From the NCBI RefSeq assembly GCF_023238205.1, contig NZ_CP096659.1:2621626-2685625 (forward strand): a DNA stretch of 64,000 nucleotides, read 5' to 3'. The position numbers were made by a program, and so were the translations under genes. Positions 1 through 64,000 of this stretch are shown one piece after another (position 1 is the stretch's first letter; each line of letters opens with the position of its first letter). The notes under the pieces were generated by a model. That model ran no database searches. It worked only from the letters and a program-made list of their open reading frames with translations, and was not told the DNA's origin. The DNA comes from Halorussus limi. Its GTDB lineage: Archaea > Halobacteriota > Halobacteria > Halobacteriales > Haladaptataceae.

Positions 1-911
1 GCGCGGTCGCCATCGCGATTCAGGAACTGTGCCAACGTGAGAAGGTCCAGTATCAGTGTTGTCTCACACACTCGAACGAGACTACGGGCAAGAACTGCGT
101 CCGGTACTCGTTCCGGGAGATGTTCAACGCCTATATGACCGCGCAGGCGCTGGTACCGCCAGTCACGAAGGAGTACGGCAACGATCAGCAGTTCTACCAA
201 CTGTACGCTGACTACACGTGGGGCAAGACCGTCGAGTCGTCGGTCCAGAAGTTCTTCAGCGAAGCCGGCTGGAGCCAGATCAACAGCGTGGCGACGCCAC
301 TAGGAACCAAGGACTTCTCGTCGTACCTCTCGCAGGTACCCCGACAGGAGACCGACGTACTGTTCCTCGACCACTACGGTCTCGACGGCGCGAACTCGCT
401 GAGTCAGGCCATCTCCATGGGTCTGGACAACGACATGGAAATCATCGTGCCGCTGTACAACCGTCCGATGGCGCAGGCCGCGGCCGGAGCCATCGAGGGC
501 GTCTTCGGCACCGTCGCTTGGGACTCCCAGATCGACAACAAGCCGTCGAACGACTTCACGCAGGCATTCCAAGACAAGTACGCGCGCATCCCGTCCGGAC
601 CGGCCCAACTGGCCTACGCTCAGACGCTTCAGTACGCGGCCGCGGTCGAGCGTGCGGGCACCTTCTATCCGCCGGAGGTCATCAAACAACTGGAAGGTTA
701 CGAGTACGACAACTTCGGAATGGGTCCGGAACTGATGCGCAAGTGCGACCATCAGGCCCTGCGCGCGGTGCCCGTCGTGAAGGGGCTACCCGAGGACCAA
801 CAACAGCAGGGTCAGTACTTCGAGATCGTTAACCTCACCCCCCGGGACCAGATCGGCTACGCCTGCGACGAGGGCCCGGCCGCCCGTTGCGACCTCGGAT
901 CGTACGAGTAG
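1..911 (+). CDS. ABC transporter substrate-binding protein, branched-chain amino acid type (5' truncated)
   Basis: C-terminal part of a periplasmic-binding-protein type I subunit (Leu/Ile/Val receptor family). It should capture the solute outside the cell for the permeases and ATPases that follow. The frame is open to the left edge, beginning at base 3, so the true start and any lipoprotein signal lie outside the window; the ATG at 120 is internal. The visible part has the usual alternating hydrophobic strands and, near the end, a GMGP followed by KCDHQA and PVV, which I recognise from haloarchaeal members. Several cysteines occur near the visible start, which is uncommon for this family. It lies 128 bp before livH-like permease 1 in the same direction, so it belongs to one transporter locus. 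The substrate (Leu/Ile/Val, amide or urea) cannot be told from sequence. Confidence 0.88.
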   Translation, partial: AVAIAIQELCQREKVQYQCCLTHSNETTGKNCVRYSFREMFNAYMTAQALVPPVTKEYGNDQQFYQLYADYTWGKTVESSVQKFFSEAGWSQINSVATPLGTKDFSSYLSQVPRQETDVLFLDHYGLDGANSLSQAISMGLDNDMEIIVPLYNRPMAQAAAGAIEGVFGTVAWDSQIDNKPSNDFTQAFQDKYARIPSGPAQLAYAQTLQYAAAVERAGTFYPPEVIKQLEGYEYDNFGMGPELMRKCDHQALRAVPVVKGLPEDQQQQGQYFEIVNLTPRDQIGYACDEGPAARCDLGSYE

Positions 912-931
912 AGAGCGAGGCGGGTAGCACG

Positions 932-943
932 CCCCTTCGGGGG
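932..943 (+). terminator. GC hairpin with TTCG loop after the binding-protein gene
   Basis: CCCC, then TTCG, then GGGG forms a 4-bp stem with a very stable tetraloop 20 bp after the binding-protein stop. It could partly terminate transcription or protect the mRNA 3' end. It lies before a separate TATA-like element, so the two halves of the operon may be expressed at different levels. Confidence 0.4.
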
Positions 944-960
944 TTCAAACGAGGGAACTA

Positions 961-969
961 ACCTTTATG
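961..969 (+). promoter_or_regulatory. Putative TATA box for livH-like gene
   Basis: The stretch ACCTTTATG is AT-rich in a GC-rich setting and lies about 75 bp before the chosen GTG start. It would give a leader of roughly 45-50 nt that carries a Shine-Dalgarno-like GGAGGAG at 1027-1034. Confidence 0.4.
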
Positions 970-1039
970 TTTGCGAGAGAATATCACACGAACATGGTGG
1001 GGAATCGAACTGCGACGGAATCGAACGGAGGAGGAGACC

Positions 1040-1975
1040 GTGAGCGTCCTCGCTGAGGTGGTGACGGTCCTGTTGAACGGACTGCAGCAGGGCGCGATAT
1101 ACGTACTGGTCGCCATCGGTCTCTCCATCATCCTCGGGACGCTGAAGTTCGTCAACTTCGCGCACGGCGCGCTCTACCTGATAGGGACGTACGCCGGTCT
1201 CCTGATAACGCTCGAGATAAACGTGACCGACGGGAAACTCGCCGACTGGGGGTACGCGACCATCGGTCTGGGATGGGGCTTTCTGGCCGCGCTGATCATC
1301 GTCCCGATTATCGTGTTCGGGGTCGGCCTGCTGATGGAGCGGTTCGTCGCGAGACCCTTCTACGACCGGCCCGACACCGACCAGATTCTGCTGACCTTCG
1401 GTCTCGCCATCGTGATCCAAGAGGTGTTCAAAATCCTGTTCGGCGGCCAGAGCTACAACTTCGCGCGCCCGGGGTGGGCCAGCGGACAGGTCGGACTCCC
1501 GATAATCGGGACGTTCCCCGAGTGGCGACTCTACATCATCGGCATCACGGCCGCCGTCGTGGTGCTGGTGTACGGACTCATCGAGTACACCGACTTCGGA
1601 CTGGTCGTGCGCGCGGGTACCCGAGACGCCGAGATGGTCGAACTGCTCGGCATCAAACTCTCGCGGCCCTACCTGATGGTGTTCGGCGTCGGCGCGGCGC
1701 TGGCGGGCGTGGCGGGCGTCGTCGGCGGCCCGCTGTACGCGGTCAACCCCAACATCGGGACCGAGGTGCTGGTCCCCTCGTTCCTCGTCGTGGTCATCGG
1801 CGGGGTCGGGTCCATCGCGGGCGCGGTCCTCGGGGGCATCCTCATCGGCGAGACGCTGGCCGTCTTGGTCGCCGTCGCGCCCCAGTGGTCGCAGGTCGGC
1901 ATCTACGTGCTGGCCGCAGTCGTCCTGCTCGCACGGCCGCAGGGACTGCTCGGATCCGAGGAGGTGGCGCCGTGA
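1040..1975 (+). CDS. livH: ABC transporter permease, LivH type
   Basis: First transmembrane subunit of a branched-chain amino acid type importer. The protein is 311 aa with about eight hydrophobic segments. It opens with the family-typical stretch LLNGLQQGAIYVLVAIGLS, followed by the NFAHGALY region. Other family features are the ELLGIKLSRPYL cytoplasmic loop that meets the ATPase and the GGVGSIAGAVLGG glycine-rich turn. I chose GTG 1040 because a GGAGGAG ribosome site lies just upstream and the product then starts like its relatives; an upstream TTG at 971 would add 23 unlike residues. The stop overlaps the next start by 4 nt (GTGA), which indicates translational coupling. Substrate is not determined. 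Confidence 0.92.
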   Translation: MSVLAEVVTVLLNGLQQGAIYVLVAIGLSIILGTLKFVNFAHGALYLIGTYAGLLITLEINVTDGKLADWGYATIGLGWGFLAALIIVPIIVFGVGLLMERFVARPFYDRPDTDQILLTFGLAIVIQEVFKILFGGQSYNFARPGWASGQVGLPIIGTFPEWRLYIIGITAAVVVLVYGLIEYTDFGLVVRAGTRDAEMVELLGIKLSRPYLMVFGVGAALAGVAGVVGGPLYAVNPNIGTEVLVPSFLVVVIGGVGSIAGAVLGGILIGETLAVLVAVAPQWSQVGIYVLAAVVLLARPQGLLGSEEVAP

Positions 1976-3156
1976 GCGACGAACCCACCGAGACCCCCGA
2001 GGCGACCGACGAGACCGGAAGCGCCGTCGAGCGAACCCAGCGCGAACTGCCGTCGTGGGAGCGCATCCGCCGGAGCGAACTGTTCGTGGTGGCGACGACC
2101 ACCGTCGCCGTCGCGGTGTTCCCGTGGCTGTTCGCCCGTGCGCCGGTCGTCAGCGGCGTCCTTCAGGGGTACCAGGATTTGGCCACGCTCATCCTCATCT
2201 GGGGCATCTTCGCCATGGGGTTCAACCTCCTGCTGGGCTACACCGGCCTGCTGTCGTTCGGCCACGCCGCCTTCTGGGGCGGCGCGGCCTACGCCGCGGG
2301 CGTGTTCAGCGCGCAGGTGTCGTCGAGTCCGATTCTCATCATCCTCGCGGGCACGTCGTTCGCGGCGCTGTCGGCGTGGATTCTGGGGTTCGTCTCGCTC
2401 CGGCGCGGCGGCATCTACTTCGCCATCCTGACGCTGGCGTTCGGCCAGATGGCCTACTACATGGCGCTGGCGCCGCTGTCGGGAATCACCGGCGGCGAGA
2501 ACGGCTTCACCGGGGTCGAACTCGGCAAACTGTTCGGCGTCTTCGACCTCCGGTACCCGGTGCCGGCGCTCGACTGGCTAGTCGGCACGTGGAAGTACGT
2601 GCTGGTCGGCGCCGTCGCGGTGCTGTGCGTCGCGGCCGCCAACCGCATCCTCCACTCGCCGTACGGGATGGTGTTCCGCGCGATTCGGGAGAACGACCAG
2701 CGCGCGGAGTTCGTCGGACTCAACGTCTGGCGCTACAAACTGATGGCGTTCATCATCTCGGGCACCTTCGCGGGCGTCGCGGGAAGCCTGTTCACCATCT
2801 ACAGCGCCTACGTCCCGGTGTCGTCGTTCTACTGGACGACCAGCGGCGAGGTGGTCATCATGGCGGTGCTGGGCGGCGTCGGGTCGCTGTTCGGACCCAT
2901 CCTCGGCGCGGGGGTCTACCTCTACGTCGAGAACATCGTCAGCGGCGTCCAGCAGTTGACCCTGCCGTTCACCGGGCCGGGCGAGTGGGTGACGCTCGTA
3001 CAGGAACCGGTCGTCGTCCTCGACGGGTTCGGTGCCTACTGGCACCTCATCTTGGGACTCGTCTTCGTCGCCGTCGTCGTCCTGTTCCCGCGGGGAATCT
3101 GGGGACTGTTGGAAGACGTGGGCAGCGCGGTCCGGCGACTCGGAGGTGGTCGGTGA
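1972..3156 (+). CDS. livM: ABC transporter permease, LivM type
   Basis: Second transmembrane subunit of the same importer, 394 aa. The first 35 residues are an acidic cytoplasmic tail (Glu/Thr/Asp rich), typical of haloarchaeal versions. Multiple hydrophobic helices follow, with the LivM hallmarks GFNLLLGYTGLLSFGHAA, the RAIRENDQRAEFVGLNVWRY coupling loop and GGVGSLFGPILGA. GTG 1972 overlaps the livH stop, and the stop overlaps the livG ATG by one base, so all subunits are probably translated as a unit. A much longer open frame extends upstream to 1273, but it runs over livH and is only GC-driven. Confidence 0.92.
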   Translation: MSDEPTETPEATDETGSAVERTQRELPSWERIRRSELFVVATTTVAVAVFPWLFARAPVVSGVLQGYQDLATLILIWGIFAMGFNLLLGYTGLLSFGHAAFWGGAAYAAGVFSAQVSSSPILIILAGTSFAALSAWILGFVSLRRGGIYFAILTLAFGQMAYYMALAPLSGITGGENGFTGVELGKLFGVFDLRYPVPALDWLVGTWKYVLVGAVAVLCVAAANRILHSPYGMVFRAIRENDQRAEFVGLNVWRYKLMAFIISGTFAGVAGSLFTIYSAYVPVSSFYWTTSGEVVIMAVLGGVGSLFGPILGAGVYLYVENIVSGVQQLTLPFTGPGEWVTLVQEPVVVLDGFGAYWHLILGLVFVAVVVLFPRGIWGLLEDVGSAVRRLGGGR

Positions 3157-3914
3157 TGGCGCTGTTAGAGACCGACGGTCTCACCAAGTCGTTCGGCGGT
3201 CTGGTGGCGGTCGACGACGTGAGCCTCGAAATCGAGGAGGGCGAGTCCATCTCGGTCATCGGCCCGAACGGCGCGGGCAAGTCCACGCTCATCAACCTCG
3301 TCACGCGCATGCTCGACGCCAGCGGAGGCGACATCTCGTTCAAGGGCGACTCGATTCTCCGCGACGAACCCCACGAGGTGGTCCAGAAGGGCGTGAGTCG
3401 GTCGTTCCAGACCGCTTCCATCTTCCCGGAGCTATCGGTCGAGGAGAACGCCCAAATCGCGGCGCTGGCCGCCGAACACGGCTCGTTCCGGTTCAACTTC
3501 CTCCGCCACCGGAACAACTACGGCGAGGTCGATAGGCTGGCCCGCCGGACCCTCGACGCGGTGGGACTGCTCGGTCAGCGCGAGCGTCCGGCCGAGGACC
3601 TGCCGTACGGCGACAAGCGCAGGTTGGAACTGGGCATCGCGCTGGCGAGCGAACCCGACCTCCTGCTGATGGACGAACCGACCGCCGGGATGTCGCCCGA
3701 GGAGACGGCCGCGACGGTCGAACTCATCGAAGAAGTCAAGGAGGAACTCGACCTGACCATCCTGCTAGTCGAACACGACATGGAGGTCGTGTTCAACGTC
3801 TCGGATCGCATCGTGGTGCTGAACCGCGGGAGCGTCATCGCGGAGGGAACGCCCGAAGAGGTCCAAGGCGACCCGGACGTGCAGGAGGCGTACCTCGGAG
3901 GTGTCGAGGCGTGA
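3156..3914 (+). CDS. livG: ABC transporter ATP-binding protein, LivG type
   Basis: Cytoplasmic ATPase, 252 aa, that powers the LivHM pore. Walker A is GPNGAGKS at residues 36-43. The signature region is the LivG-type LPYGDKRR in place of LSGG, Walker B is LLLMDEP, and the switch His is in LVEHDM. The C-terminal ANRGS-like region reads LNRGSVIAEGTPEEV, as in LivG. ATG 3156 shares a base with the livM stop, and the gene overlaps livF by 4 nt. An open frame extending upstream through livM was ignored because the reading at 3156 matches the family N-terminus (LLETDGLTKSFGGLVAV). Confidence 0.93.
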   Translation: MALLETDGLTKSFGGLVAVDDVSLEIEEGESISVIGPNGAGKSTLINLVTRMLDASGGDISFKGDSILRDEPHEVVQKGVSRSFQTASIFPELSVEENAQIAALAAEHGSFRFNFLRHRNNYGEVDRLARRTLDAVGLLGQRERPAEDLPYGDKRRLELGIALASEPDLLLMDEPTAGMSPEETAATVELIEEVKEELDLTILLVEHDMEVVFNVSDRIVVLNRGSVIAEGTPEEVQGDPDVQEAYLGGVEA

Positions 3915-4663
3915 GCCTGCTCGAACTGCGGGACGTGGACGCCTTCTACGGTGAGAGCCACATCCTCCGAGACGTGACGCTGAGCGTCGAGGAGGGCGAG
4001 GTCTGCTCGCTGCTCGGGCGCAACGGCGCGGGCAAGACCACGACGCTCCGGGCCGTCTCGGGGGCGCGCCCGCCGGCGGTCCGCGACGGCCGGGTTCGGT
4101 TCAAGGGCGAGGACATCACCGCGATGGACCCCGAGGACATCTCGGCGCGGGGCCTCTCGCTGGTGCCCGAAGAGCGGCGGGTCTTCCCGAACCTCACGGT
4201 CGCCGAGAACCTCCACCTCGCCGAGGTGTCGGAGAACCGCTCGAACACGGTCGGGCGGTCGCTCGGGAGTGTCCAAGTCGAACACGTCGGGATGACGACC
4301 GAGGAGGTGTACGACGAGTTCGAGCGACTCCGCGAGCGCAAGTCCCAGAAGGCCGGGACGCTCTCGGGGGGCGAACAGCAGATGCTCGCCATCGCGCGGG
4401 CACTCAAGCAGAACACCGACCTGCTGTTGCTCGACGAACCGTACGAGGGGCTAGCGCCCCAGATTATCGCCGACGTGGAGGACGCCATCCGGCGCATCAG
4501 CGAGTCGGGCACCACGATTCTGCTGGTCGAGCAGAACGCAATCGCGGCGATGGACATCGCCGACCGGTGTTACGTCATCGACCAAGGGAGCATCGTCTTC
4601 GAAGGAACTGCGGGAGCGCTACGCGAGGATGACGAAACGAGAGACCGATACCTCGGCGTCTGA
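3911..4663 (+). CDS. livF: ABC transporter ATP-binding protein, LivF type
   Basis: Second ATPase of the importer, 250 aa, pairing with LivG. Walker A is GRNGAGKTT near residue 36, the signature is LSGGEQQ, Walker B is LLLLDEP followed by YEGLAPQ, and the switch His is replaced by Gln in LVEQN, all usual for LivF. An insertion of about 20 residues with Ser/Asn/Thr lies between the helical subdomain and the signature (SLGSVQVEHVGM), seen in haloarchaeal versions. It starts at GTG 3911, overlapping livG by 4 nt, and its 3' end overlaps the thioredoxin-like gene by 35 nt. Confidence 0.93.
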   Translation: MSLLELRDVDAFYGESHILRDVTLSVEEGEVCSLLGRNGAGKTTTLRAVSGARPPAVRDGRVRFKGEDITAMDPEDISARGLSLVPEERRVFPNLTVAENLHLAEVSENRSNTVGRSLGSVQVEHVGMTTEEVYDEFERLRERKSQKAGTLSGGEQQMLAIARALKQNTDLLLLDEPYEGLAPQIIADVEDAIRRISESGTTILLVEQNAIAAMDIADRCYVIDQGSIVFEGTAGALREDDETRDRYLGV

Positions 4664-5471
4664 GGGCACGACGGACGGCGAATCGAGAGCGGAGACGAAC
4701 CGGCGAGACGCGCCACCGGCGACCGACTCGGCGGACGCCCTCTTCGACGTGCTGGTCGAGGAAGGCGTGCTGGCGGTCGGCGACGACGGCGGCGTCCGGA
4801 CGACCGACGAGTTCGACGACACGCACGCCATCTACCACGACTCCTACGTGGGCGTGGACGACAACGAGTTCCACGAGGCGGTGGCCGCGACCTTCGGCCT
4901 GTCGGACGCCGCCGAGCGAGACTCGTCGAGCGGTCGGCCGTCGGCCGACGCCGAGGCCGCGGCAGACCTCGTCGCCGAGCGAGGCATCTCGCGCGACGAG
5001 TTCGCGGTCTACCTCGCGGTCCGGTCGCACGTCGAGAGCGCGGAGCGCGACTCTGCGGAGTCGCGTTCCGCGGAGGGTGCGAGCGCCGACGGGGTGAACG
5101 CCGCCGACCTCGCCGCGATGGCGGGGATGGTCTGGGAGGTGGTGCCGGACTCGCCGGTGCCGGCCGAACTCCCGGACGTGACCGACGACCCCGAGTCGTT
5201 CCTCGCGGGGCGCGACCGCAGGGTAGTCGCCGTCTGGAAGCGCTTCTGCGACCCGTGCGAGGCGGTCAAGGCCGACCTGCCGACCGTCCTCGACGCGGTG
5301 CCCGACGGCGTCCGGGTCGCCGGCGCGGACGGGGAAGCGGCCGCCGAGTTCTGCCGGACGCACGGCGTCGAGTCCGCGCCGGGGTTCGTCCTCGCCGACG
5401 GCGACGACCGCCGAACCGTCTGCGAGAGCGACGCCGACGCGGTGGCCGAGCGGGTGGCGTCGTTCTTTTGA
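4629..5471 (+). CDS. Thioredoxin-like protein at the end of the Liv-type operon
   Basis: 280 aa, two parts. Residues 1-30 are a polar tail. Residues 35-155 hold an unrecognised acidic helical region (ALFDVLVEEGVLAVGDDGGV and a DEFAVYLAVRSH stretch) that may be a small DNA- or protein-binding fold. Residues 190-280 are thioredoxin-like: a beta strand RRVVAVWKRF, then the CDPC pair near 207-210 and a C-terminal strand FVLADGDDR. The usual cis-proline is probably the Pro in SAPGF. It overlaps livF by 35 nt, so it is co-transcribed with the importer. No signal peptide is visible, so a cytosolic redox role is likely. The link to transport is inference. The linker carries a strong DNA hairpin (5039-5072). 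Confidence 0.78.
   Translation: MTKRETDTSASEGTTDGESRAETNRRDAPPATDSADALFDVLVEEGVLAVGDDGGVRTTDEFDDTHAIYHDSYVGVDDNEFHEAVAATFGLSDAAERDSSSGRPSADAEAAADLVAERGISRDEFAVYLAVRSHVESAERDSAESRSAEGASADGVNAADLAAMAGMVWEVVPDSPVPAELPDVTDDPESFLAGRDRRVVAVWKRFCDPCEAVKADLPTVLDAVPDGVRVAGADGEAAAEFCRTHGVESAPGFVLADGDDRRTVCESDADAVAERVASFF
5039..5072 (+). repeat. 34-bp hairpin inside the thioredoxin-like gene
   Basis: Two 15-base arms (5039-5053 and 5058-5072) flank the loop TGCG. They pair fully apart from one G-U wobble. The element encodes the low-complexity linker ERDSAESRSAE between the two parts of the protein. Such a long, nearly perfect palindrome within coding sequence is unlikely to be a by-product of codon use. 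Confidence 0.7.
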
Positions 5472-5632
5472 GACGGATTTTCGACTTCGGAGACGTATTT
5501 ATGATTCTTTTAGCACGATAGAGTTGGTTTTTCGACGATAGTGGTCACGCTAGCTAGCGTCGTTCGTGCTGAAGTACCCGGACACGAACCGAACCCGAAC
5601 CCGTTTTCACGACGCGTCACGCACCCGAAGAC
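5472..5632. other. Intergenic region with T-tracts and a 14-bp palindrome
   Basis: Several T runs after the thioredoxin-like stop (5476-5480, 5511-5515, 5527-5532) look like archaeal termination signals. The perfect palindrome ACGCTAGCTAGCGT lies at 5547-5560, 73 bp before the methyltransferase start. No gene is seen here. Confidence 0.5.
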
Positions 5633-6286
5633 ATGGAAGACGCGGAGGCGGAACGCCGCGAGGTCCGCGCGACGTACGACTACATCGCCGACCACTTCGC
5701 GAAGACCCGCGAGTACGCGTGGCCCGAAGTCGAGTCGTTCGCGGCGGACGCCCCGGAGGCCGCTGTCGCCCTCGACCTCGGGTGCGGCAACGGTCGGCAC
5801 GCCGAACTCCTCGCCGAGCGCGCCGACCGAGTGGTCGCGGCGGACGCGAGTCGCGGTCTGCTCGAAACCGCCCGAGAGCGCGCCGCCGAGCGGGGTTTCG
5901 ACGCCGACCTCGTGCAGGCCGACGCGGCGCGACTTCCGCTCGGGGACGCGACGGTCGAACTGGCGGTCTACGTCGCCACGCTCCACCACCTGCCGAGTAG
6001 AGACGCCCGGGTCGGGAGTCTGGACGAACTCGCGCGGGTCCTCGCGCCCGAGGGCCGGGCGCTCGTCAGCGCGTGGAGTACCGCCCACGACCGGTTCGAC
6101 GAGAGCGAGGGATTCGACACGACTGTCGACTGGACGCTTCCCGGCGGCGAGACGGTCGAACGGTTCTACCACATCTACTCGCCCGCGGAGTTCCGCGACG
6201 ACGTGGCCGCCAGCGGCCTCGAACTCGCGGAGTTCGAGATTTCGAGCGGGAACTGCTACGGGGTCGTGCGCCCGGCCGGAGAGTGA
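5633..6286 (+). CDS. SAM-dependent methyltransferase, Trm9/ALKBH8-like
   Basis: 217 aa, class I Rossmann methyltransferase. SAM motif I is LDLGCGNGRHAE (near residue 45), the acidic end of strand 2 is VVAADAS, and motif IV is VYVATLHHL. Two features point to the Trm9/ALKBH8 family that methylates carboxymethyl-type groups on wobble uridine of tRNA. One is the start YDYIADHFAKTREYAWPEV; the other is the late ERFYHIYSPAEF, matching the FYHIY-like stretch of Trm9. A tRNA-Gly with a U-starting anticodon follows 150 bp downstream, which fits but does not prove the role. Generic methylation of another small molecule is the alternative. The start is ATG 5633, 27-30 bp after a weak TTTTCAC element. 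Confidence 0.78.
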   Translation: MEDAEAERREVRATYDYIADHFAKTREYAWPEVESFAADAPEAAVALDLGCGNGRHAELLAERADRVVAADASRGLLETARERAAERGFDADLVQADAARLPLGDATVELAVYVATLHHLPSRDARVGSLDELARVLAPEGRALVSAWSTAHDRFDESEGFDTTVDWTLPGGETVERFYHIYSPAEFRDDVAASGLELAEFEISSGNCYGVVRPAGE

Positions 6287-6394
6287 CGGTCGGTTCGAGT
6301 TTAGTCTCGCGTGTGCGCTCCCGCGCGAGGGACACCGAGAAATCGAACTCCGGCGGCCGACCCGCGGACGGACTGCCGACCGAAACAGTAAGGC

Positions 6395-6403
6395 CCTTAA
6401 TGC
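6395..6403 (+). promoter_or_regulatory. TATA-like element for tRNA-Gly
   Basis: CCCTTAATG lies about 32 bp before the mature 5' end of tRNA-Gly, a fitting position for an archaeal tRNA promoter. Confidence 0.45.
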
Positions 6404-6433
6404 CGGGCGGCGAACGAGGAAATGTAGCACGGA

Positions 6434-6504
6434 GCGCCGGTGGTCTAGTGGTATGACTATGGCCTTCCAAGCCATCGACCCGGGTTCAAGTCCCGGCCGG
6501 CGCA
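6434..6504 (+). tRNA. tRNA-Gly (anticodon TCC)
   Basis: Cloverleaf read by hand. The acceptor GCGCCGG (6434-6440) pairs with CCGGCGC (6497-6503) and the discriminator is A6504. The D arm is GTC/GAC with AGTGGTA in the loop. The anticodon stem ATGGC/GCCAT holds the loop CTTCCAA, giving anticodon TCC (reads GGA and related codons). The T arm is CCGGG-TTCAAGT-CCCGG. CCA is not encoded and no intron is present. A T run follows at 6507-6510. Confidence 0.97.
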
Positions 6505-6610
6505 TCCTTTTCGGTTATCGCTTCGTGTGGAGAGGAAACTCCGCGCGTCGGGTCTCGCCGCGACCCCGCCACAATTCTTAATCTCGCGTCTCTCGTGGCT
6601 CTATCCCGCG

Positions 6611-7159
6611 ATGCCCGACAATCCCGAGAAGCAGACGAGCGAGGAGGTAGACCAGACCCAACTGGACCTCGCCCAGCGCGCGGGCGACGCCTATCAGGAG
6701 GCGCTCGACTACATGGCCGAGGAAGTCGCCCACACCGGCGACAAGCAGGAGGCCGGAGAGTACGTCGTCGGGTTCGCACAGGAGGAGGCCGAGGGGATGT
6801 ACGTCCTGAAGGACGAGGGCCGATTCGAGTGGGTGGAACCCGACGACGAGAACTGCCACCTCGAAGTGGCGGCCTGCGACGCCGCCGACGGACGACTCGT
6901 GCCCGAGTGTACCGTCATCGCCACGCTGACCGGCGAGGACGGCGAACAGGTCGGACCGACGCGACTGCCTCTGCTCTGGCATCCCGGTCTCTACCACTAC
7001 GGGAAGAACCTCGAGGTGCCCGGCGACGGGACCTACACCATCGACCTGCGGGTCGAACCGCCGACGTTCAAGCGCCACGACGAGCGCAACGGCGACCGGT
7101 ACGGCGAATCGGTCGAAGTCACCTTCGACGGCGTGGACGTCGAGACCGGACAGGACTGA
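6611..7159 (+). CDS. P19/Tpd-like iron transport family protein, cytosolic form
   Basis: 182 aa. The C-terminal half resembles the P19-type Fe2+ transport (Tpd) family, an immunoglobulin-like fold that binds metal between dimer halves. Examples are PLLWHPGLYHYGKNLEVPGDG and the closing strand TYTIDLRVEPP. The His residues in WHPGLYHYG are the likely metal ligands. Unlike periplasmic P19 proteins there is no signal peptide: the N-terminus is polar and helical (QTQLDLAQRAGDAYQEALDYM). ATG 6611 was chosen over the upstream GTG/TTG frame because the upstream residues are tRNA-flanking sequence. No permease partner is nearby, so a metal-related role is a family inference only. Confidence 0.65.
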   Translation: MPDNPEKQTSEEVDQTQLDLAQRAGDAYQEALDYMAEEVAHTGDKQEAGEYVVGFAQEEAEGMYVLKDEGRFEWVEPDDENCHLEVAACDAADGRLVPECTVIATLTGEDGEQVGPTRLPLLWHPGLYHYGKNLEVPGDGTYTIDLRVEPPTFKRHDERNGDRYGESVEVTFDGVDVETGQD

Positions 7160-7371
7160 CGGGCGGAGACCGACGACGCGGTAGAACGGGGCCGACGCGA
7201 ACTGAACCGCCACTCGACGCGGCCGCTCGGACGTTGTGAGGGGTTAGCATATACAGCCGCATGGTTTTTGGCCGCGAGGCTATTAGTTGAAGCCGACTCC
7301 GACCTCGATTGACGCACGGTGACGCGCGACCGCTGTCAGTGCGGGGTCGAGCCAACTCCATCTGCCCAACG
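7160..7371. other. Intergenic region before the Bat-like regulator
   Basis: About 210 bp with no gene. An AT-rich CATATAC at 7249-7255 could be a TATA box that gives a leader of around 90 nt for the regulator. The stretch TTTTTGG at 7264-7270 is a second weak AT island. Confidence 0.4.
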
Positions 7372-10300
7372 ATGACCGACCCGGTTCGCGTCCTCTACGT
7401 CACCGGGGACGCATCGACAGGTGAACGACTCGAAGCGCTCTTCGAGGAAGAGCGTCCAGCGGTCGCGTTCTCGTTCGTCACGAGCGCCGAGGGTGCGCTC
7501 GATACCGTCGACGACGAATCCCTCGACCACGTCGTCCTCGACACCGACTTCCCGGACCGCGACGACGTCGAGACCGCGCTCGAACGGGAGACCGCCGCGC
7601 GCGTCGAGACCGTCGCGTCGTCGATACCCGAGCGGACCGCCGGGTCGCAGTCCGACCAGTTCCGGCGGTCCGAGACCGAACGGGTCCGGATTCTGGCGAC
7701 CCGCATCGAGACCGCGGTCTCGTCCGGGACCGCGTCCGACGACGGCATCGACGGCGAGCGGTTTCGCGCACTCGCCGAGGGACTCACGGACGTCGTCCTC
7801 GTCATCGACGCCGAGAGCACGATTCGGTACGCGAACCCCGCGGCGTCGAAGGTGTTCGGCTACCCGCCCGACGAACTCGTCGGCGAACCGCTCACGCTCC
7901 TGATGCCCGAGGACCTCGCCGAGGCCCACGAGCAGGGGATGGCCCGGTACCTCCGGACCGGGGAGCGACACGTCGATTGGAACTACCTCGAACTCCCCGG
8001 CCAGCGCCGCGACGGGACCGAACTGCCGCTGGGCGTCTCGTTCAGCGAGTTGGACTCCGGCGAGGACGTCCGATTCACCGGCATCGTCCGCGACATCTCC
8101 GAACGAAAGCGCCGGGAGTCGGAGCTACGTGACCGAATCCGCCAGCAGGAGGCGTTGGCGACGTTCTCCCGGCACGCGTTGGAGGACTGGCCCGTCGGCG
8201 ACCTGATGAACGAGGCGGTCGAACTCGTCGCCGACGCCCTCGACAACGAGTACGCCGGGGTGCTGGAGTACCGCCCCGGCGAGGACGACCTGCTCGTTCG
8301 GGCGGTCTTCGGGTGGGACGACGACCTCGTGGGCGCGGCGTCCATCGGCACCGAGCGCGACTCTCAGGCGGGTTACACGCTGCTCTCGGAGGAACCGGTC
8401 GTCGTCGAGAACAGGGCGACCGAGGACCGGTTCGCCGGCGACTCGCTGCTCGACTCCGCGGGAGCGGTCGCCGGCATCAGCGCGATAATCGGGTCGCCCG
8501 AAGACCCGTGGGGAATCTTGGGGGCTCACACCACCCGCGAGCGGTCGTACGCCGACTACGACGTGCAGTTCGTCCAGAACATCGCTCACATCCTCGCGAC
8601 GGTCATTCAGCGCCGCGAGCGCGAGCGCCGACTCGAACGCTCCGAAGCGATGCTCGACGCGGTGGACGACGGCGTGTACGCGCTCGACGCCGACTCCCGG
8701 TTCGTCGCGGTCAACGACGCCTACGTCGAACTGACCGGCTACGGCCGGGAGCGACTGCTCGGTGCGCACGCCGAGACCATCCTCGGTTCGGAGACCTACG
8801 GGGAGGTCGAGTGGGTTCAGGAAGCGCTCGAATCCGACGAGGACGTGGTGACGCTCGAGGCGAGGATGCCGACCGCCGACGGCGGGTCGATTCCGGTCGA
8901 GGCCCGAGTCGCGCCCCTTCCGCTCGAAGACGGAACGGGTCGGGTCGGCGTGGTCCGGAACGTCTCGGACCGCAAGCGCCGCGAGCAGAAACTCACCTCG
9001 CTCAACCAACTGTTCCGGTCGCTGACCGAGGCCGAGACCCCGACCGAAATATCGGACCTCGCGGTCGAGGCCGCCGTCGAGACGCTCGGCTTTCCGAACG
9101 CTGCGGTCGCGCTGTACGACGACCGAGAGAGCACGCTCGTCCCGACCGTCAAGCGGTGGACCGGCGACGAGATAGACGACGCGCTCGTGGGCCGTCACGC
9201 CGAGGACGTGGCGTGGCAGGCGTTCGTGGAGAGCGAGACGAAGACGTTCGAGGACCTCCGCGCCGAAGTAGACGCCGACACCGAGATGCGGAGCGCGCTC
9301 GCGGTCCCACTGGGCAAGTACGGTGTGTTCGTCGCCGCGGCCCCCGAAACGGGCGCCTTCGACTCGACCGACCTCTCGCTCGCGGACATGCTGTCCTCGA
9401 ACGTCCGGACCGCGCTGGACCGGGCCGAGCGCGAGGAGACCCTCCGCGAACAGCGCAACGACTTGCAGGCGAAGAACCGCGAACTCGAACGGGTCAACCG
9501 TCTCAACAGCGTGATTCGCGACATCACCAAGTCGCTGACGCAGGCCGCCTCGGAGGAGGACGCGATGCAGGCGGTCTGCAACCGACTGACCCAGTCCGGT
9601 TCCTATCGGTTCGCGTGGTTCGGCACCCACGACCGGGTGACGGACCGGATTCGGCCGGAGGTCAAGGCCGGAATCGAGGACGGCTATCTCGAGGACATCG
9701 CGGTGACGGCCGAGGAGGGCGAGGCGGTCGGTGAGGGACCGGCCGGACGCGCGGTCCGGACCGGCGCGATACAGGCCCAGAACGACCTGTTGGGCGACCC
9801 GCCCTTCGAACCGTGGCGCGAGCAGGCGCTCAAACGCGGCTATCGGTCGTGCGTGTCGGTCCCGGTGAGCTACGACGAGATGCTCCACGGAGTTCTGACC
9901 ATCTACGCCGAGGAGACCGGCGTGTTCGACGAACTGGAGCAGGCGGTGCTGTCGGAACTCGGCGACACCATCGGCTACGCGCTCAACGCGCTCGAACAGA
10001 AGCAGGCGCTCGTCAGCGAGCGCTCGATAGAACTCGACTTCCGGATTCGGGGGTCCGAGAGTCCGATACTCGCGTTCGTCGCCGAGACCGGCGCGGAGTT
10101 CGAGTTTCAGAACGCGGTCCAACGCAGCGACGGTCGCCTCCACGTATTCTTCACCATCGAAGGGGCGGACTCCGACGAGGCCCTCGCGTTCGCCGAAGGG
10201 GTGCCGTGGATAGAGTCCGTCCGCCTCGTGACCGAGGGCGACGGCGAGTCCCTCTTCGAGTGTACGCTCTCGGGTCGAAGCTTCCTCCGGTCGCTGATGG

Positions 10301-10680
10301 ACCGCGGCGCGATGCCCCGGACGCTAACCGCCGCCGGGGACGAGGGCCGGTTCGTGATTCGCGTCCCGCAGAGCGCCGACGTGCGGACGTTCGTCAACCA
10401 CTTCGAGGACTACTACGGGGAGGCGCAGCTGGTCGCTCGGCGCGAGCGCGACGACCCCGTGATGACGAAACAGGACTTCGAGTCGGAACTCGCGGACAGA
10501 CTCACCGAGCGCCAGCGGGAGGTCCTCCAGTTGGCGTACTTCGGCGGGTACTTCGAGTGGCCTCGCGGAAGCACCGCACAGGAGCTTGCGGAGACGCTCG
10601 GCGTCTCTCAGCCGACCGTGAGCCGTCACATCCGGAGCGCCGAACGGGCGCTATTCGGCATCCTGTTCGAAGACGAGTAG
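7372..10680 (+). CDS. Multi-sensor Bat-like regulator: PAS-GAF-PAS-GAF-GAF-Bat-HTH_10
   Basis: 1102 aa cytosolic signalling regulator. Approximate order: residues 1-75 a receiver-like fold with VLYVTGD and VVLDTDFPD; 132-245 PAS; 253-420 GAF; 426-540 PAS; 541-690 GAF; 683-712 charged helix; 713-880 GAF; 885-1035 the bacterio-opsin activator (Bat) domain; 1040-1102 an HTH_10 DNA-binding domain with LTERQREVLQLAYFGGYFEWP and TAQELAETLGVSQPTVSRHI. There is no histidine kinase core, so sensing is coupled directly to DNA binding. ATG 7372 starts the receiver-like fold cleanly; the TTG at 7309 would add an unlike tail. Family knowledge links Bat to oxygen and light control, but the targets here are unknown. 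It reads towards the HalOD1 gene 103 bp downstream. Confidence 0.9.
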   Translation: MTDPVRVLYVTGDASTGERLEALFEEERPAVAFSFVTSAEGALDTVDDESLDHVVLDTDFPDRDDVETALERETAARVETVASSIPERTAGSQSDQFRRSETERVRILATRIETAVSSGTASDDGIDGERFRALAEGLTDVVLVIDAESTIRYANPAASKVFGYPPDELVGEPLTLLMPEDLAEAHEQGMARYLRTGERHVDWNYLELPGQRRDGTELPLGVSFSELDSGEDVRFTGIVRDISERKRRESELRDRIRQQEALATFSRHALEDWPVGDLMNEAVELVADALDNEYAGVLEYRPGEDDLLVRAVFGWDDDLVGAASIGTERDSQAGYTLLSEEPVVVENRATEDRFAGDSLLDSAGAVAGISAIIGSPEDPWGILGAHTTRERSYADYDVQFVQNIAHILATVIQRRERERRLERSEAMLDAVDDGVYALDADSRFVAVNDAYVELTGYGRERLLGAHAETILGSETYGEVEWVQEALESDEDVVTLEARMPTADGGSIPVEARVAPLPLEDGTGRVGVVRNVSDRKRREQKLTSLNQLFRSLTEAETPTEISDLAVEAAVETLGFPNAAVALYDDRESTLVPTVKRWTGDEIDDALVGRHAEDVAWQAFVESETKTFEDLRAEVDADTEMRSALAVPLGKYGVFVAAAPETGAFDSTDLSLADMLSSNVRTALDRAEREETLREQRNDLQAKNRELERVNRLNSVIRDITKSLTQAASEEDAMQAVCNRLTQSGSYRFAWFGTHDRVTDRIRPEVKAGIEDGYLEDIAVTAEEGEAVGEGPAGRAVRTGAIQAQNDLLGDPPFEPWREQALKRGYRSCVSVPVSYDEMLHGVLTIYAEETGVFDELEQAVLSELGDTIGYALNALEQKQALVSERSIELDFRIRGSESPILAFVAETGAEFEFQNAVQRSDGRLHVFFTIEGADSDEALAFAEGVPWIESVRLVTEGDGESLFECTLSGRSFLRSLMDRGAMPRTLTAAGDEGRFVIRVPQSADVRTFVNHFEDYYGEAQLVARRERDDPVMTKQDFESELADRLTERQREVLQLAYFGGYFEWPRGSTAQELAETLGVSQPTVSRHIRSAERALFGILFEDE

Positions 10681-10732
10681 TCGCTCCCGCCGGATTTAGA
10701 TGTATAACCCCGGGGAGTGCCGAGCGGGTATC

Positions 10733-10739
10733 TATATAT
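10733..10739 (+). promoter_or_regulatory. TATA box of HalOD1 gene
   Basis: TATATAT about 50 bp before the ATG at 10784, predicting a start of transcription near 10762 and a leader of about 22 nt. Confidence 0.6.
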
Positions 10740-10746
10740 CGTTAAT

Positions 10747-10777
10747 TCCTATCCCCACACCACCCCTTAGGATAGGA
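10747..10777 (+). promoter_or_regulatory. Inverted repeat across the predicted transcription start
   Basis: TCCTATCC (10747-10754) and its exact complement GGATAGGA (10770-10777) are separated by 15 bp. They flank the predicted initiation point of the HalOD1 gene, a typical place for a repressor operator. It could alternatively fold in the leader RNA. Confidence 0.5.
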
Positions 10778-10783
10778 TACACA

Positions 10784-11107
10784 ATGAGCAAGAGCATGAG
10801 TGGGGATGTTTTCGGGCAGCAGTCGGTCAGTCAGCGCGTCATCGCCGAAGTAGCCGAAGAGACGGGCAAGGAACCGACCGAGGTGGGTCCGCTGTACCAC
10901 GTCATCGACCCCGACGCGCTCGACCGACTGTTCTCGGCGACGAACGGGGGAAGTCGCGCGCAGGGGTACGTCGAGTTCACGTTCGCCGGGTGCGACGTCG
11001 TCGTGCGCGGGAACCAAGACGTGGAGGTCAGCCAGCGCGACGTGGCGACCGAACTCGCCGACGACGTGGAGGAGGTTCCGCGCGTCGGTGGCTATGAAGA
11101 GGCGTAA
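10784..11107 (+). CDS. HalOD1 output-domain protein
   Basis: 107 aa, with the haloarchaeal HalOD1 output domain covering nearly all of it. Seen: SQRVIAEVAEETGKEPTEV, PLYHVIDPDALDRLF, and the closing strands YVEFTFAGCDVVVRG. HalOD1 is known as an output module attached to response regulators; its biochemical role is not established. This copy stands alone. It follows the Bat-like regulator and has its own promoter and inverted repeat, so it may be a target of it (inference). ATG 10784 was chosen because the extra upstream residues of the open frame correspond to the TATA box and operator. A second HalOD1 gene lies at 37364. Confidence 0.85.
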   Translation: MSKSMSGDVFGQQSVSQRVIAEVAEETGKEPTEVGPLYHVIDPDALDRLFSATNGGSRAQGYVEFTFAGCDVVVRGNQDVEVSQRDVATELADDVEEVPRVGGYEEA

Positions 11108-11218
11108 CGGACGCAGACGACGTGACGAACGTCCGAGGCAGCAACCGAGAGACCGATGCAAGACACCTGTGAACCGCGGCGAACTGCGAACTCCGGCCGA
11201 CCGACAGAGGGCGACGCG

Positions 11219-11377
11219 ATGAGCGACCGGTGTACGTACTGCGACGGCCCGGTCTCCGCCGAGGAGTGGCATCCGGTCGCGACCGTTCGGGACGACGACG
11301 GGACGGTCGAAATCTACGACTTCTGCAGCGAGAACTGCCTGACCGCGTGGCAGTCCGAGCGCGGCAACGCGGAGTAG
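11219..11377 (+). CDS. Small zinc-finger protein (TRASH/MYM-like)
   Basis: 52 aa. Two cysteine pairs are visible: CTYCDG near the start and FCSENCLTAWQ near the end. The FCS-x-xC-L-x-W ending resembles the TRASH/MYM class of treble-clef zinc ribbons that bind zinc or other metals. The centre is acidic (RDDDGTVEIYD). ATG 11219 puts the first CxxC five residues in; an upstream ATG at 11156 would add a Cys- and Arg-rich tail that looks non-coding. Its function is unknown; such proteins are common in haloarchaea. Confidence 0.75.
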   Translation: MSDRCTYCDGPVSAEEWHPVATVRDDDGTVEIYDFCSENCLTAWQSERGNAE

Positions 11378-11405
11378 CGCGGCGGCCGATTTTCCGACGA
11401 GTCCG

Positions 11406-13859
11406 TCAGGAGTCAGTGACTTCGTAGACGACCACGCCCTCGCTGCGGAACGCCACCTCGATGCCGGGGTACTGGCCGAACTGGAGGTCCTCGTCGTCGT
11501 AGCGCTCGCGGGCACGCGGGCCGACGTAGATGTACTTCACGTCGTACTTCTCCAGCAGTTCGGCCCGGTCGCTCCACGTCCCGGTGTAGATGAGGTCGGC
11601 GTCTTGGGCCCGCATCTTCGCCTTCTCACTGCCCCGGTAGACGCCCTCCTGATACACCCAACCCACGACGGTCGGGAGGCCGGTCAGCGAGGAGGCGGGA
11701 CTCGACCACGCGTACACCTCGCGGCCCGGCGGTTCGACGATGTGCGGTTGGCCCGACCGGTTGTCGAGCCACGCGATGGCGGCCGCCTCGTCGGGGTGGT
11801 AGTCCTCGACGTAGGCCTTCCCGTCGAGCGTCGGGTCGTCGATTCGGTTGGAGTCGCTGGTGAAGTGACCGCCGAGTGCGAGACCGCCGTAGAGCGCGGT
11901 CGAGACGACTAGCAGGGCCGCGACCCCGCTCATGACGCCCTCGCGGTCGAGACCGACCGCAGGGAGTCGCCAGTCGGCCGGTCCGGTCGACCCTACCAGA
12001 CTCGCCAGCGCGGCCCCCGCCGCGGTCGCCCAGAGGACCCACACCTGCATGTACACCTTGAAGACGGTGTTGAACCGGCCGCCGATGGCGTTGTCCTTCA
12101 CGTAGACGAACTCCACGAGCGTGACGAGACCCGCCCCGGCGACCACCAACACCGTCTCGTAGCCGACGCCGCGTTCGGTCCGCTCGCCGCCTACCGTCCG
12201 GAGCAACAGCCAACCGACGACCAGCAGGGGGACGACCAGCACCAAGACGGGGTAGTTCAGGTACCACGCGAACGCGGCGACCGCGAGCGAGAGGAGGACG
12301 GCCCGGGCGGGTCGAATCTCGAACGCGGCCCGCGCTCGCGGCCAGAGGAACGCCGCGAACACCAGCAGGAACGCCCCGTGGACGAGCAGGAGACCGACCG
12401 CGCTCGCCTGCTCGGGGAGGAAGCCGATGCTCCGGTTGGTCGCCGAGCGCAGGAGGATACCGAAGACGAACGGCGCGACCCACGCGACGGCCGCCACGGC
12501 GACGACGCCCGTCACGGCGAACGCACCGCCGATTCGGCGGGCCTCTCCGAGGAGGAGCGTTCCGGCGGACCGGCCGGTGGTCTCCGCGGTGGTCGCGCCC
12601 TCGCCTCCGTCGGTTCGTTCCGTCTCTCGAATCCGTTCAGAGTCGTCCGACTCCCCGGCCCCGTCGGCGACTGTTTCGGGCGTCTCGTCGGTCGAGGCGC
12701 CCGGGAACAGGCTCAGCGGGTCCGCCGGCGCGAACAGCACCGCGAGCCAGACCACGCCTAGTCCGGTCGGAAAGCTCCAGACGTTGACGAGACCGAGCAG
12801 TCCGACTACGACCGGCAAGACGCCGAAGACGAGCGCGCGGCGTCGGCGGAGCGCGCTCGGCCCGGCCCGGTAGTAGGCGAACCCGAGCGCGGCGATGAAG
12901 AGCAGGAAGGGCGTACTGAGCATGTGCCCGTGGAGGTCGCCGTTGAGGAAGGCGAACAGCGGGAACTCGTTGATGGTGCCGGGGATGACCCTGCTCGGCG
13001 CCCAGTAGCCGAACTCGGCCAGTCCCTTCGTCAGGAGGTCGCCGGACGTCGAGTCCGCGATGGGCGCGGCCAGCCACTCGGCGACGCCCCGAGCCGTCTC
13101 GTCGGGCAGGAGCCAGACCAGCCCCGTGACCGCGGTGACGAGGTTGGCCGCGAAGCCGACGAAGAAGGCCCCGAACGCGCCTCCGGTACGGCGCGAGGCC
13201 CCGCGGGCGTCGGCGACGGCACCCGCGAGTCCGTACGCGGCCGTGACGAGCGTGGCGTAGAATCCGGAGAGCGCGAGGTTGTAGGCGTACTGGGCTTCGG
13301 TGCCGGTGAGGTGGGTGACGAGTGCGGAAGTGAGGTGTCCGCCGTAGTAGTAGAGGACGTGTTCGCCCGCCCACCACATGTCCTGCGGGGGCAGGACGTC
13401 GGCGCGCAACAGCGACTTGAAGATGCCGAAGTCGAGGAACTTCTCGCCGCCGCCGGGGTGGACCGACGGGTCCACCGCTCGGACCGCGACGAGGAGACCG
13501 AACGCGACGCCGAAGACAACGATAGTTTCCGCGTACGCGCGAAGCGGGACGGTGTCACGTCCGAGCGGTCCGGCGTCCGAGTCGGCCTCCGGGTTACCGG
13601 TTCCGAGCGACCGTTCGCTCCAGAGGACGAGTCCCGACAGACCGGCGAGGATCGCGACGCCGAGGAACGCGGTCCACCGGTCGAACCCGACGTGGCCGAC
13701 CCAGTAGCCGACCACGGTCACGACGACCAGCGCGACCGGAAGGGCGAAGGCCGCTCCTCGGTCCGGAAACCGGGGGAACAGTCGGGCCGCGAGCGGCAGT
13801 GCGGCGAACGCGAGCGCCTGATAGACGACGAACCACAGCAGGACGAGCGCGTACTCCAT
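11406..13859 (-). CDS. DUF2298 / Chlor_Arch_YYY multipass membrane protein
   Basis: 817 aa, about 18-20 hydrophobic segments. The YYYGGH stretch near residue 200 is the motif that gives the Chlor_Arch_YYY family (DUF2298) its name. Others are the large loop with FPLFAFLNGDLHGHMLSTPF and a C-terminal extracytoplasmic domain ending VEVAFRSEGVVVYEV. The topology resembles GT-C glycosyltransferases (many helices, an acidic LNGDLHGH loop, a soluble C-terminal domain), so a lipid-linked sugar transferase role is a reasonable inference but not shown. A cytoplasmic acidic loop (residues 400-440, many Glu/Asp/Thr) is a lineage-specific insert. ATG 13859 lies 27 bp after GTTTATC, indicating a leaderless mRNA. 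Confidence 0.85.
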   Translation of the reverse strand: MEYALVLLWFVVYQALAFAALPLAARLFPRFPDRGAAFALPVALVVVTVVGYWVGHVGFDRWTAFLGVAILAGLSGLVLWSERSLGTGNPEADSDAGPLGRDTVPLRAYAETIVVFGVAFGLLVAVRAVDPSVHPGGGEKFLDFGIFKSLLRADVLPPQDMWWAGEHVLYYYGGHLTSALVTHLTGTEAQYAYNLALSGFYATLVTAAYGLAGAVADARGASRRTGGAFGAFFVGFAANLVTAVTGLVWLLPDETARGVAEWLAAPIADSTSGDLLTKGLAEFGYWAPSRVIPGTINEFPLFAFLNGDLHGHMLSTPFLLFIAALGFAYYRAGPSALRRRRALVFGVLPVVVGLLGLVNVWSFPTGLGVVWLAVLFAPADPLSLFPGASTDETPETVADGAGESDDSERIRETERTDGGEGATTAETTGRSAGTLLLGEARRIGGAFAVTGVVAVAAVAWVAPFVFGILLRSATNRSIGFLPEQASAVGLLLVHGAFLLVFAAFLWPRARAAFEIRPARAVLLSLAVAAFAWYLNYPVLVLVVPLLVVGWLLLRTVGGERTERGVGYETVLVVAGAGLVTLVEFVYVKDNAIGGRFNTVFKVYMQVWVLWATAAGAALASLVGSTGPADWRLPAVGLDREGVMSGVAALLVVSTALYGGLALGGHFTSDSNRIDDPTLDGKAYVEDYHPDEAAAIAWLDNRSGQPHIVEPPGREVYAWSSPASSLTGLPTVVGWVYQEGVYRGSEKAKMRAQDADLIYTGTWSDRAELLEKYDVKYIYVGPRARERYDDEDLQFGQYPGIEVAFRSEGVVVYEVTDS

Positions 13860-13883
13860 CGAGTTATAGGCGGGCGACCGAGC

Positions 13884-13890
13884 GATAAAC
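13884..13890 (-). promoter_or_regulatory. TATA box of the DUF2298 gene
   Basis: GTTTATC on the minus strand, centred about 28 bp before ATG 13859. This spacing places initiation at or next to the start codon (leaderless). Confidence 0.6.
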
Positions 13891-14013
13891 ATTTTGGGGT
13901 TCGACCCCCTCGTACCGCCGTTCGGCGGGAGCGAGACGGGTCACCGGTGGGAACCGCTCGGTCGGGTAGTGTCTGGGCACTGACCGGGAAAAATTCGCAT
14001 ACGGCACCCGAAT

Positions 14014-14022
14014 CATAATCCT
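14014..14022 (+). promoter_or_regulatory. TATA-like element for initiator tRNA
   Basis: AT-rich ATAATCCTTA region about 30 bp before the tRNA 5' end. No other AT-rich stretch lies in the usual window. Confidence 0.45.
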
Positions 14023-14050
14023 TATCAGTTCGACGGCGTTACCATATGGT

Positions 14051-14125
14051 AGCGGGATGGGATAGCCAGGAGATTCCGGCGGGCTCATAACCCGCAGACC
14101 GGTGGTTCAAATCCACCTCCCGCTA
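14051..14125 (+). tRNA. Initiator tRNA-Met (anticodon CAT)
   Basis: The acceptor AGCGGGA (14051-14057) pairs with TCCCGCT (14118-14124) and the discriminator is A14125. The anticodon stem-loop is GCGGG-CTCATAA-CCCGC with anticodon CAT. The T arm is GGTGG-TTCAAAT-CCACC. Two features mark the archaeal initiator rather than elongator: the A1-U72 end pair and the three stacked G-C pairs next to the anticodon loop. CCA is not encoded, and a short T run (14129-14132) follows. Confidence 0.95.
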
Positions 14126-14423
14126 TACTTTTCGGAACTCGCGTTCCACAGTGACACTTTCTCGTCGAGCGACTACTGGGTTTTCGAGGAGTCAACTCGA
14201 ACGGGAAGTGTCAGTGACGGATACTCCGTCGAACTCGACTTCGACTGAGCGTTTCGGCCCGGTCCACGGCTCTCGGCCACGAGAGAAATTACAATTGGTT
14301 TTGTACACAATGGCCTCAGCACCGATACGGCCGCCGGTGCGCGCCGACGCGCACGAGAATTAACTATAGGTCGAGTTCGCCCCGGCCGCGGCTTTATTGA
14401 ACGTCGCGGGGCAATTTCCGACG
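14126..14423. other. 298-bp region without a convincing gene
   Basis: Contains a T run just after the tRNA. An 8-bp inverted repeat (TGACACTT 14152-14159, AAGTGTCA 14206-14213) lies 46 bp apart. An AT-rich island sits at 14286-14310, and TTTATTG at 14391-14397, about 30 bp before the DJ-1 start, is the probable promoter. A 70-codon open frame at 14151-14363 lacks acidic composition and is not called. Confidence 0.5.
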
Positions 14424-15119
14424 ATGACATCGGTACTGTTCGTAGTCAGCGAGGAAGGATACTGGGGCGAAGAGTGCGTAGACCCCCTCGAAACGCTCTC
14501 GGACACCGACGCCGACGTGGACGTGGCGACGCCGAGCGGTAACAAGCCGGTCGTGGACGACCGGTCTATCGACCCCGAGAACGTGGGCGAGGAGACCGCA
14601 GAGTGGGTCACGGAAGTCCACGAGAACGACCAGCGACTCCAGAACCCGAAACCGATAGCGACGGCCGACGCCGACGCGTACGACGCCGTGGTGTTCCCCG
14701 GCGGACACGGGACCAACTGGGACGTGAATCAGGACAAACACGCCCGCCAACTCCTCCGGGAGACGGTCGAGGGCGACGACGACCAGAAGGCGCTGGTCGT
14801 CTGTCACGCGGTCGGTCTGCTGGCGTTCACGCGCGACAGCGACGGCGGCATGTTGGTCGACGGCCGTGACGTGACCGGATTCCCGAACGAGTGGGAGGAG
14901 GACATCGTGGACGACCACGACCTGATGCCTGACGGCCGAAAGCTTCCGTACTGGGTCGAGGACGAAGTGAAGGCCGCAGGCGGTAACTGGAACGCGGAAC
15001 TCGACGCCGACACCAGCGTCACCGTGGACGGCGACCTCATCACCGCCCGAGGTCCGGCGTCGTCCCACGACGGCGTGATGGCGCTCATCGAGGCGCTCGG
15101 CGTCGCACCGCCCGCGTAG
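14424..15119 (+). CDS. DJ-1/PfpI family protein (Hsp31-like class I amidotransferase fold)
   Basis: 231 aa. Members of the superfamily act as glyoxalases/deglycases, chaperones or proteases through a nucleophile-elbow cysteine. Seen: an N-terminal strand TSVLFVVSEEGYWGEEC, then VVFPGGHGTNWD, and the elbow ALVVCHAVGLL holding the predicted catalytic Cys near residue 136, followed by acid-rich loops. The substrate-side His is likely the one directly after the Cys. The length suits the Hsp31-like group, which is longer than human DJ-1 (189 aa). ATG 14424 is 27-33 bp from a TTTATTG box, so the leader is absent or very short. The substrate is unknown. Confidence 0.85.
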   Translation: MTSVLFVVSEEGYWGEECVDPLETLSDTDADVDVATPSGNKPVVDDRSIDPENVGEETAEWVTEVHENDQRLQNPKPIATADADAYDAVVFPGGHGTNWDVNQDKHARQLLRETVEGDDDQKALVVCHAVGLLAFTRDSDGGMLVDGRDVTGFPNEWEEDIVDDHDLMPDGRKLPYWVEDEVKAAGGNWNAELDADTSVTVDGDLITARGPASSHDGVMALIEALGVAPPA

Positions 15120-15175
15120 CCCCCGAAAGCACATCTTTTATCAGTCGAGTCTACCCACCGATAGGTGAGAGTACG

Positions 15176-15454
15176 ATGGCGTTAGACACTCGCGCAGTTC
15201 TCGCAATCATCGCGGGGCTATTGATGACCGTCGCGCTGGTGGCCGCCCGGCGGGACGACCGACTGCTCGGGACGTGGATAATGATGATAGCCTTCGCCGT
15301 CGCCACGCTCTGGTCGGTTCTGAGCATCGTCTGGGCTCAGTCGAACCCGAGCGCTCTCTCGCCAAAACTCTGGATAACGATGGCGTCGATGGCGGCCGCC
15401 GCCACCGTCTACTTCGGATATATGGGCCTCCACGGCGAAGGCCTAGGCGAGTAG
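15176..15454 (+). CDS. Small three-helix membrane protein, unknown
   Basis: 92 aa. Three hydrophobic stretches (about residues 7-23, 34-52, 66-83) are separated by an Arg-rich turn AARRDDR and a short NPSALSPK loop. No family is recognised. It has its own promoter (TTTTATC 15135-15141) and a GGTGAG possible ribosome site before ATG 15176. It sits between DJ-1 and the peptide importer, reading the same way. Confidence 0.6.
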   Translation: MALDTRAVLAIIAGLLMTVALVAARRDDRLLGTWIMMIAFAVATLWSVLSIVWAQSNPSALSPKLWITMASMAAAATVYFGYMGLHGEGLGE

Positions 15455-15567
15455 TACGTTCGCGTAATCGGTCCTTGTTCTGCAGAACGCCCGCCGGGAG
15501 TCGCTCGGAATCGGTCCAATACTACTGTTTATCAGGTCGTTATCCGACAATCATCACACACCAGTAG

Positions 15568-15575
15568 ATTTAAAT
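15568..15575 (+). promoter_or_regulatory. TATA box of the peptide importer operon
   Basis: ATTTAAAT, a perfect 8-bp palindrome, centred 27-28 bp before ATG 15599. This predicts a leaderless or near-leaderless mRNA. Confidence 0.65.
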
Positions 15576-15583
15576 GCGTGATT

Positions 15584-15602
15584 GCATACCACATTGGTAT
15601 GC
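15584..15602 (+). promoter_or_regulatory. Inverted repeat spanning the dppA start codon
   Basis: GCATACC (15584-15590) and GGTATGC (15596-15602) are exact complements 5 bp apart, and the ATG lies in the right arm. Its place over the initiation site suits either a repressor operator or an RNA hairpin that hides the start codon. Confidence 0.5.
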
Positions 15603-17656
15603 CACACCGGCGCAACCGATCGGACGGTACGAACGACAGTCGACGAAAGTTTCTGAAAGCGAGTGGTGCTGGTGCCGTTGCGCTCTCTCTTGCTGGCTGT
15701 AGCGGTAACAGCGACACCCCGGATACCACTACCACTGAGGACACCGAGCAGACGACCGAAGAACAGACGCCGACCACGAACACGAAGCAGGCCGACCAGA
15801 TTCCGGAGGGCGGGACGTTCGTCATGGGTCTCTCTCAGAAACCCGACTCGCCGAACCGACTCATCTCCAGTTCGGCTTACACTTCGACCGCACTCGACCG
15901 GATTTACCGATACGGTACCACGCTGGACCCCGTCACGACCGAAGTTCGTCCGAGCGTCTTCACCGACTGGACCGTGAAGAATGTCAGCGGTGACAGCCCC
16001 AAGCCGGACGTGTACTTCAACATGCGGCAGGGCCTGAAGTGGAACGACGGCGAGGACTTCACGAAGGAAGACGTCCTCTTCACCTATCGATACATCAAGA
16101 AGAACGAAGTCGGGAACTACACGTCCGCCTGGCAGCCGATGAAGAAGATAGAGGAGTCCTCCAAGAGCGACTGGGACTTCCACATCAAGCTGAAGAAGCC
16201 CGTCGGCACGTGGGAGACGGACATCATCGGTGGCCTACCGCTCCTGCCCAAGCACAAGTGGGAAGGAAAGGACTACCAGAAGTACAACCCCGTCGAGGAG
16301 AACGAGAACGGGCCTGTCGGTCTCGGTCCCGGTCGACTCACCAAGTGGGACCCCGGCACGGCGATGCAGGTTACGTTCGACAACGAGCACTACTACGACA
16401 CGCTGAGTACGCTCGACTGGCGGAAGGAACACGACCAACTCATCGCCGGCGGTCCGTTCATCGACAAGATCAACTTCAAGGTCTACGGTAGTCAGACGGC
16501 GATGATAAACGCCTTCCTCCAGGGCAAAATCGACAGCCACTACGGGAGCATGAAGCCCTCGAAGATTCCCAAGGTCAAGGAACAGAAGGGCAAGAAGCTC
16601 ATCCCCGGAACCGACAGCGGGTTCGCTTACGTCGGCTTCAACCTGCGTCGCCAACCCATCGACGACGCCACGCTCCGACAGGCGCTGTCGTTCATGTGGG
16701 ACGACTACTTCTGGATCACGCGACTCCGACAGAACTACTCCATCAAGGGCGACTTCGCCCAGACGCCGGGATACCCCAACGTCCGACCCGACAAAGTGTA
16801 CGGCGACACACTGCTCAAGGACCCCGCGACGAACGCGTTCGACTTCCGGTCGGCCGAGAGCGCGGTGCCGGCGGTGGAGAAGACCCGGAAGTTCCTGACC
16901 GAAGGGGAGGTCATCGACGGGTCCAAAGGGACGTACGCCGGGAAGAAGTACCCCGGTAGCCTCAGCGGTGTCAAGGCGAGCCAGTCGAAATCGAAGTACG
17001 AGTACACCTTCGGTCCCGTGAAGTCGGACGTTCTGAAGGGTAAGTCCAACAACGGCAAGGAGATTCGCGTCGACGGGAAGACGATTCCGGAACTCCGAGA
17101 CGGGAATCCGCTGGAGATCTACATCTACCCGCCGAAGGACACGCCGAAGCTGGTGAAGGCCGTCGAGCAGTGGGTCAGCAACGTGAAGTCGCTCGGTGTG
17201 CCCATCAAGATGACCACCATGGAGTTCAACTCCATGTCCCAGAAGGTCTACAACAAGGAAGAGTTCGACATGTACCCGATGGCGTGGGGCGACACCGGTG
17301 CGTTCGGCAGTTCGGTCCACTCGTTCTTCCACTCCTCCCGGGCAGACGACCACTCCGACAGCGACGGAAACGTCAACAAGTTCATGTATAACTCCACCGG
17401 ATACGGTCTCGGCGACACCGGTGCTGACGACCTGCTGTCGAAGGCCAAGACCGAGATGAAGGCCGAGAAGCGCAACAAACTGACCGCGCAGGCTCTCGAG
17501 AAGATCTACCTCGACATGCCGTACATGGTCACGGACTTCGACAAGATTCGATGGCCGGTCAACTCCGAGAAGTTCACCGGTTTCATCCCGAATCTCGTGG
17601 ACCCGACGCTGACCACGCTCGGCGCACAGGTCAACAACCTCCACCGGAACGAGTAG
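15599..17656 (+). CDS. dppA: ABC transporter substrate-binding lipoprotein, dipeptide/oligopeptide type
   Basis: 685 aa, solute-binding protein family 5. It has a Tat-type signal with SRRKFLK at residues 14-20 and the lipobox LAGC with lipidated Cys34, so it is exported folded and anchored outside the membrane. A Thr/Glu-rich linker (residues 40-65) follows. The binding domain then shows EGGTFVMGLSQKPDSPN, the family pattern MRQGLKWNDGEDFTKEDVLFTY, and a PGYP region. It heads a five-gene importer, with 189 bp before the first permease. Start ATG 15599 follows the TATA box by 27 bp and gives a normal signal; an ATG-type start at 15578 would lie inside the promoter. Peptides are the likely substrate by family, but sugars or nickel are possible. 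Confidence 0.9.
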   Translation: MPHRRNRSDGTNDSRRKFLKASGAGAVALSLAGCSGNSDTPDTTTTEDTEQTTEEQTPTTNTKQADQIPEGGTFVMGLSQKPDSPNRLISSSAYTSTALDRIYRYGTTLDPVTTEVRPSVFTDWTVKNVSGDSPKPDVYFNMRQGLKWNDGEDFTKEDVLFTYRYIKKNEVGNYTSAWQPMKKIEESSKSDWDFHIKLKKPVGTWETDIIGGLPLLPKHKWEGKDYQKYNPVEENENGPVGLGPGRLTKWDPGTAMQVTFDNEHYYDTLSTLDWRKEHDQLIAGGPFIDKINFKVYGSQTAMINAFLQGKIDSHYGSMKPSKIPKVKEQKGKKLIPGTDSGFAYVGFNLRRQPIDDATLRQALSFMWDDYFWITRLRQNYSIKGDFAQTPGYPNVRPDKVYGDTLLKDPATNAFDFRSAESAVPAVEKTRKFLTEGEVIDGSKGTYAGKKYPGSLSGVKASQSKSKYEYTFGPVKSDVLKGKSNNGKEIRVDGKTIPELRDGNPLEIYIYPPKDTPKLVKAVEQWVSNVKSLGVPIKMTTMEFNSMSQKVYNKEEFDMYPMAWGDTGAFGSSVHSFFHSSRADDHSDSDGNVNKFMYNSTGYGLGDTGADDLLSKAKTEMKAEKRNKLTAQALEKIYLDMPYMVTDFDKIRWPVNSEKFTGFIPNLVDPTLTTLGAQVNNLHRNE

Positions 17657-17845
17657 CGCAACCGCTTCTCTCTCGGGTTCCGTTTTCGTCAGGTCGCCTC
17701 GAGCGAGTACTGGCGAGTGGCGGCGCGAGGGTGGTTGTGTACCGTGGTAAATCATCACATTGATAACGAACCTCGACTATGAACATCACGTATTTGCCAG
17801 AGTCGCGATTCAAAGAAGTAGACAGACCGTAACCGAATACAAACA
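17657..17845. other. Gap between binding protein and permease genes
   Basis: 189 bp with no gene. AATCATCACA at 17750-17759 repeats the decamer at 15549-15558 in front of dppA. An AT-rich stretch (17745-17765) could be a second promoter, and TTCAAAGAAG lies close to the permease start. An internal promoter or processing site would explain higher levels of the binding protein. Confidence 0.4.
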
Positions 17846-18832
17846 ATGACACGAATTAGCGCACGATACCTTGGCAAGCGCTTGGTCGTCTCTTACTTGA
17901 CCCTGCTTGTCATCATGTCGCTGCTGTTCGTCCTCATCCGGAGTATGCCGGGGTCGTTCATCGGTTCGATGATCACCCCGGAACTGGACCAAGCAGACAT
18001 CCAGCAGCTACGCGAGACGTGGGGTCTCAACGAACCGATTTGGAGACAGTACATCGACTTCATGCTCAACTACCAGACCGGCGACTTCGGTCGGTCGCCG
18101 ACGTACAAGGCACCCGTCTGGGACGTTATCATCAGTCGGCTCCCGCGTACGCTGATCCTGTTCGGCGCGGCGTTCATCGTCCAGTTCATCGTCGGTCCGC
18201 TCGTCGGGATGTACCTCGGCTGGTGGCGCGGAACCCGGAAGGACAAGAGCATCTTCACGTCGAGTCTCGCGGTGTACTCGATGCCGGCCTTCTGGCTGGC
18301 GTGGTTGTTCATCTGGCTGTTCAACTACGAACTCGGCTGGCTTCCGAGTACCTACATGTTCACGAAGTTCGCGCAGTTCGACTGGACCGTCGTGACGATA
18401 GTCACCGACGTTCTCCGGCACATCGCACTGCCGTTAATCAGCATCGCGTTCGTCTCGTGGGTCGGCGCGATGCTGGTCATGCGGCCTGCGATGAACAACG
18501 TCACCAGCGAGGACTACGTCTTCCTCGCGCAGGCCAAGGGGCTGAGCGAGCGAACCGTGATGATAAAACACGCGGCGCGCAACGCCCTGATTCCGGTGGC
18601 GACGCAGGCTATCGTCGGTCTCGCGTTCCTGCTCGACGGGAGCGTCATCATCGAGAACGTGTTCAGTTGGCCGGGCCTCGGGCAGGTCATCGTCACCTCC
18701 GTCCTGAGTCGGGACTATCCGGTCTCGCAGGCGGCGTTCTTCATGCTCGCCGTCCTCATCATCGTCATGCGACTCGTGACCGACATCGCGTACACGTATC
18801 TCGACCCGCGAATCAAGTTCGGGGGTGACTAA
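17846..18832 (+). CDS. dppB: ABC transporter permease, DppB type
   Basis: 328 aa, six predicted helices. The N-terminal helix YLGKRLVVSYLTLLVIMSLL and the following LRETWGLNEPIWRQYIDF match the DppB/OppB group. The cytoplasmic EAA coupling loop reads VFLAQAKGLSERTVMIKHAA. The C-terminal end YTYLDPRIKFGGD is the classic DppB ending. It is followed 2 bp later by dppC, so the two pore subunits are co-translated. No Shine-Dalgarno sequence is seen before ATG 17846. Confidence 0.93.
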   Translation: MTRISARYLGKRLVVSYLTLLVIMSLLFVLIRSMPGSFIGSMITPELDQADIQQLRETWGLNEPIWRQYIDFMLNYQTGDFGRSPTYKAPVWDVIISRLPRTLILFGAAFIVQFIVGPLVGMYLGWWRGTRKDKSIFTSSLAVYSMPAFWLAWLFIWLFNYELGWLPSTYMFTKFAQFDWTVVTIVTDVLRHIALPLISIAFVSWVGAMLVMRPAMNNVTSEDYVFLAQAKGLSERTVMIKHAARNALIPVATQAIVGLAFLLDGSVIIENVFSWPGLGQVIVTSVLSRDYPVSQAAFFMLAVLIIVMRLVTDIAYTYLDPRIKFGGD

Positions 18833-18834
18833 CC

Positions 18835-19794
18835 ATGTCTACGGAAACCGAAAGCTCCTCACAGTTCGACTCGCTGAAGGAGCGATGGCGGCCTCGTATC
18901 GAGCGGTTCCGTCGCGGTTGGGACCGGTTCACGCAGGAGAAGATGGGGGTGCTCGGCATCATCATCATGGTGGTGTTCGTCCTCTGGGCGCTGTTCCCCG
19001 ACTTCTTCGCACCGCACTCGGTGGAGTGGCGGGCGTATCTGGGCACCGAACCCGGGCGGCTCACGGCCGAGCAAGCAGACTCGCTTCCGCATCCGCCGGC
19101 GTTCGGCGACCCGTTCTGGGCCCCGCTCGGGACCAACTACGTCGGACAGGGTATCCTGTCGCTCATCGTCCACGCGGCCGACGACGCGCTCTACATCGGT
19201 TTCGCGGCCGGTCTGCTGTCGAGTCTGGTCGGCGTTCCGCTCGGACTCGTTAGCGGTTTCTACGGGAACACGTGGATAGACGAGACGATTCAGCGCATCG
19301 TCGACGTGATGTACGGTCTGCCGTTCCTGCCGTTCCTCATCGTCCTCGTGGCGATTCGCGGCATCACGACGACCAACATCATCCTCGGCATCGCGGTCAC
19401 GTCGTGGCTCAACAACTGCATCGTCATCCGCGGAGAGACCCTCTCGCTAAAGGAGCGTTCGTACGTCGAGTCGGCGAAGGTCGCGGGCGCGAGCGACACG
19501 CGCATCGTGTTCCGACACATCATGCCCAACGTCCTGCCGCTGGCGTTCGTCTTCCTCGCGCAGGACGCCGCGACCGCCATCCTCGCGCAGGCGTCGCTGG
19601 CGTACCTCGGACTGGCGGACTTCACGGCGAACTCGTGGGGCCTGATGCTCCAGAACATCAAGTCGAACGGATACGTCTTCGATGCTTGGTGGTGGCTCAT
19701 CCCGCCGGGCATCTGCATCATGCTCATCGCGGCCGCGTTCTACTTCATCGGATTCTCGATGGAGGACGTGACCAACCCGCAGGAGGACAGCTAA
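18835..19794 (+). CDS. dppC: ABC transporter permease, DppC type
   Basis: 319 aa, six predicted helices, partner of DppB. An N-terminal polar tail is followed by helix 1 (VLGIIIMVVFVLWALFPDFF). The extracytoplasmic loop of about 80 residues includes FWAPLGTNYVGQGILS, the DppC pattern that usually reads LGTDxxGRDxxS. The EAA loop reads YVESAKVAGASDTRIVFRH, and PPGICIMLIAAAFYFIGFSM precedes the end. It lies 2 bp after dppB and one base before dppD. Confidence 0.93.
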   Translation: MSTETESSSQFDSLKERWRPRIERFRRGWDRFTQEKMGVLGIIIMVVFVLWALFPDFFAPHSVEWRAYLGTEPGRLTAEQADSLPHPPAFGDPFWAPLGTNYVGQGILSLIVHAADDALYIGFAAGLLSSLVGVPLGLVSGFYGNTWIDETIQRIVDVMYGLPFLPFLIVLVAIRGITTTNIILGIAVTSWLNNCIVIRGETLSLKERSYVESAKVAGASDTRIVFRHIMPNVLPLAFVFLAQDAATAILAQASLAYLGLADFTANSWGLMLQNIKSNGYVFDAWWWLIPPGICIMLIAAAFYFIGFSMEDVTNPQEDS

Positions 19795-19795
19795 C

Positions 19796-20941
19796 ATGTC
19801 ACTACTCGAAGTCAACGACCTCTCGGTTCGATACGACGCCGGCGAGTCGCAGGTCCACGCCGTCGACGAGGTGAACTTCAGCGTCGAACACGGCGAGACG
19901 TTCGGTCTCGTGGGCGAGTCGGGGTGCGGAAAGACGACCCTCGGCAAGTCGCTCATCCAGTTGCTCGACGCCAACGGCTCCGTCGAGGGCGGCGAAGTCT
20001 GGTTCGACGGTACGCTTCCCCAGTGGGAAGACGAGAACGGCAACCCTCGACGGGAGATAGTCGAGGACGACCAGTACCCCGTCCGCGAGGACGGGATGAC
20101 CGACCTCACGGAACTGGACGACCAGGACATCCGGGACATCCGGTGGCGCAACATCGCGCTGATTCCACAGAGCGCGATGAACGCGCTCAACCCCGTCTAC
20201 GAAGTCGGCGACCAGATCGTCGAGGCCATCCTCCGACACGAACCCGACACGACGAAGGCGGAGGCCGACGAGCGTGCCCGCGACCTGCTCGAACGGGTCG
20301 GCATCGAACCCGAACGGGCCGACGACTACGCCCACGAGTACTCCGGCGGGATGAAACAGCGCGCGGTCATCGCGATGGCGATGGCGTGCAACCCGGACAT
20401 GCTCATCGCCGACGAACCGACTACCGCCCTCGACGTCATCATTCAGGACCGCATCCTCGAAGAAATCGAGGAGCTACAGGAGGAGTTCAACGTCTCCATC
20501 CTCGTCATTAGCCACGACATCAGCGTCATGGCCGAGATATGCGACAAACTCGGCGTGATGTACGGCGGCAAGATGATGGAGAGCGGACCCAAGCGCGAGG
20601 TCCTCGAGAGCGCCGCGAACCCGTACACGCTCGGACTGAAGAACTCCTTCCCGACGGTCAAGCAGGAACAGGAGCAGTTGGTCTCGATTCCGGGGTCGCC
20701 GCCGACGCTCATCGACCCCGGTAAGGGCTGTCGGTTCGCCGACCGGTGTCCGTTCGTCATCGACGAGTGTCACACCGAACACCCGCCGATGTACGAGGTG
20801 GACGCGGCCGAGGACGGGGTGCGAACCGAAGCGGCCGACCGCCACGCGCATCGGTCGGCGTGCTACCGAGTCGACGAACTCGAACGAATGCGCGAAGACG
20901 CAGCCAAGGAGGAAACATGGACCGAAACGCAGACCCACTGA
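19796..20941 (+). CDS. dppD: ABC transporter ATP-binding protein, DppD type
   Basis: 381 aa ATPase. Walker A GESGCGKTT, Q-loop IALIPQSAMNALNP, signature YSGGMKQR, Walker B LIADEPTTALD and switch His in VISHD are all present. The C-terminal oligopeptide extension has the cysteine pattern GCRFADRCPFVIDECHTEHPP, which in relatives binds an iron-sulfur cluster or zinc (general family knowledge). An acidic insert (residues 65-110) lies between Walker A and the Q-loop, a haloarchaeal feature. It overlaps dppF by 25 nt. Confidence 0.93.
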   Translation: MSLLEVNDLSVRYDAGESQVHAVDEVNFSVEHGETFGLVGESGCGKTTLGKSLIQLLDANGSVEGGEVWFDGTLPQWEDENGNPRREIVEDDQYPVREDGMTDLTELDDQDIRDIRWRNIALIPQSAMNALNPVYEVGDQIVEAILRHEPDTTKAEADERARDLLERVGIEPERADDYAHEYSGGMKQRAVIAMAMACNPDMLIADEPTTALDVIIQDRILEEIEELQEEFNVSILVISHDISVMAEICDKLGVMYGGKMMESGPKREVLESAANPYTLGLKNSFPTVKQEQEQLVSIPGSPPTLIDPGKGCRFADRCPFVIDECHTEHPPMYEVDAAEDGVRTEAADRHAHRSACYRVDELERMREDAAKEETWTETQTH

Positions 20942-22281
20942 TCGAAGTCGAACATCTCTCGAAGTGGTTCGGAACGTCTCAGGGCGTCGTCGACCGCCTG
21001 ATGGGCAACGAGCAGTCGCCCGTGAAAGCGGTCGACGACGTGTCGTTCACCATCAACGAGGGCGACATCATGGGCATCGCGGGCGAGTCGGGGTGTGGCA
21101 AGACCACGCTCGGCAAACTGCTCGTCCAGCTCTACGAACCGACCCAAGGGAGCATCCACTTCGACGGCAACGACATCACCGAGATGTCCAACGACGAGGA
21201 GAAGGAGTTCCGCAAGCGGGTCCAGATGATATTCCAGGACCCGTTCGAGAGCCTCAACCCCCGAATGACCGTCTTCCAGTCGGTCGTGGAACCGCTCCGC
21301 ATCAACGACATGTTCGGCGGGTACAACGAGCGCCGCGAGCGCGTCATCGAGGTTCTCAACGAGGTCGGTCTCTCGCCCGCCGAGGCGTACCTCAACGAGT
21401 TCCCGAAGGAACTGTCGGGCGGCGAACTCCAGCGCGTCGCCATCGCGCGGGCGCTGGTCGTCAACCCCGACTTCGTCGTCTGCGACGAACCCGTCTCGAT
21501 GCTCGACGTGTCCATCCGAGCGGGCGTGCTGAACTTGATGAAGGAGTTGCAGGACGAGTACGGCCTGACCTACGTGTTCATCAGCCACGACCTCTCGCTC
21601 ATCCGGTACATGTGCGACCGGACCGCCATCATGTACCTCGGCGACGTTATCGAACAGGGGCCGACCGACGAGGTGGTGATGAACCCTAAACACCCCTACA
21701 CAGAGGCGCTGTTCGACGCGGTGCCGGAGGTGGCGCCTGACGCCGAGCGCCACCGCGCCAACGTGACCGGCGAGGTTCCCAACCCGCGGAATCCGCCGTC
21801 CGGGTGTCGGTTCCATCCGCGGTGTTCGAAGATTATTCCGCCGCAGGACTGGACCGGCGGCCAACCCGCGTTCCGTCGGGCGTTCCAGTTCAAGCGGAAG
21901 GTGCTGACCGAGCAACTCGGACCGGAGGACGTGGCGACCAGCGCCGAAACCGCGAGCGGTCGGGCGGCCGACGAACTGCTCGAACACGGGCTATCGCTCG
22001 AACTCCCCGAGGAACACCGGCCCGCGGGCGGGACCGGAACCACGGTGGACCTCTCGCAACTCGACCTGCCGCGCGACGCCGAAAGCACCCTCCGTGAGGC
22101 CGCCGAGCGCGTCGTACAGAGCGACTACGACGGTGCGCGAGACGTTCTCGACGGCGAGTTCGAGACCATCTGCGAGCGGGAACACCCCGACCTCCGCGAG
22201 GCCGGGCCCCAGATAACGGCGTGTCACCTCTACGAGGGCGAGGAGCAGAAGACTCGGAAAGCGCCGAGCGCGGACGACTGA
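20917..22281 (+). CDS. dppF: ABC transporter ATP-binding protein, DppF type, with long C-terminal extension
   Basis: 454 aa ATPase, partner of DppD. Walker A GESGCGKTT, Q-loop MIFQDPFESLNP, signature LSGGELQR, and Walker B VVCDEPVSMLD with Met where Ala is usual. The oligopeptide region carries GCRFHPRCSKIIP. About 110 further residues follow (from roughly 345) that most DppF proteins lack; they are acidic and helical, ending in a region with ETICEREHPDLREAGPQ and a Lys-rich tail. I chose ATG 20917 because AAGGAGGA lies six bases before it and the reading starts as in the family; the longer open frame starting at 20746 overlaps dppD. Confidence 0.9.
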   Translation: MDRNADPLIEVEHLSKWFGTSQGVVDRLMGNEQSPVKAVDDVSFTINEGDIMGIAGESGCGKTTLGKLLVQLYEPTQGSIHFDGNDITEMSNDEEKEFRKRVQMIFQDPFESLNPRMTVFQSVVEPLRINDMFGGYNERRERVIEVLNEVGLSPAEAYLNEFPKELSGGELQRVAIARALVVNPDFVVCDEPVSMLDVSIRAGVLNLMKELQDEYGLTYVFISHDLSLIRYMCDRTAIMYLGDVIEQGPTDEVVMNPKHPYTEALFDAVPEVAPDAERHRANVTGEVPNPRNPPSGCRFHPRCSKIIPPQDWTGGQPAFRRAFQFKRKVLTEQLGPEDVATSAETASGRAADELLEHGLSLELPEEHRPAGGTGTTVDLSQLDLPRDAESTLREAAERVVQSDYDGARDVLDGEFETICEREHPDLREAGPQITACHLYEGEEQKTRKAPSADD

Positions 22282-22404
22282 CCGCGGCGGACGGTTGACC
22301 GTGGCCGGCGTTCGCTGCGACCTCGTCTCTCGAACGTTCTCGCGGGGTCTCCCGGCCGGTATCGAAAACTCTTATGTTATTCTAGCGAAGCATTTGTGTA
22401 TCAC

Positions 22405-22884
22405 ATGACAGACCGCACGCTGTTTCGGCCCCGGAAGCCCGTCGCGATGGGGTCGTTCCTGCTGGTCGCACTCGTCGCGGCGGCGCTGTTCGTGCCGACG
22501 TTTATGGGGCACCTCGCCGTGACGAACGCGGTCAGCATCGACGCGACCGCGACCGACGTGGCGCTCTCGGAGGACGGCGAGCGCCTCGTCGTCCGAATCG
22601 AGGTCCACAACCCGACGCGGGCCGCGTTCACCGCGACGTACGGTCAACTCTACGGGAAGGTGGGCGGGACCAAGCTGACGGGGACCGGCTACGAAGTCGA
22701 GCGGACGACGATTCCCGCGGGCGAGACTCGGACCGTGACCGCCCGCGTGAGCGTTCCCGAGGAACACCGCGAGCGCGCCGCCGAGGCCGTCGAAGCGGGC
22801 GCGGTCGTCGTGACCGGGCAACTCGAAGGGTCGATACGGGACCAGCGCGTCGAAATCGAGGTCACGGAGGAGACGGATGGCTGA
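22405..22884 (+). CDS. Membrane-anchored LEA14/WHy-like protein, unknown
   Basis: 159 aa. One N-terminal helix (residues 14-36, GSFLLVALVAAALFVPTFMG) is followed by an extracytoplasmic beta-rich domain. Strands ERLVVRIEVHNPTRAAF and ETRTVTARVSVPEEHRERA resemble the LEA14/WHy fold, where an NPT-type turn follows the second strand. The start is ATG 22405, 30 bp after CTTATG (leaderless). It overlaps the next gene by 8 nt, so the two are probably co-expressed. No function is known. Confidence 0.65.
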   Translation: MTDRTLFRPRKPVAMGSFLLVALVAAALFVPTFMGHLAVTNAVSIDATATDVALSEDGERLVVRIEVHNPTRAAFTATYGQLYGKVGGTKLTGTGYEVERTTIPAGETRTVTARVSVPEEHRERAAEAVEAGAVVVTGQLEGSIRDQRVEIEVTEETDG

Positions 22885-23323
22885 GCGCACCCTCGCCGGG
22901 ACGCGGTTCGGATTCGAGTCGATTCGGGGACGGCTCCGACTGCTCGCGCTCGGGTCGCTGACCGGCGCGGTCGCCGGGATGGGCGCGTTCATGTTCCTCA
23001 AAGAGCAACTTCTCCCGTGGGGCGTCACCGAGACGTTGGCGCTGGCGCTCGTCGGCGTGGCGGGCGCGTACACGCACTTGCTCGCCGAGGACCTCTCGGA
23101 GAGCATCGCCCTCGCGCTTATCGCGTCTGGAATCGGTCTCGTCGTCCACGTCCTCGCGTGGATTGCACCGCTGTGGATACTCTCCTACCCGCCGCCCGCC
23201 CGCGACCTCCTCCTGCCGAAGATGGTCGGCGAGGCGCTCGCCAGCGGCCTGCCCCCGTACGTCGTCACCTTCTACGGGGCGTACTTCGGCGCGTTGCTCG
23301 TCGTCGGCTACTTCGAACCCTGA
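22877..23323 (+). CDS. Four-helix membrane protein, unknown
   Basis: 148 aa. Four hydrophobic segments (about 24-43, 50-68, 75-100, 118-145) with short charged turns such as LAEDLSESI. No motif or family is recognised. ATG 22877 lies within the end of the LEA14-like gene (8-nt overlap), suggesting the two act together at the membrane. Confidence 0.6.
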   Translation: MAERTLAGTRFGFESIRGRLRLLALGSLTGAVAGMGAFMFLKEQLLPWGVTETLALALVGVAGAYTHLLAEDLSESIALALIASGIGLVVHVLAWIAPLWILSYPPPARDLLLPKMVGEALASGLPPYVVTFYGAYFGALLVVGYFEP

Positions 23324-23441
23324 CTCCGATGGGCCGGTGCCGCGCCGCCTCGACGGACGCTTCCGCCGGGCCGCCGGACGCTCGGCGGTCCGGCCGATTC
23401 GTATCCCGACGTTTATGGGCCGTCCCGCGCTACGTCGTCCC

Positions 23442-23702
23442 GTGCCGAAGGACACGCCACAGCGGGAGAAGACCGTCCGCGAGCGAGGTACCTACGCGAG
23501 TCACAACGACGACCCGACGCTCGCAGGCTACCTCTCGTCGCTGTTTCTGGTGGTGTCCGTGCCGGGGTTCATCGCCGCGGCCTACGCCGGTCACTGGGCC
23601 GGACTGTACGGCTACTCGGCCATCGTCCCGGTGTTCGCCGGACTCCTCGTCGCCTCGCTCGCGGTGGCGTTCTCGCTGATGCACTGGCTGACGGGGAACT
23701 GA
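23442..23702 (+). CDS. Small two-helix membrane protein, unknown
   Basis: 86 aa. A polar N-terminus with KDTPQREKTVRERGTYASHN is followed by two helices (about 31-50 and 56-80) and a TGN end. I prefer GTG 23442 because TTTATGG at 23412-23418 lies 25-30 bp before it, giving a leaderless mRNA. ATG 23415, nine codons upstream, is the alternative but overlaps that promoter. It is probably real because the helices and acidic turns keep the codon pattern of the neighbours. Confidence 0.55.
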   Translation: MPKDTPQREKTVRERGTYASHNDDPTLAGYLSSLFLVVSVPGFIAAAYAGHWAGLYGYSAIVPVFAGLLVASLAVAFSLMHWLTGN

Positions 23703-23755
23703 GACCGGACGGTCGGCGACGGTCTGACGCTTTCGGACGGTCCGCGACGCTCCTC

Positions 23756-23968
23756 TCAGTAGACGTTCGTCCGGAGCGTCGTGTAGAACACGACTACCAT
23801 CGCGGCGACGATGAGCGCGAACTCGGCGCGCGACGGGGAGTTCGAACTCCCGGCGAAGAAAAAGAGGAGGCTGGTGAGACCCAAACCGGCCGCCAACGCG
23901 AACAACAGCATCGTCCGGTTTCGCTCGTCGGTCAACCAGATGTACACCGACTCCTTCGGGTCGTCCAT
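23756..23968 (-). CDS. Small two-helix membrane protein, unknown
   Basis: 70 aa, MDDPKESVYIWLTDERNR followed by two helices (about 19-40 and 48-64) and a short polar tail. No family is recognised. It lies 8 bp after the stop of the 177-aa protein upstream on the same strand, so they are likely one transcription unit with the 83-aa membrane protein. Confidence 0.6.
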   Translation of the reverse strand: MDDPKESVYIWLTDERNRTMLLFALAAGLGLTSLLFFFAGSSNSPSRAEFALIVAAMVVVFYTTLRTNVY

Positions 23969-23976
23969 GCGGTGAG

Positions 23977-24510
23977 TTAGTACCAGATGTCCTTAAATTC
24001 GCACTGGACCGGTTCGGTGGTGACGTTCTGGGCGAGCGCCATCGAGGTCAGCGCGACCTGCGGGTCGGCGGTGAACTCCGACTTCTCGTCGCGCCACTCG
24101 CAGACGCCGACGCCGACTTCGACCTTCCAGTCGCCGACGGTTATCAGCCACTCGTCGGGCAGGTCCTCCACGTCGTCGTCGAGTTCGACGCGGAAGAGGT
24201 ACTTGTAGGTCGTTTCGCGACGGTCGCTGATGTCCTCGCCCGCCATGTACTCGGGGAATGTGGGCGTACCGAACAACTGGACCAGTCGGTACAGCGCGGT
24301 TCCCACGTCGCCCTCGACCGGTTCGCCCGGTCCGTCGCTCATGGGTGCGCGCACGTCGAGGTCCTCGCGGTCGTTGACCACGTCTTCGGCCAGCACCTCG
24401 CCGTTCTCGCGCCGGCGGCGAATTTCCTCCTGCGGAATCGGTTCGAGGACGAGATTCTGTAGCTTTTCGAGGTCTGGCGCGTCGGGATGTGTGCGAACGT
24501 CCGTGGGCAT
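23977..24510 (-). CDS. Conserved-looking soluble protein, unknown
   Basis: 177 aa, soluble and acidic. It opens PTDVRTHPDAPDLEKLQNLV. The middle carries DVGTALYRLVQLFGTPTFPEYMAGEDIS, and beta strands TTYKYLFRVELDD and EWLITVGDWKVEVGVGV follow. There are no signal peptide or metal motifs except scattered cysteines. ATG 24510 gives a clean start just 2 bp after the stop of the 83-aa membrane protein. The unit 83-aa, 177-aa, 70-aa proteins suggests a small membrane-linked complex. I do not recognise the family. Confidence 0.65.
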   Translation of the reverse strand: MPTDVRTHPDAPDLEKLQNLVLEPIPQEEIRRRRENGEVLAEDVVNDREDLDVRAPMSDGPGEPVEGDVGTALYRLVQLFGTPTFPEYMAGEDISDRRETTYKYLFRVELDDDVEDLPDEWLITVGDWKVEVGVGVCEWRDEKSEFTADPQVALTSMALAQNVTTEPVQCEFKDIWY

Positions 24511-24512
24511 GG

Positions 24513-24764
24513 TCAGTAGGCGAAGTAGTTGAAGCCGCGCCATCCGAGGTAGCCGACGACGAGCGTGGCGACCCCGATGCCGGTCACCGAGAGCGCCTCG
24601 ACGCTACTGATGGCCCCTTGTTCGATGGGGTCGAGGTTGAAGTAGAGGGTGAGACCGGTGGTGATGAGAATGTACCCGATTACGACGCCGAGGAGCATGA
24701 CTGCCAACGATGCGAAACCCGCCGGACCGCGGAGGGGCTTCGGGACTTGTTCGCGTATCGCCAT
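24513..24764 (-). CDS. Small two-helix membrane protein, first gene of a three-gene unit
   Basis: 83 aa. A positively charged start (MAIREQVPKPLRGP) precedes helix 1 (17-42) and helix 2 (56-75), with a short end GFNYFAY. It is separated from the 177-aa gene by 2 bp, so the two are coupled. The upstream AT-rich stretch (24772-24795, minus strand ACCTTGGCG and AACTTTTAACC) is its likely promoter, with TTTTAACC about 25 bp before the ATG. Confidence 0.6.
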   Translation of the reverse strand: MAIREQVPKPLRGPAGFASLAVMLLGVVIGYILITTGLTLYFNLDPIEQGAISSVEALSVTGIGVATLVVGYLGWRGFNYFAY

Positions 24765-24887
24765 GGTTTGTGGTACTATTCGCCAAGGTTAAAAGTTCCG
24801 CACTTTCAGTCGATGTGACGCTGGGAGGACTGGGAGACGGTCTGGAGACGGTTCTGCGACGTTCGGGTGACGCCCTTACGGAGTCGG

Positions 24888-25241
24888 TCACTCGCGGTCG
24901 TCGCGGTCGTCAGCATCGACGTGGTCGAGACCGTCTCCGCCGAGCGGCGACATCTCGGGGTCGAACTCGCCGGACCCGTCGGGGTCGGGTGACCCCTCGC
25001 TCGACTCGCGAGACCGGTCCGGTTCGCCCGACGGCATCTCCACGTAGCTCTCGACCGGCGACTGGAACCGATAGCCCAGCGCGATGAAGACGCCGCCGAG
25101 GACGACCCGCAGGACGACGTACGGCGAGGTCACGGCGTACTCCCCGGTCACGACTCCGCCGTGGAGCGCCTCGCCCACGAGGAGCGCGCCGACCACGAGC
25201 AGGAGCGTGCTGAGCATCGCCAGGAACCGTGCTGAAATCAC
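24888..25241 (-). CDS. Two-helix membrane protein with acidic tail, unknown
   Basis: 117 aa. Two helices (about 9-28 and 38-60) are followed by a charged tail rich in Asp, Glu, Ser and Gly (residues 72-117). GTG 25241 is preferred since GTAACTT lies about 27 bp before it (leaderless); ATG 25217 is the alternative, eight codons in. No family recognised. Confidence 0.55.
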   Translation of the reverse strand: MISARFLAMLSTLLLVVGALLVGEALHGGVVTGEYAVTSPYVVLRVVLGGVFIALGYRFQSPVESYVEMPSGEPDRSRESSEGSPDPDGSGEFDPEMSPLGGDGLDHVDADDRDDRE

Positions 25242-25588
25242 GCACGGGGGTTGCGAGGCCCGCAAGTTACGCTTTCCGGTTTTTCGATGGGGAGAGGACT
25301 ATCGCCGGCGAATCCCGTTCGTAGAACCACCTGTCCACAGAACTGTCGGCCAGAAACGTCGCGTTGTCTGACCGACGACTTCGCGGAAACGATAACGAAC
25401 CTGACTGAAGTCTCTGGAGCGAGATTCGGCCCACGAATCGGGCTCGTGACCGACGCCAACGTATCACGTTTCTATCCTGTCGGCCATAATTTTGATTATC
25501 CCTCCATTGAGCATGTAACGTAAACTATGACGACGTATCTCTTCTCTGTTACAAGGTTTTTTGCGTCATTAGCCGAGGGGAGTAGCCA
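25242..25588. other. 347-bp AT-richer gap before the secretion ATPase
   Basis: No convincing gene. It is AT-richer than anything around it, most of all at 25480-25565 (TAATTTTGATTAT, then ACAAGGTTTTTT). These could hold several TATA-like boxes for the ATPase operon, the closest being AAGGTTTTTTG about 30 bp before ATG 25589. A 90-codon open frame on the plus strand (25251-25523) is Cys/Arg-rich and not called. The base drop suggests a recent junction or a regulatory island. Confidence 0.5.
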
Positions 25589-28500
25589 ATGAGCGACGAA
25601 CGGGACGCCGGAGGTAACGCCTCCGGCGAGGAACCACGGCGGGACGACGAGCGTCCGGACGCCGAACGCCCGGACAGCGACGGGAGCGAACGCGACGCGC
25701 GCGCCAGCGACGGAGAGTCCGTCGAATCGGCTGGCGGCGAGGAAATCGGCGACGCGGACGCCGCAGTCGAGGACGCGGAGGACGTCGATTCGGAGTCCGC
25801 GGCCGACGCAGAGCCGCAGGACGACTCGGAACCGGATGGCGAGACCGACGGTGCGGACGACGACCCCGAGGAGAGCGAGTCCGAGAGCGACGCCGCCAAC
25901 GAGCCGGAAGTCGAATCCGAGGACGACGAGTCCGACGGGACCGAGGGGCCGCGCTCGCTCGAAATCAGCGACGAGGAACTCGCCAGCGCGGCCGTCACTG
26001 TCGGCGACTACGACTGGGAGGCGTTCAAAGAGGAGTTCTTCTACGAGGACGGCAGTCCGCCGACCAACTGGCGGGGCAAGCCCCGGCCCTTCGACCCCGA
26101 GGAGTTCCTCGGCCACGACCCCGACGAGACGGGCGGACGCGTCGAGGACGCCGCCGAGACCGCAGCGGGACTTAGCGCCTACTTCGAGGACTTCCTCGAC
26201 CCAGACGAGACGCCGGTCGCGCTCGGTGAGTACCTCTGGGAGCACTTCCGCTACGAGTACTACTACGACGAATCGGAGGAGCGGATGGCGCTCCCCCGCG
26301 ACGAGTCGGGCGAGGTCCTTCCCTTCGACCGGAGCGAGTGGCTCGGCCACGACGACTTCCCGGCCAGCGTCTTCGAGGCCGGGACGGCGGTCACCGACCT
26401 GAGTTCGTCGTTCGAGGAGTGGCTCGACCCCGCGACCACGCCGGTCACGAAGGGCGAGTACTACTGGGAACACTTCAAGTACGAGTACTACTACGCCGAC
26501 ACCGACGTAACCGCGCCCGAGCGACCGCGCGACGACGAGGGAGAAATCGAGCGGTTCGACAAAGAGGAGTGGCTCGGCTTCCCCGAGGAGGACATCGAGG
26601 ACCTGCTCGCGCAGGGCGCGGCCAACGCCGAACACATGCTGGAGGTCGAAGACGAGCGCACCCTCGACGTGCCGGAGGAACTCGACGAGGACGCCTTCTT
26701 CTCGACCGTCGAGGGCCACACCACGCTGGTCAACCGCTACGACTTGGAGAAGGAGGTCGCGCTCCCGAAGAAACAGCACTTCCGGGAGACCGACCGCTAC
26801 TGGGTCAACAAGCCCTACTCGTTCGTCGTCATCTTCCACTCCGCCAAGGAGAACGAGACGAAGTACTACCTCGTCGAACCGTACTGCACGCCCATCGAGG
26901 ACGACCTCAAGGAGTTCCTGACCAAGAAGCTCCGGTCGTCCATCAAGTACTCCAGCGACGAGGTGGTCGTGGACGCCGAGGAGGAAGAGCGCGGAGACGT
27001 CATCGAGCGCGAGACCCTCCAACTGCTGGCGCGCTACGACCTCTACGCCGAGAACGACGGTGAGCGCGCCGAGCAACTCAAGGAACTGCTCGACCGCTAC
27101 GACGAGACCAGGGACGCGGTGAGCGCCTACGTCGAACGACTCCGCGAGGAGACCGACGCCGCGGTCGAACCCCTCCGGGAGTACATCGAGGAACGCCGCG
27201 ACGCTCGCGCCGAGGACGGCGAGAATGATGCGGAAGACGACGGGCACGACGCCGACTCCGAGGACCGCGACGAGGAGGCCGCCGAGGTCGAGACCGACAG
27301 CGAACCGTCACCCGACGCCGAGGCCGATTCCGAAGAGGTCGCGGCGGACGGCGGGGCGGTCGAGGGAGACGCCGAGTCGGCGACCGGCGCACCCGACGAC
27401 TCGGAGTCGCCCGAGTCGCCCGACGCGCCGGCAGACGCCGGAGAAGCCGACCTGCCGGCCGCGGAGACGGCCGACGCCGACGACGAAAGCGACCTCCCCA
27501 CGACGACCGACGCCGAGGAGTCTCGCATCCGACTCGACGAGTACCTCGACCTCGACTTCGAGGCCGAGGGGACGCTTCGCGAACAGGTCCGGGCCGCGGT
27601 CGAGGCCAAAATCGAGGAGTTGGAACCCGACGAGGAGGGCGGTCTCGACGGCATCATGGTCCGGCCGGAACCGGTCCTCATCGAGGAGGACGACGACAAC
27701 CTCTCGGAGTACCAGGCCGAGAAACTGCTCTACTACCTCCGGCGGGACTTCGTGGGCTACGAGCGCATCGACGGCATCAAGCACGACATCAACGTCGAGG
27801 ACATCTCCTGCGACGGGTACAACTCGCCCGTCTTCGTCTACCACACCGACCACGAGCAGGTCATCTCCAACGTCTACCACGGCGAGTCGGAGTTGGACGA
27901 CTTCGTGGTCAAGATGGCCCAGCGGTCGGGCAAGGGTATCTCGAAACGCCAGCCACAGGTCGACGCGACCCTGCCCGACGGTTCGCGCGCCCAGTTGACG
28001 CTCGGCCGGGAAGTGAGCGACCACGGGACCAACTACACCATCCGGCAGTTCAAGGACGTGCCGTTCACGCCGGTGGACCTCGTCAACTGGAACACGTTCT
28101 CGCTGGAGGAGATGGCGTTCATGTGGCTCGCCATCGAGAACCACAAGTCGCTCATCTTCGCCGGGGGGACGGCGTCCGGGAAGACGACCAGTCTGAACGC
28201 GGTGTCGCTGTTCATCCCGAGCAACACCAAAATCGTCTCCATCGAGGACACCCGCGAGGTCGAACTGCCCCAGCGCAACTGGATTGCGTCGGTCACCCGA
28301 CCGTCCTTCAGCGACGACGACAAGGGCGACGTGGACGAGTTCGACCTGCTGGAGGCCGCGCTCCGCCAGCGCCCCGACTACATCGTGATGGGCGAGATTC
28401 GGGGCGAGGAGGGCCGGACGCTCTTTCAGGTCATGTCAACGGGTCACACGACCTACACCACCTTCCACGCCGACACGGTCGGCGAGGTGCTCAAGCGGTT

Positions 28501-29482
28501 CACGACCGAACCCATCAACGTCAGCAAGACGCTGTTCACGGCGCTCGACTTGGTCTCCATCCAGACCCAGACGCGGGTGCAGGGGAGCAAGGTCCGCCGG
28601 AACAAGTCGCTGACCGAAATCAACGAGTACAGCGCTGAGAACGACGAAATCAACGTCCAAGACATCTTCCAGTGGCGCGCCGAGGACGACGAGTTCATGC
28701 GCCTGTCGGGGTCGAACACGATGGACGAAATCATGTTCGACCGCGGGTGGGACCGCGAGCAACTGGAGAAAGAGATTCTCAAGCGCCGGGTCATCCTCGC
28801 GTACCTCATCCGCAACGGCCTGAACGAGTACACGCAGGTCGCGGCCACGGTGCAGGCGTTCATCAACGACCCCGAGACCATCCTGACGCTCGTGGCCAAC
28901 GAGAAGTTGGAGGAGAGCCTGCAGGACCTCCGGGAGATGGAGAGCGTCCAGATCAACGTCGACCCCAAGAAGGAGGAGATGGTGCCCCGGCCCGACCCGA
29001 CCGAGGAGACCTACGAACTCGCCAAGGGCATCCTCGCGGAGGCCGAGGACCGACTCCTCGACGAGTACCGCGGGGCCGACGCCGACGTGGACGGTCTCGC
29101 GGTCGCGCTGGCCCAGTCGGCCGAACCCACCGACGCGCCCGCGGAAATCGAGGCCGACCCCGACGAGGACGGGAGCGACGCGGACGGGGCGACCCCCGAC
29201 GGACCCTTCGGCGGCGACCTGCTGGACACCGACCCGGCCGACGACCGGTTCGAGGACACCGAGTCGGTCGGGCCGGAGGACAGCGTCCGGGACATCAACG
29301 ACGCCGGGGAACTGGGTAGCTTCCCCGACGTGTACGACGAGCGCGAGGACGACGAACGCGAGGACGACCAGACCGCGGGGAGCGACGGTGAGTCCGAGGA
29401 GAGCGACGACGACTCCTTCGGCGACTTCGAAGCGGCGTTCGACAGCGACGACGGGACCGCGAGCGAGGAGGACGAGCGATGA
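25589..29482 (+). CDS. Very large type II/IV secretion system ATPase (PilB/FlaI family)
   Basis: 1297 aa motor ATPase of a type IV pilus-like machine. Residues 1-135 are a very acidic, disordered tail. Three related units follow at about 138-180, 212-257 and 288-335; each has a GEYxWEHFKYEYYY-like aromatic stretch and ends FDxEEWLG. Residues 345-530 form a helical domain, and 535-640 a second acidic linker. The ATPase core spans about 665-1130: Walker A GGTASGKTTS near 858-867, an Asp box SIEDTREVELPQ, Walker B DYIVMGEIRGEE near 930-941, and a His box STGHTTYTTFHAD. A third acidic tail ends the protein. Typical archaeal homologues are 500-600 aa. It overlaps the next gene by 4 nt (ATGA). Confidence 0.92.
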   Translation: MSDERDAGGNASGEEPRRDDERPDAERPDSDGSERDARASDGESVESAGGEEIGDADAAVEDAEDVDSESAADAEPQDDSEPDGETDGADDDPEESESESDAANEPEVESEDDESDGTEGPRSLEISDEELASAAVTVGDYDWEAFKEEFFYEDGSPPTNWRGKPRPFDPEEFLGHDPDETGGRVEDAAETAAGLSAYFEDFLDPDETPVALGEYLWEHFRYEYYYDESEERMALPRDESGEVLPFDRSEWLGHDDFPASVFEAGTAVTDLSSSFEEWLDPATTPVTKGEYYWEHFKYEYYYADTDVTAPERPRDDEGEIERFDKEEWLGFPEEDIEDLLAQGAANAEHMLEVEDERTLDVPEELDEDAFFSTVEGHTTLVNRYDLEKEVALPKKQHFRETDRYWVNKPYSFVVIFHSAKENETKYYLVEPYCTPIEDDLKEFLTKKLRSSIKYSSDEVVVDAEEEERGDVIERETLQLLARYDLYAENDGERAEQLKELLDRYDETRDAVSAYVERLREETDAAVEPLREYIEERRDARAEDGENDAEDDGHDADSEDRDEEAAEVETDSEPSPDAEADSEEVAADGGAVEGDAESATGAPDDSESPESPDAPADAGEADLPAAETADADDESDLPTTTDAEESRIRLDEYLDLDFEAEGTLREQVRAAVEAKIEELEPDEEGGLDGIMVRPEPVLIEEDDDNLSEYQAEKLLYYLRRDFVGYERIDGIKHDINVEDISCDGYNSPVFVYHTDHEQVISNVYHGESELDDFVVKMAQRSGKGISKRQPQVDATLPDGSRAQLTLGREVSDHGTNYTIRQFKDVPFTPVDLVNWNTFSLEEMAFMWLAIENHKSLIFAGGTASGKTTSLNAVSLFIPSNTKIVSIEDTREVELPQRNWIASVTRPSFSDDDKGDVDEFDLLEAALRQRPDYIVMGEIRGEEGRTLFQVMSTGHTTYTTFHADTVGEVLKRFTTEPINVSKTLFTALDLVSIQTQTRVQGSKVRRNKSLTEINEYSAENDEINVQDIFQWRAEDDEFMRLSGSNTMDEIMFDRGWDREQLEKEILKRRVILAYLIRNGLNEYTQVAATVQAFINDPETILTLVANEKLEESLQDLREMESVQINVDPKKEEMVPRPDPTEETYELAKGILAEAEDRLLDEYRGADADVDGLAVALAQSAEPTDAPAEIEADPDEDGSDADGATPDGPFGGDLLDTDPADDRFEDTESVGPEDSVRDINDAGELGSFPDVYDEREDDEREDDQTAGSDGESEESDDDSFGDFEAAFDSDDGTASEEDER

Positions 29483-31497
29483 GCCACGGGACCTCGGGTC
29501 CCGACCGGTCGGCCGACGCGCTGGCGGACACGTTCTATCCGCTGTTCGACTACCTGTTCGACGAGGACGGCGACTTCGTGGCCGACGTGGAGACGAAACT
29601 CGCCGAGGCCCGCATGCCCGACACCGTGGAACTCTACCTCTCGCGGGGACTCGCCGTCGGCGTCCTCGCGGGCGCGCTCCTCTGGTTGCTCGGCACGCTG
29701 GTCGGCTACGTACTGTTCATGACCGGCGTGGTCGAGGTGGGCATCCTCATCGGCGTGCCGGTCCCTAACCAGTACGTCGCGTGGATAATCAAGACGTTCA
29801 AGATTCCCTCGCTGGTGGTCGCCAGCGGACTCGTCTTCGGCGCGATAGGCTTCGCCATCGGCTTCGGCATCGTGGTCGGGATTCCGTACATGCGGGCGAG
29901 CGAGCGCGAACGGGAGATAAACATGCTCCTGCCCGACGCCATCTCGTTCATGTACGCCCTCTCCATCGGGGGGCTGAACCAACTCGAAATCCTGGAGGCG
30001 ATGGCGAAGGCCGACGACACCTACGGCGAGGTGGCCCGCGAGTTCCAGTCCATCGTCCAAGAGACCGAGTACTTCGACACCGACTACCGGACCGCAATCC
30101 AGAAGCGGGCGCTGGAGACCCCGAGCGACGAACTCGGCCAGTTTCTCACCGACATGCTCTCCATCGTCAACTCCGGCGGGGACATGAGCGACTTCTTGGA
30201 CGACAAGAAGGACAAGCACATGCGGACCGCCAAGCAGCAACAGGAGATGACCCTGGAGACGCTCGAACTGTTCGGCGAGATGTACATGACCCTCTCGCTG
30301 TTCCCCCTGCTGCTCATCATCATCCTCGTCATCATGTCGATGCTCGGTGAGGCCAAGGAGTCGATGCTCTACGCGACGGTGTACGGACTGATTCCCCTGA
30401 CGGGGGTCGGCTTCCTCGTGTTGGTCTCGACGGTGAAGCAGGACGACCCCGGCGACGGCTACCTCAACCCCTCCGACGGCGGCGAGCGACTCGAAGCCTC
30501 GACCGGCGCGGGCCTGCTCCACCTCGGTCTGGTCGAGAAGTACGTCGGCGAGTTCTCCGTCTTCGACCGCATCAAGAGCCGCGAGGGGACCTACGAGACG
30601 GTCGCCCTGCTCAAGCAGCCCCACATCTTCTTCCGGGAGCATCCGCTGTTCATCCTCGGACTCACGTTCCCCGCCTCGCTCGTGCTGGTCGGCAACGCGG
30701 TCTGGACCGGGGCCGCGCCGACCACCTTCAAGCAGATGGTCGCCCGACCCATCTGGGGCACGTTCATCTACGTCTACGTTCCGGTGTACGTCAACTTCCT
30801 GCCGCTGGCGGTCTTCCACACGTGGAACGTCCGGTCGCGCCAGGCGGTCATCGGCAAACTCTCGGACAACCTCCGAAAGCTCTCGTCGGCCAACGACACC
30901 GGCCTGACTCTGCTCGAATCCATCCGGACCGTGGCCGACACCTCGACCGGAAAACTCGCCGACGAGTTCGACGTGATTCACGCCAAGGTCGAGTACGGGA
31001 TGAGCCTGCGGGCCGCGCTCATCGAGTTCAACAACCGGTACCACATCCCGCGACTCGCCCGGACGGTCAAACTGGTCTCGAAGGCTCAAGAGGCCTCCAG
31101 CCAGATTACGGCCGTCCTCTCGACGGCGGCGCAGGCCAGCGAGAATCAGGACGACATCGACCGCGAGCGCAAGTCCCGGTCGCGGATGCAGGTCGTCATC
31201 ATCATTATGACCTACCTCACCCTGCTGGCGGTGATGGCCATCCTGAAGGTGAAGTTCCTCGACGTGATGGCCGGACTCGCCGGACAGGCCTCCTCGGGCG
31301 GCGGCGCTGGCTCCTCGCAGTTCGGCGGCGGCATCGACACCAAACTCCTCTCGATGCTGTTCTTCCACGCCGTGACCCTGCAGGCGGTCCTCTCGGGCTT
31401 CATCGCGGGCTACATCCGCGACGCCTCGCTGATGTCGGGCGTGAAGTTCGCGGTCGTGCTGCCGACCGTCGCGCTCGTCACCTTCGCGTTCATCTGA
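29479..31497 (+). CDS. Type II secretion F-domain platform protein (TadC/PilC/FlaJ-like)
   Basis: 672 aa integral membrane protein on which the ATPase acts. It holds two T2SSF-type cytoplasmic domains: one near residues 140-270 (LLPDAISFMYALSIGGLNQLEILEAMA) and one near 455-570 (KLSDNLRKLSSANDTGLTLLESIRTVA). About nine helices surround them: pairs near 50-75 and 95-135, 270-315, 385-440, and 570-670. Double F-domain organisation is usual in archaeal pilus platforms. It starts inside the ATPase stop codon, showing coupling, and is followed 2 bp later by the first pilin-like gene. Confidence 0.92.
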   Translation: MSHGTSGPDRSADALADTFYPLFDYLFDEDGDFVADVETKLAEARMPDTVELYLSRGLAVGVLAGALLWLLGTLVGYVLFMTGVVEVGILIGVPVPNQYVAWIIKTFKIPSLVVASGLVFGAIGFAIGFGIVVGIPYMRASEREREINMLLPDAISFMYALSIGGLNQLEILEAMAKADDTYGEVAREFQSIVQETEYFDTDYRTAIQKRALETPSDELGQFLTDMLSIVNSGGDMSDFLDDKKDKHMRTAKQQQEMTLETLELFGEMYMTLSLFPLLLIIILVIMSMLGEAKESMLYATVYGLIPLTGVGFLVLVSTVKQDDPGDGYLNPSDGGERLEASTGAGLLHLGLVEKYVGEFSVFDRIKSREGTYETVALLKQPHIFFREHPLFILGLTFPASLVLVGNAVWTGAAPTTFKQMVARPIWGTFIYVYVPVYVNFLPLAVFHTWNVRSRQAVIGKLSDNLRKLSSANDTGLTLLESIRTVADTSTGKLADEFDVIHAKVEYGMSLRAALIEFNNRYHIPRLARTVKLVSKAQEASSQITAVLSTAAQASENQDDIDRERKSRSRMQVVIIIMTYLTLLAVMAILKVKFLDVMAGLAGQASSGGGAGSSQFGGGIDTKLLSMLFFHAVTLQAVLSGFIAGYIRDASLMSGVKFAVVLPTVALVTFAFI

Positions 31498-31499
31498 CC

Positions 31500-32189
31500 A
31501 TGCTCCGAAAAACACCCTCCACTGCGGACCGCCGACCCCCCGACCAGCGCGGCGACTGCTCCGCCGACGACTGCGACCGCGAGTCCCCGCCGACCGCCGG
31601 CGAACGTTCAAGTACACCCTCGGCTCGTTCGAGCAGACCGAAGGAAGCCGGGAAAACTCGAAACAGTCTCGTCGCTACCGGAAGCACTCGGAGTCCAATC
31701 GACCGAGGCGCCGCGCGAGGCCAGACCAGCATCGACTTCGTGGTCGGGATGAGCGTCTTCCTGCTGACGGTGGCGTTCGTCGTCGCGTTCCTGCCGGGGA
31801 TGTTCGGGCCGTTCACCGCCACCGGGTCGGGCGACGTGCTGGCGGCCGACCGGACCGCGGGTCTGCTGGCCGAACAGACGTTGGCCGACCCGACGAACCC
31901 CGGCGTTCTGAACGCCACCTGCACCGCGGAGTTCTTCTCGAAGACGGACGACGGGGCGATTGCCGCCTGCGGACTCGGTGCCGACTCCTCGGACCTCGAC
32001 GCCGCGCTTGGTCTCGGCTCCGCGACGGGGGTCAACGTCACGATAGAGCGCGGCGGGACCGTCCGGTCGAAGCGCGGCGTCACGCTCGCCGCAGGGCCGG
32101 AGCCGCCCGTATCCGAGAGTGTGGTCGTCTCCCGCCGGGTCGTTCTGCTCGGTGGCGACAACGCGAATCTCTACGTGAGGATGTGGTAG
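31500..32189 (+). CDS. Pilin-like membrane protein 1
   Basis: 229 aa. A long Arg/Ser/Pro-rich N-terminal segment (about 75 residues) leads to GAARGQTSIDFVVGMSVFLL, an archaeal class III-like signal in which a charged RGQ precedes a long hydrophobic helix. The exposed domain has two Cys residues (NATCTAEFF, IAACGLG) that could form a disulfide, and ends LLGGDNANLYVRMW. ATG 31500 is 2 bp after the platform gene stop; an internal start closer to the helix is possible, because the N-terminal segment looks low-complexity. Pre-pilin processing is inferred. Confidence 0.7.
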   Translation: MLRKTPSTADRRPPDQRGDCSADDCDRESPPTAGERSSTPSARSSRPKEAGKTRNSLVATGSTRSPIDRGAARGQTSIDFVVGMSVFLLTVAFVVAFLPGMFGPFTATGSGDVLAADRTAGLLAEQTLADPTNPGVLNATCTAEFFSKTDDGAIAACGLGADSSDLDAALGLGSATGVNVTIERGGTVRSKRGVTLAAGPEPPVSESVVVSRRVVLLGGDNANLYVRMW

Positions 32190-32190
32190 C

Positions 32191-32808
32191 ATGGCGGGCA
32201 AATTCTCACTCGGTGGACGGACCTCTCGGGGGCAGGCCCACACTCTCGAAGCGTTCACCGCCGCGCTGTTGGTCGTCTCCGGCGTGCTGTTCGCGCTACA
32301 GGCGACCGCGGTGACGCCGCTGACCGCCAGCACGTCGAACCAGCACATCGAGAACCAGCACCGGACCGCGGCCGCCGGCGTGCTGTCGACCGCGGCAGAG
32401 AACGAGACGCTCCGGCCGGCGGTGACGTTCTGGAACCCGACCGAGCGGAAGTTCGTCGGGGCCGGAAGCCGCGGCTTCTTCGCCAACGGCGGGCCGCCCA
32501 ACGACTTCGGGGCCGCGCTGAACGCCACGTTCGGCAACCTCGCGACGCCGGGGCGGCGAATCGCGTACAACGTCGTCGTCCGGTATCGGACCTCGGACGA
32601 CGGCACGCGAACGCAGACGATGGTCTACATGGGGTCGCCGAGCGACAACGCGGCGTCGGCGACCCGGACCGTCACCCTCTCCGACGACACGCCGCTCTCG
32701 GGCGCGAGCGGGAACGTCTCGTCGGCGAACTTCTACGCGCCGGACGCCGCGCCCAACGCGAGTTTCTACAACGTCATGGAGGTGCGCATCGTCGTATGGC
32801 AGATGTGA
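32191..32808 (+). CDS. Pilin-like membrane protein 2
   Basis: 205 aa. SRGQAHTLEAFTAALLVVSG at residues 12-31 is the signal and start of the helix, the same RGQ pattern as the previous gene. Beyond the helix (to about residue 45) is an extracytoplasmic domain with repeated NxT/S sites for N-glycosylation (NETL, NATF, NVSS, NASF). It begins one base after the previous stop and overlaps the next gene by 13 nt. No catalytic motif is seen. A minor pilin or a surface-complex subunit is inferred. Confidence 0.75.
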   Translation: MAGKFSLGGRTSRGQAHTLEAFTAALLVVSGVLFALQATAVTPLTASTSNQHIENQHRTAAAGVLSTAAENETLRPAVTFWNPTERKFVGAGSRGFFANGGPPNDFGAALNATFGNLATPGRRIAYNVVVRYRTSDDGTRTQTMVYMGSPSDNAASATRTVTLSDDTPLSGASGNVSSANFYAPDAAPNASFYNVMEVRIVVWQM

Positions 32809-33851
32809 GGCATCGAGACCGCGGCGGGGACGCCGCGGACGACACTAACTGGTGGCGCGAGGACGCGCGCCGGGCCGACCCGCGCCGAGGCGGCCGTGAC
32901 CGCCGCGACCGCGGCCAACTCATCCTCGTGACCGGTCTCGCCATCGCGGTGATGCTGGTCGCGCTGGTCCTGCTGCTGAACACGGTCATCTACACGCAGA
33001 ACCTCGCCACGCGCGGGGCCGAGGTCGAGGACGACGCCGCCGTCTCGTTCCGACAGGAGGCGATAGCGGGCGTCGGCGAGGTCGTAGACGCCGAGAACCG
33101 CGCGGAGTACGACACCCGCGCGAAGGTTGAGGCGAACGTCACCGAAGGCGTCGAGCGGTACGACGGACTCGCGTCGAGATACCGGGCCGAGCGAAGCACT
33201 ATCGCCGACGTGAACGAGAGTTCGCTCGCGTACACGGACGGGCGCATACTCCGCCAGACCAACGCCTCGCGCAACTTCACGAGCGCGGGGGAGTCGAGCA
33301 GTTGGACGCTCGTCGAGGACGCCGGTGCCGGAGGCGGGCCGGGCGTGCGCGGGTTCGCGCTGACGGTCGCCCGCGAGAACCTCAGCGACGCCAAGTCGTC
33401 GGCGTTCACGGTCACGGCCGACGGTAGTTCCGACGACTGGGAGGCCCGCATCTACGACGACGGCGGGGCCATCACCGTCGCGGTGAAGAACGGGAGCGAG
33501 TCGAACGCCGACCCGGTCTGCTCGGTGACGAAGTCCGAGGCGACCGTGGACCTCACGTCGGGCACCGTCGGCGGCGTTCGGTGCCCGGCGCTCGTCTGGG
33601 CGAAGGGCGTCGCCGCGCCCTACGACGTGACGTTCGACAACGCCGCCGACGCGACCGGCACCTACGGTGTGACGGTGAACACGTCGGCGGCCGGAACCGA
33701 CGTCCAGACGGCGAACTTCGCGGGGCCGGGGGCTACGTCGTCGCCCCGGTGGGCACCCGCGGTGTACGCCGCCCAGTTCGAGATACACTTCGAGACCCCG
33801 AACGTCGAGTTCCACACTACCGTCCGGTCCGCGCCGGGTGAGCCGCGATGA
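32796..33851 (+). CDS. Pilin-like membrane protein 3
   Basis: 351 aa. An N-terminal Arg/Asp-rich region (residues 1-37) precedes RDRGQLILVTGLAIAVMLV, the third RGQ-type signal, and a helix to about residue 64. The long exposed part is beta-rich with several N-glycosylation sequons (NVTEG, NESS, NASR, NLSD). It carries one Cys pair (VCSV and RCPAL) and ends FEIHFETPNVEFHTT. It overlaps both neighbours (13 nt before, 4 nt after). It is the largest of the pilin-like proteins in the operon. Confidence 0.75.
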   Translation: MADVRHRDRGGDAADDTNWWREDARRADPRRGGRDRRDRGQLILVTGLAIAVMLVALVLLLNTVIYTQNLATRGAEVEDDAAVSFRQEAIAGVGEVVDAENRAEYDTRAKVEANVTEGVERYDGLASRYRAERSTIADVNESSLAYTDGRILRQTNASRNFTSAGESSSWTLVEDAGAGGGPGVRGFALTVARENLSDAKSSAFTVTADGSSDDWEARIYDDGGAITVAVKNGSESNADPVCSVTKSEATVDLTSGTVGGVRCPALVWAKGVAAPYDVTFDNAADATGTYGVTVNTSAAGTDVQTANFAGPGATSSPRWAPAVYAAQFEIHFETPNVEFHTTVRSAPGEPR

Positions 33852-34363
33852 CCCGGCGCGACGGCGGTTTCCGCGGCGGCAGTCGCGGTCGCAGCGGTTC
33901 TCGCGACCTCCGGAGCGACACTCGGAGCGTCTCGGTCACGGTCAACTACGCGCTCAACCTCGTGGTGGCGACGATGCTCATCGGCGGGGTGCTGACCGCG
34001 ACCGGCGGGATGGTACAGGACCGACGGGAGTCGGCGGTCCGGACCGAGTTGTCGGTCGTCGGCGAGCGCATCGCGGGCGACCTGATGGCCGCCGACAGGT
34101 TGGCCGAGGTCGGGACCGCCGGGCCGGGCGCGGACCCAACCGTCTCGCTCTCGGTGACGCTCCCCGAACGCGTCGGGGGGACGCGTTACGACGTGTCGGT
34201 TCGGACCTCGCCGGCGGTCCTCGTCCTCCAGTCCGACGACCCCGAGGTGACGGTCCGGGTCGGGTACCACCACGACACGCCGGTCGAGACGACCACGGTC
34301 CGGGGCGGGAACCTCCGCATCGAACTGGCGAGCGACGGCGACTTGGAGGTGGTCTCGGCGTGA
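33848..34363 (+). CDS. Pilin-like membrane protein 4
   Basis: 171 aa. A Gly/Arg/Ser-rich N-terminus (residues 1-25) precedes TRSVSVTVNYALNLVVATML, and a hydrophobic helix runs from about 33 to 53. The exposed domain has regular beta strands (VSLSVTLPERVGGTRYDVSV, TVRVGYHHDTP, LRIELASDGDLEVVS). There is no RGQ, so the processing signal differs from pilins 1-3. It overlaps both neighbours by 4 nt. Confidence 0.7.
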   Translation: MTRRDGGFRGGSRGRSGSRDLRSDTRSVSVTVNYALNLVVATMLIGGVLTATGGMVQDRRESAVRTELSVVGERIAGDLMAADRLAEVGTAGPGADPTVSLSVTLPERVGGTRYDVSVRTSPAVLVLQSDDPEVTVRVGYHHDTPVETTTVRGGNLRIELASDGDLEVVSA

Positions 34364-35136
34364 CGTCGGTGGCTCTCTTCGACCGCCGGGGCGCCAGCGA
34401 GACCATCGGCTTCGTGTTCGTGTTCGCGCTCGTGACGGCCTCCGTCGGCGTGATATACACGACCGGCATCGGCGGACTGGCCGACGCCCGCGAGGACGAG
34501 CAACTGACCAACGCGGTCCGGGCGTTCGACGTGCTGGACGACAACGTCGCGGACCTGACCCGCGAGGGCGCCCCGAGTCGGGCGACCGAACTCAAACTCT
34601 CGGACGCGGGACTCGGGTTCGGCGACCCGGTGACGTTCGAGGTGCAGGTCAACCACACCGACACGGACGCCAACGCGACCTACCGGGCGAACACTCGACC
34701 GCTGGTCTACTCCGGCGAGGCGGGGAAGGTGGTGTTCTCGGCGGGCGCGACGTTCCGGGTTGACGGCGGGTCGGCCGCGATGCGCTCGAAACCCGGGTTC
34801 CTCGTGGACGACCGCCGGTCGCTGGTCCCGCTGTTGGTGGCCTACCCCCAGGGCGGTTCGGGCGGCGTCGGCGGGTCCTCGACCGTCCTCGTCGTCACCC
34901 ACCGCCAGTCCCAGCAACTCGACGGCGAGTTCGACACGGGTCCGGACGCCGCCGACGAAGCGCGGGTCAACGTCACGGTCGAGTCGCCACGCGCCGCGGC
35001 GTGGGGCCGCTACTTCGAGGCGCAGGGGATGACCGCTATCGACGGGACCGCGGACGACGGCGACGTGACCTACCAGTTCAGGACCGACCACCTGCTCGTG
35101 TCCGAGACTGTCGTGGAGTTCGACATCAACGCCTGA
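34360..35136 (+). CDS. Pilin-like membrane protein 5, archaellin/pilin N-terminal type
   Basis: 258 aa. RRGASETIGFVFVFALVTAS near the start is a classic archaeal type IV pilin signal (charged residue, then a small residue and Glu, then the helix). The exposed domain is similar in arrangement to the divergent 605-aa protein at 35262, including AAAWGRYFEAQG, which matches RAWGRFFEQRT there. GTG 34360 overlaps the pilin-4 stop by 4 nt; this is the last gene of the operon. It ends at 35136, 125 bp from the convergent gene. Confidence 0.78.
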   Translation: MTSVALFDRRGASETIGFVFVFALVTASVGVIYTTGIGGLADAREDEQLTNAVRAFDVLDDNVADLTREGAPSRATELKLSDAGLGFGDPVTFEVQVNHTDTDANATYRANTRPLVYSGEAGKVVFSAGATFRVDGGSAAMRSKPGFLVDDRRSLVPLLVAYPQGGSGGVGGSSTVLVVTHRQSQQLDGEFDTGPDAADEARVNVTVESPRAAAWGRYFEAQGMTAIDGTADDGDVTYQFRTDHLLVSETVVEFDINA

Positions 35137-35261
35137 GGTCGTCCGGGGTCCGGGGTCGTCCGAATCCGGACCCGTCCGAAATTCGGGGTCGCGCGAAGCC
35201 TGAAGTTCCCGTGACGCGGCGACTCCGTGGTCGAAAATCAGCTGGTTCTCTTCTGCTACCC
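35137..35261. terminator. Convergent terminator region
   Basis: 125 bp between two converging genes. GTCCGG ... CCGGAC arms (35151-35175 region) and a few GGGGTC repeats could fold; an AAAATC/GGTTCTCTTC stretch follows. No gene is seen. Confidence 0.4.
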
Positions 35262-37079
35262 TCAGACGCTCGTCACGTTCACGCGGTTGACCGTGACGTG
35301 CATGTAGGTGACTCGCGGCGCGGTCTGGTAGTTCTGCGGTAGCGTCGTCGAACGCGCGAGCGCGGCGTCGTAGTGGACCGTCCCGCCCGACTTCATGCGG
35401 GTCTCGCCGCCGACCAGCGCGCCGAAGACTTTCGCGTGAGTCGTGACCGCCACGCTTCCCTGCACGCTCGGACTGTCGGGCGCGTAGAGCATCCCGACGA
35501 ACCGCGAGTCCGAGAACTCGGCCTCGACGCCCGGCGGGCCGTACACTCGGAAACTCCCCGACTTCTGGCCGGGAATCCGAACTTCGCCACCGCCGACGAC
35601 CTCGAACTTCGTCGCGTCCATGTAGACGTTCGTCCGGCCGCCGCTCGGGTTCTCGACACGGATGGTACCGCCATCGACCGAGATGGGTCCGGAGACCGCG
35701 AGCGCGACGTTCCCGTCAGAGAGGTTGACGACGAGTTCCTCGCCGTTGTCGATGTCTATCTCTTCGAGGTAGTACTTCCCGGCGGTCAGTTCGCAGGTCG
35801 AGGAACACCCGACGAGGCGACCGTTCGAGATGGCTCCGGTCGCGCCGTTGTCGTTGCTGTCGTGGATGCTGTCGTTGCGCGCCGTGACCATCGGGCCGAC
35901 CGGGTCGATGTCGGCGACCGACCCGTTGTTGGCCACCCACCCGGTGACGGTCGCCTGTCCCGAGAGGCTGAAGCTCCCGCCGTAGGAGACGTTGCCCTCG
36001 ACGCGGGTCTTCGAACTCTTGATCTCCACGACGCCGCCGCCCGAGACGAGGTTGCCCCGGATTTCGGCGTCTCCGCTCATCGACACGCCGCCGACGGTCT
36101 CGATGGTGCCCGACTGATTTTTGCTCTCGGTATAGGGGCCTACCGAGGAGTTGTAGCTGTCCGTGAACGTCTCTTCCCCGCCGCCGCCGTGGATGTTCAG
36201 TTTCTTAGAGGAAGTCGAGGCCACTCCCTGCTTCACTTTGGGGACGTTCGGCGGCGTGATTAGCCGGAGGGTGACACTCCTATTGTCGTGGTCGAACTTG
36301 ACTTCGCCACCGGTTCGCTGTTCGAAGAACCGCCCCCACGCCCGGTAGTACTCGCTCTGGACCGTGAGGTTGACCTCGGCCCGAGTGAGAGGGTTGGACA
36401 TACCGTTAGTCGGGCGCGGATACTTGGGGTCGCCGGTCCCGTTCTTCCGGACGACCGCAGTGCCGTCGAGGGGTCCGCGACCCGAGACGGCCACCAGCGG
36501 TAGCGTCAGCGTCGTGTCCCGGTAGTGGACTTCGGGCGGCGATACCATCGTCGTGCCGTTGCCCGTGCGCTTCCAGACGCCGCCGCCCTGATACGCGATG
36601 GCGGTGTCGGCGTTCCGGTAAGTCACCGCGCCGAGGCTCTGGTTCATCACCGTGCGCTCGGGTTCGTTCACGTCCATCGGATTCACCCGCACCCGCATCC
36701 ACCCGCTCCGGTTCTCGACGGAGACGCTATCGACGCCGAGCGACGTTCGCTGGACTGGCGACGCCCCGATGCCGACCAGACTCGCCTTCGAGTCGAGTTG
36801 GGTCATCGCGTTCTCGGCGCTGTCTATCTCCGAGGCCCGCTTGGAGTCGTCGAGCGCCGACGACCCGAACGCGACGATGAGACCCGTGCCGACGATGGTG
36901 ATGCCCAGCAGGAGGACGACGCCCAGAACCTCCGACTGGGCCCGCGTTCCCGCCGCTCGGTCGCGCGTTCCCGCCGCTCGGTCGCGCGTTCCCGCCGCCC
37001 GTTCTCGCACACTCGTCCGTCGGCCGTCCGTTCTCCTCGCTCCCGTCCCCCCGAACTCTGAACTCCGCCGACCGGTCAT
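35262..37079 (-). CDS. Large pilin-type surface protein
   Basis: 605 aa. An N-terminal charged stretch carries three copies of RAAGTRD-type repeats (residues 26-46). Then come TRAQSEVLGVVLLLGITIVG, a pilin/archaellin-type signal, and one hydrophobic helix (to about 70). The remainder is extracellular. Residues 75-290 are similar in style to pilin-like protein 5 (YYRAWGRFFEQRTGG). Residues 310-480 are a beta-helix-like region with many short repeats of G and V (SGDAEIRGNLVSGGGVVEIK), like bactofilin or adhesin surfaces. Two Cys (CSSTCEL) and many sequons follow. ATG 37079 is about 25 bp after the symmetric TATA box (leaderless). It is likely a major or adhesive surface subunit served by the neighbouring machine (inference). 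Confidence 0.78.
   Translation of the reverse strand: MTGRRSSEFGGTGARRTDGRRTSVRERAAGTRDRAAGTRDRAAGTRAQSEVLGVVLLLGITIVGTGLIVAFGSSALDDSKRASEIDSAENAMTQLDSKASLVGIGASPVQRTSLGVDSVSVENRSGWMRVRVNPMDVNEPERTVMNQSLGAVTYRNADTAIAYQGGGVWKRTGNGTTMVSPPEVHYRDTTLTLPLVAVSGRGPLDGTAVVRKNGTGDPKYPRPTNGMSNPLTRAEVNLTVQSEYYRAWGRFFEQRTGGEVKFDHDNRSVTLRLITPPNVPKVKQGVASTSSKKLNIHGGGGEETFTDSYNSSVGPYTESKNQSGTIETVGGVSMSGDAEIRGNLVSGGGVVEIKSSKTRVEGNVSYGGSFSLSGQATVTGWVANNGSVADIDPVGPMVTARNDSIHDSNDNGATGAISNGRLVGCSSTCELTAGKYYLEEIDIDNGEELVVNLSDGNVALAVSGPISVDGGTIRVENPSGGRTNVYMDATKFEVVGGGEVRIPGQKSGSFRVYGPPGVEAEFSDSRFVGMLYAPDSPSVQGSVAVTTHAKVFGALVGGETRMKSGGTVHYDAALARSTTLPQNYQTAPRVTYMHVTVNRVNVTSV
36943..37005 (-). repeat. Three tandem 21-bp repeats within the pilin-type gene
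   Basis: Three near-identical copies of a 21-base unit (CGCGTTCCCGCCGCT core) encode the repeated RAAGTRD heptapeptide just before the membrane signal. The copies are almost identical at DNA level, indicating recent slippage or duplication; copy number may vary between strains. Confidence 0.8.
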
Positions 37080-37097
37080 ACCCGCCCAATCGAACCA

Positions 37098-37117
37098 CGG
37101 GTTTATAAACTAACCCG
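37098..37117 (-). promoter_or_regulatory. TATA box inside an inverted repeat
   Basis: CGGGTT (37098-37103) and AACCCG (37112-37117) flank TATAAACT. The palindrome GTTTATAAAC at 37101-37110 is the probable TATA box, about 25-28 bp before the ATG at 37079. A protein that binds the repeat would block TBP, so this gene is probably under repressor control. Confidence 0.55.
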
Positions 37118-37363
37118 CCACCTCTCGGGAAAAATTCACTAGCGAACTGATGCGACCGGCGGCGTTCGGGCCAATCGCGCCGCGTCGCTTCCGCGGCGCG
37201 TAATCGGGACGGCGGGCGGTCACGAATCTCGGAATCGCCGGCGAACAGTCGAGGTTGGCGAGACGCCCTTCGCCGTCGTATCGGGTTCTCGATGCGTCTC
37301 CCGGCAGTTTTACTCACCGGAAAGTCTTTGTACGGCCCACTCTGATAACGGGTAGCAACCAAA
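37118..37363. other. Intergenic region with a 9-bp GC hairpin
   Basis: Two exact 9-base arms, CGCGCCGCG (37176-37184) and CGCGGCGCG (37192-37200), have a 7-base loop. The region separates the pilin-type gene and HalOD1 gene, which diverge. No gene is seen. The HalOD1 promoter may be the AT-rich stretch TTTTACTCACC at 37308-37318, though it is weak. Confidence 0.45.
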
Positions 37364-37693
37364 ATGAGTATGTCGAGAAAGAACATCGACCCCGTGGAAA
37401 TCGAATCTACCGAGGAAAACGGCGCCTCCAACTCTACCTACGTCTTCGACATCAGCCAGCACATGCTCGACGGGGAGGTGTGTACGGGCGTCGCCCTCGC
37501 GCTCTCGGAGGTGGTCGAACGCGACCCCGCGAAGATGACGCCGCTGAGTTCCGTCGTGGACTGCGACGCGCTTCAGTTGTTCTTCCGGACGCGCCGGTAC
37601 GGCGACCTCCGCGACGACGTCTCGGTGTCGTTCCCCTACGACGTGTACGAGGTCACTGTCCATTCGAGCGGTCGCGTCGTCGTGCAGGGGTAG
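37364..37693 (+). CDS. HalOD1 output-domain protein, second copy
   Basis: 109 aa; 107-aa core similar in design to the gene at 10784. Seen: TYVFDISQHMLDGEVCTGVALALSEVVERDP, then PLSSVVDCDALQLFF, and a closing strand YDVYEVTVHSSGRVVVQG. HalOD1 domains are haloarchaeal output modules of unknown biochemistry. Two ATGs occur (37364 and 37370). It faces away from the pilin-type surface gene, sharing the 37118-37363 region, which makes local regulation possible but unproven. Confidence 0.8.
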   Translation: MSMSRKNIDPVEIESTEENGASNSTYVFDISQHMLDGEVCTGVALALSEVVERDPAKMTPLSSVVDCDALQLFFRTRRYGDLRDDVSVSFPYDVYEVTVHSSGRVVVQG

Positions 37694-37810
37694 CCGCGGG
37701 GGTTCAGGTTCGATTCGGCTTCGATTGCGGTCGAGTACTTCGACTCGTATTCTTCGACGCGTCACCTCGGCTGCCAAGAGTGATGTGTCCCGCCAGCGTA
37801 TCACCGCGAG

Positions 37811-38002
37811 ATGCGGGACTTCCTCGGTCCGACGTACCTGAACCTCGCGGCGCTCGCCGCCGTCACGGCGCTCATCGGCGTCGCGTACGTTCTCGCGTCC
37901 TCCCCGCTGGTCCGGTACGGGGCGTGGCTCGTCGCGTTCGCGGTCTGGATGGCGTGGTTCGTCGCGGTCGCCCGCGAGTGGATTTCGCGGGCAGACTTCT
38001 GA
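37811..38002 (+). CDS. Small two-helix membrane protein, unknown
   Basis: 63 aa. Two helices (about 9-29 and 34-52) and a charged end AREWISRADF. No family is recognised. The gene is short but keeps a membrane pattern with Trp and Ala typical of the window, so I judge it probable. Confidence 0.5.
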   Translation: MRDFLGPTYLNLAALAAVTALIGVAYVLASSPLVRYGAWLVAFAVWMAWFVAVAREWISRADF

Positions 38003-38064
38003 CACGGATACCCGACCCGGAGGGCACGTTCGAGGTACTGGCGCTCTCGCGCACGATGCGACCC

Positions 38065-38071
38065 TTTAAAA
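38065..38071 (+). promoter_or_regulatory. TATA box of the aIF1A gene
   Basis: TTTAAAA centred 26-27 bp before GTG 38094; the mRNA should be leaderless. Confidence 0.7.
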
Positions 38072-38093
38072 ACGTGGAACGCGTATTTTGGGT

Positions 38094-38381
38094 GTGAGTG
38101 AAGATTCTGGGCGACGGAACCTCCGCATGCCCGACGATTCAGAGCAGTTTGCCATCGTAACCGAGATGCTCGGCAAGAACCGCGTTCGCCTCCGCTGTAA
38201 CGACGGCGTGGAGCGAATGGGCCGGATTCCGGGCCGGATGCGCAAGCGTATCTGGATTCGACGCGACGACATCGTGCTGTGCGAACCGTGGGACTGGCAG
38301 GACGAGAAGGCCGACATCGAATGGCGCTACGACGGGTCCGCACAGGACCAACTGCGGCGCGAAGGCCACATCAACGTCTAA
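38094..38381 (+). CDS. eif1A: Translation initiation factor aIF1A
   Basis: 95 aa OB-fold factor that binds the A site of the small ribosomal subunit during start-site selection. The S1-like OB domain reads [20 protein letters not shown], then the loop [20 protein letters not shown], both characteristic of aIF1A. The protein begins with a short polar tail ([14 protein letters not shown]) and ends in a Gln/Arg/His-rich tail, as in other haloarchaeal copies. GTG 38094 is chosen because the TATA box is 26 bp ahead; the TTG at 38088 would lie too close. A T run follows the stop. Confidence 0.95.
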
Positions 38382-38391
38382 TTTTTCTAGC
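38382..38391 (+). terminator. T-rich terminator after aIF1A
   Basis: ATTTTTCTAG directly follows the aIF1A stop, a typical haloarchaeal poly-T stop for transcription. Confidence 0.55.
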
Positions 38392-38635
38392 CTCACTGCG
38401 ACGCGCGAACCCTACCGAGTTAGACGGCGTCTTCCGTTCTCTCGCCGTGTTCTCGTCGGACGACTCGCGCCTCGATTGGAATCCGCGAAACTGAGACACG
38501 AGTTCGTTTACCGACATCACCCCACCTGCCGATAGTATCGGCCCCTGGTACGTCGGAAGACGAACCGACGACAGGCCCATAACAAACCGTTCGTAGTAGA
38601 GAAAACTTATCACGGTCGACCCGCCAGTCCGGGCC
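38392..38635. other. Intergenic region with a 15-bp palindrome and TATA box
   Basis: A perfect inverted repeat GCCGATA-G-TATCGGC lies at 38528-38542, followed by CGTCGG ... CCGACG arms at about 38551-38570. ACTTATC at 38605-38611 is 28 bp before the next ATG (38636), so that gene is probably leaderless and the palindromes are possible upstream operators. No gene is seen. Confidence 0.5.
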
Positions 38636-39106
38636 ATGGCTCGAACGGTCGATTCCCCGGAGCGGTCCAGAAGGAAGCGGATCCACTACGGGTTGTTCAT
38701 TTTCGGCGTCTTCATGGTCGTCGCCGGGGTGGTCATGTTCTTCCCTGCGGTCCAGTACGAGTTTCAACAGAATACGAGCGTAGACGCCGAGGGGCAACAC
38801 GTCAATCAGTACGACCTGCTCACACCTCAGGAACAACGCGTCGTCGACGGTGCGCTCAGTGGAGAGACGTACGTACTCGAGACCAGCAAGCCGATTCCCG
38901 GCACAACCCGGATACCCCTTCAGCCAGAGCACGTGAAGGTGAACAAACAGGGAACGACCTACACGTTCACCTATCGACTCATCTTCCCGGCGACGGAACC
39001 GAAGGGGATGGCAACCATCGCGCTCGCTGTCGGCGGCCTGCTGGCGATGGCCGAAGCGGTTCGCCGCCACCATTTCCCGAAGTCGTTGCCGTGGCAGATC
39101 AGCTAA
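38636..39106 (+). CDS. Two-helix membrane protein with extracytoplasmic loop, unknown
   Basis: 156 aa. A basic start (SPERSRRKRIHYG) precedes helix 1 (residues 18-38). Next comes an extracytoplasmic beta-rich loop (40-125) with DLLTPQEQRVVDGALSGETYVLE and GTTYTFTYRLIF, then helix 2 (about 126-145) and a cytoplasmic tail with His residues. No family named. Start ATG 38636 is set by a TATA box 28 bp upstream. It converges with the matrixin lipoprotein gene (42 bp apart). Confidence 0.65.
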   Translation: MARTVDSPERSRRKRIHYGLFIFGVFMVVAGVVMFFPAVQYEFQQNTSVDAEGQHVNQYDLLTPQEQRVVDGALSGETYVLETSKPIPGTTRIPLQPEHVKVNKQGTTYTFTYRLIFPATEPKGMATIALAVGGLLAMAEAVRRHHFPKSLPWQIS

Positions 39107-39148
39107 TCGACTGTGCAGATATTCCCTCCTGAGCGGAACATCGACCCG

Positions 39149-40252
39149 CTACTCCCACCAGTCACTCTGTCGCTCACCGTCTCCACTGTCGACGAACGGC
39201 TCGGGCAACTCGTCCCCGCTGAGGCCCATCGCGTCCGCCAGCCAGTAGCCGACGTGCCACCCAATCGCGTCCACGTTTAGGTCGCGTAACTTAATCTCGT
39301 AGTCAGCGAAGTACTCGGGCGCGCCGTCGGTGTCCGTATCGTACACCCAACTCAGCCCACACGACCCCTCACGTACGCGCTCACCCCCGCAGTCGAACGG
39401 GTCGTCTGCGAAACTGATTCGCACGTCCGCCGCCGACCGGTTCGAAGTCGTCACGAACGACACGTTGCTCGGAACTGAGCCTTCTGCGCCAGACTCGTAG
39501 TAATCGAGGGCGTGCCGAATTTGCGTGCGAGCGTCCTCGCGGTCGTGGCCCGGAAGCGCCGACACGTCGACGTAGACCGAAAGCGTGCTATTTCGCCACG
39601 GGACTGCACGGTCAGCGATGTCCGCCTGAGAGAGGTAGGTGTGTTCCGCTATCGCTTGCATCGTCGGCATCGGCTCCTCCCCGTGTTCGAGGCCGACGAC
39701 GTGTCCGAACTCGTGTTTCAGAATCCGCCTCGTGGACTCGTTCGAGTAACCCGCGACGACCCTGACTTCGACGGAGTCGGTTGGCGTCTCCCACGCGTCG
39801 AGTACCGGCGCACATCCGACCGTGGAGTTGGTGTCTCCACCGCCGCACTCCGAAATTCCGGCGACGAGTCTGACGGTGATGTCCGCTTCGTACACGTTCG
39901 TCGTGGGGACGAACGTGACGTTGTACTCCGCGTACTGGCTCCCGTTACCGTTCCAATACGTCAGCGTCTGATTCACGAGCGGTTTGACGTTCCGCGACTG
40001 GTTGACGGTGTTCCACACCGCGACCGTCACGTTCTGTTCTCCCCACGGGTTCTCGACCTCCTTCTCCTGGCTGGTCGTCGTTTCCTCTGGGGTCGTCGCG
40101 CTCGTAGTTGGAAGTGACTTGGTCGTCGTAGTCGGGTCGACCGACGAAGTCGTATCTCGTGTCGTCGACGTCGGCGTGGTCTCCTGAACCGCGCCGCTGC
40201 ACCCGGCGAGAAGAACGAGGCCGACGACAGCCACCACCCGCTTGTCCAACAT
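39149..40252 (-). CDS. Matrixin-like zinc metalloprotease lipoprotein with degenerate second domain
   Basis: 367 aa. Lipobox LLAGC with Cys18, so it is probably anchored outside the cell. A Thr/Ser-rich linker occupies residues 24-66. Domain A (74-190) is a matrixin-type zincin with HEFGHVVGLEH at 180-190, which supplies three His zinc ligands and the catalytic Glu181. Domain B (223-344) repeats the same layout: VYVDV strand, TTSNRSAADVRISF, a Cys pair (C288/C298 against C136/C147 in A). Where A has the zinc helix, B reads GYWLADAMGL, so it has no active site. B is likely a structural or substrate-holding pseudo-domain. The upstream region holds two GACAG-type palindromes. Confidence 0.85.
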   Translation of the reverse strand: MLDKRVVAVVGLVLLAGCSGAVQETTPTSTTRDTTSSVDPTTTTKSLPTTSATTPEETTTSQEKEVENPWGEQNVTVAVWNTVNQSRNVKPLVNQTLTYWNGNGSQYAEYNVTFVPTTNVYEADITVRLVAGISECGGGDTNSTVGCAPVLDAWETPTDSVEVRVVAGYSNESTRRILKHEFGHVVGLEHGEEPMPTMQAIAEHTYLSQADIADRAVPWRNSTLSVYVDVSALPGHDREDARTQIRHALDYYESGAEGSVPSNVSFVTTSNRSAADVRISFADDPFDCGGERVREGSCGLSWVYDTDTDGAPEYFADYEIKLRDLNVDAIGWHVGYWLADAMGLSGDELPEPFVDSGDGERQSDWWE

Positions 40253-40300
40253 AATTACGACACGCTGAACGGAGGAGATACATGAAAATAGCGGTAAACG

Positions 40301-40347
40301 GACAGCTGTCGAGCGTCGTAGCTATATGACAGACGCGTAGCTGTCTG
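40301..40347 (-). promoter_or_regulatory. Two GACAG/CTGTC inverted repeats upstream of the matrixin gene
   Basis: GACAGCTGTC at 40301-40310 is a perfect palindrome. The second, GACAG (40328-40332) with CTGTC (40341-40345), uses the same half-site 8 bp apart. They lie 50-95 bp before the lipoprotein start and 35-80 bp after tRNA-Ala, a suitable position for a dimeric regulator. A weak T run nearby could also serve as tRNA terminator. Confidence 0.4.
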
Positions 40348-40381
40348 TTTTGTGTCCCTCGGAAAGACGGTAAAACGGGAG

Positions 40382-40453
40382 TGGACTCGTCGGGATTTGA
40401 ACCCGAGGCCTTCCCCGTGCCAGGGGGATGATCTACCGCTGATCTACGAGCCC
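40382..40453 (-). tRNA. tRNA-Ala (anticodon GGC)
   Basis: On the minus strand, the acceptor GGGCTCG (5' end at 40453) pairs with CGAGTCC near the 3' end, and the discriminator is A (complement of 40382). The D arm is GATC with AGCGGTA. The anticodon loop CTGGCAC lies in the stem TCCCC/GGGGA, giving anticodon GGC (reads GCC and GCT). The T arm is TCGGG-TTCAAAT-CCCGA. CCA is not encoded and no intron is present. A probable promoter, TTTATC, lies about 35 bp upstream (40490 region). Confidence 0.95.
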
Positions 40454-40663
40454 TCGTACGCATCTCTTCGTTGGCCGGGGTTACTGATAAACCTCTCGGA
40501 TTCTATCCACCAGCGAGCAGTGACCTGAGGCAGGCCGGGATGCTGATTTGAGGCACCTCGGTGCTCGATCGAGAAGCGGACGGCGATGCGCCGTAGAGAC
40601 GCACCAGCGCGCCGAGACTCGATTGGCGAAACCTGCTCGACTCGCGCGAGTAGATTGCAACTC

Positions 40664-40670
40664 TTAAATA
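40664..40670 (+). promoter_or_regulatory. TATA box upstream of rps15
   Basis: TTAAATA, the only strong TATA-like box in the region, predicts initiation near 40692. It is followed by an inverted repeat CCGTAC (40674-40679) / GTACGG (40692-40697) covering the start site. The resulting leader would be about 190 nt. The alternative, a start close to ATG 40883, lacks a TATA box. Confidence 0.6.
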
Positions 40671-40708
40671 CCTCCGTACAATTTGCAACACGTACGGGAA
40701 CAGCACAG

Positions 40709-40832
40709 CCGCAAATCTGACTCGTCGGGGACTCGCGGGCGTCGCCCGCCCGCGACCGAGGTCGTTCGACCTCGCCTCTTTCCCGACTCGGGATTGCGGA
40801 CGTGCGCCGCGTCAGACCGACGCATCAGCACG
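40709..40832 (+). ncRNA. Candidate structured leader RNA of rps15 (three-way junction)
   Basis: Stems found by hand. A: 40709-40717 pairs with 40792-40799 (8 bp, one bulged A). B: 40725-40731 with 40780-40786 (7 bp, one G-U). Inside B are two hairpins, C 40733-40740 with 40748-40755 (8 bp) and D 40757-40763 with 40768-40774 (7 bp, GTTC loop), together a three-way junction. A separate hairpin follows: 40801-40805 with 40828-40832 and 40809-40813 with 40819-40823. It sits between the promoter and the S15 start. In bacteria S15 represses its own mRNA by binding a structured leader, so autogenous control is a natural hypothesis; an independent small RNA is the alternative. Confidence 0.5.
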
Positions 40833-40882
40833 CCTACCTCACAATCGGCGATAGCGGCCTGTGCAGTTCCAATCAGAAAACT

Positions 40883-41350
40883 ATGGCACGAATGCACACC
40901 CGCCGCCGCGGCTCGTCCGACTCGGACAAGCCAGTGGCAGACGAACCGCCGGAGTGGAGCGACGTAGACGAAGACGAAATCGAAGAGCGCGTGGTCGAAC
41001 TGGCCGAGCAGGGTCACAGCCCGAGCCAGATCGGCCTGAAGCTTCGCGACGAGGGCGTGAAGGGCACGCCGATTCCGGACGTGAAGCTGGCGACCGGCAA
41101 GAAGGTCACGGAGATTCTCGAAGAGAACGACGCCACCGGCGAAGTACCGGAGGACCTCTACAACCTGCTCGAGCGGGCCGTCCGCCTGCGCGAACACATG
41201 GACGACAACCCGCAGGACGCCGCCAACAAGCGCGCGCTCCAGAACACCCAGTCGAAGGTCCGTCGCCTCGTGGACTACTACCGCGGCGACGAACTCGACG
41301 AGGACTTCACGTACTCCTACGACACCGCCAAGGAAATCACCGAAGGCTGA
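40883..41350 (+). CDS. rps15: Ribosomal protein S15
   Basis: 155 aa small-subunit protein that binds the central domain of 16S rRNA. Archaeal-type N-terminal extension (ARMHTRRRGSSDSDKP) and the WSDVDEDEIEERVVELAEQG helix precede the S15 core with SQIGLKLRDEGVKGTPIPDV, RLREHMDDNPQDAANKRALQ and KVRRLVDYYR. The length is normal for haloarchaea. ATG 40883 begins the archaeal MARMH start; the upstream frame to 40802 is leader RNA. It is the first gene of a unit with the RecJ-like paralog, pcc1 and rps3ae. Confidence 0.96.
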   Translation: MARMHTRRRGSSDSDKPVADEPPEWSDVDEDEIEERVVELAEQGHSPSQIGLKLRDEGVKGTPIPDVKLATGKKVTEILEENDATGEVPEDLYNLLERAVRLREHMDDNPQDAANKRALQNTQSKVRRLVDYYRGDELDEDFTYSYDTAKEITEG

Positions 41351-41355
41351 ACTGA

Positions 41356-42579
41356 ATGTCCACCTCGGGTCGAAGCGGAACCGGTGACGGGCGAGCCTCC
41401 TCGGCCAGCGACGCGGCCGCCGAACTGCGCGAGGCCGACTTCGTTCGCGTTCTCGCGCGCGCCGACGGCGACTGCCTCGCGGCGGCCGGACTGCTCGCCC
41501 GCGCGTGCGCCGAGCGCGGCGTCCCCTATCAGGTTCGCGTCGGGCGATTCGGCGAGACGCTCGCCGACTCGGACGAATCCGGCGACGAAGACGCGGACGC
41601 CACGGTCGGCGTCGGTCTCGACGCCGCGGCCGACGTTCACCTGCCGGCCGAGGCGACGCCGGCGAGCGTGACCGCCTTCGACGTCGCGGGCGAACTCGGT
41701 GCGACCCCGAACGCCGCGCTGGCGCTCGCGGGGGTCGTCGCCGCAGGCCACCCCGCAGGGTCGGGCGAGAGCGCACACGTCCTCGAACGCGCACGCGAGG
41801 CGGGCCTCGAACCCCGGCCGGGCGTCGGCGTGCCGACTGAGGACCTCGCGGACGGTCTCGCTCACTGCACGCTCGCGCACGCCGAGTACTCGGGGGACAC
41901 CGAGGCCGCGCAGGCGGCGCTGGCCGAACTCGGTCTGCCCGCCGAACTCGACGAGGCGGCCCACCGCACGGTCGCCTCGGAGTTCGCACTCGCGGTCACG
42001 GGTGTCGAAGCCGCGACCGACCGCGCCGCGGAAGCGGTCGAGCGCGCGCTTCAGCCCCACGCGATTCCGGGCGGCGGGTCTGGCGACGAGTCCGACAGCA
42101 CCGATCCGGAGGACGTGAGCGCGCCCTTCGCCACGGTCGAAGGCTACGCCGACGTTCTGGACGCCGTCGCGCGCGAGCGACCGGGCACCGGCGTCGCGCT
42201 GGCCCTCGGCCACGACGCGCGGGACGACGCGCTCGACGCGTGGCGCGGCCACGCCGAGCGCGCCCACACCGTCCTCCGCGAGGCCACGACGGGCCGGTAC
42301 GACGGCCTGTTCGCGCTCCGGACCGACGACGCCCCCGTGGAGACGGTCGCCCGTCTCCTGCGGGACTTCCGGTCGCCCGAACCCGTCGCGCTCGTCGTGA
42401 GCGAGTCCGAGGCCGCCGCGTTCGCGGTCGAGGATTCGGCCGTCGGCGCGGCGATGACCGAGGCCGCGCGAGCGGTCGACGGAACGGGCGGCGGCACGCC
42501 CGACCGCGGTTACGCCCGGTTCGACCCCGAGACGGACGCCAAGGAGTTCCTTTCCGCGTTCCGGGAGGCCAGACCGTGA
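41356..42579 (+). CDS. RecJ-like DHH paralog lacking the catalytic motifs
   Basis: 407 aa. Weak but clear resemblance to DHH-family nucleases. ARADGDCLAAAGLLARACAE corresponds to the first motif (normally HxDxDG), and a DVGVGLD-like strand (ATVGVGLDAA) to the second. The DHH triplet itself is missing, and the later VGVEAAT/GHPAG regions are diverged. Catalysis is therefore unlikely. Inactive RecJ paralogs are known as structural partners in archaeal replication (GAN/RecJ and Cdc45 relatives), which fits but is an inference. It lies 5 bp after rps15 and overlaps pcc1 by 4 nt, a conserved-looking haloarchaeal order. Confidence 0.75.
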   Translation: MSTSGRSGTGDGRASSASDAAAELREADFVRVLARADGDCLAAAGLLARACAERGVPYQVRVGRFGETLADSDESGDEDADATVGVGLDAAADVHLPAEATPASVTAFDVAGELGATPNAALALAGVVAAGHPAGSGESAHVLERAREAGLEPRPGVGVPTEDLADGLAHCTLAHAEYSGDTEAAQAALAELGLPAELDEAAHRTVASEFALAVTGVEAATDRAAEAVERALQPHAIPGGGSGDESDSTDPEDVSAPFATVEGYADVLDAVARERPGTGVALALGHDARDDALDAWRGHAERAHTVLREATTGRYDGLFALRTDDAPVETVARLLRDFRSPEPVALVVSESEAAAFAVEDSAVGAAMTEAARAVDGTGGGTPDRGYARFDPETDAKEFLSAFREARP

Positions 42580-42899
42580 CCGACCGTCGCGCAGACTCCG
42601 AGGAGTCGGCCGGGCGTTCGGCGACCGTTCGGACGGAACTCGACGACGCCGAGATTCTGGCGGCGTCGGTTCGCCCGGACAACACGTCCGAAATCGACAC
42701 GCGGGTCGAGACGGACGACTCCGGCGTCGACGGCGACGCCGAGGACGCCGGGACGGTCGTGACGACCGTCGAGCGCGAGACGACCGGCGGCCTGCGGACC
42801 ACGGTGGACGACTACGTCGTCAACCTCGCGGTGGCACAGCGAGTCGTACAGGCAGGCAAACGATTCACAGCAGACGAAGACACAACAACTCAATCATGA
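42576..42899 (+). CDS. pcc1: KEOPS complex subunit Pcc1
   Basis: 107 aa. Pcc1 forms the dimer core of the KEOPS complex, which makes the t6A37 modification of tRNA. The family core reads ATVRTELDDAEILAASVRPDN, then VVTTVERETTGGLRTTVDDY, VVNLAVAQRVV. An acidic insert (residues 45-60) is haloarchaeal. GTG 42576 overlaps the RecJ-like stop by 4 nt, and the stop overlaps the rps3ae ATG by 4 nt, so translation is coupled through the whole unit. Confidence 0.9.
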   Translation: MTDRRADSEESAGRSATVRTELDDAEILAASVRPDNTSEIDTRVETDDSGVDGDAEDAGTVVTTVERETTGGLRTTVDDYVVNLAVAQRVVQAGKRFTADEDTTTQS

Positions 42900-43531
42900 G
42901 CGAACGATCCGTATCCAAGCAGAAACAGGAGAAGCGGTGGTACACCATCCACGCTCCCGAGCAGTTCGACCGACAGGAGCTCGGTGGCACCCCCGCAGAC
43001 GAACCGGACAAAGTTCTCGGCCGCAACATCGAGACGACGCTGGGCGAACTGAAAGGCGACGCCAGCGAGAACAACACCAAGCTCACGTTCAAAATCAACG
43101 ACGTGGGGAGCGACGCGGCGTACACCGAGTTCATCAAGCACGAACTCACCCGCGACTACCTGCGGAGTCTGGTCCGCCGCGGTGCCTCGAAGGTCGAGGC
43201 GTACATCACGGTCCTGACGACCGACGACTACCGCGTCCAGATTCAGCCCGTCGCGTTCACGACCAAGGACGCCGACGCGAGCCAAGAGCAGGCGATTCGC
43301 CGGACGATGATCGACATCGTGGAAGAGGCCGGGAAGGACCGCACCTTCGAGGACCTCATCGACAGCGTCGTCGAGGGTCGACTCTCCTCTGCCATCTACG
43401 GCGAGGCCAAGACCATCTACCCGCTGCGCCGCGTCGAGATTCAGAAGGCGACGCTGGAAGCCCGTCCCGAGGAGGTCGCCGCCGAGGAAGAGACCTCCGT
43501 CGACGTGGACGAGGAAGAAGTCGAAGTCTGA
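42896..43531 (+). CDS. rps3ae: Ribosomal protein S3Ae
   Basis: 211 aa archaeal/eukaryotic small-subunit protein. Recognised by KRWYTIHAPEQFDRQELGGT, then GRNIETTLGELKGD, KVEAYITVLTTDDYRVQIQP and FEDLIDSVVEGRLSSAIYGEAKTIYPLRRVEI. The acidic ending (EEETSVDVDEEEVEV) is typical of haloarchaea. It ends the rps15 unit; a T-rich stretch follows at 43552-43563. Confidence 0.96.
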   Translation: MSERSVSKQKQEKRWYTIHAPEQFDRQELGGTPADEPDKVLGRNIETTLGELKGDASENNTKLTFKINDVGSDAAYTEFIKHELTRDYLRSLVRRGASKVEAYITVLTTDDYRVQIQPVAFTTKDADASQEQAIRRTMIDIVEEAGKDRTFEDLIDSVVEGRLSSAIYGEAKTIYPLRRVEIQKATLEARPEEVAAEEETSVDVDEEEVEV

Positions 43532-43550
43532 GCGCGCGCTAATCGGAGTC

Positions 43551-43567
43551 GATTTTTCGTTTTATCG
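43551..43567 (+). terminator. T-rich terminator after rps3ae
   Basis: GATTTTTCGTTTTATCG holds two T runs in a GC-rich setting right after the operon end; a short CGAT/ATCG stem could also form. Confidence 0.6.
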
Positions 43568-43596
43568 AACCGCAGAGAGCCGTCTTCACCTCAACC

Positions 43597-43603
43597 GATT
43601 TAG
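43597..43603 (+). promoter_or_regulatory. TATA box of the VOC gene
   Basis: GATTTAG centred 26 bp before ATG 43626; leaderless mRNA expected. Confidence 0.55.
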
Positions 43604-43625
43604 CGGTCTGGACCGAACTCGGAGT

Positions 43626-44021
43626 ATGAACGTAAACTGGGTCGACCACCTGAACCTCCGGATACCCGAAGACGGCGTGGACGAGTTCGTCGCACTCTAC
43701 CGCGACGCGCTGGGGTTCGACACCGAACACTTGGACGAGTACCGTGCGGGCGAGACGGGGTTCTTCTACCTGCGTCTGACCGACGAGTCGGTCTTTCACG
43801 TCTCGCCGACCGACTCGTTCACTCCGCCCGACGGCGACGCGTTCAATCACGTCGCGCTGTTCGTGGACGAACCGCGTTCGACGGTCCGAGAGCGTCTGCA
43901 AGAGAGCGACGCCGAAATCGTCGAGGACGTCGATAGTCGCCTCGGTGCGACCGGACGCTACCCCTCCGTGTACTTCGAGGACCCCTTCGGCTATCTCGTC
44001 GAACTGAAATCGAGCGAGTAG
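43626..44021 (+). CDS. VOC-superfamily protein (glyoxalase/dioxygenase fold)
   Basis: 131 aa with two beta-alpha-beta-beta-beta modules. The first reads NWVDHLNLRIPEDGVDEFVALY (metal-ligand His8 likely), the second FNHVALFVDEPRSTVRERL with the second His, and the closing PSVYFEDPFGYLVELKSSE supplies the Glu ligand. The family covers glyoxalase I, extradiol dioxygenases, epimerases and antibiotic-binding proteins. The substrate cannot be assigned. It converges with the halocyanin-like gene, 10 bp apart. Confidence 0.85.
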   Translation: MNVNWVDHLNLRIPEDGVDEFVALYRDALGFDTEHLDEYRAGETGFFYLRLTDESVFHVSPTDSFTPPDGDAFNHVALFVDEPRSTVRERLQESDAEIVEDVDSRLGATGRYPSVYFEDPFGYLVELKSSE

Positions 44022-44031
44022 TCCCGAGTCG

Positions 44032-44457
44032 CTACTCCGTCACGACGACTTTCCCGACCATCCCGGTCGGTTCGTGCGGGATGCAGAAGTAGTGGTACTC
44101 GCCGGGAATCTCGAAGGTCCGCTCGTAGGTCGCGCCGGGGCTGATGTGGCCCTCGAAACCGTTCCGCCACCCGTCGCGGGCGGCCTGCTCGGAGTCGAAA
44201 CCGCCCGAGGCGAAGAACTCGGCGTCGTCGGGAATCTGGTTCTCGTAGGCCGTCACGGTGTGCCTGCGATTGCCCGTGTTGGCCCAGACGACGGTCTCGC
44301 CGGTCGTGACTTCGAGGACTTCGGGCCGGAAGAACGCCGACCCCATGCCCACGTCATAGTCGCTCGGCGCGTCGGTCCCGCCCCCGAGAGCGGTGCATCC
44401 GGCTACCCCGACTGCTGTGACGTTCGCGGCCCCGGCGAGGAAAGTGCGGCGGTCCAT
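44032..44457 (-). CDS. Halocyanin-like blue copper lipoprotein
   Basis: 141 aa. It has a Tat-type start (MDRRTFLAGAAN) and lipobox VAGC with Cys21. The cupredoxin fold shows GETVVWANTGNRRHTVTAYE, giving His ligand 1, and YHYFCIPHEPTGMVGKVVV, giving Cys, His and the axial Met. It should carry electrons on the outer membrane face between a donor and an oxidase or reductase. Compared with longer halocyanins it is minimal, with a short linker. The partner is not encoded nearby. Start ATG 44457. Confidence 0.88.
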   Translation of the reverse strand: MDRRTFLAGAANVTAVGVAGCTALGGGTDAPSDYDVGMGSAFFRPEVLEVTTGETVVWANTGNRRHTVTAYENQIPDDAEFFASGGFDSEQAARDGWRNGFEGHISPGATYERTFEIPGEYHYFCIPHEPTGMVGKVVVTE

Positions 44458-44526
44458 GCCCGAGGGTCGGTGTTCGAGCGATTTAGGTCATGCGGAACCC
44501 GCCGCGAAACGCGCGGTCGCGAGTGC

Positions 44527-45060
44527 TCACGGCTCCGACTCCTCGAACGTCCACCGCGTGGCGTCCGCCGGGTAGTCGCTCCACGCCAGCACCGTCTCGG
44601 GTTCGACCGCGAAGAAGGGCGTCCCGTGGCGGATTCCGTACTTCTCGTCGTACGCCGCGTCGATGCGCTCGATTCGCTCGGGGTCGGCGGTGTCGTCGTT
44701 GAGGCGCTCGGCGGTGCCCTCCACGACGACGACTTCCTCGCCGCTCTCGCGGTGGACCGTGACCGCGGCGTTCGCCGCGAGATTGCGGACCCACCGCGTT
44801 CGCTCGCCGCCGCCGCAGTGGAACCGGTCGTCGAGCCAGACGCCCCACACCGGTCGGGCGTGCGGGCGGCCGTCGGGTCGCGTGGTCGAGAGCCAGTAGG
44901 TCCGGTCGTCCGCCAGCCGCGAGACCACGAACTCCCACGACAGCAGGCCCTCCTTCGTCGCGGGGATGCCGTAGCTCTCCTCAGTCTCGGGGCGGTCCCG
45001 GCGCGCGTCGAGGTCGAGCGAGTCGTTTCGCCCGTCGCTGCGTTCGTCTCGGTCGGTCAT
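44527..45060 (-). CDS. Pyridoxamine 5'-phosphate oxidase-like flavoprotein
   Basis: 177 aa of the split-barrel FMN/F420-binding fold. Seen: LSWEFVVSRLADDRTYWLST followed by RPDGRPHARPVWGVWLDDRF and the strand AAVTVHRESGEEVVVVEGTAERL. F420-dependent reductases of this fold are common in haloarchaea, so F420 is as likely as FMN. Start ATG 45060 fits a TATA-like GTTATGC about 30 bp upstream (leaderless); the long open frame continuing to 46071 is only an extension over the divergent archaetidylserine gene. It is divergent to that gene. Confidence 0.8.
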   Translation of the reverse strand: MTDRDERSDGRNDSLDLDARRDRPETEESYGIPATKEGLLSWEFVVSRLADDRTYWLSTTRPDGRPHARPVWGVWLDDRFHCGGGERTRWVRNLAANAAVTVHRESGEEVVVVEGTAERLNDDTADPERIERIDAAYDEKYGIRHGTPFFAVEPETVLAWSDYPADATRWTFEESEP

Positions 45061-45112
45061 CGGACCGGGTACGACCGCAGAGCGCATAACCTGTCCGGCG
45101 GCCGAGAGTCGG

Positions 45113-45121
45113 ACGGATATA
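45113..45121 (+). promoter_or_regulatory. TATA box of the CDP-alcohol phosphatidyltransferase gene
   Basis: GATATAAAG lies about 40 bp before ATG 45157 in the divergent gap (45061-45156) shared with the PPOX-type gene. It predicts a short leader. Confidence 0.5.
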
Positions 45122-45156
45122 AAGACGTATGAACGGCCGTCGCACACCCGACACGT

Positions 45157-45897
45157 ATGGAACCCCGGTTCGTCGGTCGGCTCGGCGTCGCCGACGCGGT
45201 GACGGTCGCCAACGCCGCGCTCGGTTTCCTCGCGGCGGTCGCCGCGACTGTCGACCCGGAACTGGCCGCCCGACTCGTGTTGCTCGCCGCGGTCGCCGAC
45301 GGTCTCGACGGCGTCGTCGCCCGGAAACTGGGCAGCACGCCCGCGGGCGAGTATCTGGACTCGCTGGCCGACGTGGCCTCGTTCGGGGTCGCGCCCGCCG
45401 TGCTGGTGTTCGCGGTCGCTCGCGGCCGCTGGACGCTGACCGACCCCTCCGCGGTGACGGTCGCGGTTTTCTCCGTGCCCGCGCTGTTCGTGGCGATGGC
45501 GGTCGTCCGACTCGGACTCTACACCGCCTACGACGTAGGCAACGGCCACACTGAGGGCGTGCCGAGTACGCTCGCCGGTACGGTTCTGGCCGCGAGCGTG
45601 CTGGCGGGCGTCGAGGACGCCGCGGTCCTGCTCGCGGCCGCGGGAGCCTTCGCGTACCTGATGGTGACGCGCGTGACCTACCCGGACCTCTTCGCGCGGG
45701 ACGCGCTGGCGATGGGCGGACTCCAGGCGCTGGCCATCCTCGCCCCGGCCGCGTTCGGCCGGACGTTCCCCCGACTCCTGCTCGCGGCGGCGCTCGCGTA
45801 CCTCCTTCTCGGCCCGCGGTTCTACTGGCGCGAGACCGACTGCGATCTCGAAGAGCGCGAGGTCGAGGGGCCGGAAGTCGGCGACGCGCGAGGGTGA
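45157..45897 (+). CDS. CDP-alcohol phosphatidyltransferase, archaetidylserine synthase-like
   Basis: 246 aa membrane enzyme that transfers a lipid-phosphate from CDP-archaeol to an alcohol, probably serine. The Mg-binding motif is clear: D48-x2-D51-G-x2-A-R-(x7)-G64-x3-D68-x3-D72, one residue shorter between R and G than usual. Seven to eight helices surround it. The region ARKLGSTPAGEYLDSLADVA and FGVAPAVLVF match archaeal PssA-type proteins. Phosphatidylglycerol-phosphate synthase-like function is the alternative. It diverges from the PPOX-type gene. Confidence 0.85.
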   Translation: MEPRFVGRLGVADAVTVANAALGFLAAVAATVDPELAARLVLLAAVADGLDGVVARKLGSTPAGEYLDSLADVASFGVAPAVLVFAVARGRWTLTDPSAVTVAVFSVPALFVAMAVVRLGLYTAYDVGNGHTEGVPSTLAGTVLAASVLAGVEDAAVLLAAAGAFAYLMVTRVTYPDLFARDALAMGGLQALAILAPAAFGRTFPRLLLAAALAYLLLGPRFYWRETDCDLEEREVEGPEVGDARG

Positions 45898-45938
45898 AGG
45901 GAAACGCTCTTGAGGTGTACGCACCGAGTTTTGAGCAT

Positions 45939-45974
45939 ATGAGTCCGGTAAGCCTTGCGGGGTGGGAAGAATGA
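45939..45974 (+). CDS. Possible 11-codon upstream ORF (MSPVSLAGWEE)
   Basis: An ATG, ten more codons and TGA, whose stop overlaps the HEAT-repeat gene start by 4 nt (ATGA). It could be a leader that couples initiation. It may also be chance, since short ORFs are frequent. The only support is the exact overlap. Confidence 0.3.
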   Translation: MSPVSLAGWEE

Positions 45975-47290
45975 GCGACGAGGAAGAGGCCGACGAGACC
46001 GAAACCGAGGACGCACCGGAAGCGGACGAGCAGGCCGAAGAAGAGCAGACCGAGGAGACGGAACTCGACACGACGCCGCTCTCCGAGGAGGAGATAGAGG
46101 CGGAACTCGACGAAGCCGAGTCGGAACTCGACGCGGCCGAGACCGAGGCCGACCTCGACGAGGTGGAGGCCCACCTCGACGAAATCGAGGGTCACGTCGA
46201 GACGGCCGACCTCCCGGAACCCGACGACGAGGACGAGGAGGGTCCCCGCGAGGCGTTCGAGGACCGCCTCGCCGACCTCCGGAGCGAACTCGAAGACGCC
46301 CGCGGCCCCTACGCCGAGGACGTCGTCGAGGACGTGAGCGAGTCCGGAACCACCGTCGAGGAGACGGAGTGGACCGACACGGGCCGCGAGGAACTCGCCG
46401 AAGTGGTCGAGGCCTTCGTCGCCGACGTAGAGGAGATTCTCGGCGTCTCCATCTCCGCGCCCATCTCGACTGACGTGGCGGACCTCGCGGGCGCTATCGA
46501 GGACGCCGCCGTCGAAATCGGCGAGGCGGGTCTCGACCCCGACGCGGACGCCGAGACCATCGCGGAACTGCAGGACGCGGCGGCGGACCTCGACGCCGGC
46601 GTCGAGGCCGCCGAGGAGTGGGACGACCTCGAAACCCGCGAGCAGTTGCAGGCGCAGGGCTTCTACGACGTACTCGACCACCGCAAGGACTACCCGCCGG
46701 AGTGGCACGCGCTGAAGGTCTGGGAGAAGCGCGGCCGCGCCGACATGGTCCTGCTCGCGCTCGACAGCCTCCAATCGAACTTCATGGAGGAACACTGCAA
46801 GGAGGCGCTCGAACGCATGGGCCACCCCGACTCGCTCGACAAGATGAAGGAACTCGCCCAGCGCCGCGACGAGTCCGCCATCCGCACCATCGGGAAAATC
46901 GGCGACGAGGAGGGTCTCGACGCGGTGCTGGACTACGTGGATTCGGACCCCGGCCTCGCCAAACCCGCGCTCAGAGCGGTCGGCGAAATCGGCAGCGAGG
47001 AGGCGACCCAAGACGTGGCCGACCAACTCGTGGCCGACGAGGCCTCGATTCGGAGTCAGGCCGCCCGCGCGCTCGGTCTCATCGGCGACACGCGCGCCAT
47101 CGAACCGCTGGCGGACCTGCTCGAAGACGACGAAGCCGACGAGGTCCGGGCCAGCGCGGCGTGGGCGCTCAACCAAATCGGCACCGAACGAGCGCTCGAA
47201 GCGGTCCGACCCTACGCCGACGACCGTGCGTACCTCGTGCAGGCCGAGGCCGAGAAGGCGGTCGACGGCGAGACCCGGTCCGCGGCGTAA
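45971..47290 (+). CDS. HEAT-repeat protein with acidic coiled-coil N-terminus
   Basis: 439 aa. Residues 1-85 are extremely acidic with helical heptads (EEIEAELDEAESELDAAETE), a likely coiled coil. Residues 90-200 form a second helical acidic domain. From about 240 there are PBS-lyase-type HEAT repeats: EEHCKEALERMGHPDSLDKM, EGLDAVLDYVDSDPGLAKPA, EEATQDVADQLVADEASIRS and DTRAIEPLADLLEDDEADEV, roughly six helix pairs of about 30 residues. HEAT repeats give a protein-binding curved surface; here no partner is known. The start is ATG 45971, chosen over 45962 because the preceding bases belong to the short leader. No membrane segment. Confidence 0.85.
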   Translation: MSDEEEADETETEDAPEADEQAEEEQTEETELDTTPLSEEEIEAELDEAESELDAAETEADLDEVEAHLDEIEGHVETADLPEPDDEDEEGPREAFEDRLADLRSELEDARGPYAEDVVEDVSESGTTVEETEWTDTGREELAEVVEAFVADVEEILGVSISAPISTDVADLAGAIEDAAVEIGEAGLDPDADAETIAELQDAAADLDAGVEAAEEWDDLETREQLQAQGFYDVLDHRKDYPPEWHALKVWEKRGRADMVLLALDSLQSNFMEEHCKEALERMGHPDSLDKMKELAQRRDESAIRTIGKIGDEEGLDAVLDYVDSDPGLAKPALRAVGEIGSEEATQDVADQLVADEASIRSQAARALGLIGDTRAIEPLADLLEDDEADEVRASAAWALNQIGTERALEAVRPYADDRAYLVQAEAEKAVDGETRSAA

Positions 47291-47421
47291 TCGCCGATTA
47301 CCGCCGTTAGTATTACGACGGCCGTTTCTCCACTCGTTTCAGTACGACATTACCGACTCGACGCTCGAAGTAGCCACACCATAACAAAGCCACGGCTTTT
47401 CGTCGTAATACGTACGCATAC

Positions 47422-47577
47422 ATGGCGTACGAAACGCAAACGGTCGGGCACTGTCCGAACTGCGGCGAATCGATCACGCGAGACTACCTCCTCATCGAGT
47501 ACGAGTCCGACGGCCGTCCCGCCCGCTTCGCCGAGTGTCCCGACTGCCGGGAAGTCGTCCACCCGTCAGCCGAGTAG
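47422..47577 (+). CDS. Small CxxC zinc-ribbon protein
   Basis: 51 aa. The reading is HCPNCGES, followed by acidic YESDGRPARF, then AECPDCREVVHPSAE: two CxxC pairs 27 residues apart, a complete zinc ribbon. The start is ATG 47422, and the surrounding codons have the usual GC3 bias. The 3' end (47566-47577) overlaps the convergent membrane-protein gene by 12 bp. Its function is unknown; small zinc proteins are frequent in haloarchaea and may bind RNA or other proteins. Confidence 0.75.
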   Translation: MAYETQTVGHCPNCGESITRDYLLIEYESDGRPARFAECPDCREVVHPSAE

Positions 47578-47808
47578 CGTCGCGACGAACTGCAGGGCGA
47601 ACGCGACGATGAGAAGGAACGCGCCGACGCGACCGATCCACGTGTGTTCGGTCACTTCCATCGGCGAGATGTCCACGCTGTAGTCGTTGTACTCCTCGCT
47701 GTACTCGACGTAACTCGGCAGTTGGAAGAACTCGAAGAAGACCAGCGCCGCGCCGAGCGCACCGACCGCGTTGCCCGCCAGTTCGAGTGCCAACACCAGG
47801 TCCACCAT
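47566..47808 (-). CDS. Small membrane protein, unknown
   Basis: 80 aa. Helix 1 (about 2-28, VDLVLALELAGNAVGALGAALVFF), an acidic loop (YVEYSEEYNDYSVDISPMEV) and helix 2 (about 60-78, VGAFLLIVAFALQFVATLLG). ATG 47808 is chosen over an upstream ATG (47835), since that would place the start over the PLD promoter. No family recognised. It diverges from the PLD gene. Confidence 0.6.
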   Translation of the reverse strand: MVDLVLALELAGNAVGALGAALVFFEFFQLPSYVEYSEEYNDYSVDISPMEVTEHTWIGRVGAFLLIVAFALQFVATLLG

Positions 47809-47856
47809 ATTCACACCGGCGAACCTATCGAGCAAAAAGCCACCGGTCCCCGAGGG

Positions 47857-47863
47857 TTTAAAT
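47857..47863 (+). promoter_or_regulatory. TATA box of the secreted PLD gene
   Basis: TTTAAAT centred 28 bp before GTG 47888, giving a leaderless mRNA and fixing the start codon. Confidence 0.7.
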
Positions 47864-47887
47864 CCGAGAGCGCGACCAACCCTGTCC

Positions 47888-49618
47888 GTGCGCTCCTCGA
47901 CCGATCACGCGCCGACGCTGCTCGCCGTAATACTTCTTTCCGTCGTCGCGCCAGCGACCGCTCCGGTTTCGGTCGCCGCGAACGCGATGACAGCATCAGG
48001 GACGAACGAGACGGCGGTATCGAGTACGAATACGACGACAGGGTCGGCCGCGAACGCCCCGACGCCGCCCGCAGTCGTCGCGGTCTACCCGAATCCCGTC
48101 GCGGACGGCGACGCCGGGGAACTCGTCGCGGTCGAGTTCCCCGACCGGACCAACGTCTCGGACTGGGCGCTCGCGGACGGCGAAGCGACGGTGTCGCTCC
48201 CGAACGCGACCGTCTCCGGCCGGGTCGCGCTCTCGACCGACCCCAATGTCGCCCGGAACGCGACCGACGCTCCGGTCCTCTCGCTCGACGGCGACCTCTC
48301 GCTGGCGAACGGCGGAGAGACCGTCCGACTGCTCCGCGGAAACGCGACCGTCGCGAGCGCGTCGTACGAGGACGCCCCCGAGAGCGAGCGCTGGCATCGG
48401 ACCGACGGCGGCCGCTGGCGGTGGACGCCGCTGGGCGCGACCGATTTCGAGGTGACCCGGACCGGACCGACGGAGGCCCGCGCGTTCGTCCTTCCCGACG
48501 CGCCCGCGGTCCCGGTCGAGACGCTCCGCGCGGCCGACCGGCGCATCCTGTTGGCGGGGTACACCTTCGCCTCCCCGCGCGTCGCCGACTTACTCGCCGA
48601 CGCCGCCCGTCGCGGCGTCGAGGTCCGCGTGCTGGTGGACGGTGCGCCGGTCGGCGGTCTGTCGCGTCGGTCGGCGAACCTGCTCGACTCGCTGGTTGCC
48701 CGCGGCGTCGAGGTCCGCGTCCTCGGCGGGCCGCGCGCCCGCTACGACTTCCACCACGCGAAGTACGCCGTCGCCGACGACCGGGCGCTCGTGATGACCG
48801 AGAACTGGAAGCCCGCGGGCACCGGCGGTCACGCGAGTCGCGGATGGGGCGCGGTCGTGCGCGACGAGACGGCCGCGGGCAGACTCGCGGACCTCTTCGC
48901 GGCCGACGCGGACTGGCGCGGCGCGACCCCGTGGTCGGAGTTCCGGCGCGGCGAAAGCTTCACGCCCGCCGACGGTCCGCCCGCGAACGAGACCTACCCG
49001 TCGGTGTTCGCGCCGAGAAATGTAAACGTTTCTTCGAGCAGTGTTCTGATTGCTCCGGACAACGCAGAGCGTGCTCTCGTCGACCTGCTCGACGCCGCGG
49101 ACGAGTCGATTCGCGTCCAGCAGGTCGCTGTCGGCGGGCGGGAACACTCCCTGCTCCGAGCCACCCTCCGGGCCGCGCGCCGCGGCGTCGAAGTCGAGAT
49201 TCTGTTGAGCAGCGCGTGGTACGTCGAGGAGGACAACCGGAAATTGGTCGAGTGGCTGAACGGGCGGGCGAAGGCGGCGGGACTGCCCTTGGAGGCCCGA
49301 CTGGCGAACCCCCGCGGGCGCTACGAGAAGATTCACGCCAAGGGCGTGGTCGTGGACGGCGACGCGGCCGTGGTCGGGAGTCTGAACTGGAACGACCATT
49401 CGGCGCGGAAGAACCGAGAGGTCGCAGTGGTGTTGCGCGGCGAGGAAGCGGGCGTGTATTACGCCGACGCCTTCGACGCCGACTGGAAGGCGAGCACGGG
49501 CGACCGCACGAGCGGCGGTCCGAACCGAGTGCCCGTCGGTCTGCTCGCGGCAATCACTATCGGTGCAATCGTCGCAATCGCGCTCGCGAGACGCGAGATA
49601 CGCTTCGAGAAACGGTAG
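47888..49618 (+). CDS. Secreted phospholipase D-like protein with lamin-tail-like domain
   Basis: 576 aa. Sec-type signal with helix PTLLAVILLSVVAPATAPVS, then a Thr/Asn-rich linker. Residues 60-165 form a beta-rich lamin-tail-like domain (VVAVYPNPVADGDAGELVAV, TNVSDWALADGEATVSL). Two PLD repeats follow: the first has HHAKYAVADD (near residue 288) with a weaker HKD pattern, the second a full IHAKGVVVDGDAAVVGSLNW (near 480). A C-terminal helix (LLAAITIGAIVAIALARR) anchors it. PLD family members cleave phosphodiesters of lipids or DNA; lamin-tail domains are common in secreted nucleases, so an anchored extracellular nuclease is my favoured guess. Confidence 0.82.
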   Translation: MRSSTDHAPTLLAVILLSVVAPATAPVSVAANAMTASGTNETAVSSTNTTTGSAANAPTPPAVVAVYPNPVADGDAGELVAVEFPDRTNVSDWALADGEATVSLPNATVSGRVALSTDPNVARNATDAPVLSLDGDLSLANGGETVRLLRGNATVASASYEDAPESERWHRTDGGRWRWTPLGATDFEVTRTGPTEARAFVLPDAPAVPVETLRAADRRILLAGYTFASPRVADLLADAARRGVEVRVLVDGAPVGGLSRRSANLLDSLVARGVEVRVLGGPRARYDFHHAKYAVADDRALVMTENWKPAGTGGHASRGWGAVVRDETAAGRLADLFAADADWRGATPWSEFRRGESFTPADGPPANETYPSVFAPRNVNVSSSSVLIAPDNAERALVDLLDAADESIRVQQVAVGGREHSLLRATLRAARRGVEVEILLSSAWYVEEDNRKLVEWLNGRAKAAGLPLEARLANPRGRYEKIHAKGVVVDGDAAVVGSLNWNDHSARKNREVAVVLRGEEAGVYYADAFDADWKASTGDRTSGGPNRVPVGLLAAITIGAIVAIALARREIRFEKR

Positions 49619-49641
49619 CGGTCGGGTCGACGCGAACGCGC

Positions 49642-51543
49642 TCAGTCGTCCTGCTCGTGGCCGACCGTCGTACTCTGCAACTCCTCGTCGATTTCGGCGT
49701 CGGCCATCTTCTCCACGAGGGCGTCCAGCACTTCCTCGCGCATGCCGGGCACGAACTTGATGGACCCGACGACGAGGTGGCCGCCGCCGGAGACGCCGCC
49801 CCCGACGATTTCCTCGTTGAGTTCCGTCACCATCTCGGGGATGTCGAGGCGCACGCCGTCGCTCCGGAGGACCGCGAAGTCCGGCCCGTAGCCGATGGTG
49901 ATGACCGGTTCGCCGGTCTCTTGGACCTTCCGGTCGTGGATTTCGCCCGTGGTCTTGCCCGGCGCGGGGTAGGTGAACCGGTGGGCGTGGTTCTCCACGT
50001 CGATGCGGTAGAGGTGAGCGTCGCTCTCCAGTCGCTCGTGTTCGACGTGGGGCATGGCGGCGTCGAGTTGGTCCTCGACTTCCGACTCGGCGGTCTCCGA
50101 GAGGAAGGAGACGAGTTCGCGGTGGCGCTCGTCGCCGTCGCCGTTGCCGACGTTCAGCACGTCGTTGATGAGGTTGCGCCCGGCGTCGTACTTCAGCCAG
50201 TGGGCCTCGTAGTCGAGGGCCTCGCCGACGTCTCGGAGGAAGGTCTCCTCGTACCCCTCCGACTCGGCGAGTTCGACGTAGTCGGTCATCGCGTCGGCCT
50301 TCGAGCGGTCACAGAGGCCCGCGACCGCGGGCACGTGGCGGAGTTCCTCGGTGATGGGCGGCCAAATCATGCGCGCCAGTTCGACGCACATCATCCCGGT
50401 CGTGATGCGGTAGTCCTCGTCGTAGAGGTACGGGTTGACGTGGGCGTCCACGTAGGGTTCGACCGCCTCGGGGTCGGGGTGGTGGTGGTCCACGACGACG
50501 ATGGGGATGTCGTAGTGCGCGAGGTTCTTGTACGCGGGCACGTCCTCGGCGGTGCTCCCGTTGTCGAGCATCAGCAGGAGCGGAAGCTTCTGGCCGTGGC
50601 GCGCCTGGTCCTCCAAGGCGAAGTTGAGGTCGCGGGTCACGTCCTCCATCTCGTAGAAGGGAGCCTTGCTCGGTAGGCGCTTGAACAGGTGGCGCTTGGC
50701 CTGCGGGTCCTGGTGGGTCTCGGCGATGAACTGCTCCAGCGCGTACTGGACCGGAATCGAGGCGCACATCCCGTCGCCGTCGGCGTGGTGGCGAACGCGG
50801 ATGGGCCGGCTTTCGAGGACGGTCCGGCGGAGCTGTCGCGCGACCGCTTCGAGGTCGGGGAACATCTGGGTCAGCGCGGGCCACTCCACGAGCGGTTCGG
50901 TCTCGTGGGGTTCCGCGCGCTCCTCGAACGCGGCTTGGAGGCGCTCGCGCACGTCGTCGGCGTCACCGTCGGACAGGACGTCGAGCGAATCGACCTCGAC
51001 CTGCAGCGAGTTGTCGCGCTCGTCGACCTGTCCGGTCACTCGAACCACGTCGTCGATTTCGACCTCGGGGTAGGCGCGGACGCCGGCCTCCTCGAACGCG
51101 GCGCACGGGACGACGCCTGTCTCGTCGCTGACGTGGAAGATGGTCGGGCCGCCGGTCTGCTTTATCTGGACGATTTCGCCTTCGAGGTGGACCGTCTCGC
51201 CGACCGCGCCCGAGAGTTCGCCCGCGTCCGAGATGTCGTAGTCGTGGTCGACTTCGACGGTCTCGTAGTCGTCGAGGTCCGCGGGTTCGAAGCTCAGGTC
51301 GCCGTTCTCCCGAATCTCGGTCAGTTTGACCACGAGGTCGTCGTCGACCGCGTAGCTTCCCTCGTAGTTCGATTCGTGCGCGAGTCCGGAGACCGAGTCC
51401 GAGAGGTCCACGAACACGCCGTAGTCGACCACGCCGTTGACCGTAGCGTGGTAGTAGTTGCCCTCTGAGACGTCTTCGAGGGTGCAGTCCGGGTCGAGGT
51501 CGTAGACGACGACCTCGTCGCCGGAATTAGCGGAGGCTGTCAT
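49642..51543 (-). CDS. DHH-family nuclease with S1 and OB domains (RecJ-like)
   Basis: 633 aa. An S1 RNA-binding domain (residues 12-85: LEDVSEGNYYHATVNGVVDY and GVFVDLSDSVSGLAHESN), an OB-fold nucleic acid domain (about 115-190), then the DHH catalytic domain. Motif I is RHHADGDGMCAS, the Asp motif LLMLDNGST, and the DHH motif IVVVDHHHPDP. The DHHA1 domain at the end shows the GGGVSGGGHLVVGS hallmark. The catalytic His/Asp set is intact, so it should be an active Mn-dependent 5'-3' exonuclease, possibly for RNA because of S1. ATG 51543 is 28 bp after TTAAAA (leaderless). It diverges from the JAMM gene. Confidence 0.92.
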   Translation of the reverse strand: MTASANSGDEVVVYDLDPDCTLEDVSEGNYYHATVNGVVDYGVFVDLSDSVSGLAHESNYEGSYAVDDDLVVKLTEIRENGDLSFEPADLDDYETVEVDHDYDISDAGELSGAVGETVHLEGEIVQIKQTGGPTIFHVSDETGVVPCAAFEEAGVRAYPEVEIDDVVRVTGQVDERDNSLQVEVDSLDVLSDGDADDVRERLQAAFEERAEPHETEPLVEWPALTQMFPDLEAVARQLRRTVLESRPIRVRHHADGDGMCASIPVQYALEQFIAETHQDPQAKRHLFKRLPSKAPFYEMEDVTRDLNFALEDQARHGQKLPLLLMLDNGSTAEDVPAYKNLAHYDIPIVVVDHHHPDPEAVEPYVDAHVNPYLYDEDYRITTGMMCVELARMIWPPITEELRHVPAVAGLCDRSKADAMTDYVELAESEGYEETFLRDVGEALDYEAHWLKYDAGRNLINDVLNVGNGDGDERHRELVSFLSETAESEVEDQLDAAMPHVEHERLESDAHLYRIDVENHAHRFTYPAPGKTTGEIHDRKVQETGEPVITIGYGPDFAVLRSDGVRLDIPEMVTELNEEIVGGGVSGGGHLVVGSIKFVPGMREEVLDALVEKMADAEIDEELQSTTVGHEQDD

Positions 51544-51569
51544 TCTTGTCCGTGTTTCGGTTCGGCCGA

Positions 51570-51575
51570 TTTTAA
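51570..51575 (-). promoter_or_regulatory. TATA box of the DHH nuclease gene
   Basis: TTAAAA on the minus strand, within CCCTTAAAATC, about 29 bp before ATG 51543. Confidence 0.65.
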
Positions 51576-51745
51576 GGGTTTGCAACTCCGCTCACAGGAA
51601 CTCCCAGTTTCCGGAGAGCGATTCGGGTCGTTTCCGAGCGGTTCGGTCGGTTCACGGTCTCCCGTGGACGGTCTGGCGCGCTCCGGGAAGAAACAGACGA
51701 CGGCCGCCGGAGAGGACGGACGCGTTCGCCCACCGGTTCGCAACC

Positions 51746-51752
51746 TTTAGAA
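51746..51752 (+). promoter_or_regulatory. TATA box of the JAMM gene
   Basis: TTTAGAA about 27 bp before ATG 51776, within the 232-bp divergent gap 51544-51775, which holds no gene. Confidence 0.55.
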
Positions 51753-51775
51753 CGCGCCCGCCCGGAGATTTCACC

Positions 51776-52288
51776 ATGCGGTTGTTCCGGTCGAGCGAGA
51801 TTCTCGGCATCGCCGAGGACGCCCTCCAGTTCGCCTTGGCGGCGTCGGAAGACGCCCACCCCGACGAGTACATGGGCTTTCTCCGGGGCGAGGACGCCCG
51901 GTCGCTCGGACTCGAACGCGACGGGACGGTCATCACCGACGTGCTGGTCATCCCCGGCACCGAGTCCAACCCGATGAGCGCCACGGTCAAGACCAGCATG
52001 ATACCCAACGACTTCAACTCGGTCGGGTCGGTCCACTCCCACCCCAACGGCGTCCTCCGGCCGAGCGACGCCGACCTCGCCACCTTCGGCAGGGGGAAGG
52101 TCCACATCATCATCGGCTACCCCTACGACCGCGAAGACTGGCGGGCGTTCGACCGGAACGGCGACCCGCGGGAGTTAGACGTTCTCGACGTCTCGCTCCC
52201 CGAGGGCGAATCGTTCTTCGACTTCACACAGGCCGACATCGACGCGGAACTGGATTACGACTTCGACGAGGACGCAGACGCACCATGA
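51776..52288 (+). CDS. JAMM/MPN+ metalloprotease, desampylase-like
   Basis: 170 aa. The JAMM zinc motif is complete: Glu31, His87-Ser-His89, Ser97 and Asp100 (SVHSHPNGVLRPSDAD, H-x-H-x10-D). JAMM proteases of haloarchaea remove ubiquitin-like SAMP proteins from targets, so this is a candidate desampylase. Which of the known haloarchaeal JAMM paralogs it matches I cannot say. The protein has an acidic C-terminal tail (about 145-170). It is followed by a 21-codon ORF and then ribL, all joined by ATGA overlaps. Confidence 0.88.
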   Translation: MRLFRSSEILGIAEDALQFALAASEDAHPDEYMGFLRGEDARSLGLERDGTVITDVLVIPGTESNPMSATVKTSMIPNDFNSVGSVHSHPNGVLRPSDADLATFGRGKVHIIIGYPYDREDWRAFDRNGDPRELDVLDVSLPEGESFFDFTQADIDAELDYDFDEDADAP

Positions 52289-52350
52289 CTGACGAGGACA
52301 CAGGACCGACCGGCGAGGGCACAGCACCGACCGACGAGGAGACAGCATGA
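52285..52350 (+). CDS. Micro-ORF (21 codons) linking the JAMM and ribL genes
   Basis: The frame starts at the ATG overlapping the JAMM stop (ATGA) and stops at the TGA overlapping the ribL ATG (ATGA). It encodes an acidic Thr/Glu/Gly/Pro-rich peptide starting [10 protein letters not shown]. The DNA is three imperfect 21-bp repeats (52285-52347), each ending ACAGGA or ACAGCA. It could be a coupling device or a translated spacer. The regularity makes chance unlikely, but a stable peptide product is unproven. Confidence 0.45.
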
Positions 52351-52778
52351 CCCACGTCATCGCGCAGGGAACCTTCGACCTCCTCCACCCCGGCCACGTT
52401 CACTACCTCCGGGACGCCGCGGCGTTCGGCGACCGACTCACGGTCATCGTCGCCCGCCGGGGCAACGTCACCCACAAGGAACCGCCGATTCTGCCGAACC
52501 GCCAGCGCCGGGACATGGTCGCGGCGCTCGACCCCGTGGACGACGCTCGCGTGGGCCATCCCGAGGACATCTTCGCGCCCATCGAGGAACTGGAACCCGA
52601 CGTCATCGCGTTGGGCCACGACCAGCACCACGACGAGGTCGCCATCGAGGACGAACTCGCCCGCCGAGGCGTCGAGTGCGAGGTCCGGCGCGCGAGTCCC
52701 CGCGACCCCGCCTACGACGGCGAACTGCTCTCGACGGGCCGCATCATCGACCGGATTCTGGACGAACGCGGCGACTGA
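52347..52778 (+). CDS. ribL: FAD synthase (archaeal RibL type)
   Basis: 143 aa nucleotidyltransferase making FAD from FMN and a nucleotide. The signature HPGH at 14-17 lies in [15 protein letters not shown]. The strand [17 protein letters not shown] and the end STGRIIDRI match RibL and glycerol-3-phosphate cytidylyltransferase relatives; RibL is preferred by length and the [15 protein letters not shown] stretch. It is coupled to the preceding short ORF by ATGA. Glycerol-phosphate cytidylyltransferase is the alternative. Confidence 0.85.
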
Positions 52779-52851
52779 CCGCTCGGCCCGCGACTGCTCG
52801 CGTCTCCGCCCCGTTCTGGCACCGCGAGTCGTCGCGGAGCCAATAGAAGAC

Positions 52852-52858
52852 TTATACC
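52852..52858 (+). promoter_or_regulatory. TATA box of the PQQ-propeller gene
   Basis: TTATACC about 26 bp before ATG 52881, giving a leaderless mRNA. Confidence 0.6.
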
Positions 52859-52880
52859 GCGCCCGGCCGACGCCGGACCC

Positions 52881-54278
52881 ATGCCCTCCCGCAGACGATT
52901 CCTCCTCGGCGTCGCCCTCGCGTCGGGACTCGCCGGATGCACCGGCGGCGAACTCGCCGACTCGACCGAGAGCGACGCGACCGGTCCCGAAAACGGAACC
53001 CGGCGGACCGCCGACGGACCCCCGACGACCGTCGGGGGAACCCCGACCGACTCCGACACCGTGCCGAAACCGACGCGAGAGTCGCCCCGACACGAGGCGG
53101 TCCGCTGGCGAGTCGCCTTCGACGCGCCCGTCGAGCGGCGACCGGCCGTCGGTGGCGACGCGGTGTACGTCGGAGTCGGCGAGGTCGGTCTCTCCGCGAA
53201 CGGGAGCGACTCCCGGTCGAGCGGTTCGCTCGCCGCGCTCGGCGCGACCGACGGGACGCCGCGATGGACGAGCGCGCTCCCCGCCGCGCCCGCGCGCGTC
53301 CCCCGAGTCCACGACGGCGAAGTCTACTGCGTCGCAGGTCGGAGCAATGGTTTCCACGGCGTAGACCAGCGCCTCCTCGAGTTCGGGCCCGACGGCACCG
53401 AGCGCTGGCGGACCGACGGGGTCGACCAGTTTCTCGACCTCCTCGCGGTCGGCGGCGGTCGCGCCTACCTCGGAACCAGCGACGACGCCCTCGGGTTCGA
53501 CGGCCAGCGACTGTTCGCGGTCGGCCGCTCGGACGGCGATTCCCGGTGGTCGGTCGAGACCGGCGACGCCTTCCGGGGGACGTACCTCGACGGGTCGCTG
53601 CTGGTCGGCCTCGGCGGTCGCGGGGTCGCGCGTCACGACGCCGCCACCGGCGAGCGGCAGTGGCAGAAGCGGGTCGAAGGCGTGGGGTCGTCGGACGGGT
53701 CGTTCGTCGTCGCCGACGGCGCGGTGCTGGCCGGCGGACCCCGGGACGGCGACGGACGGCTCGCGGCCCTCGACCTCGCCGACGGGAGCCAGCGGTGGAC
53801 CTACGCCGCGGGCGGCGGCCGAGCGTTCGTCCCGTCGGGCGCGGCACTCGCCGGTGACACCGTCGTCGGAACCGAGTACGGCGGTCGGGTCTTCGCGCTG
53901 GCCGTCGGCGACGGACGCGAGCAGTGGGCGACCGACCTCGACGGCGAGACGCGCCGGGCCCCGGTGGTCGCGGACGGCACCGTCTTCGTCGGCGGCTACC
54001 GAAGCAATGCGGCCGACGTAATTCACGCGCTCGACGCCGAGACGGGTGAAACGCGGTGGCGCGCCGACGCGCCCGGGTTCTCCGGGGCGGTCCACCCGAC
54101 CGGCGAGACGGTCGTGGTCCGGACCGGCGACGGCCGGGCGGTGCGGTCGCTCGACGCGGCCGACGGGTCGGTCCGGTGGTCGTTCGAGGCGAGCGAACCG
54201 CTGTCGGCGCTGGTCGTCGACGACGGCGGCGTCTACGCCGCGAGCGAGAGCGGAATCGTGCGAAAATTCGAGAAGTGA
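52881..54278 (+). CDS. PQQ-type beta-propeller lipoprotein
   Basis: 465 aa. Tat-type signal SRRRFLLGVALASGLAGC with lipobox LAGC, then a Thr/Asp-rich linker to about residue 70. Repeated blades follow with the PQQ-like pattern of Trp-rich ends: TPRWTSALPAAPARVPRVHDG, TERWRTDGV, DSRWSVETGDAF, SQRWTYAAGGG, EQWATDL and TRWRADAPGF, ending VRWSFEASEP. The pattern gives about seven or eight blades. No catalytic cofactor residues were identified, so a scaffold or electron-transfer protein is possible. It converges with the NDH-2 gene (10 bp). Confidence 0.85.
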   Translation: MPSRRRFLLGVALASGLAGCTGGELADSTESDATGPENGTRRTADGPPTTVGGTPTDSDTVPKPTRESPRHEAVRWRVAFDAPVERRPAVGGDAVYVGVGEVGLSANGSDSRSSGSLAALGATDGTPRWTSALPAAPARVPRVHDGEVYCVAGRSNGFHGVDQRLLEFGPDGTERWRTDGVDQFLDLLAVGGGRAYLGTSDDALGFDGQRLFAVGRSDGDSRWSVETGDAFRGTYLDGSLLVGLGGRGVARHDAATGERQWQKRVEGVGSSDGSFVVADGAVLAGGPRDGDGRLAALDLADGSQRWTYAAGGGRAFVPSGAALAGDTVVGTEYGGRVFALAVGDGREQWATDLDGETRRAPVVADGTVFVGGYRSNAADVIHALDAETGETRWRADAPGFSGAVHPTGETVVVRTGDGRAVRSLDAADGSVRWSFEASEPLSALVVDDGGVYAASESGIVRKFEK

Positions 54279-54288
54279 GCGTCCGAAC

Positions 54289-55458
54289 CTACAGCGAGTC
54301 CCACGCCTTCAGCGCCTTGGGCACCGAACTCACGTCGGCGATCCAGCGCGCGGCGATGGCCTTCTTCAGGAGCTTCGCGGGGTAGGAGTTGAACGTCCGG
54401 AACGGAACCGTCACGCCGCCGGCCTGTACGTCGTGGGCGACCGCCTTGTCGCCGATCGAGATGACCGTCCCCTTGTCCTCGTGGGTCCACGTCTTGAGCG
54501 GTTGGTCGTTGATGGCGCGGGCGATGTTCTCGCCGACGACCTCGGCGGCCTGCCACGCGGCCTGCGCGGTCGGCGGTGCCGGGTTCTCGCCTTGGTCGAC
54601 GATGGCCGAGTCGCCGACGGCGAAGACGCGCTCGTCGCTGGTCTGGAAGTCAGACTCGGTGGTGACGCGGTTGTGCTCGTTGTCGAGGTCGGTGCCGTCG
54701 AGCGCGTCCTGTCCGGTGATGCCGCCGGTCCAGACGAACACGTCGTAGTCGAGCGGGTCGCCCTCGTCGAAGTGGATGGCGTCTTCGTCGGCCTCGGTGA
54801 TGGGGTCGTCGGTCAGGATTTCGACGTCGGCCTCTTCGAGGTGTCGCCGGACCGTGCCCTGCAACTCGGAGTCCTGTCCGGGCATGATCTCTTCGAGGGC
54901 TTCCACGAGGTAGATGTCGATGGGCGCGCGGTGTTCGTCGCGGTACTCCGCGATTTCGCCCGCGCTCTGGATGCCCGAGAGGCCCGCGCCGCCGATGACG
55001 ACCTTCGCCGGGTCGTTGCGCGACGCCCGCGAGGCGGCCTCCTCGACCTGCCGGTGAATCTCGTGAGCGTCGTCGAGGCTCTTGAGCGTCAGGGCGTTCT
55101 CCGCCATGCCGGGGATGCCGTAGTAGGCGGTCTGGCTTCCGAGTGCGACGAGCAGGTAGTCGTAGTCGACGGCGTCGTCGCCGTCGAGTTCGACGGTCTG
55201 GTCGTCGGTGTCGACGCTCTCGACGCGGGCCTGCACGAACTCCGTGCTCGGACTCGCGATGTCGCCGACCGGAATCGTGATGTCGTCTTCCACGCTCGGG
55301 TCGCGGATGACCCGATGGGCTTCGTGAAGAACGAGATGGTAGTTGTTTTCGGATATCCACGTGATCTCCGCGTCCGCGTGTTCCAACTCGGCTTCGAGGC
55401 TCTGAACTGCGCCTGCACCGGCGTAACCCGCGCCGAGTACGACGACCTTCTCAGTCAT
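54289..55458 (-). CDS. ndh: Type II NADH dehydrogenase-like flavoprotein
   Basis: 389 aa, two dinucleotide-binding folds. The FAD motif is KVVVLGAGYAGAGAVQSLE (residues 4-22) and the NADH motif VVIGGAGLSGIQSAGEIAEY. Also seen are YLLVALGSQTAYYGIPGM, DYDVFVWTGGITGQ, the FAD-binding RVFAVGDSAIVDQGENPAPPTAQAAWQ and a C-terminal amphipathic helix region SYPAKLLKKAIAARWIADV for membrane attachment. It should oxidise NADH and pass electrons to menaquinone without pumping protons. ATG 55458 gives a normal GxGxxG position; the extra upstream residues are not coding. A CCGA(G)/TTCGG arm and TTTGTATCC box lie just upstream. Confidence 0.9.
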   Translation of the reverse strand: MTEKVVVLGAGYAGAGAVQSLEAELEHADAEITWISENNYHLVLHEAHRVIRDPSVEDDITIPVGDIASPSTEFVQARVESVDTDDQTVELDGDDAVDYDYLLVALGSQTAYYGIPGMAENALTLKSLDDAHEIHRQVEEAASRASRNDPAKVVIGGAGLSGIQSAGEIAEYRDEHRAPIDIYLVEALEEIMPGQDSELQGTVRRHLEEADVEILTDDPITEADEDAIHFDEGDPLDYDVFVWTGGITGQDALDGTDLDNEHNRVTTESDFQTSDERVFAVGDSAIVDQGENPAPPTAQAAWQAAEVVGENIARAINDQPLKTWTHEDKGTVISIGDKAVAHDVQAGGVTVPFRTFNSYPAKLLKKAIAARWIADVSSVPKALKAWDSL

Positions 55459-55575
55459 ACACCTAACTCCGAAGTCCTCGGATACAAAGGCTTTGGAACC
55501 CCCGAACGATTGAGAGGGATTGACTACCACGTGAAAACTGAAGGATAAATGTCCGATTTCCGGGGCGGAAGTCGG

Positions 55576-56109
55576 CTAGTGGCCGGGTTCCTCGGCGGGG
55601 GCCTTCATCGACTCTATCTTCAGAATCACGATGTTGTTCGTGTCGTCTTTCCCGTCTACGCTACCCGTAACGACGAGTTTCGAGAGCGGCGTCGGACCCA
55701 CGCGGACGCTGTCGCCCTCGTGGAACTGCCCCATCGACCCGCGGACGTGGATTTCGGCGCGGCAGAGTTCGGGGTGGTGGACGCTGGCGAGGTCGATTTC
55801 CTCGACGTTGACGTCCTCGACGGGTTCTCCGTCGAGGGCGATGGGGACCTCAGCCTCTTGGTCCATGTCTTGGATGCCGAGTGCGTCGAACGCGTTGGCG
55901 GTCGGCTTGTACCCGCCCTTCGGACCGGGGACGCCCTCGACGAGTTGGAGGGCTTTGAGACTCTGCATCTGGTTCCGGATGGTGCCGGGGTTTCGGTCGA
56001 CTTCGTCGGCGATGTCCTCTCCTTTCACCGCGTCTTCGGTCTCGCGGTGGAGGTCCACGAGCGCGCGGAGAATCTTCTTTTGACTCGCAGTCAGTTCGAT
56101 TGTCGACAT
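55576..56109 (-). CDS. Winged-HTH regulator with C-terminal sensor-like domain
   Basis: 177 aa. Residues 5-70 form a winged helix: LTASQKKILRALVDLHRETE, then VKGEDIADEVDRNPGTIRNQ as the recognition region, and a wing KGGYKPTANAFDAL. The Rrf2/ArsR-like style fits, but Fe-S cysteines are absent apart from one Cys. The second half is beta-rich and may bind a small ligand. ATG 56109 is 28 bp after ATTTAAGCC (leaderless). It diverges from the epimerase gene and could control it or itself (inference). Confidence 0.82.
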   Translation of the reverse strand: MSTIELTASQKKILRALVDLHRETEDAVKGEDIADEVDRNPGTIRNQMQSLKALQLVEGVPGPKGGYKPTANAFDALGIQDMDQEAEVPIALDGEPVEDVNVEEIDLASVHHPELCRAEIHVRGSMGQFHEGDSVRVGPTPLSKLVVTGSVDGKDDTNNIVILKIESMKAPAEEPGH

Positions 56110-56133
56110 TGTCGAACCTTGGCGATAGATTGG

Positions 56134-56140
56134 CTTAAAT
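56134..56140 (-). promoter_or_regulatory. TATA box of the HTH regulator gene
   Basis: ATTTAAG on the minus strand, about 28 bp before ATG 56109. Confidence 0.6.
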
Positions 56141-56245
56141 GCGGCGAACCGGAGGACGGCGCGCCGGGAATCGGGATTTCGAAGCGCCGACAGTTAATCC
56201 CCTCGCATCCAATCGGGGAACGACACCGATTTGACGGTGGGGGCG

Positions 56246-57187
56246 ATGGGTCCAGATATGCAAGGGAAACGCGTCCTCGTGACCGGTGGCGCAGGCTTCA
56301 TCGGGTCGAATCTGGCCAACTACCTCGCCGACGAGAACGAAGTCGTCGCGGTGGACGACTGCTATCTCGGCACGCCCGAGAATTTGGACGACGAGGTCGA
56401 GTTCCACGACGTGAGCGTGCTGGACGACGACCTGCCGACCGAGGGCGTGGACGTGCTGTTCCACCTCGCCGCGCTGTCGTCGCTGACCATGCACGAGGAC
56501 AGCATCGAGGGACTCCGAGAGGGCGCGCGCGTCAACGTCGAGGGGTTCGCCAACACCGTCGAGCAGGTCCGCCAAGACGGCTGTGACACCGTGGTCTACG
56601 CTTCTACTTCGTCCATCTACGGGAGTCGGACCGAACCCTCGCCCGAGAGCATGGACGTGGAGGCCCGCACCGGGTACGAGGCGTCGAAACTCGCCCGCGA
56701 GCGGTACGGCGAGTACTTCGCCAACGCCCACGACATGCACGTGGCCGGAATGCGCTTCTTCTCGGTGTATCAGGGGTACGGCGGGTCCGAGGAGCACAAG
56801 GGCGAGTACGCCAACATCGTCTCGCAGTTCGCCCACGACATCGCCAACGGCGAGTCCCCCGTCATCTACGGCGACGGGAGCCACACCCGCGACTTCACCC
56901 ACGTCTCGGACGTCGTCCGCGGCCTCGAACTCGCGGCCGACCACGAACTCACCGGCATCTACAACCTCGGCACCGGCGAGTCCTACAGCGCCAACGAAGT
57001 GGTCGAACTGCTGAAGGAGGAACTCGACTCGGACGTGGCGGTCGAACACGTCGAGAACCCCATCGACGACGACATGTTCGTCCACGACACCATGGCCGAC
57101 GCCTCGAAGATGACGGAGGCCACCGGATGGGAACCCCAGATTAGCTTCGAGGAGGGCATCGAAGAGGTCTGTGCGCCGTACAAGTAG
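56246..57187 (+). CDS. NAD-dependent sugar-nucleotide epimerase/dehydratase
   Basis: 313 aa, extended SDR of the UDP-glucose 4-epimerase type. GGAGFIG (residues 14-20) binds NAD, DVLFHLAALSSL follows, and the catalytic set is Ser/Thr in YASTSSIYG, with Tyr in the GYEASK motif (about 141) and Lys four residues on. The specificity residues GDGSHTRDFTHVSDVVRG are typical of galE-like enzymes. It may make UDP-galactose or UDP-glucuronate-type sugars for cell-surface glycans. ATG 56246 or 56258 could each start it; the second gives MQGKRVLV, common in relatives. It diverges from the HTH gene. Confidence 0.88.
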   Translation: MGPDMQGKRVLVTGGAGFIGSNLANYLADENEVVAVDDCYLGTPENLDDEVEFHDVSVLDDDLPTEGVDVLFHLAALSSLTMHEDSIEGLREGARVNVEGFANTVEQVRQDGCDTVVYASTSSIYGSRTEPSPESMDVEARTGYEASKLARERYGEYFANAHDMHVAGMRFFSVYQGYGGSEEHKGEYANIVSQFAHDIANGESPVIYGDGSHTRDFTHVSDVVRGLELAADHELTGIYNLGTGESYSANEVVELLKEELDSDVAVEHVENPIDDDMFVHDTMADASKMTEATGWEPQISFEEGIEEVCAPYK

Positions 57188-57277
57188 TCGGACCGCCTCG
57201 ACTCCCGACCGGACCCGCAATTCTCGCGCCAAACCGAAATCAGGCCTTCTTTACGCCGGGCTTTCGAAGGTTCCGCC

Positions 57278-58198
57278 ATGAACCGACAGGTGCAGATTAT
57301 CGGCGTGCCGATGGACCTCGGCGCGGACCGACGCGGCGTGGACATGGGTTCCTCGACCATCAGATACGCGGGTCTCGCGGACGAACTCGACGCCCTCGGC
57401 ATCGACGTGACCGACGCGGGCGACCTCCCGGTCCCCCGCGCCGAAGAGCGCGACCCCGAGGCCGAGCAACCCGCCGAAGGCGAGGCGAAGTTCCTGCGCG
57501 AGACCGCCGACGTGTGTACCCGCCTCGCCGACGAGGTGGCCGACACGCTCGAAGCGGGCCACTTTCCGCTCGTCCTCGGCGGCGACCACTCCATCGCCAT
57601 CGGGACCGTCACGGGCGCGGCCCGCGACGCCGACCTCGGCGTAATCTGGTTCGACGCTCACGGCGACTTCAACACGCCCAAGACCTCGCCGTCGGGCAAC
57701 GTCCACGGGATGCCGCTGGCCGCGGTCCTCGGAATCGGCGACTTCGCCGACACCGAGTGGGCGAACGCGCCGAACCTCCGGGAGGAGAACGTCGCCATGG
57801 TCGGCCTCCGGAGCCTGGACGACGCCGAACGGGAAGCCATCCGGGAGAGCGACGTGACCGCCTACACCATGTCGGACATCGACGAGCGCGGCGTCACCCC
57901 GGTCGTCGAGGACGCCCTCGACGTGGCGACCGACGGCACCGACGGCATCCACGTCAGCCTCGACATGGACTGGCTCGACCCGAAGGTGGCGCCCGGCGTC
58001 GGCACTCCGGTCCGGGGCGGCGTCAACTACCGCGAGGCCCACACCGCGCTGGAGACGGTCGCCGAACGCGACGAGGCCGACGGCGTCCTGCGCTCGCTGG
58101 AGGTCGTGGAGGTCAATGCGATTCTGGACGAACACAACGAGACCGCCGAGTTGGCGACCGAACTCGCCGCGAGCGGTCTCGGAAAGCGGATTCTCTGA
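57278..58198 (+). CDS. rocF: Arginase (ureohydrolase)
   Basis: 306 aa. The Mn-cluster motifs are complete: GGDHS (101-105), DAHGD (126-130) followed by [15 protein letters not shown], and SLDMDWLDP (227-235). The NTP-SGN-HGM region and GTPVRGG favour arginase over agmatinase, which normally has a different loop there. It should split arginine to ornithine and urea. Start ATG 57278 is about 30 bp after CTTTACG. Confidence 0.9.
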
Positions 58199-58266
58199 GC
58201 CGGTCGTTCGAAGTGAATCCCCGACGAGTCGGAAGTAGTCGGTCGGAAAAACGTGCGTCGGGTCGA

Positions 58267-58779
58267 TTAGTCCACTCGCCCCACCGTTCTCATGCCGCGG
58301 TACGACAATACTGCACCGACGACGAACAGGAGGGTCGCGAGGTAGATCGGACCGAGGTGTGTCAGCCAATCGTGGGCGAACAGGTCGAGGTAGTGCATCG
58401 GTAGTGCGAAGGCGAGCGACACCACGGGAATAGCGACCGCGGTCGCCCACGCCCACAACTGCCCGCTCCGAACGCCGTACCACGCTAACGCCACGACGCC
58501 GATGCCGGCCCCGATGAGTAGTCCGGAGACCGCGACGTGGAGATGGTTGATGTAGTGTAACATCTCCGGGTTGCTCACGGCGAGTTCCGCTCTCGTTACG
58601 CCGCCGATGGTATCGACCCCCAACTCGAAGCCCGAACCGAGGAACGTTCTGTACAGAAACGCGACTCCGTACCCGACGAACCCCAATCCGGCGAGGACCA
58701 TCAAGCGTGCGCCGTTGCGAACTCCGGTGGTGGCCTCGAACGTCCTCTCGTGTTGCCTGACCGCGGCTTTCTCTGCCAT
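58267..58779 (-). CDS. Four-helix membrane protein, unknown
   Basis: 170 aa. Helices near residues 26-48, 80-102, 110-130 and 140-160 are connected by polar turns. The loop SNPEMLHYINHLHVAVSG carries several His, suggesting a haem or metal role, and PMHYLDLFAHDWLTHLGP has more. The pattern of His in membrane loops is reminiscent of small haem-binding or halogen-related membrane proteins, but no family can be named. I chose ATG 58779 because the frame before it starts at a weak TTG; TTATGATAA upstream is its probable promoter. Confidence 0.65.
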   Translation of the reverse strand: MAEKAAVRQHERTFEATTGVRNGARLMVLAGLGFVGYGVAFLYRTFLGSGFELGVDTIGGVTRAELAVSNPEMLHYINHLHVAVSGLLIGAGIGVVALAWYGVRSGQLWAWATAVAIPVVSLAFALPMHYLDLFAHDWLTHLGPIYLATLLFVVGAVLSYRGMRTVGRVD

Positions 58780-59064
58780 CTCATCACCAACATTGTTGTA
58801 CGTTCCCAATTATCATAACCGTGCTGGATACGCTCTCCCCCGTCCGGACAACTTTAACGAACCACTTCGGGGAGACCATGAGCCGACACGCTCGAAACCA
58901 CCACGACCGAGTCCGTTTCCGCGTCGCGAGCGGAATGCCCGACTACGACGCGACCACTGCGCAGGCGTCGAGGTGTCGGCCGAACTAAACTACGAAGTCG
59001 AAGACCGACAGGACGTAGCAGAAATAGCGAGTCGGTAGAACAGACGACCGGAGGCGACCGCGAG
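58780..59064. other. 285-bp gap with a possible broken small gene
   Basis: ATG 58878 begins a 36-codon frame (MSRHARNHHDRVRFRVAS). A second frame overlaps its end and reads GVEVSAELNYEVEDRQDVAE until a stop near 59038. Together they look like one small acidic gene broken by a frameshift, though the total is only about 55 codons. There is no promoter except AT-rich sequence at 58800-58825. I do not call a gene. Confidence 0.35.
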
Positions 59065-61557
59065 TTACTCCTCGCGTTCGACCGTCTCGGTCGGTTCGTC
59101 GGTCCCGTTCGCCTCGGGAATTACGTCCACGGTGGCGACGCTGTCGTCGCCCTCGACCTCCATCACTTTCACGCCCATCGTGTTCCGGCCGACCTCGGAG
59201 ATGTCGGCCGCCCGAATCCGCATGATCTGGCCGTCTTCGCTCATGATGATGAGGTGGTCGTCGGGAGCGACCGCCTTGACCGACGTGACGCCTCCGTTCC
59301 GGTCGCCGGTCTTGATGTCGGTGAGTCCGTAGCCGTACCGCGACTGCGTGCCGTACTCGGTGAGCGGCGTCCGCTTGCCGTATCCGTGTTCGGTGACGGT
59401 CAGCAGCGACCGGTCGTCGTCGTCCGTCGCCGTGACCATGCCCGCGACCGCGTCGCCGTCGCGGAGTTTCACGCCGTTGACGCCCTTCGTCCGACGGCCG
59501 GTCGCGGTGACCTCCGACTCGTCGAACCGAATCGCCATCCCGTTCCGCGTGGCGATGAGGAGGTCGGTCGTCCCGTCCGTCACCTTCACGTCCACGAGTT
59601 CGTCGCCGTCTTCGAGTCTGGCGGCGATGATACCGGTCGAGAGGATGTTGTCGAAGTCGCTGGCGACCGTCCGGTTGACCATCCCCTCGCGGGTGACCAT
59701 CGCGAGGTACTCGTCGTCCTCGAAGTCGTCGGTGTTGACGACCGCGGTAATCTCCTCGCCGTCGTCGAGGTCGAGGAGATTTATCGCCGACTTGCCCCGG
59801 GCGGTCCGGGACATCTCGGGAATCTCGTAGGTCTTCAGGCGGTAGACCTGTCCCTGATTCGTGAAACAGAGCAGGTAGTCGTGGGTGTTCGCCCGGAACA
59901 CCTTCGAGACGCGGTCGCCCTCCTTGATGTCGCCGCCGATGATGCCCTTACCGCCGCGGTTCTGGGCGTCGAACTGCGACACCGGCATGCGCTTGACGTA
60001 GTCCTGTTCGGTCACGACCACGACCACGTCCTCCTCGGCGATGAGGTCCTCGCGGGTCACTTCGTCGGTGTCCTCGATGAACGAGGTCCGGCGGTCGTCG
60101 TCGTACTCGTCTTTGACTTCGAGCAGTTCCTCCTTGATGACCGAGAGGAGTTCGGACTCGTCGCCGAGGATGGTCTCGAGTCGCTCGATGCGGGCCTGCA
60201 CGTCCTCGTACTCGCTCTCGATTTCGGCGGCCTCCATCGAGGTGAGACTCCCCAACTGCATGCGGACGATGTGGTCGACCTGCTCGTCCGAGAACTCGTA
60301 CTCGGCCTTGAGGTCGGCCTTCGCCTCGTCGCGGTCCTCGGCGTCCTGGATGATGTCTACCACGTCGTCGGCGTGTTCGAGCGCGGTCAGTCTGCCTTCG
60401 AGGATGTGAGCGCGGTCCTCCTTCTCGGCGAGTTCGTACTGGCTCCGGCGCCGGACGACGTCCTTCCGGTGGTCGAGGTAGTGCCGGAGCGTCTCCTTCA
60501 GCGACAGCACCTTCGGTTCGCCGTCGACCAGCGCGAGGTTGATGACGCCGAAGGTCTTTTCCAGATAGCTCTCGAGCAGTTGGTTCTTGACGACCTCCAC
60601 CATCGCGTTCTGCTTCAACTCGACCACGATGCGGATGCCGTCGCGGTCCGACTCGTCGCGCAGGTCCCGAATCCCCTCGATGGACCCCTCGTTGACCGAG
60701 TCGGCTATCTTCTCTATCATCCGGGCCTTGTTGGTCTGGAAGGGGAGTTCGGTGATGATGATGCGGTCGCTGCCCTTCTCGCGCTCCTCGACCTCGTACT
60801 CGGCCCGGACGCGGATGCGACCCCGACCGGTCTTGTACGCGGCGTGGACCGCGTTGTGACCCACGATGTTCGCGCCGGTCGGGAAGTCGGGACCCTTGAC
60901 GTGTTCCATCAGGTCCTCGACGGTCGCGTCGGGGTTCTCGATGAGTTCCACCGTCGCGTCGATGACCTCGCCGAGGTTGTGGGGCGGGATGTTCGTACTC
61001 ATCCCGACCGCGATGCCCGACGACCCGTTCACGAGCAGGTTCGGGAACGCCGACGGCAGGACTTCCGGTTCCTGAAGCCGGTCGTCGTAGTTGGACTTCC
61101 AATCGACGGTGTCCATGTCGATGTCCGCCAGCAGTTCCTCGGCGATGGGGGCCATGCGGGCCTCCGTGTACCGCATCGCGGCCGGCGGGTCGCCGTCCAC
61201 CGACCCGAAGTTCCCTTGCCCGTCCACCAGCGGATACCGCATCGAGAAGTCCTGTGCCATCCGCGCCAGCGCGTCGTATATCGAACTGTCGCCGTGCGGG
61301 TGGAAGTCACCCATCGTGTCGCCTACGATGTTGGAGGACTTCCGATGGCTCGCGCCGCTGGTGATGCCCGCCCGGTGCATCGCGTAGAGGATGCGCCGGT
61401 GGACGGGCTTCAACCCGTCTCGAACGTCGGGCAGGGCCCGTCCCGCGATGACCGACATCGCGTAGTCGATGTAGCTCTGCTCCATCTCGTCTTCGACGCG
61501 TACGTTGCGTACGCGGTCTGCGACCTCGCTCGGGAGGTCTGGCGTGTCCGAACTCAT
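59065..61557 (-). CDS. gyrA: DNA gyrase subunit A
   Basis: 830 aa. The N-terminal breakage domain begins [20 protein letters not shown] and includes the catalytic Tyr130 in [13 protein letters not shown]. The C-terminal beta-pinwheel wraps DNA and includes a GyrA box of QNRGGKG (bacterial forms read QRRGGKG). The protein is near usual haloarchaeal length and no intein is present. It begins one base after the gyrB stop, so the subunits are coupled. ATG 61557 matches the family start; residues upstream in the frame belong to gyrB. Confidence 0.97.
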
Positions 61558-61558
61558 A

Positions 61559-63577
<2,019 letters not shown>

Positions 63578-64000
63578 TTATTCCGGGGCCACGTCGACTT
63601 GGTCGAGTTCGCTCACCTCGTCGATGGAGATACCGCCCGTGAGTTCTCGGTAGGGGTACGGCATCTCGACGCCCTCGTCGTCGAACCGCTCTTTGACGCC
63701 CTCGACGTGTTCCGAGAGGACCTGTTTGAACTTGCCCCGGCCCGGGTCCGCTATCCAGATTCTGGATTCGAGACCGACGTAGGAGTCGGCGAGTTCGGTC
63801 GTCCGGACCGACGGTTCGGGGTCGTCCAGCACGTCGGGGAGCGACCGGGCGTCTTCGAGGATTATCTCGCGGGCCGCGTCGATGTCGTCGTCGTAGCCGA
63901 TGCCGAAGACGAACTGGAGTCGAAGTCTGTCGTTGGCCATCGCGTTCGTCACGGCGTTGTTCGCGAGTTCGGAGTTGGGCACCGTGATGACCTCGTTGTT
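63578..64000 (-). CDS. MscS-type mechanosensitive channel (5' truncated by window edge)
   Basis: C-terminal 140 aa of a small-conductance mechanosensitive channel. The first visible residues read NNEVITVPNSELANNAVTN, the well-known MscS beta-domain motif (NxxVxIPNS). The cytoplasmic cage then shows FVFGIGYDDDIDAAREIILE and ESRIWIADPGRGKF and ends SELDQVDVAPE. The membrane helices lie beyond the right edge. Such channels open on sudden dilution to release osmolytes. The stop lies 99 bp before gyrB. Confidence 0.92.
   Translation of the reverse strand, partial: NNEVITVPNSELANNAVTNAMANDRLRLQFVFGIGYDDDIDAAREIILEDARSLPDVLDDPEPSVRTTELADSYVGLESRIWIADPGRGKFKQVLSEHVEGVKERFDDEGVEMPYPYRELTGGISIDEVSELDQVDVAPE

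Follow-up and report, generated by a model that had tools for sequence, protein, structure and literature searches.

The DNA directly upstream of rps15 in Halorussus limi, analysed here within a window of 64,000 nucleotides, is a ribosomal-protein leader of RNA family RF03143, a family already described in 2020, and we consider with moderate confidence that it most likely operates as a two-state autoregulatory switch. Its 5′ strand (arm A) is complementary both to a local 3′ strand (arm B) and to a conserved distal strand close to the start codon (arm C), and the two complementarities are mutually exclusive. All coordinates are those of the window, and features lie on the forward (+) strand unless stated otherwise.

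The gene for archaeal 30S ribosomal protein S15 (40883–41350) was identified by matches to PF08069, PF00312, and NF006331 (206 bits), and these Pfam and NCBIfam matches place its ATG at 40883. The remaining genes of the operon (41356–43531) encode a RecJ-like protein, the KEOPS subunit Pcc1 (42576–42899), and 30S ribosomal protein S3ae (42896–43531). The RecJ-like gene (41356–42579) scored 24 bits against an NCBIfam cut-off of 360 and had no Pfam match; it is possibly a degenerate RecJ paralogue. Upstream of the leader, a tRNA-Ala(GGC) gene (40381–40453) separates it from a divergent gene on the reverse (−) strand (39149–40252), a possible secreted metalloprotease with a Pfam Peptidase_M10 match.

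A TATA box, TTAAATA (40664–40670), is located about 215 bp before the S15 start, as the first-pass annotation had proposed. Similar TTTA-like boxes occur 28–34 nt 5′ of a conserved GGGAA in approximately 140 of 159 haloarchaeal rps15 leaders, and because of this spacing the transcription start is placed just before GGGAAC (40696). The leader predicted from this inferred start (40690–40882) agrees with the earlier estimate of about 190 nt, the distances being correct and the TATA spacing and the fold being in accord. The conserved TATA spacing suggests that the RF03143 copy may be transcribed together with rps15.

Folded as RNA, positions 40664–40900 reach −97 kcal/mol compared with −74.8 ± 4.9 kcal/mol for shuffled sequences (z = −4.5; equalled by 0 of 200 shuffles). 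Every element drawn earlier by hand recurs in the predicted fold: the closing stem and the second stem, the pair of apical hairpins, and the hairpin that comes after them. A cmscan search identified RF03143 (S15-Halobacteria ribosomal protein leader) at 40694–40805 with 66.4 bits, above the gathering score of 49 bits and across the full model (1–66). This was the sole match in 40450–41400 at E-values up to 1, and neither the RF03137 (S15-Methanomicrobia) model nor any bacterial S15 leader model in Rfam matched the region at that threshold. The authors who predicted RF03143 (Eckert and Weinberg, 2020; PMC7247131) list it in Halobacteria for rpsO, accompanied by recJ and rps3ae, and the gene context found here, with rps15 at 40883 followed by the RecJ-like, Pcc1, and S3Ae genes in a member of the Halobacteria, fits that description.

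The family is present in 37 of 40 relatives; of 292 haloarchaeal genomes drawn from across the class, 288 carry it, and the control genome of Haloferax volcanii also has it. In three genomes without RF03143 (G032, G034, and G308), another gene immediately precedes rps15 and leaves no space for a leader; in G085, which likewise gave no match, the contig is cut and the leader is visible in part only. The gene ahead of rps15 in the former three, which belong to divergent haloarchaeal lineages (L268, L230, and L269, respectively), reads like an rdgB/HAM1-type gene.

The part of the leader that S15 would recognize is likely the internal loop GAC/UUG with its flanking helices. Its putative 5′ half (40716–40731) contains a GAC that matches the 16S junction and comprises UCUGACUC together with GUCGGGGA, which is the upper stem's 5′ strand; the putative 3′ half (40780–40793) comprises the 3′ strand of the upper stem followed by UCGGGA (consensus CUUGGGA), as delimited by the Rfam alignment and comparison with 16S rRNA. 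In the Rfam SSU alignment, the junction of the genome's own 16S rRNA reads ..GGC-UUG-GGG.. and ..CCC-GAC.., and in the RF03143 consensus GGC-UUG-GG and CC-GAC flank the internal loop. The core (GAC/CUUGGG) appears to resemble the h20-h21-h22 junction, a likeness judged by comparing the sequences that is clear for the family consensus but partial in the window's copy, where UCG and CU replace UUG and CC. Imitation of the 16S junction by the leader was also pointed to by Eckert and Weinberg (2020; PMC7247131). In our reading, the leader helix beside the internal loop may occupy the place of h22, with the strand order permuted.

Beyond the upper stem, the window carries an apical insert of 49 nt with two GC hairpins (40733–40755 and 40757–40774). 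The stretch between the arms measures 66, 42, or 20 nt within the genus, and because the insert varies in length at this level, the apical three-way junction is neither part of the conserved core nor the S15 junction. The three-way junction drawn earlier by hand is therefore a dispensable, variable insert outside the core. The broader proposal of the first-pass annotation, a structured and probably autoregulatory S15 leader, has gained a match to a curated Rfam family, near-universal occurrence ahead of rps15, a covarying core helix (see below), and resemblance to the 16S site; it loses, together with the junction, the remark that no described archaeal case was known to it, since both RF03143 (PMC7247131) and the autoregulation of archaeal L7Ae (PMC6298567) were known. 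Taken as sequence evidence, these features suggest that S15 probably uses the RF03143 leader to limit its own production.

Arm A (GGAAC-A-GCACAGCCGC; 40697–40712) is the shared 5′ strand. Arm B (UUGCGG-AC-GUGC; 40794–40805) is its local partner in the helix modelled by Rfam and identified by the Rfam alignment and covariation. The Rfam model stops at 40805, and arm C (GCGGCCUGUGCAGUUCC; 40854–40870), which ends 12 nt before the AUG, lies outside it and was missed by the first-pass annotation. Its complement is GGAACnGCACnGCCGC, at the 5′ side of the leader, the strand that also pairs locally in RF03143. Arms B and C need the same bases of arm A, so that the A:B and A:C helices are mutually exclusive except for the outer GGAA:UUCC. 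Arm C follows the consensus GCGGyCnGUGCnGUUCC in all 159 haloarchaeal leaders and ends at a median of 11 nt (range 8–37) from the AUG; its exact pattern has a single occurrence in the genome. Arm C is new relative to the Rfam model, and it may already have been noticed in the supplement of the 2020 paper. Between arms B and C lies a hairpin (GCGUC/GACGC; 40809–40823), which is general in the family (fold z about −3) and whose sequence is not conserved. A partner for arm B in this interval, seen in Halorussus, had a mean z of +0.2 family-wide and was rejected as a family feature. At the positions equivalent to 40867–40882 in L006, L023, L092, and L137–L150, a conserved UAUCCUCAA directly before the AUG replaces the CAAUC that follows GUUCC.

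An unrelated small RNA is a very improbable reading, and so is a long leader in which S15 plays no part. Our literature search, which returned neither a follow-up paper on RF03143 nor an experiment on S15 binding or regulation, including any biochemical binding test, is compatible with such an RNA, but its conservation upstream of rps15 across the class, the short distance from arm C to the AUG, the 16S-like core, and the absence of the leader where rps15 directly follows another gene all argue against it.

The pairing of arm A with each partner was assessed across relatives. The first-pass annotation had proposed a search for compensating changes in the stems, and this search revealed that the core A:B helix covaries: several pairs covary beyond every tree-based simulation, and both sides change in four of 10 pairs. 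The A:C duplex is the stronger of the two in 157 of 159 leaders (mean −25.2 kcal/mol vs. −17.3 kcal/mol for A:B), with a z of −4.1 against shuffled arm C. When 25 distinct haplotypes were compared, the paired share of A:C cells was 97.4%, which no shuffle equals. Both sides change in one of 14 A:C pairs, and most variation consists of G-U wobble. When arm C sequences were exchanged, a leader's own arm C fitted its arm A better than foreign ones (−0.92 kcal/mol, P = 0.009, with one sequence for each of 39 distinct A strands), and the same swap test applied to B:C as a reversed control gave P = 0.998; the clade-level version of the A:C test did not reach significance (P = 0.08–0.18). In a lineage with GGGAAGC, the helix mismatch is shifted by one position, with a G opposite (20 of 20 sequences), and the upper A:C helix is partly lost in a few lineages (Halobacterium, L264–L266). 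The A:C pairing is probably real on this comparative evidence, with compensatory support that is modest because both strands are nearly invariant.

Some of these observations would also fit a simple S15 leader without a switch, in which S15 on the local fold would itself obstruct the ribosome, and arm C either pairs with arm A through the GGAA:UUCC closing stem only or is conserved for another reason, for example ribosome contact. GGAA:UUCC is nearly invariant and compatible with the A:B helix, the variation in A:C is mostly one-sided, and the state of the leader affects the start codon weakly in silico. The most informative test of selection on the A:C pairing, at arm A positions 12 and 13, however, speaks for the full A:C helix. 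The Rfam fold leaves position 12 without a partner; position 13 can pair with arm B in 56 of the 159 leaders, whereas its pairing with arm C, by G-U, A-U, or G-C, holds in 152. The dinucleotide at these positions covaries with arm C, AG going with CCU, CUC, or CUU, GA with UC or UU, and GG with UC, and the two positions are paired with arm C in 133 of 136 cases (two tree-based simulations gave P = 0.010 and P = 0.002). The simple leader would, moreover, leave arm C's GCGG and GUGC segments without partners, and in Methanomicrobia the corresponding arm pairs exactly with the strand of the S15 site. We regard the simple leader as possible but doubtful, and prefer the switch.

Under the two-state switch, arms A and B would pair locally in the first state, giving a stem with an internal loop in imitation of the 16S rRNA junction to which S15 binds, and this state would be bound and held by free S15. 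In the second state, without S15, arm A would pair with arm C just before the AUG, joining the 5′ end of the mRNA to the start region and breaking the full S15 site. Excess S15 would thereby release arm C and reduce the output of rps15 together with that of the recJ-like, pcc1, and rps3ae genes. That S15 binds, which state is ON, and how the final step proceeds are all inferred; autogenous control suggests A:B as the low-expression state, and in the final step arm C might fold onto the start codon, or the 5′ end might be left unpaired.

Folding calculations place the two states close together. With the full leader and the first 45 coding nucleotides, and with energies that refer to 1 M NaCl at 37°C and not to a molar-KCl cytoplasm, the forced AB and AC folds of 149 genomes differ by −1.1 ± 3.2 kcal/mol and lie within 5 kcal/mol of each other in 126. 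Without forcing, the minimum-energy fold corresponds to AB for 91 of them and to AC for 50. Masking arm B costs 8.5 kcal/mol of stability in the real leader vs. 11.8 kcal/mol when arm C is shuffled. Free arm C might directly hide the start codon: it forms 5.8 expected pairs with the start region compared with 4.1 after shuffling, yet the change in accessibility is small, the start codon being unpaired with a probability of 0.41 in AB and 0.46 in AC, so that AB is slightly less accessible.

The output might alternatively be reached through A:C protecting the 5′ end from decay. A switch acting on mRNA stability or transcription instead of initiation, by hiding the extreme 5′ end from 5′–3′ decay or, in Methanomicrobia, by termination at a U-run, would suit an arm A that begins a few nucleotides from the predicted transcript end. 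It would also suit the hairpin and UUUU between arms B and C in Methanomicrobia, where poly-U was noted by Eckert and Weinberg (2020; PMC7247131). Arm C, however, lies beyond the U-run and would be made too late to prevent termination there, and the haloarchaeal leaders examined have no conserved U-run. This explanation seems to us unlikely, slightly more so than the simple leader, and the two-state switch set out above remains the preferred reading.

Two further features upstream of or within rps15 were observed. In family f19 (probably Methanosarcinaceae), neither S15 leader family was found in the loci scanned (L231, L233, L235, L237–L241, L246, L247, L293–L298, L301, L307, L310, L317, and L318). 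A different conserved element is present there 70–200 nt before rps15, with CACUUCGCCA near the expected transcript start followed by a hairpin, whose stem varies with pairing kept (UAUCAGG/CCUGAUA, UCAAGUUAA/UUAACUUGA, ACAGG/CCUGU, UUAUCGAAC/GUUCGAUAA, and UCAGGUUG/CAACCUGA) and whose loop is conserved (UCUCCCAAnGUUC). This element matched no Rfam family and is a candidate for an undescribed rps15 leader. Within the coding region, the codons after the rps15 start are invariant or nearly so (GCA in 159 of 159, CGA in 157 of 159), although only some 8% of the Arg codons of S15 are CGA. Met-Ala-Arg starts, both here (40883–40891) and in eL15 genes (L177–L206), read ATG GCA CGA nearly without exception. 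A role of GCA CGA in RNA pairing was rejected, since all eight complete eL15 Met-Ala-Arg starts share it, which indicates a general start preference.

The leader itself is already known, having been predicted in 2020, and the present analysis adds a concrete, testable mechanism for it. To our knowledge, few regulatory RNA switches have been established in archaea, and translation control on leadered haloarchaeal mRNAs without a Shine–Dalgarno site is, as far as we know, poorly understood. Two short, conserved, mutually exclusive arms make the mechanism amenable, in Haloferax volcanii, to single mutations and their rescue, with results that should be easy to interpret.

Bacterial S15 (rpsO) leaders mediate S15 autoregulation by imitating 16S rRNA, with a different architecture, and the E. 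coli S15 leader has alternative structures. The archaeal L7Ae leader is similar in that a ribosomal protein regulates its own mRNA through a 5′-leader structure thought to depend on the protein for folding, but it combines a K-turn with L7Ae instead of a 16S junction with S15 (PMC6298567). The closest known system is RF03143 as published (Eckert and Weinberg, 2020), which is the same RNA with the same gene and operon context and core, its curated threshold being passed here; to that model, the window adds arm C with the alternative pairing and the 49-nt two-hairpin apical insert. The Methanomicrobia S15 leaders (RF03137, clan CL00121) have the same core strand (..UCCGAC.. / ..UUGGGAUU..) and, further downstream, likewise contain an arm able to pair with the core's 5′ strand. 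Their Rfam model ends at GGGAUUAC, after which each of the 25 leaders examined has a hairpin, a short U-run, and finally GGACUUAC, or a sequence very like it, that forms 7–9 bp with the core strand GUAAGUCC. They differ from RF03143 in having a true three-way junction, with two hairpins beside the core, and a hairpin and U-run before an arm C that lies at a variable distance from the AUG, between about 25 nt and well over 100 nt; control of the start codon is therefore not general and not the whole story there. We lean slightly towards the view that both archaeal S15 leader families contain an undescribed second 3′ arm that rivals the S15-binding fold for one 5′ strand, and would thus be protein-operated two-state switches across haloarchaea and Methanomicrobia.
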